A stretch of 19,514 nucleotides of DNA, taken from the NCBI GenBank assembly GCA_016190025.1, contig JACPRG010000112.1, positions 1-19,514 of the forward strand. Reading direction: 5' to 3'. Below, piece after piece: positions 1-19,514 of the stretch. Numbering within the stretch: position 1 is the first letter of the stretch; each line of letters opens with the position of its first letter. Source of the DNA: Candidatus Tectimicrobiota bacterium. Lineage in GTDB: Bacteria; UBA8248; JACPRG01. The notes under the pieces are model-generated. The model did no database searches. It saw nothing but the letters and a program-made list of their open reading frames with translations, and was not told the DNA's origin. Both the position numbers and the translations under genes were made by a program.

Positions 1-809
1 CGGATCTCCTCTTCGGAGACGAGGGCCATCTGGTGGACCAACGCCCGGAGGATCCGGAGCGTCGTCTCGGCTGGCGCCCGCGTGGCCAGGCCGTCCGCCA
101 GGGTGTGGGCGGTTTCGGTTGTGACCGCGCTTCCGCTTTTCCAGGAGAGGTACACCGACGGGGCCGCCTCCGCCTGGACGCCGATGACGCGGGTCTTGGG
201 GCTGAGGCGGCGGGCGACGATGGCGGTGGCGCAGGCGCCGCTTCCCAGGCCGACGGGGACGATCACGTCGTCCACGTCGGGGACGTCCTCGAACACCTCC
301 AGGGCGTAGGAGCCGACGCCGCGGATGAGGTCGGGGGAGTTGCCGGCGTGGATGTAGCGGAGCCCGCGCGCCTCGACGAGCTCCGGCACGCGCTCGCACG
401 CCTCGTCGTAGTCCTTGCCCGAGACCACCAGCTCGGCCCCCAGGTCCCTCATGCCCTTGTTCTTTTCGGGGTTATTGCCCTCCGGGACGCAGATGACGGC
501 GGGCGCGCCGAACAGCCGCGCGGCGTAGGCGACGGAGAGCCCGTGGTTTCCGCGGGTGGCGCAGACGACGCCCCGGCGTCTCTCCTCCTCCGGCAGCCGG
601 GACATGAGATACACCCCGCCCCGCACCTTGAACGCGCCGACGGGAAGGTGGTTCTCGTGCTTGACGAAGACCTCGCAGCCGAGGTCTTTGGACAGCCCCG
701 GATAAAAGTAGGTCGGGGTCCGCGGGAGGTGCCGGCGGACCACCTCCCGGGCGGCGGCGATCTCTTCGAACGTTACGGGGAGCGCTTCGATGGGTCGAGC
801 CCCTTGCAA
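1..809 (-). CDS. Threonine/serine dehydratase-like PLP enzyme (3' end beyond the window)
   Basis: About 269 codons of a fold-type II PLP enzyme of the threonine dehydratase/serine racemase family, which deaminates or racemises a hydroxy-amino acid in the cytoplasm. Visible marks are the Schiff-base lysine in VGAFKVRGG (about residue 61 from the start used here), the substrate-binding TRGNHG, and the glycine-rich PLP phosphate loop GLGSGAC. The family usually begins a few residues before LPVTFEEI, which is present here, but no in-frame ATG or GTG lies between the dctM stop and that point. TTG at 809 is the placed start; ATC at 791, preceded by AAGGGG eight bases upstream, is an alternative. 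The ATG at 874 is out of frame and stops early. The gene follows dctM by about 140 bases in the same direction, so it is probably the last gene seen of the TRAP operon. Substrate is not deducible. Confidence 0.88.
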   Translation of the reverse strand, partial: MQGARPIEALPVTFEEIAAAREVVRRHLPRTPTYFYPGLSKDLGCEVFVKHENHLPVGAFKVRGGVYLMSRLPEEERRRGVVCATRGNHGLSVAYAARLFGAPAVICVPEGNNPEKNKGMRDLGAELVVSGKDYDEACERVPELVEARGLRYIHAGNSPDLIRGVGSYALEVFEDVPDVDDVIVPVGLGSGACATAIVARRLSPKTRVIGVQAEAAPSVYLSWKSGSAVTTETAHTLADGLATRAPAETTLRILRALVHQMALVSEEEI

Positions 810-947
810 GAAGACGGCTTGGCTCCGGGAGGGAGAGCCGCGCTTGGCGGCGTATCCCCCGCTCGCGCGTCCATTATTGGAGGGAGCCTCGCGGCCGGTC
901 AAGGACCCGGCGGCGCTCGCCCGGTCGGCGGGCCTGCCGCACGCCGC

Positions 948-2261
948 TTATCTCATCAGGCCCGGCAGCCACAGGACCAGGACGGGGAAACTGATCATGA
1001 TTGCCATGACCAGGATGTTCAAGCCCACGAAGGGCAGGGCTGCCCGGTAGATATCCGCCATGGTGGTGTCCGGTGGGGCAATCCCCTTCATGACGAAAAG
1101 GGACAGCCCGAAAGGCGGGGAGAGCGTCGCCAGCTCCAAGTTGAGGAGCATGATCGCGCCGAACCATATGGGATCCCACCCCAGGGTGCTGACGATGGGC
1201 ATGTAGATGGGGATGGTGACCATGACGATGGCAGTTTGCTCGATGAACATGCCCAGGAAAATCAGGACGATCTGCATCAGGATGAGGACGGCGAGGGGGT
1301 GGACGGGCAGGCTCACGGCGGTTCGGGTGAGGCCGGCGGTGACTCCGGTGAAGGCCAGAACCTGGCTGAAGGCCGTCGACCCGGCGAGGATGATCAACAC
1401 CATGACGGAGATGGAGGTCGTGGCGCTCACCGCCTTTTTGATCACCGCCCAGGAGAGCTTCCGGTAGGCGATCGCCAGCAGGAAGCAGAGCAGGGCGCCC
1501 ACGCCTGCGGCCTCCGTGGGAGTCGCGATTCCGAAAAAGATGGTTCCGATGACGACGACGATGACGGATATCAAGGGCGCCACGTAACGCAAGGTGTCCA
1601 GGATGCGGCGCGGCAGAGGCGACGGCGGCACATCGTAGGGCGGAGCCAGGGAGGGCTGGAGGGTGCATCTGACAATGATGTAAGTGGCGTAGACACCGGC
1701 CAGCAGCAGGCCGGGGATGACGATGCCCACCAGGAGCCTGCCCACGGAGAATTTGCCCAGGCTGGCGAGGATGACGCCCAAGGCGCTGGGCGGGATCATG
1801 ATGGCGAGGCTGCCGCTGGCCAGGATCGGTCCGAGGGACATGGTTTTGCTGTAGCCGCGCCTTTCCATCTCGGGCGCGAGCGTTGAACCCAGCATGGCCA
1901 CGCTGCCCATGGCGACGCCGGTCAGCGTGGCAAACAGAGTCCCGGCGCCGACCGCGAGCAAAGACAGCCTGCCGGCGATGCGTCCCAGCCATTCGTCCAG
2001 GACGTCTATCATCTTGAAGGCCACGCCGGAATGGAACATCACCGTTCCCATCAGGATGAACATGGGCACCGGCACCAGCACGAAGGTTGACACGGAGCTG
2101 TCAATGCTGAGGATCAGCTGGTGCAGGCCGATCCCTCCGCCCCAGAACACATAGACCCCGATGACGTTGATCAGCATGAAGGCGAAGGCGACCGGCAGTC
2201 CGATGAGCAGCAGGAGGGAGAGGCCGCCGAAGAAGAACAACATGTAGATCCACCAGTCCAT
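948..2261 (-). CDS. dctM: TRAP transporter large permease subunit DctM
   Basis: 437 residues, the usual DctM length. This is the ion-coupled membrane subunit of a tripartite ATP-independent periplasmic transporter. The chain is almost entirely hydrophobic helices. It carries family-typical segments: an N-terminal LLIGLPVAFAF helix, the loop LFATLTGVAMGSVAMLGSTL followed by P-E-M-RRGYS, IPPS near residue 180, GIATPTEAAGVGAL near 250, and a C-terminal SPPFGLSLFVMKG. The start follows a good GAGGTGA Shine-Dalgarno about 6 bases upstream. The gene begins 11 bases after the dctQ stop, so the two membrane subunits are translationally close. The TAA stop is in the same frame as the downstream dehydratase gene. 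The family assignment is certain; the substrate is unknown. Confidence 0.96.
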   Translation of the reverse strand: MDWWIYMLFFFGGLSLLLLIGLPVAFAFMLINVIGVYVFWGGGIGLHQLILSIDSSVSTFVLVPVPMFILMGTVMFHSGVAFKMIDVLDEWLGRIAGRLSLLAVGAGTLFATLTGVAMGSVAMLGSTLAPEMERRGYSKTMSLGPILASGSLAIMIPPSALGVILASLGKFSVGRLLVGIVIPGLLLAGVYATYIIVRCTLQPSLAPPYDVPPSPLPRRILDTLRYVAPLISVIVVVIGTIFFGIATPTEAAGVGALLCFLLAIAYRKLSWAVIKKAVSATTSISVMVLIILAGSTAFSQVLAFTGVTAGLTRTAVSLPVHPLAVLILMQIVLIFLGMFIEQTAIVMVTIPIYMPIVSTLGWDPIWFGAIMLLNLELATLSPPFGLSLFVMKGIAPPDTTMADIYRAALPFVGLNILVMAIMISFPVLVLWLPGLMR

Positions 2262-2272
2262 CGGGGCTCACC

Positions 2273-2791
2273 TCATGCGTGAAGGGTGGCCTTTTCCATC
2301 CGCCCGCCGCGGAGGTGCAACCATGCCCTCCTCATGAACTGGAGCCAGAGGAAGAAGCTCCCCAGCGGTATGACGGCCAGATTGACGACCCGGGGCATCT
2401 CGATTTCGGCCGGAATGAGTATCCCCCTCTGCCAGGAATTGATGACTTCCAGTGTCCCGTAGAGGGTCAGAACCAGGCAGATGGCGGCGCCGATGATGGA
2501 ATTCGTGACCTGGAGCCAGCGCTGGACTTTCGGGCTGAACCGGGTCACCAGGAGATCGATGGTGACGTGCTCCTCTCTTCTCAGCACCCAGGCGGCACCG
2601 AGGAAGGTGATGTAGAGCAGCATCGTGCCGTTGATCTGGTCAACCCCGATCAGCCCTTCGCGGAGGAGATACCGGAAGACGACCTTGATGGAGGTCACCA
2701 GCATGACGGCGACCAGAAGCCCGGCGGACAGCGCGCCGCCGAGGTTCAGGAGCGAGTCAAAGAGGCGGGTGATTTTGCCGCCGGCTCCCAT
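2273..2791 (-). CDS. dctQ: TRAP transporter small permease subunit DctQ
   Basis: 172 residues with four predicted membrane helices, as usual for DctQ: roughly residues 15-40 (LGGALSAGLLVAVMLVTSIK), 55-72 (GTMLLYITFLGAAWVLRR), 95-120 (SIIGAAICLVLTLYGTLEVI) and 135-155 (LAVIPLGSFFLWLQFMRR). The family pattern of a first helix ending in VVFRYL and of RREEHVTIDLL after helix 2 is clear. I chose the ATG at 2791 because AAGGAG lies 10 bases upstream. A longer reading from 2857 would add a non-hydrophobic, family-unlike 22-residue tail. The subunit pairs with DctM in the inner membrane. It is separated from dctP by about 350 bases that contain stem-loops. Confidence 0.94.
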   Translation of the reverse strand: MGAGGKITRLFDSLLNLGGALSAGLLVAVMLVTSIKVVFRYLLREGLIGVDQINGTMLLYITFLGAAWVLRREEHVTIDLLVTRFSPKVQRWLQVTNSIIGAAICLVLTLYGTLEVINSWQRGILIPAEIEMPRVVNLAVIPLGSFFLWLQFMRRAWLHLRGGRMEKATLHA

Positions 2792-2891
2792 GCACAAAGC
2801 TCCTTTTCCCTGACCCGGCGCGGAGCGCCACGCGATCCGGAGCCAGCGATGGTTCATCGGAACACGGTCGCGGATGAGGGTTCCTGGCTAC

Positions 2892-2912
2892 GCCAGAGGG
2901 TGACGCTCTGGC
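2892..2912 (-). promoter_or_regulatory. Small stem-loop upstream of dctQ
   Basis: A perfect 7-bp inverted repeat, GCCAGAG and CTCTGGC, with a 7-base loop, about 100 bases before the dctQ start. No U-tract follows in the direction of transcription, so it is not a standard intrinsic terminator. It may add to the larger downstream-of-dctP hairpin or be a protein site. Weak on its own. Confidence 0.35.
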
Positions 2913-2997
2913 CCGGGCGCGGCGGGGGGGTCCACGCCTGGGCCGGCCCTTGAGGCGCTCGGGATGGCCTCGGAGGTCGAGGGTGGCGGCCCCATGA

Positions 2998-3043
2998 GAG
3001 GTCCGGACCGGGAACGCCGCGGGATTCCCGGTCCGAAGACCTC
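2998..3043 (-). promoter_or_regulatory. Long intercistronic stem-loop after dctP
   Basis: An 11-bp perfect stem (3004-3014 with 3025-3035; CGGACCGGGAA and its complement) with a 10-base loop. Six more pairs (2998-3003 with 3038-3043, GAGGTC/GACCTC) extend it after a 2-base AA bulge. It begins about 95 bases past the dctP stop and is not followed by a U-tract. In TRAP and ABC operons, such stem-loops after the binding-protein gene stabilise the upstream mRNA, so that binding protein outnumbers permease. That role is inferred. Confidence 0.6.
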
Positions 3044-3137
3044 CTCCCACGCTCCGAGCCTCCGGTCCCCGTCCATCTCGAACCGGGCGGCAGACCCGCG
3101 CGGATGGCCTCACCTCTCGATCCCGCGCGCAGGGGGC

Positions 3138-4148
3138 TCAGTCGTACCCCAGCAGCTTCCGGGCCTTGGCGTAGTCGTCCGCGCTCATGACTTTCTTGAA
3201 TTGACCCCACAGGGCCTCGTTGGCCGTCTTGCCCCAGCGCCGCGCTTCCGCCGGAGAGAACTCGATGACCTTCATGCCGGCCTTTTTCATGGTTGCCAGC
3301 TGCGAGGTCTGGAATGCGGAAATCCATCCTTGAGACCAGATCTGAGTGACCCGTACGGCCTCCAGGATGACCTCCTGCAGATCCTTCGGCAGGCGGTTCC
3401 ACTTCGCCAGATTCATGTTGACGCCGGTTCCGTTCCTGTACAGAGGGTGAAGGATGATGAACTTCGACACCTCCTGCCAGCCGAAGTTGATAAATCCGTC
3501 ATAAACGGGCCAGGTGAAGCCTTCCACCGTGCCTCGCTCCAGAGCGAGATAGATTTCTCCGGGGGGCAGGGTGACCGGTTCGGCTCCCACCGCGGTCACG
3601 AAGAAGCGGGTCAGCGGCGGAACCCGGATCTTCATCCCCTTCAGGCCCGCAATGCTTCCCACCTTTTTCTGGGTGTACATGAAATGGTTGCCCATGCCCG
3701 GATCGCCTGAGGCGTGCCCCAGGTAGCGGACGCCCTTCTTTTCGTACATCTGGACCATGAAATTGAATAGATTGCTGCCGGGTCCTTTGTCGGGGATCTC
3801 ATAGGGGGACAGCTCGGTGATGTAGCCGCCGGGGATCACGCCCGCCCAGTAGTTCGGGGCGCCGAACCAGACATCAAACACGCCCCTCATCAGGGCCTCG
3901 GGCTGGTCAAACGTGGGGACGACCTCGGAGGCCCCCTTGTACTCGATGACCAGTTTCCCGCCGGCCCGCTTGTTGACCTCGTCCTTGAAGCGGATGCCCA
4001 CGTCGGCCGCAGGGGAGACACCCGGCGGCCATGCGCCGACCATGGTGAGCTTGATGGGCGCGGCGGAGACAGGTCCGGACTGGCCGGAGGTCAAGAAAAA
4101 GACCAGAAACGCGGAAAAGGCTAGACCCAACACTCCGCCTCTTTTCAT
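3138..4148 (-). CDS. dctP: TRAP transporter periplasmic solute-binding protein DctP
   Basis: 336 residues, family length. A Sec signal peptide occupies about residues 1-29 (MKRGG, then a hydrophobic LGLAFSAFLVFFL core, ending VSA-AP). The mature part starts KLTMVGAWPPG and shows DctP features: FKDEVNKRAGGKLVIEY, PEALMRGVFDVWFG, the GMKIRVPP segment with the arginine that binds the ligand carboxylate in this family, and GEIYLALERGTVEGF. It captures the substrate in the periplasm for DctQM. Shine-Dalgarno AGGAGGG sits 6 bases before the ATG. A strong promoter and a palindrome lie upstream, and a stem-loop lies downstream. The conserved arginine suggests an organic-acid-like ligand. I cannot name it. 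Confidence 0.95.
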   Translation of the reverse strand: MKRGGVLGLAFSAFLVFFLTSGQSGPVSAAPIKLTMVGAWPPGVSPAADVGIRFKDEVNKRAGGKLVIEYKGASEVVPTFDQPEALMRGVFDVWFGAPNYWAGVIPGGYITELSPYEIPDKGPGSNLFNFMVQMYEKKGVRYLGHASGDPGMGNHFMYTQKKVGSIAGLKGMKIRVPPLTRFFVTAVGAEPVTLPPGEIYLALERGTVEGFTWPVYDGFINFGWQEVSKFIILHPLYRNGTGVNMNLAKWNRLPKDLQEVILEAVRVTQIWSQGWISAFQTSQLATMKKAGMKVIEFSPAEARRWGKTANEALWGQFKKVMSADDYAKARKLLGYD

Positions 4149-4213
4149 CGGATTCCCTCCTGAACGGAAGAGGAATTTCCCGTCTCAGAAAGCGCGCGGG
4201 ATGTCCTTGGAAG

Positions 4214-4252
4214 CCGCTGAGTCGATTCGCCATATTAAATCGCTTTCAGCGG
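4214..4252. promoter_or_regulatory. Nested palindrome overlapping the dctP promoter (candidate operator)
   Basis: Outer arms CCGCTGA (4214-4220) and TCAGCGG (4246-4252) and inner arms CGATT (4223-4227) and AATCG (4238-4242) give an almost symmetrical 39-base element with 12 paired positions. It covers the -10 box and the spacer of the dctP promoter. The outer arms are 32 bases apart centre to centre, close to three helical turns, which fits a dimeric or tetrameric repressor. The regulator is unknown; the small winged-helix protein encoded divergently is one candidate. Confidence 0.5.
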
Positions 4253-4261
4253 GCCTGTCAA
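4232..4261 (-). promoter_or_regulatory. Sigma-70-type promoter of dctP
   Basis: On the minus strand a perfect -35 box TTGACA (4256-4261) is followed by an 18-base spacer and TAATAT (4232-4237, 4 of 6 matches to TATAAT). Transcription would begin near 4225, giving a leader of about 77 bases before the dctP ATG. Confidence 0.65.
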
Positions 4262-4298
4262 CGATCCTGGGGGGGGTGCTCGCCCGCGGCCGTTGCGA

Positions 4299-4304
4299 TA
4301 TAAT
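4299..4304 (+). promoter_or_regulatory. Candidate -10 box for the wHTH-ubiD-tenA genes
   Basis: A perfect TATAAT in otherwise GC-rich DNA, about 77 bases before the plus-strand gene at 4381. No good -35 box lies 16-18 bases upstream (the hexamer there is GTGCTC), so it would need an activator or another sigma contact. Confidence 0.35.
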
Positions 4305-4380
4305 TCCGCCCGGTTCCGGGGGACGGTCTGGAGGGTTCCCGGGCGGGTTTCCGGCGCCCGGGCACGCGCGAGGGGAAGAA

Positions 4381-4605
4381 ATGAGCCTGACGACGGAGAA
4401 ACTGGCGGGTCTCATCCTGGGCTTCCTGCGGGAGGGTCCGGCGCATTTCGAGGACATCCTCCTCCGCTTCCGCGATGTCCCGTACCGGGACATCCTGCGG
4501 GCCTGGGGGCGGCTCCGGGAGGAGGGCCTCCTGGGCCGGGAAGTGGAGACGGGAAGGTACGTCGCGAAAAACGGCCGCGAGGCCGGGGAAGAGGGCCGGG
4601 GTTAG
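4381..4605 (+). CDS. Small winged-helix-like protein, 74 aa
   Basis: A short protein of 74 residues starting MSLTTEKLAG. Its body, about residues 8-62, reads as a compact winged-helix fold: two helices with a turn at GPAHFEDILLRF, a recognition-like helix YRDILRAWGRLREEGLL, and a short wing GREVETGRYVAK, followed by a charged, probably disordered tail. No named family is recognised. The start has GAGGGGAAG just upstream. The gene lies 99 bases before the ubiD-like gene in the same direction, and is divergent from dctP across a region with a palindrome. It could regulate either side, or be an accessory factor for the decarboxylase. A DNA-binding role is inferred from helix pattern alone. Confidence 0.75.
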   Translation: MSLTTEKLAGLILGFLREGPAHFEDILLRFRDVPYRDILRAWGRLREEGLLGREVETGRYVAKNGREAGEEGRG

Positions 4606-4704
4606 GCCCCTCCCCGTCGTCGCCGGTCGGACGCTTGGGGTGGACGGCGGGTCTCACATGAACCGAGGGGATCACTTCCGAAAGGGAGAGGAGGGATTGG
4701 CGCC

Positions 4705-6102
4705 ATGAACGCTCGACAGGCCAAGGCGGCGGCCCCCGCGGCGCGCGCCGGGATCCCCTACCGGGACATGCGGGGGCTCCTCGATCACCTGGAGCGCCAC
4801 GGGGAGCTCCTGCGCATCCGAAAGCCCGTTCCCGCGCGGTATCTCCACACCCTCCTCGCCAAGTCCGACAAGGCGGTCCTGTTCGAGAACGTCGCGGACT
4901 ACGGATATCCCGTGGTGGGGGGGCTCGTCGGGTCGCGCAGGCGCCTCGCCCTGGGCCTGGCCAGCGACGAAAAGGTGCTGGGGAAGGTCTTCATGGAGGC
5001 GCTGGAGCGACCGATCCCGGCGGAGGTCGTCTCCGGCGGCCCCGTCCAGGAGGTGATCAAGACCGGCCGTGAGGTGGACCTGACCGAGTTCCCCATCCCC
5101 TTCCAGCACAGAAAGGACGGGGGCCCGTACATCTCCGCCGGCATCGCCGTCTCGAAGGACGAGGAGGGGCGGCGCAACGTGGGCTGCTACCGGCTCATGT
5201 ACCGGACCCCCCGCGAGACGGGCATCGACCTGGTCTCCCCCTCCGACATGCGGTTCACCTACCAGCGGGCGCTGGAGCGCGGGGAGCCGCTGCCCGTCGC
5301 CATCGCCCTCGGGACGGGCACGCCCGAGCTGCTCTCGGCGGCCTACAAGGCCCCGCCGGGGTACGACGAGTTCGCCGTCGCGGGGGCGCTCTACGGCGAG
5401 CCCGTCCGGCTGACCAAATGCGCCACCGTGGACCTGGAGGTCCCCGCGTCGGCCGAGATCGTCCTGGAAGGGGAGATCTCCACCGACGGCTGGACCGTCG
5501 ACGAGGGGCGCTACGGGGATTTCACCGGCCACCAGTGCTCCATCCGCTGGAACCCGGTGTTCAAGATCAAGGCCGTCACCCACCGCAGGAAGCCCATCTT
5601 CCAGACCGTCTTCATGCCCTGGGAGAACGACTGGCTGGAGGCGCCCCCCATGGAGGCGGCCGGCTGGCGGGCGCTCCGGGAGGCCAGCGTGAAGACCACG
5701 GCCGTCTACGCCACCCCCGCGAGCTGCTGCTACTGGCACCTGTTCGCCTCCATCCAGAAGCGGCCGGGCGAGGGCAAGAACGCGCTCCTGGCGCTCCTGT
5801 CCCTCCATGCCGTCAAGCTGGTCATCGTGACGGACGACGACGTGGACATCACCGACTGGATGGAGCTCGAGCGGGCCCTGGCCTTCCGCGTCCAGCCGGA
5901 CCGGGACGTGATCATCGTCTCCGGCGCCCGGGGAAAGCACCTGGACCCCACCCTGCGGGCCTCCCAGCTTCCCAAGGGGTCGCTCCCGACCACCTCCAAG
6001 ATGGGCATCGACGCCACCATTCCCGAAGGCGTGGACCGCTCGGAGTACGAGCTTCTGGAGTACCCGTTCCTGGACGAGACCCGGCTCGGGGATTTCCTGT
6101 AG
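4705..6102 (+). CDS. UbiD-family decarboxylase
   Basis: 465 residues. UbiD enzymes reversibly decarboxylate aromatic or unsaturated acids using prenylated FMN, which is made by UbiX; no ubiX is in this window. Family marks are the N-terminal YRDMRGLLDHLERHGEL, the prFMN/metal-binding NVGCYR with the equivalent of the catalytic arginine (about R163), EIVLEGEI at 251-258, and the catalytic acid pair in EGRYGDFTGH (E267, D272), followed by DDDVDITDWMELERALAFR near 375-395. The start is set by AGGAGGG 10 bases before the ATG. Length is somewhat below the roughly 490 of E. coli UbiD. Substrate is open: the small upstream regulator-like gene and the TenA gene downstream do not suggest ubiquinone synthesis, so it is probably a catabolic or salvage decarboxylase. 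Confidence 0.93.
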   Translation: MNARQAKAAAPAARAGIPYRDMRGLLDHLERHGELLRIRKPVPARYLHTLLAKSDKAVLFENVADYGYPVVGGLVGSRRRLALGLASDEKVLGKVFMEALERPIPAEVVSGGPVQEVIKTGREVDLTEFPIPFQHRKDGGPYISAGIAVSKDEEGRRNVGCYRLMYRTPRETGIDLVSPSDMRFTYQRALERGEPLPVAIALGTGTPELLSAAYKAPPGYDEFAVAGALYGEPVRLTKCATVDLEVPASAEIVLEGEISTDGWTVDEGRYGDFTGHQCSIRWNPVFKIKAVTHRRKPIFQTVFMPWENDWLEAPPMEAAGWRALREASVKTTAVYATPASCCYWHLFASIQKRPGEGKNALLALLSLHAVKLVIVTDDDVDITDWMELERALAFRVQPDRDVIIVSGARGKHLDPTLRASQLPKGSLPTTSKMGIDATIPEGVDRSEYELLEYPFLDETRLGDFL

Positions 6103-6184
6103 GGCCCGGCCCTTGCAGAAAATCCCCCCTCCGGGGAGCCGTCCGGAGCGCGCGGGCCGCCTTCCGCGCTCGGCCTTTGCTGCA

Positions 6185-6856
6185 ATGGAACCGACGAGAT
6201 TCCGGGACCGACTGAGAAAAGAGAGCGAAGAGGTGTGGCGGGCCATCTTCCGCCACCCCTTCCTCCGCGAGGTCGGAGGGGGAACCCTGGCCATCGACCG
6301 CTTCCGGTACTTCATCCTTCAGGATTCCCTCTACCTCCAGGACTTCGCCCGGGCGCTCCTTCTGGCGGGGAGCAAGGCCCACGACCCAGACACCCTGAAG
6401 ATGTTCGCCGAGCACGCGGCGGGCTGCGTGGAGGTGGAGCGGGCCCTGCACCGCGGCCTGGCCCGGCGCATCGGCCTGAGCCCGAGGGCCCTGAAGACCG
6501 CTCGCCGGGGGCCCGTGACGGAGGCCTACACCCGCCACCTGCTGTCCGTGGCGCAGGGCGGAACGCTGGCCGAGGCGGTCGCGGCCCTGCTTCCCTGCTA
6601 CTGGGTCTACTGGGAGGTGGGGAAACGCCTGAGCCGCAGGTCCCCGAAGAACCCCGTCTATCGGGAGTGGGTCTCCTCGTACGCCTCGGAGGCGTTCGGC
6701 CGTTTGGTGAGGCGGCAGCTCCGCCTGGTGGACGATCTGGGGGAGAGGGTCTGCCGCGAGGAGCAAGAGAAGATGAAGGCCCACTTCCGCCTGAGCAGCC
6801 GGTACGAGTATTTATTCTGGGACGCGGCCTACCGGCGGGAGGAGTGGCCCGTCTGA
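6185..6856 (+). CDS. TenA-family protein (thiaminase II/aminopyrimidine hydrolase-like)
   Basis: 223 residues, normal TenA length, all helical. TenA hydrolyses aminomethylpyrimidine or thiamine for salvage of the pyrimidine half. The catalytic set of Bacillus TenA is recognisable: the Asp44 equivalent in YFILQDSLY (D47), the Cys135 equivalent in LLPCYWVYWEVG (C138), and the Glu205 equivalent in the C-terminal FWDAAYRREEWP (E219 or E220). So it should be an active TenA rather than a PqqC-like relative. ATG at 6185 is chosen because the protein begins MEPTRFRDRLRKES, as homologs do; a good Shine-Dalgarno is not seen, and an earlier TTG at 6113 would add a proline/arginine-rich tail. It lies 82 bases after the UbiD-like gene, on the same strand, and converges on the cyclase gene. 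Confidence 0.9.
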   Translation: MEPTRFRDRLRKESEEVWRAIFRHPFLREVGGGTLAIDRFRYFILQDSLYLQDFARALLLAGSKAHDPDTLKMFAEHAAGCVEVERALHRGLARRIGLSPRALKTARRGPVTEAYTRHLLSVAQGGTLAEAVAALLPCYWVYWEVGKRLSRRSPKNPVYREWVSSYASEAFGRLVRRQLRLVDDLGERVCREEQEKMKAHFRLSSRYEYLFWDAAYRREEWPV

Positions 6857-6947
6857 CCGGGCGGGCGCGATCCGCGAGGGACTCCGCCATGAGAGCGCGA
6901 TGCGGGGGGGCGCTTTTTGAAAGGGCTCCCCCAGTCGCGTCCGTCCG

Positions 6948-7724
6948 CTATCTCTCGAAGATCGCCACGCACCGGACCCAACCGGCGCTGGCCCGGGCGA
7001 TCTTGACGGGGAAGGCCGCCACCTTGAAGCCGAAGGGCCGGGGGAGGCGGTCCAGGTAGGCCAGCTTCTCGATGTGGGTGTAGGGCATCTTCCGCCCGAG
7101 GACGTGAGAGGGCCAAAGAGCGCCCTTGTCGCCCGCCTTGTAGTCCTTCGCCATGGCCGCGAAGGGACGGTCGAAGCCGTAGGCGTCGATCCCCATCACC
7201 CGGATCCCCTTTTTGATCAGATAGGCGGTGGCCTCCGCGCTCATGCCTGGGTGGGCGTTGGGGTATTCCGGCGTCTCCCACTTTTTGTAGGCGTCGGTCC
7301 GGATCAGGACGATGACCCCTGGGCCGATCTTCGCCTTCACCTTCTTCTCCGCTTCCCGCACGTCCTCGGCCGTGATGGATTCCGCCGCCTTCTTGTGGTG
7401 GAGATCCAGGACCGCGCCGTCTCCGTAAAACCACTCGAGCGGCATCTCGTCGATGGTCCGGCTCCGGCGCCCGGCGCAGGTGGGGCCGAAGTGCCACTGG
7501 GCGTCGGCGTGCGTTCCCGTGTGAGGCGTCAGGGTGATGTTTTCCGAGGCGAGGGCCATCCCTTCGGGGAAGTCCTGGGTCGCCAGCCCGTAGGCCTTTC
7601 CCAGCCGGCGGGTTCCCTCCACGTGGGTCGTGTACATGATCTCGGGGGGGAAAGGCTCGTTGGCGTAGTTCTCGATGGGGAGGCTGAGGTCGTAGACCCG
7701 GGGTCCCTTTCTCTGCTTGGCCAT
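6948..7724 (-). CDS. Cyclase/kynurenine-formamidase-family metal hydrolase
   Basis: 258 residues of the cyclase family (PF04199), metal-dependent hydrolases of amide, formyl-amide or lactone bonds, including bacterial kynurenine formamidase. The metal-binding motif HxGTHxDxxxH is present as HTGTHADAQWH (H68, H72, D74, H78); the proline usual before the tryptophan position (DAP) is replaced by glutamine. Further family marks are YDLSLPIENYANEPFPP at the N-terminus, VIVLIRTDA, and GIRVMGIDAYGFDRP. Start ATG at 7724 has AGGAGA 8 bases upstream; a longer frame to 7787 runs into repeats and has no ribosome site. It follows the ACT-domain gene with a 190-base gap holding a repeat array. Substrate unknown. 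Confidence 0.92.
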   Translation of the reverse strand: MAKQRKGPRVYDLSLPIENYANEPFPPEIMYTTHVEGTRRLGKAYGLATQDFPEGMALASENITLTPHTGTHADAQWHFGPTCAGRRSRTIDEMPLEWFYGDGAVLDLHHKKAAESITAEDVREAEKKVKAKIGPGVIVLIRTDAYKKWETPEYPNAHPGMSAEATAYLIKKGIRVMGIDAYGFDRPFAAMAKDYKAGDKGALWPSHVLGRKMPYTHIEKLAYLDRLPRPFGFKVAAFPVKIARASAGWVRCVAIFER

Positions 7725-7771
7725 CCCATGGTCTCCTGGGCCGTGGGAGAAGACGGGGGCGCCCTTTGGAA

Positions 7772-7834
7772 AGGTCACGGACCCCAAGAGGTCATGGACC
7801 TCAAGAGGTCACAGACCCCAAAAGGTCACTATCC
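7772..7834. repeat. 17-bp tandem repeats upstream of the cyclase gene
   Basis: Three full units of exactly 17 bases and one partial: AGGTCACGGACCCCAAG (7772-7788), AGGTCATGGACCTCAAG (7789-7805), AGGTCACAGACCCCAAA (7806-7822), then AGGTCACTATCC. Each unit contains a GGTC-N3-GACC dyad, and the junction of units 2 and 3 forms a perfect GACCTC-AA-GAGGTC palindrome (7797-7810). The array ends about 48 bases upstream of the cyclase start, where an operator or activator site would be. It may equally be a neutral microrepeat. Confidence 0.85.
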
Positions 7835-7914
7835 TCGATCCGACGGTTGGGCCCGGCCTCCTGTCTCCCCCGGCGCGGACGAGGACTCCATCGGCCGGTC
7901 TGGCGTCCGGCGCT

Positions 7915-8340
7915 CTACTTGGTCAGGCCGAGGGCCTTCGCGGCCCGGCGCAGGTCGGTCGCTTTCGCCCAGTGGATCCAGAAAATCGCGCCGAACCGGC
8001 CGCTTCCCGCGCACAGGGCCGTCACCGCGGTGACGTTGATGTTGGCCTTGCCGAGCTTCTCCAGGATGCCCGCCAGGACGCCGATGCGGTCGTCGCCCGT
8101 GACCAGAAACGCCTTCTTTTTCCGGCTGATCTTCAGCTTAGCTTTCCGGGCGGCCTTCAGAAAGGGCGCCGCGTCCTCGGGCACGAGGTCCACCTGGACG
8201 TGGCGCCGCTCGGGGAAGGCGTGGACGGCGAGAAGATTGACGCCCGCATCCCGGAAGACGGAGAGGAGTTTCCCTCCCTCGCCCGGTTTGTCGGGGGACT
8301 TCACGTAATAGTAGTCCACCGTTCGGATGGTCTCGGCCAT
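7915..8340 (-). CDS. Tandem ACT-domain protein
   Basis: 141 residues forming two ACT-like ligand-binding modules and no catalytic domain. The first, about residues 8-65, has YYYVKSPDKPGEGGKLLSVFRDAGVNLLAVHAF in the beta-alpha-beta order of ACT domains. The second, about 75-130, has FLVTGDDRIGVLAGILEKLGKANINVTAVTA. ACT pairs bind amino acids or similar small molecules and usually regulate enzymes or transcription. Start ATG at 8340 has AAGGAG 7 bases upstream; the upstream in-frame extension is proline/arginine-rich and not protein-like. It sits between a periplasmic binding-protein gene and a cyclase-family hydrolase gene, so a sensor role for that pathway is a reasonable guess. Confidence 0.85.
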   Translation of the reverse strand: MAETIRTVDYYYVKSPDKPGEGGKLLSVFRDAGVNLLAVHAFPERRHVQVDLVPEDAAPFLKAARKAKLKISRKKKAFLVTGDDRIGVLAGILEKLGKANINVTAVTALCAGSGRFGAIFWIHWAKATDLRRAAKALGLTK

Positions 8341-8443
8341 GGGTTTTCTCCTTCCTGGGGGCTCTCCTGGCGAGGCGGCGGCGGTTGTGTGGGGGGACGC
8401 GGAGTCGCTCGCGCCGCCGTCGGGGGGCTGCGTCTCACGTTCG

Positions 8444-8483
8444 CGGGGCGGCGGAGGGAGCCCCCGGCCCTTCCGCCGCCCCG
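8444..8483 (-). promoter_or_regulatory. Strong stem-loop just after the NMT1-type binding-protein gene
   Basis: A stem of about 15 pairs (8444-8458 with 8469-8483), including an uninterrupted GGGGCGGCGGA/TCCGCCGCCCC block and one G-U pair, with a 10-base loop. It starts 9 bases past the stop codon at 8493. There is no U-tract, so it more likely protects the 3' end of the upstream message, or acts as an inefficient terminator, than as a canonical terminator. Confidence 0.6.
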
Positions 8484-8492
8484 GCGGGCGCC

Positions 8493-9518
8493 TCACCGCT
8501 TGTTGAAGAACCGCAGCTCCTTCGGGAGCTTCTCCACGAACTCGTTGGTGTAGAGGTCCTCGGGCGCGACCTTCGTCTTCACCCCGGAGGACTCCAGCGT
8601 GATCTGGATGGTGCGGGCCATCTTTTCCCGGTCCATGTGCCCGACGCCGTTTTTGTCCGTGTTCGGGTCAAAGTAGTGCATGAAGTGAATGTCCAGCGCC
8701 TCGAGGGAATCGGCCCGGCTCTGCTCCGGATACCTCTTGAGGAACATGTCCACGGCCGCTTCGCGGTTCTTGAACCCCCAGTCCAGCGCCTTGTAGAAAG
8801 CCCGCATGAACCGTTGGATCATGTCTTTCCGCTTCGCGACGTTTTCGTCGGAGGCGACGAGGCCGTTGGTGTAGAGGTCGACCCCCTGATCGGCCCACAG
8901 GAGGCTGACGAGCCTCTTGCCCGCCTGTTTTGCGACCTTCGCGTACCGGGGACGGTTGCTGTGGAAATCGATCGTCACGTCCACGGCTCCCGCTCCCAGG
9001 CTGGGGGGCTTGACCCCGGCCTCCATGTAGAGGACCTGCACCTTGCTCATGTCGATCCCGTTGGCCTTCGCGAAGATCGGGAACATCAGGATGTCGGAGG
9101 AGGCCTTGGGGCCGCCCGTGATCTTCCTTCCCTCAAGGTCCTTGGGCGTCTTGATCCCCGTCTCGGCGAAATAGAAGAGGGTCTCCATGAACTTGGCCGT
9201 CTGCATCATGATCTCTTTCGCCTTGATGCCCTGGGCCCGGCCCAGGGCCGCCGGCCCGGCCCCCGCCGTTCCGATGTCGCACTCGCCCGTGCCGGTCCGT
9301 TTGTAGGAATCGCCCGAGCCGAACCCGCGCACGAAGTTCACGTCCAGCCCCTCGGCCTTAAAATTCCCCCGATCCATGCCCGCGGTGATGAAGGCGTCCT
9401 GTCCGTAGATGATCCAGGCGGCGCAGAATCTGACCTTGGTCGCGGCCAGGGCCTCGGGAGAAAGAAGCAACAGGGCCGCCCATGCGGCGCCCAGCACGAA
9501 CCCAGTCCACCGTTTCAT
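8493..9518 (-). CDS. ABC transporter substrate-binding protein, NMT1/SsuA-like
   Basis: 341 residues. A Sec signal peptide of about 25 residues (MKRW, hydrophobic core, PEALA-AT) leads to a periplasmic binding protein of the NMT1/THI5 and SsuA/TauA superfamily: DRGNFKAEGLDVNFV, GECDIGTAGAGPAAL, TPKDLEGRKITGG, VLYMEAGVKPPSLGAGAVDVTID. Members bind pyrimidines, taurine, sulfonates, nitrate or aromatic acids. The start ATG at 9518 has GGAGGG nine bases upstream. No permease or ATPase gene is adjacent, so it either uses a transporter encoded elsewhere or serves as a sensor. A TenA gene is nearby, but on the opposite strand; a thiamine-pyrimidine ligand is possible but not shown. Confidence 0.9.
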   Translation of the reverse strand: MKRWTGFVLGAAWAALLLLSPEALAATKVRFCAAWIIYGQDAFITAGMDRGNFKAEGLDVNFVRGFGSGDSYKRTGTGECDIGTAGAGPAALGRAQGIKAKEIMMQTAKFMETLFYFAETGIKTPKDLEGRKITGGPKASSDILMFPIFAKANGIDMSKVQVLYMEAGVKPPSLGAGAVDVTIDFHSNRPRYAKVAKQAGKRLVSLLWADQGVDLYTNGLVASDENVAKRKDMIQRFMRAFYKALDWGFKNREAAVDMFLKRYPEQSRADSLEALDIHFMHYFDPNTDKNGVGHMDREKMARTIQITLESSGVKTKVAPEDLYTNEFVEKLPKELRFFNKR

Positions 9519-9568
9519 TGCACATCCCTCCATGTGAGAGCCGTGGCGCAACTCTTCCTGTTGCAGCG

Positions 9569-9577
9569 ATTATCACA
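9569..9577 (-). promoter_or_regulatory. Extended -10 promoter candidate for the binding-protein gene
   Basis: Minus strand TGTGATAAT: a TG-n dinucleotide before GATAAT (5 of 6 matches to TATAAT). There is no fitting -35 box, as is typical of extended -10 promoters. It would start transcription about 45 bases before the ATG at 9518. Confidence 0.45.
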
Positions 9578-9700
9578 GGCCATACCACAAATCGCCGCCG
9601 GAGATCAATCCTTCTGTTCGCTGGCTCACGGTTGACATCGATTCGGGCGGGAATTCGGCCGCGGCGGCCCGGCGACGTCGCGGCGTCCCTGTCGGCCGTG

Positions 9701-9722
9701 TTTTTCGGGGATTTTTCGGGGA
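9701..9722. repeat. 11-bp direct repeat after tlpA
   Basis: TTTTTCGGGGA occurs twice in tandem just downstream of the tlpA stop (9735). It has no hairpin potential of its own. Too short to interpret. Confidence 0.5.
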
Positions 9723-9734
9723 ACTGGGAGGCGG

Positions 9735-10406
9735 CTACGAATCCCCCGGCCCTCTCTCCGCGAGGAGCTGGCGGATATAGGCTTCGGCGTAGGGGCTTTG
9801 CCAATTCCGGGGTCCGACGGCGAAGGCCGCGACCCGGCCGGACCGGTCGATGAGGAAGCTCTCCGGGTGTCCGGTGATGCGGTATGTCCGGCTCACGTCG
9901 CCCCTGGTGTCCAGAAGGGCCGGGAAGGTCCATCCCTTCTTCTTCATCGCCCGGGCGACCACTCCCTCGACCTCGCCCACGTTGACCGCGAAGATGGCCA
10001 AGTCCTTCCGCGAGCGGCGGTCTTCATAAAACTGCTGGATGGAGGGACCCTCCACCAGGCAGGTCTGTCACCAGGTAGTCCGGAAGGTGAGGAAAACCAC
10101 CCGGCCCCGGAGGTCCGAGAGGCGGACGGCTCCCCCGTTCAACGCGGGCAGGGCGAAATCCGGCGCCGGCTCTCGGGCCTTGGGGATGGAGAAGAAGACG
10201 CGATATCCCTCCTCCGTCCGCCGGAAATCCCACGCCTTTTGAAGCGCGCTCTTCCCGAAGAGCGCCAGCAGCAGGACGGTCGAGACGGAGAAGGCCGCGA
10301 CGATCCCCGCCCGTCGGATTTTTCCGGAAGCGGCGCCGGCGCCTTCCGGTTCGATCGCCGCCCTCCCCGGCGACGAAGACTGAAGTTTGGCCTCCCGCTG
10401 ACGCAT
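9735..10406 (-). CDS. TlpA/CcmG-like thioredoxin with selenocysteine (UxxC), UGA at 10068-10070
   Basis: A membrane-anchored periplasmic thiol-disulfide redoxin, 223 residues if the in-frame UGA is read as selenocysteine (residue 113). A helix at about 33-52 anchors it. The TlpA/AhpC-type fold follows: REPAPDFALPALNGG, VRLSDLRGRVVFLTF, the active site TTW-U-QTC, then TFPALLDTRGD and the cis-proline loop ITGHPESFLIDRSG. Family members have CxxC here; the UGA exactly replaces the first cysteine, and Cys116 remains. Reading stays open for 110 codons beyond, with family features, and the downstream part has no Shine-Dalgarno of its own. A SECIS-like hairpin follows directly. Start ATG 10406 has GGAGGG upstream and lies 5 bases after the preceding stop. 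As last gene after ccmF, ccmH and a ccmI-like gene, it probably supplies reductant for cytochrome c assembly. A nonsense mutation is the alternative. Confidence 0.85.
10035..10058 (-). promoter_or_regulatory. Bacterial SECIS-like hairpin after the UGA codon
   Basis: In the mRNA, starting 9 bases after the UGA, CUGG-UGGAGG pairs with CCUCCA-CCAG: 10 pairs, with a single bulged U (10039) and a GUC apical loop (10048-10046). The GGUC apex lies 18 bases after the UGA. As I recall, the fdhF SECIS of E. coli also has a GGUC apex at this distance and a bulged U, and these are what SelB recognises. Here the bulged U is on the 3' side of the stem, a difference from fdhF. Confidence 0.75.
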
Positions 10407-10411
10407 CTCCC

Positions 10412-10864
10412 TTATCCCTCCGTTTCCGCCAGTTCCGTTCCGCAGGACGGGCAGTATCGGGCCCCCGCAGGCGCCCGGCGGCCGCACCCGTGACAGAAGG
10501 GGGGTTGTTCCCTCCCGTCGAGACGGGCCTTTTCCCGGATCCCGCTGACCTCTCGTTCGATCTCCTCCAAGAGCGACGCCTCTCGCCCGTGTTCGCCCAT
10601 CTCCCGGTAGACAGCGAAAACGTCCTTCTCAAGCCGGCTGCGAAGGCCCCGGTGGTCTCTTGGGGAGAGCTTTCCCGTCTGAAGGTCGAAGTCCACGTCT
10701 TTGATGGCGTCGATCAACTCGGCTTTGCGCCCTTCCAGGCCGGGCCGCGCGCTCCCCTCGTCTTCGAAGGTCCCTTCCAGCGAATCGAGGTCCGGCCGGA
10801 ACACCGGCTTCGCCACCAAGCCGATCACTGCGGCGAGCATCAAAGCGCCCCACAAAAAAATCAT
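10412..10864 (-). CDS. CcmI-like cytochrome c biogenesis protein with C-terminal zinc ribbon
   Basis: 150 residues. An N-terminal membrane helix (MIFLWGALMLAAVIGLVAKPVF) is followed by the CcmI/CycH-type segment ELIDAIKDVDFDLQTGKLSPRDHRGLRSRLE, as in the N-terminal part of CcmI. Then comes a charged, coiled-coil-prone stretch, and last a zinc ribbon with two CxxC knuckles (CHGCG near 126 and CPSCG near 141). CcmI normally presents apocytochrome to the CcmF/H lyase and carries TPR repeats, which are absent here. The start at 10864 follows GGAGGAGG, just after the ccmH stop. It lies between ccmH and the selenoprotein gene, supporting a part in heme ligation. The zinc ribbon should lie on the side opposite to normal CcmI TPRs unless the topology differs. 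Confidence 0.82.
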   Translation of the reverse strand: MIFLWGALMLAAVIGLVAKPVFRPDLDSLEGTFEDEGSARPGLEGRKAELIDAIKDVDFDLQTGKLSPRDHRGLRSRLEKDVFAVYREMGEHGREASLLEEIEREVSGIREKARLDGREQPPFCHGCGRRAPAGARYCPSCGTELAETEG

Positions 10865-10874
10865 TGCCTCCTCC

Positions 10875-11363
10875 TCAATCCGACTCGGCCATCTCTCTTT
10901 CCAGCCGCTCGGCGAACGCCTTTTCCTCCATTTCGTCCGACCGGGCAGTCGGTGGAGCGGATTCTTCTGTCCCTTCCCCCGTGGAGGCCCTTTTCCACCT
11001 CCGGAGCATCGCGAGGATGCCGGCACCTCCCGCGACGATGGCGAAGAACGGGAGAATCCAGGCCGTCAGGTTGAAGCCCCGTTTGGTGGGAGCGGCCAGG
11101 ACCTTTTCCCCGTACTGCTCCACGAAGTAGGCCACGATGGCGTCCTTGTCCTTCCCCTGGCCGATCATCTCCACGATCAGCGCCTTGGCCGGGACCGCCC
11201 ACCCCTCCATCTCGCAGACGCTCAACACCTTTCCGCAGCCGCAGAGGCAGATGAGGTCGCGGGCGACCTCTTCCAGGGTCAAGGCCCACGGGCGTCCCGC
11301 CGTCCCGAAGAGCGTCAGGACGGCGAGGGTCGCCGCCCTCCAGGGTTTTCTCGCGCTACGCAT
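10875..11363 (-). CDS. ccmH: Cytochrome c maturation protein CcmH (CycL/NrfF type)
   Basis: 162 residues. A signal peptide of about 27 residues, the CcmH fold LTLEEVARDLICLCGC...LSVC, a helix-rich VPAKALIVEMIGQGKDKDAIVAYFVEQYGEKVLAAP, one membrane helix at about 97-117 and a charged cytoplasmic tail. CcmH keeps apocytochrome CxxCH cysteines reduced for heme attachment by CcmF. The classical LRCxxC motif is replaced by a cysteine-rich version with Cys39, Cys41, Cys43 and Cys50, a variant seen in deltaproteobacteria-like genomes. Its ATG overlaps the last 8 bases of ccmF, implying translational coupling. Confidence 0.93.
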   Translation of the reverse strand: MRSARKPWRAATLAVLTLFGTAGRPWALTLEEVARDLICLCGCGKVLSVCEMEGWAVPAKALIVEMIGQGKDKDAIVAYFVEQYGEKVLAAPTKRGFNLTAWILPFFAIVAGGAGILAMLRRWKRASTGEGTEESAPPTARSDEMEEKAFAERLEREMAESD

Positions 11364-13347
11364 GTCCCACCAATTCCGCTTGTCGGCGCCTGGGGCGGGC
11401 CGGCCTTGCGGGGGTTTTCCGGTCGGGCCACATGGCGATGAGGGTCCCTGCGGACAGCAGTCCCCCGCCGATCCAGATCCATATCACCAGGGGGTTGATG
11501 AGGACCTGAAAGGTGGCCGCTCCCTTCGGGTCCAGGGCGGCCAGGATGACGTAGAGGTCTTCTTTGAGCGTCGAGCGGATGGCCACCTCGGTCGTCGGCT
11601 GATCGGTCTTCCGGTGAAAATTCCGCTCCGGCTTGAGCAGCCCCAGCGGCGCCCCGCCCTGAAAGACGGCGAGCCTCGCCTCCGCCACGTCCATGTGGCC
11701 CTTGGGGTACCAGGCGAAATCCTGATAGGTCAGGGTGTAATCCCGGATGGTCATGGATTCCCCCTTGTTCAGGAACGCCTTCTTTTCCACCGTGAAGGCG
11801 CGCCCGGAGACGCCGACGAAGATCAGGAGCAAGCCGATGTGGATGATGTATCCGCCGTAGCGGCGCTTGTTTTTGGCCACGAGGGAGAGGAAGGCCCGGA
11901 CGTAGCCCGACTCGGTGGTCGCCGCGCGGGCCCGCGTCCCTCGGTGGAATTCGAGAAAGATGGTCGCCGCGACGAAGACGGAGAGGGTGAAGGAGACAAA
12001 GGCGTAGGGGTCTCTCACCCCCAGGAAGAAAATCCCGGGCGCCGCGGCTAGGCCGACGGCCGCGGGCAAAAGAAAGTTCTTCCGGAAGTTTTTGGAGGAG
12101 GCCTTCCGCCACGCGATGAGGGGACAGATCCCCGTCAGGAGCAGCAGAGCCAGGAAGATGGGGATGGTCACCCGGTTGTAGAAGGGAGGGCCCACGGTGA
12201 TCTTCACGCCCCGGACGGCCTCGGAGACGAGGGGGAAGACGGTGCCCCAGAACACCGCGAAGGCCGCCCCCACCAGCAACAGGTTGTTGAAGAGAAAGGA
12301 GCTCTCGCGGGAGAGCAGGGATTCTATCTCGTTGACGCTCCTCAGGCCGTCCATCCGGGAGAACAGCAGGGTCAGAGAGGCCGCCAGGACAACCGCCAGA
12401 AAGCTCAGAAAGACCGGCCCCACCGAGGACTGGGCGAAGGAGTGCACCGAGGAGAGGATGCCGCTTCGGGTCAGGAAGGTCCCGAAGACCGAGAGGGCGA
12501 AGGTGATGATGATCAGAGACATGTTCCAGACCTTGAGCATGCCCTTTTTCTCTTGGATCATCACGGAGTGCAGATAAGCCGTCCCCGTGAGCCAGGGCAT
12601 GAAGGAGGCGCTCTCCACCGGGTCCCACATCCAGTACCCGCCCCACCCCAGCTCCAGGTAGGCCCACTGGGCCCCGAAGAGGTTTCCCACGGCCAGAAAA
12701 AACCAGGAGAACAGCGTCCACCGCCGCGTGCTGCGGATCCAATCGGCGTCCAGGCGCCGGGTGATGAGCGCCGCCATGGCGAACGCGAAGGGGACGGTGA
12801 AACCGACGTACCCCAGGTACAGCGTCGGCGGGTGAAAGAACATGCCCGGGTTCTGAAGGAGCGGGTTCAGGCCCTGCCCGTCGGCGGGGGGGCTGCTCAG
12901 CACGCGGAACGGGTTCGCCAGGAAGAGGAGAACCGCCAGGAAGAACAGGACCACCCCCATCAGGACGGCCACCACCCAGGGCATGAGGACCCGGTTTTGA
13001 CGCCGGTTCTGATGCACCACCATCCAGGCGAACAGCGAGAGCATCCAGACCCAGAACAGGAGCGATCCGTCCTGGCCCGCGTAGAAAGCTGAAAGGGTAT
13101 AGGGCAGCGGCAGGTCCCGGCTCGAGTAGGAGGCCACGTAGGCGAGGCGGAAATCGCGGGCCCAGAAGGCGTAGATGAGCAGGATTGACGCGACGGTCAA
13201 AAGTCCGCCCACCGCCCACACGGCGCGCTCGCCGCTGCGGACCCAGGCGGCTTCCCTTTTCGCGGCCCCCCACAGGACCGTCACGCCCGCGTAGACGGAG
13301 ACGAGTAAGGAGAGAGCGATGGAAAAAGACCCCAGGGTCGGCAACAC
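11356..13347 (-). CDS. ccmF: Cytochrome c heme lyase subunit CcmF
   Basis: 663 residues, family length, with many membrane helices. CcmF transfers heme to apocytochrome c. The heme-handling WWD motif is clear: WGGYWMWDPVE at 235-245. Upstream is the family signature LNPLLQNPGMFFHPPTLYLGYVGF (about 160-183), and FYAGQDGSLLFWVWMLSL lies near 88-105. A periplasmic C-terminal part near 510-620 ends in a last helix and an arginine-rich tail. The start is GTG at 13347 with AAGGAG 7 bases upstream. It follows the second Rieske gene by about 90 bases and overlaps ccmH. CcmABCDE are not in the window, so the operon is a partial system I set. Confidence 0.96.
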   Translation of the reverse strand: MLPTLGSFSIALSLLVSVYAGVTVLWGAAKREAAWVRSGERAVWAVGGLLTVASILLIYAFWARDFRLAYVASYSSRDLPLPYTLSAFYAGQDGSLLFWVWMLSLFAWMVVHQNRRQNRVLMPWVVAVLMGVVLFFLAVLLFLANPFRVLSSPPADGQGLNPLLQNPGMFFHPPTLYLGYVGFTVPFAFAMAALITRRLDADWIRSTRRWTLFSWFFLAVGNLFGAQWAYLELGWGGYWMWDPVESASFMPWLTGTAYLHSVMIQEKKGMLKVWNMSLIIITFALSVFGTFLTRSGILSSVHSFAQSSVGPVFLSFLAVVLAASLTLLFSRMDGLRSVNEIESLLSRESSFLFNNLLLVGAAFAVFWGTVFPLVSEAVRGVKITVGPPFYNRVTIPIFLALLLLTGICPLIAWRKASSKNFRKNFLLPAAVGLAAAPGIFFLGVRDPYAFVSFTLSVFVAATIFLEFHRGTRARAATTESGYVRAFLSLVAKNKRRYGGYIIHIGLLLIFVGVSGRAFTVEKKAFLNKGESMTIRDYTLTYQDFAWYPKGHMDVAEARLAVFQGGAPLGLLKPERNFHRKTDQPTTEVAIRSTLKEDLYVILAALDPKGAATFQVLINPLVIWIWIGGGLLSAGTLIAMWPDRKTPARPARPRRRQAELVGHA

Positions 13348-13435
13348 TTCGGTCTCCTTCGGCGGGAATCTGGTTTCCGGTCCGGCGACCCGCGGTCTGC
13401 GGGGGGGCGCTAACCTTCCATGGGCCGTTCAGCCC

Positions 13436-13942
13436 TCAGGCCTGGAACGTTTCGTGCGGGCTGACCACCTCTCGCGCGTCCACGACGACGCGCCCGTCGG
13501 GCGACTTCGCGACCCGGTAGAAGTCAAGAGGCCGCGGCGCGGGGCCGGCCAAAACCCGCCCGTATCCGTCGAAGACGCTCCCGTGGCAGGGGCACCGGGA
13601 GCGCAGGACCTCGGGTGGCGCGCCGGGAGCCCCGACGAAGGGGCCGGTGACGCACCGCAGGTGCGTGCAAATGGCCGTGCACGCCCGGAAGCCGCCTTTC
13701 TCCCGGAAGAGGAAGACTTTCTGAGCCGCGAGAAAGGTGATCGACCCGACGGGATACTTGTCCGGCGAGTCCAGCTTGAAGACGTCCCCCCCTTCGTACA
13801 CTACGTTGGGAAAAAGGAAGCGGATGTTCGCCAAGCTCGGCCCGATGACCGAGACCAGGAGGGAGGTCCACCCCAGACCCAGGAGGAAACGGCGCCGGTG
13901 GGCCGATTCATCCGAGGAAACGGCGCTGGCGTGATCACGCAT
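13436..13942 (-). CDS. Rieske [2Fe-2S] protein (second copy)
   Basis: 168 residues: a short cytoplasmic N-terminus with RRR, a membrane helix at about 19-40, and a periplasmic Rieske domain. Both cluster boxes are intact, CTHLRC (Cys92, His94, Cys97) and CPCHGS (Cys117, Cys119, His120). Cys92, His94, Cys117 and His120 bind the cluster; Cys97 and Cys119 form the disulfide. Between them is a family-unusual GAPGAPPEVL insert. The arginine before Cys97 replaces the usual glycine (CTHLGC), which may change the potential. Shine-Dalgarno GGAGGAGGG lies 7 bases before the ATG. No cytochrome b gene is adjacent. Confidence 0.93.
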   Translation of the reverse strand: MRDHASAVSSDESAHRRRFLLGLGWTSLLVSVIGPSLANIRFLFPNVVYEGGDVFKLDSPDKYPVGSITFLAAQKVFLFREKGGFRACTAICTHLRCVTGPFVGAPGAPPEVLRSRCPCHGSVFDGYGRVLAGPAPRPLDFYRVAKSPDGRVVVDAREVVSPHETFQA

Positions 13943-13991
13943 GTTTGCCCTCCTCCTCTGAGAGGCGGGGGTTTTTCATGGTCTGTGGAGA

Positions 13992-14024
13992 AGGCTCCTG
14001 CGCCCGGCGGGCGCGCAGGAGCCT
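13992..14024 (-). promoter_or_regulatory. Intercistronic stem-loop between the two Rieske genes
   Basis: A perfect 12-bp inverted repeat, AGGCTCCTGCGC and its complement, with a 9-base loop, starting 12 bases past the stop of the first Rieske gene. No U-tract follows. Transcript stabilisation or partial termination are the likely roles. Confidence 0.6.
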
Positions 14025-14036
14025 CGGGCGGCGCGC

Positions 14037-14480
14037 TCAGGCCGTTCGTGAGACGTAAACCTTTCCCCCTTTCTCGGTCGCCACGTACGCGGGCAGAGGG
14101 CGCGGCGGCGGTCCGCCGATGTTCTTGCCGTACAGGTCGTAATGGCCGTTGTGGCAGGCGCACCAGATGTGCTCCAGGTCCGCCCGGTACTGGACGGTGC
14201 ACGCCAAATGGGTGCAGATGGCGCTGAAGGCCCGGAGCTCGCTCGAGGGTGTCCGGACCAGGATGGCCGGCTCGTTGCCGAACCGGAAGATCTTCGCTGA
14301 GCCGGGTTTCAGCTCACTCGCTTGGGCCGCCATGACCTCCGTGGCCCGCGCCTCGGCGTTTTTGGGCGGGCTGAGAAACCGGAGCACCGGGTAGAGCATC
14401 GTGACGAACATCGCGCCCACCCCGGTTCCCAGAAACCAGTTCAGGAACACGCGTCGGGTTTTTTCTGTGATCCACTTCAT
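14037..14480 (-). CDS. Rieske [2Fe-2S] protein (first copy)
   Basis: 147 residues like the Rieske subunit of bc1/b6f complexes: a membrane helix at about 11-36 and a periplasmic cluster domain with CTHLAC (Cys89, His91, Cys94) and CACHNGHYD (Cys107, Cys109, His110). This second box differs from the usual [17 protein letters not shown], the C-terminal proline loop of the family, follows. GAGGTGGG lies shortly before the ATG. This is the first gene of the minus-strand electron-transfer/Ccm cluster. A quinol-oxidising cytochrome b would be expected as partner but is absent from the window. Confidence 0.94.
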
Positions 14481-14796
14481 TTAGTCCCACCTCGCTTTCT
14501 ATCCCCCAACTCCCGACCCGCCTGGATGGTTCTATTCAAGCGCGAAAAGCGAGAGTCCAGGTTCCCCTGTAAAACCCTCCAACCGAGAGTAAATGCACCG
14601 CGCGTGCCGCTTTGCCAGTTGGGCTTTCCGCCGGCCTGTATCTCAATCACAAGTAAATCAATGGGTTTGGGGGGGAGGAAAAAGCGAGCCGGACGGGATA
14701 CCCGGAACCGGAGTCCGGACGATTAGTTTTTTCGCGATGCGGCTGCGCCGTTGAGAATAATTTGCGCGGAAAGGGACGTGCGGGAAGAACGAAGGC
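14481..14796. other. Gap between the first Rieske gene and the MFS gene
   Basis: 316 bases, less GC-rich than the surroundings around 14641-14672. It should contain the promoter of the Rieske/Ccm cluster, but I find no pair of boxes with good spacing. A short CGGG-CCCG hairpin (around 14695-14705) is followed within about 15 bases on the minus strand by a run of five Ts, a weak candidate terminator of the MFS gene. No gene is visible. Confidence 0.5.
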
Positions 14797-16008
14797 TCAG
14801 GGACCGGATTCCGGGCGGAGGTGGCGCGCCTGGACCCTCAGCATGGCCAAAAGGCCCGCCGCGGGCGCGGCGACGACCACCCCGAAGCCCGCGGCGAAGG
14901 ACCCGGTCGCCTCCACCACCCATCCGAAGACCGTCGGCAGGCTGGACGCCAGGACCATGCCCAGAGCCAGCAGGTAGCCGACCGCCGTCCCCTGGAGCGC
15001 CGGCTCGCTGACCTGGATGCAGAGGCGGATGGAAGGGGCGAAGCCCATGGAGGCGGCCGTCACCACCAGGAATCCCAGCGTGAGGAGGACGGGGAGCCCG
15101 GCGGGGAGGGTCATCCCCGCGGCCGTCGCGATCACAATGGCGTAAAACCAGAGGATCGCCCGGCTTTCCCGGCCCGGTTTGGCCACGACGCCCCCCAGGA
15201 TTCTTCCGAGCCCGCTGCCCGCCACGTTGATCCCCGTCAGGACCGAGCTCAGCCAGAGGGCGCCCTCCCGGGCCACTACCAGATACTCGGTCAGCCAGGC
15301 CCCCAGGACGACGAAGGTCCCCCAGGCGGCGGCCATGCTGACCCCCAGGAGGCTCAGCGCGCCCATGGGAAGGTCCTGGAGCCGGCGCAAGGACATGGAC
15401 GGGGCGCCGGGCTTCTTCGGGGGTTCCCGGCCCGCGGCCCAGATGAGGGCGGTGGAGAGGAGAGAGGCGACGCCGGGCGCCAGGAAAACCCCCCGCCATC
15501 CCAGAAGGGCGACCTGGGGTCCCGCCAGAAGGAAAGACAGGGCGATTCCGAAGTTGAATCCGCTCCCGTAGATCCCCTGGTAGAGCGCCGTCTTGCCGGG
15601 AGGGCTCCAGAAGGCGAGATAGCTGCTCCCCACGACGAACTGCGTCCCCATCGCCGTCCCCAGCACGAACCGCAGAAAGAGGACCTCTCCCATGCTTCGG
15701 GCGAGGGCCAGGAGGAGGGCCGCCAGGAGCGTCGCGACGTTGGCGGCGAGGTAGATCCGCTTCACGCCGAACCGGTCGGAGAGATAGCCCGCGGGCACGC
15801 TGGCCGCCACCTGTCCCAGGATGAACAGCGTGGTCGCCAGGCCCACGTCGGCGTACGTGGCGCCCAGGTCGCGCACCAGGTCCGAGGTCACAGGGGCCAG
15901 GTTCAGGAAGAACCCCCCCACGGCCGCCTGGTTCAAGACGGTGATGAAGAGGTGGCGGCTCAAGCGCAGCCTCTCGATGGGCCGGGGCCGCCATCGACGC
16001 TCGGCCAT
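14797..16008 (-). CDS. MFS permease
   Basis: 403 residues with 12 predicted membrane helices in the major facilitator pattern. The cytoplasmic loop after helix 2 has the MFS motif A, GYLSDRFGVKR (about 75-86). Helix 5 ends GIALSFLLAGP. The second half begins with LTGINVAGSGLGRILGGVVAKPGRES. The start is the ATG at 16008 inside a 14-base tandem duplication, and the Shine-Dalgarno is poor. It follows the nitrilase-like gene by 49 bases on the same strand and probably imports the substrate or exports the product of the hydantoinase/nitrilase pair. The specific substrate cannot be read from sequence. Confidence 0.92.
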   Translation of the reverse strand: MAERRWRPRPIERLRLSRHLFITVLNQAAVGGFFLNLAPVTSDLVRDLGATYADVGLATTLFILGQVAASVPAGYLSDRFGVKRIYLAANVATLLAALLLALARSMGEVLFLRFVLGTAMGTQFVVGSSYLAFWSPPGKTALYQGIYGSGFNFGIALSFLLAGPQVALLGWRGVFLAPGVASLLSTALIWAAGREPPKKPGAPSMSLRRLQDLPMGALSLLGVSMAAAWGTFVVLGAWLTEYLVVAREGALWLSSVLTGINVAGSGLGRILGGVVAKPGRESRAILWFYAIVIATAAGMTLPAGLPVLLTLGFLVVTAASMGFAPSIRLCIQVSEPALQGTAVGYLLALGMVLASSLPTVFGWVVEATGSFAAGFGVVVAAPAAGLLAMLRVQARHLRPESGP

Positions 16009-16018
16009 CGACGCTCAG
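15991..16018. repeat. 14-bp tandem duplication at the MFS start codon
   Basis: CCATCGACGCTCGG (15991-16004) followed at once by CCATCGACGCTCAG (16005-16018); 13 of 14 positions agree. On the minus strand each copy carries an ATG, 14 bases apart and so in different frames. Only the one at 16008 is in frame with the permease. Confidence 0.8.
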
Positions 16019-16057
16019 AGAGGGAACCCGCCGGCGATCTTGAATGGAAGGCGCGCG

Positions 16058-16948
16058 TCATGCCCCGTTTGGATCTCTCCGGCGCTCTTTCATGAAGTAG
16101 TAGAAATCCCTCGTGTCTTTTTGCGGTTGGGTGATCTCTCCGTAGAGCTCGGGGCGCCGGTCTTTGAAGAGGCCGGGGATGCAGCGGTAGGGCTTGGGGA
16201 GGTCGAGGACCTCCTCGTGGCTCCTGAGCCATTGCAGGCGCGACAGGTCCAGGCGGGCGTGGAGGATCCCCTCCCGGTCCGACTCCGCCAGAACCTCCTC
16301 GGGGGAGGCGATGACCGCGAGGCCCTCCTCCATTCCGAACAGGTTCTGCGTGGTCAACACGTAGCAGTGGTTTTCGATGGCGCGCGCCCAGATGATCGTC
16401 CGCCAGGCCTTTCGGATCTCGTACAGGGCGCCCCCGATGGGGGCGACGATGATGTCGGCCCCCCGGAGGGCCAGGACGCGGCTGAGCTCCGGCCACCAGA
16501 TCTCCCCGCAGATGATGGTCCCGATGTTGCCGATGGGGGTGTGAAACACGGGGACCTCGTCCCCCGGCGCGATGAACTTCCCCGGCATGAGGAATTCCGT
16601 CACCGACGGGGTGTTCGGCTGGCACCGGTGATACGTCCCCAGCGGCTTGCCCTCCGGCCCGATGAGCTTCAGGGCCAGGCGGTAGGCCCTCTCGCCGAGG
16701 TCGGGGGCCCTCTCCACCCAGCTCGCGATCACGTAGACGCCGGACCGCCGGGCCTGTTCGCAAAGGGGCTCCAGGGGGGAGTACGTGAGGGGCCCGTGAT
16801 AGGGGCCGGGGTAGCCCTCGGGGAAGAGGACCAGCCGGGCCCCTTCCCGCGCGGCCCGCTCGATGTATTGCAGCGCCCGGGGGAGGTTCTCTTTTTCCCG
16901 CTCGCCTCGCAAGGTCGAGGGCTGGACGACCGCGACGTTCACTTCCAT
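16058..16948 (-). CDS. Nitrilase-superfamily amidohydrolase (ureidopropionase-like) with Lys-to-Arg change
   Basis: 296 residues of the carbon-nitrogen hydrolase family, which hydrolyse amides, nitriles or N-carbamoyl compounds through a Glu-Lys-Cys triad. Glu44 (VLFPEGYPG) and Cys147 (IICGEIWWPE) are in place, but the segment normally YRK reads TYHRCQP, giving Arg108 in place of the catalytic lysine. The codon is CGG, two substitutions from a lysine codon, so a simple sequencing error is unlikely. Start MEVNVAVVQPS is family-like, and AAGGGA lies about 8 bases upstream. The gene lies between the hydantoinase and the MFS permease on the same strand, which suits a second hydrolysis of a ring-opened ureide, as beta-ureidopropionase does. 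The Arg may mean altered activity. Confidence 0.9.
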   Translation of the reverse strand: MEVNVAVVQPSTLRGEREKENLPRALQYIERAAREGARLVLFPEGYPGPYHGPLTYSPLEPLCEQARRSGVYVIASWVERAPDLGERAYRLALKLIGPEGKPLGTYHRCQPNTPSVTEFLMPGKFIAPGDEVPVFHTPIGNIGTIICGEIWWPELSRVLALRGADIIVAPIGGALYEIRKAWRTIIWARAIENHCYVLTTQNLFGMEEGLAVIASPEEVLAESDREGILHARLDLSRLQWLRSHEEVLDLPKPYRCIPGLFKDRRPELYGEITQPQKDTRDFYYFMKERRRDPNGA

Positions 16949-17047
16949 CGCAAATTCCCTTTTGGAAAGGGTCGGGCCGGGCCGCAGCCCCTCCGGATTG
17001 CGGCCCGAATCCCTTCCCCCGTCGGACGAGAGGCCCCCGCGTTTCCG

Positions 17048-18529
17048 TCAGCAGGGGCGGTGAAGGTACTTGCCGCCGCCCTTCCGATTTGTGACCTTGC
17101 CGTTTTCGAAGATCACCTCTCCCCGAAGGATGGTCATGACCGGCCACCCGGTCACCTCCATCCCCTCATAGATGGTGAAGTCGGCCTTGGAGTGCTGCAT
17201 CTCGGGCTTGATGGTGCGCTTGACGCCCATGTCCACGATGACCAGGTCTCCGTCCGACCCCGGGGCGATGACCCCCTTTCTCGGATAGATGGCGCAGACG
17301 CGGGCCGGGTTCTCGCAGCAGACCTGGACCAGGCGCTGCATGGAGATGCGGCCCTTGTGCACGCCCTCGCTCAGCATGAGGGGGAGCAGGAAGTCCCACC
17401 CCACGAACCCCGAGCCGGTCTCCCAGATGTCCTTGGTCGGGTCCCCTTTGTGGTCGGAAGTGTCCCCCTTGACCAGTTTCTCGTGCAGGCTCGTCACCAC
17501 GTGGTCCGTCCCCATGATCTCGATGTCCCCCTTCGCCAGGCCCTCCCACAGCCGCTGATGGACCCCGGGGTGGCGGAGGGGGGGGTTCACCTTGGTGAGG
17601 ACTCCGGGGAACTCGGCGTAGGCCGAGACCAGCAGGTACTGGGGGCAGGTCTCCACGTAGATCTCCACCCCGTCCCTCTTCTGGCGGATGCACTCCTCCA
17701 GGCCGGCGGCCGTGCTGAGGTGGAGGACGTAGAGCGCCCCGCCGGTCACCTTGGAGAAGTAGCTGTAGCGGTTGATGTGCTCGGCCTCCAGCCACTCGGG
17801 GACGCGGTCCGGCCAAGCCCCGGAGTCCTTCCGGCCGGCCGCTCTCAGGCGGTCCATGAAGACCTTGGCCACCTCGACGTTCTCGTTGTGGACCTGGACG
17901 TGGGCCGGCTTCCCCAGCTTTCCGCAGGCCTCGAACATGAGGTAGGCGAGGCTGTCGTCATAGGGCAAGGGGATGCCGATGCGGGCGGACCACTGCGGGC
18001 TGACCGGGTTGTCGCCGTGAACCTTCAAGTTCCCGTGGAACTTGACGGAGGTCATCCCGAGCTTGTGGAAGTAATCGGGGATCTCCTGGGCGTGCTGCAT
18101 GGAATTGAGGGTCGGCGTGTAGAAGAAATCCACCAGGGAGTTCTCTTCCCCGGCCCGCTTGCCCGACTCGAACACGTCCATCCAGGAGACGACGTCCTCC
18201 GGGCCGGGGATTTCCTTGAAGGGCTTCTGGCCCATCCGGGGCGCCCGGACGATGGCCCCCGCCGTTGTGATGCCTCCCGCCGCCGCCGCCGGAGACTCCG
18301 TTTTCCAGTCGTCCGCCAGGTCGTATTTGCCGCCGGGGTGGCCGTGCGGGTCCACGATCCCCGGCAGGACATAGTTCCCCTTGGCGTCGATGACCTTCCG
18401 GCCTTCGGGGAGGGCGGTTTCGCGCCCGACTGCCACGATCTTCTCCCGGTCGATGGCGACGCCGCCCTCGATGACTCCGGAAGGAAGGACCACCTTCCCA
18501 TTTTTCACAACCAGGTCCACGGTTCCCAT
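17048..18529 (-). CDS. Dihydropyrimidinase/D-hydantoinase-family amidohydrolase
   Basis: 493 residues, typical length. It opens cyclic ureides (dihydropyrimidines, hydantoins) using a binuclear metal site. The metal ligands are complete: DPHGH (His62, His64), the carbamylated lysine in GMTSVKFHGN (Lys163), His214 in HVQVHNEN, His270 in YVLHLS, and the Asp in GTDHVV near 350. The N-terminal beta-sandwich (MGTVDLVVKNGKVV) and the C-terminal GVIAPGSDGDLVIVDM segment complete the fold. Start ATG has GGAGGTGA 9 bases upstream. It is the first gene of a hydantoinase, nitrilase-like, MFS operon. Hydantoinase, dihydropyrimidinase and allantoinase cannot be told apart here, but a catalytically competent cyclic amidohydrolase is very likely. 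Confidence 0.94.
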   Translation of the reverse strand: MGTVDLVVKNGKVVLPSGVIEGGVAIDREKIVAVGRETALPEGRKVIDAKGNYVLPGIVDPHGHPGGKYDLADDWKTESPAAAAGGITTAGAIVRAPRMGQKPFKEIPGPEDVVSWMDVFESGKRAGEENSLVDFFYTPTLNSMQHAQEIPDYFHKLGMTSVKFHGNLKVHGDNPVSPQWSARIGIPLPYDDSLAYLMFEACGKLGKPAHVQVHNENVEVAKVFMDRLRAAGRKDSGAWPDRVPEWLEAEHINRYSYFSKVTGGALYVLHLSTAAGLEECIRQKRDGVEIYVETCPQYLLVSAYAEFPGVLTKVNPPLRHPGVHQRLWEGLAKGDIEIMGTDHVVTSLHEKLVKGDTSDHKGDPTKDIWETGSGFVGWDFLLPLMLSEGVHKGRISMQRLVQVCCENPARVCAIYPRKGVIAPGSDGDLVIVDMGVKRTIKPEMQHSKADFTIYEGMEVTGWPVMTILRGEVIFENGKVTNRKGGGKYLHRPC

Positions 18530-18546
18530 CTTTCTTTCTCACCTCC

Positions 18547-18730
18547 GAAGGAAAAGGTCTTCTTGTGATCGCGGGAAGACACAAGAGATCGGCTGGGCCT
18601 CTGGTTGCGTCCGGTTCTCGGATGATGCGCACAGACCTTTCGGGTCCCCTAGAGACCTCCCTCCGGTGGGTGAAAGAGCGCGCTTCTCCCTCACCGCACA
18701 ACGTGTCAAGGTTCCCACAGACTCGTCCTG
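18547..18730 (-). promoter_or_regulatory. Leader region of the hydantoinase gene with competing pairings
   Basis: On the minus-strand RNA, TCTTGTG/CACAAGA (18580-18586 with 18561-18567) and GTCTTC/GAAGAC (18575-18580 with 18558-18563) use overlapping bases and exclude one another. AGACCTTT at 18633-18640 on the plus strand is also perfectly complementary to 18553-18560, about 7 bases ahead of the ribosome site. Several further GACC/GGTC blocks lie at 18633-18655. No known riboswitch class is recognised. This may be a regulatory leader or chance pairing. Confidence 0.35.
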
Positions 18731-18737
18731 GATGGGG

Positions 18738-18746
18738 ATTGTACCA
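18738..18746 (-). promoter_or_regulatory. Extended -10 promoter candidate for the hydantoinase operon
   Basis: Minus strand TGGTACAAT: a TG-n before TACAAT (5 of 6 matches), with no -35 box at the right distance. Transcription would start near 18731 and give a leader of about 200 bases. A perfect TTGACA at 18704-18709 is a rival, but lacks a -10 box. Confidence 0.45.
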
Positions 18747-18811
18747 ACTTCCGCCGTCCGGGAGAAATCCCCTCCCCCCGCTCTCCCGTTCCCCGCCCTT
18801 CGGCGCCCGCC

Positions 18812-19514
18812 TCAAAGGGCCAGAAGGACGAGGGCCAGGATCCCCAGGAGGAAGCCCAATTGCTTTCGGGCGTGGAAGGGCTCTTTCAGGCTCAGGATGG
18901 CCAGCGCGGCGGTCAACAGGAAGCTGAGCTGGAGGATGGGGATCACCACGCTGGCCTCCCCCCCGAGCCCCATCGACCACAGGATGGCGTTGAAGGCGAC
19001 CGCCTGCAAAAAGCCGATGAAGAGGCCGTGCCTCACGATCATCTGGGAAATCCGGAACCGCAGGCTCCCCCAGGGCAGAAGGTGCACGAGGACCGACAGG
19101 ACCCCGAAGGTGCAGGTGGTGACGATGGAAAGGCCGGAGGCCTCCGCGCCCCTCAGGGTGGCGACCTTGAATAAAAACCCGTTGAATCCGTAGCAGACGA
19201 GGGCGGCGGTGGCGAAGAGGATGGCCCTGCGGGAGCCCTGCCGGGCGTACCGGCGGCTGTCCAGGGCCACGGAGCACACCGCGCCCGCGGCCAGGGCCAG
19301 GCCCAGCCACTTCGCCCATCCGGTCGATTCGCCGAGGAGGGCGATGGAGAGCAGGGAGGTGACGATGAAGCTCAGCCGGAACAGCATGGTGTTCACCGAC
19401 GCCTCCCCCTCCTTGAGGCTGCTGACGAACAGGTTGAACGAGATGAAAGAGAGAGTCCCGATCAGGGCGCCGAACCCGAGGGTGGCGGCGGAGAACCGGA
19501 GCGTCCCCAGGACC
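18812..19514 (-). CDS. EamA/DMT-family permease (5' end beyond the window)
   Basis: About 233 codons of a drug/metabolite transporter of the EamA type, which has ten helices in two repeats. Here part of the first repeat (FGALIGTLSFISFNL...) and the second repeat are seen. The end of the first repeat has NTMLFRLSFIVTSLLSIALLGE, the usual RlsFI...LGE pattern, and the second ends with helices containing SFLLTAALAILSLKEPF, then GFLLGILALVLLAL. The reading frame continues unbroken to the window edge, so the true start lies outside. The next gene downstream is the hydantoinase gene, 282 bases away; with a candidate promoter for the hydantoinase operon between them, the two are probably separate units. 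Confidence 0.88.
   Translation of the reverse strand, partial: VLGTLRFSAATLGFGALIGTLSFISFNLFVSSLKEGEASVNTMLFRLSFIVTSLLSIALLGESTGWAKWLGLALAAGAVCSVALDSRRYARQGSRRAILFATAALVCYGFNGFLFKVATLRGAEASGLSIVTTCTFGVLSVLVHLLPWGSLRFRISQMIVRHGLFIGFLQAVAFNAILWSMGLGGEASVVIPILQLSFLLTAALAILSLKEPFHARKQLGFLLGILALVLLAL

What the first reader, a model, noticed from the sequence alone, without database searches (positions are those of the whole stretch)
9735..10406. Selenocysteine TlpA/CcmG-like redoxin inside a cytochrome c maturation operon
The gene at 10406-9735 is cut by an in-frame UGA (10068-10070) exactly at the first cysteine of the CxxC site, giving TTW-U-QTC. Everything else fits one intact protein: 112 family-like residues before it, 110 after, the partner cysteine, a cis-Pro loop, and no ribosome site for the downstream half. 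It lies directly behind ccmF, ccmH and a ccmI-like gene, the position of CcmG/ResA. UxxC thioredoxin-like selenoproteins are known as a general class; a UxxC redoxin as the apparent apocytochrome reductant in a Ccm operon is, to my knowledge, not a well-described arrangement.
Basis: partly seen in the sequence, partly recalled or inferred. Interest (0 to 1): 0.92.

Follow-up and report, generated by a model that had tools for sequence, protein, structure and literature searches.

The report
Selenocysteine thiol reductase beside cytochrome-c genes
An uncultured bacterium appears to use the rare amino acid selenocysteine in a membrane-anchored protein that probably keeps cysteines reduced for building cytochrome c; the protein type is known, but its place in this assembly gene cluster seems to be new.

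Summary
Window 10406-9735 (minus) is one 223-codon redoxin gene with an in-frame UGA (10070-10068) at the first cysteine of its active site (TTW-U-QTC). It does not look broken: 15 of 16 database hits to the downstream half are likewise downstream pieces. In 95 genomes of the phylum of a Rokubacteria relative, the matching motif with TGA occurs 68 times in 52 genomes, with TAA/TAG never. A hairpin fitting the bacterial SECIS model follows the UGA; 71 of 73 UGA genes, window included, pass its energy limit, against 1 of 11 cysteine genes. tRNA-Sec (79/95) and SelB (84/95) are common in that phylum; the window's own genome is not held. [quoted passage not shown] Its place behind ccmF-ccmH-ccmI, with no CcmG between ccmF and ccmH, supports a role as apocytochrome reductant, but this is inferred: it misses the curated CcmG cut-off, and outside the window only one UGA redoxin was seen in such a run. 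The papers searched link no selenoprotein with the Ccm system.

The parts
9735..10406 (-). Sec-containing TlpA/ResA-type redoxin gene (223 aa, UxxC at 113-116), N-terminal membrane anchor
10068..10070 (-). in-frame UGA, Sec codon 113
   Evidence: same codon in relatives
10038..10056 (-). SECIS-like upper hairpin: 8-bp stem, GUC apical loop, 19 nt after the UGA; further pairs below it in the folded structure
10412..10864 (-). ccmI-like gene with C-terminal zinc ribbon (listed ORF 10412-11026; ATG at 10864 is the likelier start, my inference)
   Evidence: similar genes follow ccmH in relatives
10875..11363 (-). ccmH
   Evidence: Pfam CcmH 1e-19
11356..13347 (-). ccmF
   Evidence: CcmF_C 1.7e-61; closest relative 86%
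13436..13942 (-). Rieske protein upstream of ccmF
14037..14480 (-). second Rieske protein; the PetC anchor model matches below its cut-off
   Evidence: Rieske-ccmF neighbourhood also in relatives

Best explanation
The gene encodes a membrane-anchored, probably periplasmic thiol:disulfide reductase of the TlpA/ResA family whose attacking residue is selenocysteine (U113-Q-T-C116). UGA 113 is decoded by SelB/tRNA-Sec with the hairpin just downstream. Standing at the end of a ccmF-ccmH-ccmI run that lacks the usual Cys-type CcmG between ccmF and ccmH, it most likely takes CcmG's place: the selenolate attacks the disulfide of the apocytochrome CxxCH motif (or of CcmH), C116 resolves the selenenylsulfide, and a membrane electron donor re-reduces it. 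Shown by sequence: the UGA, its recurrence in relatives, the hairpin, the family, the gene position. Inferred: Sec insertion in this organism, the reductase chemistry, and the substrate. Sec alone I put at about 0.93; the number below is for the whole statement.
For: Sec: TGA motif 68 matches in 52/95 genomes, TAR motif 0/95. In the 30 best phylum matches to the protein, chosen without regard to the codon, the site is TGA in 19, TGC/TGT in 11, TAA/TAG in 0; in the larger set, mostly picked by the TGA motif, TGA 73, TGC/TGT 11, misaligned ACC 3, TAA/TAG 0 of 87. SECIS-model hairpin at <= -7.5 kcal/mol in 71/73 UGA genes vs 1/11 Cys genes; stem pairs 14:30, 16:28, 17:27 vary in type yet pair in 69/69 distinct sequences. 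tRNA-Sec 79/95, SelB 84/95. 15 of 16 hits to the downstream half are downstream pieces of 69-110 aa, 54-98% identical. Function: best solved relatives are a Geobacter protein, ResA and TlpA; E119 sits at C+3 like ResA E80 after C77. 5-nt gene spacing. 22 of the 30 ccmF loci looked at carry a Cys redoxin right behind ccmF, the window none there. G077 has ccmF, ccmH, one more gene and a UxxC redoxin in one run. The closest relative's CcmF and its redoxin piece both report a contig of 45,819 bases.
Against: The window's genome is not held, so selA/B/C/D could not be tested in it, nor is its phylum known. Of 70 fetched phylum UGA redoxins, only G077 showed ccmF and ccmH in the same run, though many contigs are short; G084 has UGA redoxins 3.5 and 4.6 kb from a ccm cluster with its own Cys CcmG, and G090 has one on the other strand. 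Three clusters with the closest CcmF also lack CcmG behind ccmF but have no redoxin found behind ccmI within about 4-5 kb, so the slot can be empty. The protein misses the CcmG/DsbE and ResA cut-offs. The window hairpin is only moderately unusual: 30 of 200 shuffles fold as well, 156 of 5000 synonymous recodings match it. Its tree placement with UGA sequences has 86/79 support, not strong. The TGA motif is not associated with detected tRNA-Sec across the 95 genomes (p = 1; nearly all have it), and 4 of 52 motif genomes show neither tRNA-Sec nor SelB over the cut-off.
Confidence: 0.6

Rival explanations
1. A genuine Sec TlpA-type reductase, but serving other clients (Sco/CuA assembly of cytochrome oxidase, or general periplasmic disulfide reduction); the ccm neighbourhood is incidental.
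For: Complexes of TlpA with ScoI and with oxidase subunit II are among the best structural matches (PDB titles). In L001 two UGA redoxins lie in a run with SCO-like genes (SCO naming by eye). Of 70 phylum UGA redoxins fetched, one had ccmF and ccmH nearby.
Against: In the window the gene is the last of a tight ccmF-ccmH-ccmI run with 5-nt spacing, and among the 18 window proteins scanned with Pfam none is a Sco or Cox protein.
Confidence: 0.3
2. A recently broken gene or sequencing error: UGA is a real stop and the downstream half is a relic.
For: No Sec machinery could be checked in this genome; public gene calls list the downstream half as an ORF of its own.
Against: A 98% and a 75% relative show the same separate downstream ORF with conserved sequence; the TGA:TAR ratio is 68:0; SECIS-type hairpin.
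Confidence: 0.04
3. Genome-wide UGA reassignment, or two separately translated half-proteins.
For: A GTG-started ORF exists 12 nt after the UGA.
Against: TGA terminates 10 of 17 window genes checked; no Shine-Dalgarno-like sequence before the GTG (by eye); a half without the first active-site residue would be inert (inference).
Confidence: 0.03

Closest known systems
Prx-like thiol:disulfide oxidoreductase selenoproteins (PF00578, UxxC; 'Prx-like 1' of the Global Ocean Sampling study)
   Same: Same Pfam domain and UxxC motif (passages of PMC13188914 and PMC2398784)
   Different: Catalogued without a pathway; the passages seen name no ccm context. Here the gene ends a ccmF-ccmH-ccmI run
ResA (Bacillus thiol-disulfide oxidoreductase; cytochrome c system II, recalled)
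   Different: Cys instead of Sec; below ResA's curated cut-off, 88.9 vs 170 bits; this locus has system I (ccm) genes
CcmG/DsbE (system I apocytochrome reductant)
   Different: 39.6 vs 123.15 bits cut-off; different tree branch from the three ccm-slot Cys redoxins sampled; lies behind ccmI, not between ccmF and ccmH
TlpA of Bradyrhizobium
   Different: Cys; solved in complex with ScoI and oxidase subunit II (PDB titles)

Membership tests
Bacterial selenoproteins | in-frame UGA at a conserved Cys site | tested here: met
Bacterial selenoproteins | SECIS hairpin fitting the published model (loop 3-9 nt, G in first two, 16-37 nt spacing, <= -7.5 kcal/mol) | tested here: met
   window: GUC loop, spacing 19, -10.7 for the isolated hairpin; criteria from PMC13188914 section 5; moderate against shuffles and synonymous recodings
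Bacterial selenoproteins | selA/selB/selC/selD in the same genome | not testable with these tools
   genome not held; tRNA-Sec 79/95 and SelB 84/95 in the phylum of relative G001
Bacterial selenoproteins | Sec shown in the protein | not testable with these tools
   needs 75Se or mass spectrometry
Prx-like thiol:disulfide oxidoreductase (PF00578, UxxC) | PF00578 domain over its cut-off with UxxC | tested here: met
   77.3 vs 26 bits, residues 79-194 spanning U113
CcmG/DsbE | TIGR00385 score over cut-off | tested here: not met
   39.6 vs 123.15 bits
CcmG/DsbE | encoded in a ccm cluster | tested here: met
CcmG/DsbE | reduces apocytochrome c or CcmH | not testable with these tools
   needs biochemistry
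ResA | NF002854 score over cut-off | tested here: not met
   88.9 vs 170 bits

The most novel reading that the evidence does not exclude
In an uncultivated lineage selenocysteine has replaced cysteine in the dedicated apocytochrome c reductase of the Ccm system, making heme attachment, and thus respiration, selenium-dependent.
Probability: 0.4. Interest if true: 0.65.

Novelty: new variant of a known kind. Interest (0 to 1): 0.45.

Why it matters
CcmG/ResA reductants work with cysteines; a Sec version would change attack rate, pKa and potential at the thiol step of cytochrome c maturation and tie respiratory chain assembly to selenium supply. It also gives a function hypothesis to a large, so far pathway-less class of UxxC redoxins, and shows that public gene calls list pieces of such genes as short ORFs.

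Tried and rejected
Rfam at gathering score and the tRNA search found nothing in the window. A scan of viral contigs found no relative. UGA reassignment was set aside on stop usage. The idea that the TGA motif would track with tRNA-Sec across genomes gave no signal, because nearly all genomes have it. A link of the ACT-domain gene with UGA redoxins was seen close by at two loci only and left open. CcmG membership was tested and not supported. Stop counts in the table are not all at this codon (for instance L056 and L057 have Cys there), so I did not use them as counts. The tree used 84 read-through rows and 40 of the 152 proteins. Literature, judged from listings except where passages are named: 'Rokubacteria'+'selenocysteine' 2 papers, 'selenoprotein'+'TlpA' 5, 'selenoprotein'+'Methylomirabilota' 2, 'selenoprotein'+'selenocysteine'+'cytochrome c biogenesis' 1, 'selenocysteine'+'CcmG' 4, 'Methylomirabilota'+'selenoproteins'+'groundwater' 1, three of {selenocysteine, ResA, thiol-disulfide, selenoprotein} 180 of which 15 listed, 'selenoprotein'+'apocytochrome' 5, 'selenoprotein'+'cytochrome c maturation' 6. 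None of the listed ones is presented there as describing a selenoprotein in a ccm operon.

Full report
On the minus strand, 10406-9735 reads MRQ...TTW-UGA-QTC...GDS*, 112 residues before and 110 after the UGA at 10070-10068. The product matches AhpC-TSA (77.3 bits), Redoxin and Thioredoxin_8 across the UGA. It begins 5 nt behind a ccmI-like gene that follows ccmH and ccmF; two Rieske genes lie upstream. TGA is the terminator of 10 of 17 window genes checked, so it is not a reassigned codon.

Relatives argue against a broken gene. A search with the downstream half gave 16 proteins; 15 are 69-110 aa pieces lacking the active-site motif, 54-98% identical, including a 98% copy on a 2,104-base contig and a 75% copy named from a Nitrospinota bacterium. 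Four of the 15 begin, as the window ORF does, a codon or two before EGPS, just behind the site; the other 11 begin at later start codons, so for those the cause of the cut is not seen, and no DNA of any was read. That search takes only lengths 58-185 aa, so the complementary full-length search matters: there the uninterrupted proteins listed (120 of 152) are at most 50% identical. The 75% piece and the closest CcmF (86%) both report a longest contig of 45,819 bases, so probably one contig; I could not read it.

The one genome scan found a Rokubacteria contig, L001, with two further redoxins bearing TGA exactly at this codon and one Cys homologue. Among the 30 best matches the codon is TGA in 19 and TGC/TGT in 11. 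The motif F[WR][TA]TW-TGA-xx-C occurs 68 times in 52 of 95 genomes; the same motif with TAA/TAG occurs in 0 of 95. The regions of all 68 were fetched. In that larger set, mostly chosen by the TGA motif, 87 aligned positions gave TGA 73 (window 1, L001 2, others 70), TGC 6, TGT 5 and ACC 3, the last being misalignments. tRNA-Sec exceeds its cut-off in 79 of 95 (named control genomes 5 of 14) and SelB in 84 of 95 (controls 2 of 14). Of the 52 motif genomes, 43 show tRNA-Sec, 46 SelB, 48 at least one and 4 neither; there is no statistical association with tRNA-Sec (p = 1) because nearly all have it. Whether the window belongs to this phylum is not known.

The SECIS model of PMC13188914 (section 5 read) was applied to isolated hairpins: 73 of 73 UGA genes have one that fits, 71 at -7.5 kcal/mol or lower, against 1 of 11 cysteine genes (a mixed set with distant members). 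In 69 distinct phylum sequences six stem pairs are formed in 69 of 69, three of them with several pair types; the pairs further down are not kept (36 and 0 of 69 at the next two). The register scores 458 of 552 paired cells, other registers tried 172-370. The window's hairpin (GUC loop, 19 nt after UGA, -10.7) sits in a register two bases further on. By itself it is modest: 30 of 200 shuffles fold as well as the 63-nt stretch, and 156 of 5000 synonymous recodings reach its energy.

What kind of protein: best solved relatives are a Geobacter thioredoxin-family protein and ResA; the model has mean pLDDT 85.4 and 92-98 in blocks 81-220. It misses the ResA and DsbE/CcmG cut-offs. In the tree of 124 sequences the window groups with eight UGA sequences (86/79), while the three redoxins sampled from between ccmF and ccmH lie on a separate, fully supported cysteine branch with two others. 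Of the 30 ccmF loci given out, 22 have a cysteine redoxin directly behind ccmF, none a UGA one; 5 have ccmH there with no redoxin found, and 3 are cut by contig ends. The three closest of CcmF with readable surroundings (G021, G002, G006) are among the 5, like the window; behind ccmI no redoxin was found in them within about 4-5 kb. Only G077 repeats ccmF, ccmH and a UxxC redoxin in one run, with one gene between. In G084 UGA redoxins lie 3.5 and 4.6 kb upstream of a ccm cluster that has its own cysteine CcmG, and in G090 one lies on the other strand, 3.5 kb away.

Reading: a Sec-containing ResA/TlpA-type reductase (about 0.93 for Sec) that probably serves cytochrome c maturation (about 0.6 for the whole statement). 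The main rival is another client such as Sco/CuA assembly.

Known ground: PMC13188914 (abstract, outline, section 5, part of the references and passages seen) lists UxxC selenoproteins with PF00578, cd02966 and PF08534, and reports a Methylomirabilota MAG predicted to hold 63 selenoprotein genes (citing Deng et al. 2026, not read; that Rokubacteria fall in Methylomirabilota is recalled). It and PMC9312934 also list c-type cytochromes that are themselves selenoproteins, which is a different thing. PMC2398784 (passages) counts 225 'Prx-like 1' UxxC proteins, and the word cytochrome does not occur in its text. PMC9312934 and PMC5029168 were seen in passages, PMC12013277 gave no passage for the terms; PMC2397514 (passages) likens SelP to TlpA/ResA. 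The searches listed no paper that puts a selenoprotein in a ccm operon; the library is open-licence PMC only.

Noticed in passing
L001:2529-2933 and 3366-3797: Two further UGA redoxins (TTT-U-PLC, GT-U-EMC) in a Rokubacteria contig, in a run with SCO-like and oxidase-assembly-like genes (named by eye).
   Followed up: partly
window 7915-8496; L047:4244-4654; L053:3818-4186: A gene with an ACT domain (57% identical to the window's) lies near the UGA redoxin on the same strand in two relatives, and one gene away in the window; reason unknown.
   Followed up: no
G001, G003, G027, G035, G036, G094: Two tRNA-Sec candidates over the cut-off in each of these genomes.
   Followed up: no
L055, L054: Two redoxins close together: two UGA forms in L055, one Cys and one UGA form in L054.
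   Followed up: no
window 10412-10864: The ccmI-like protein carries a C-terminal zinc ribbon of unknown role.
   Followed up: no
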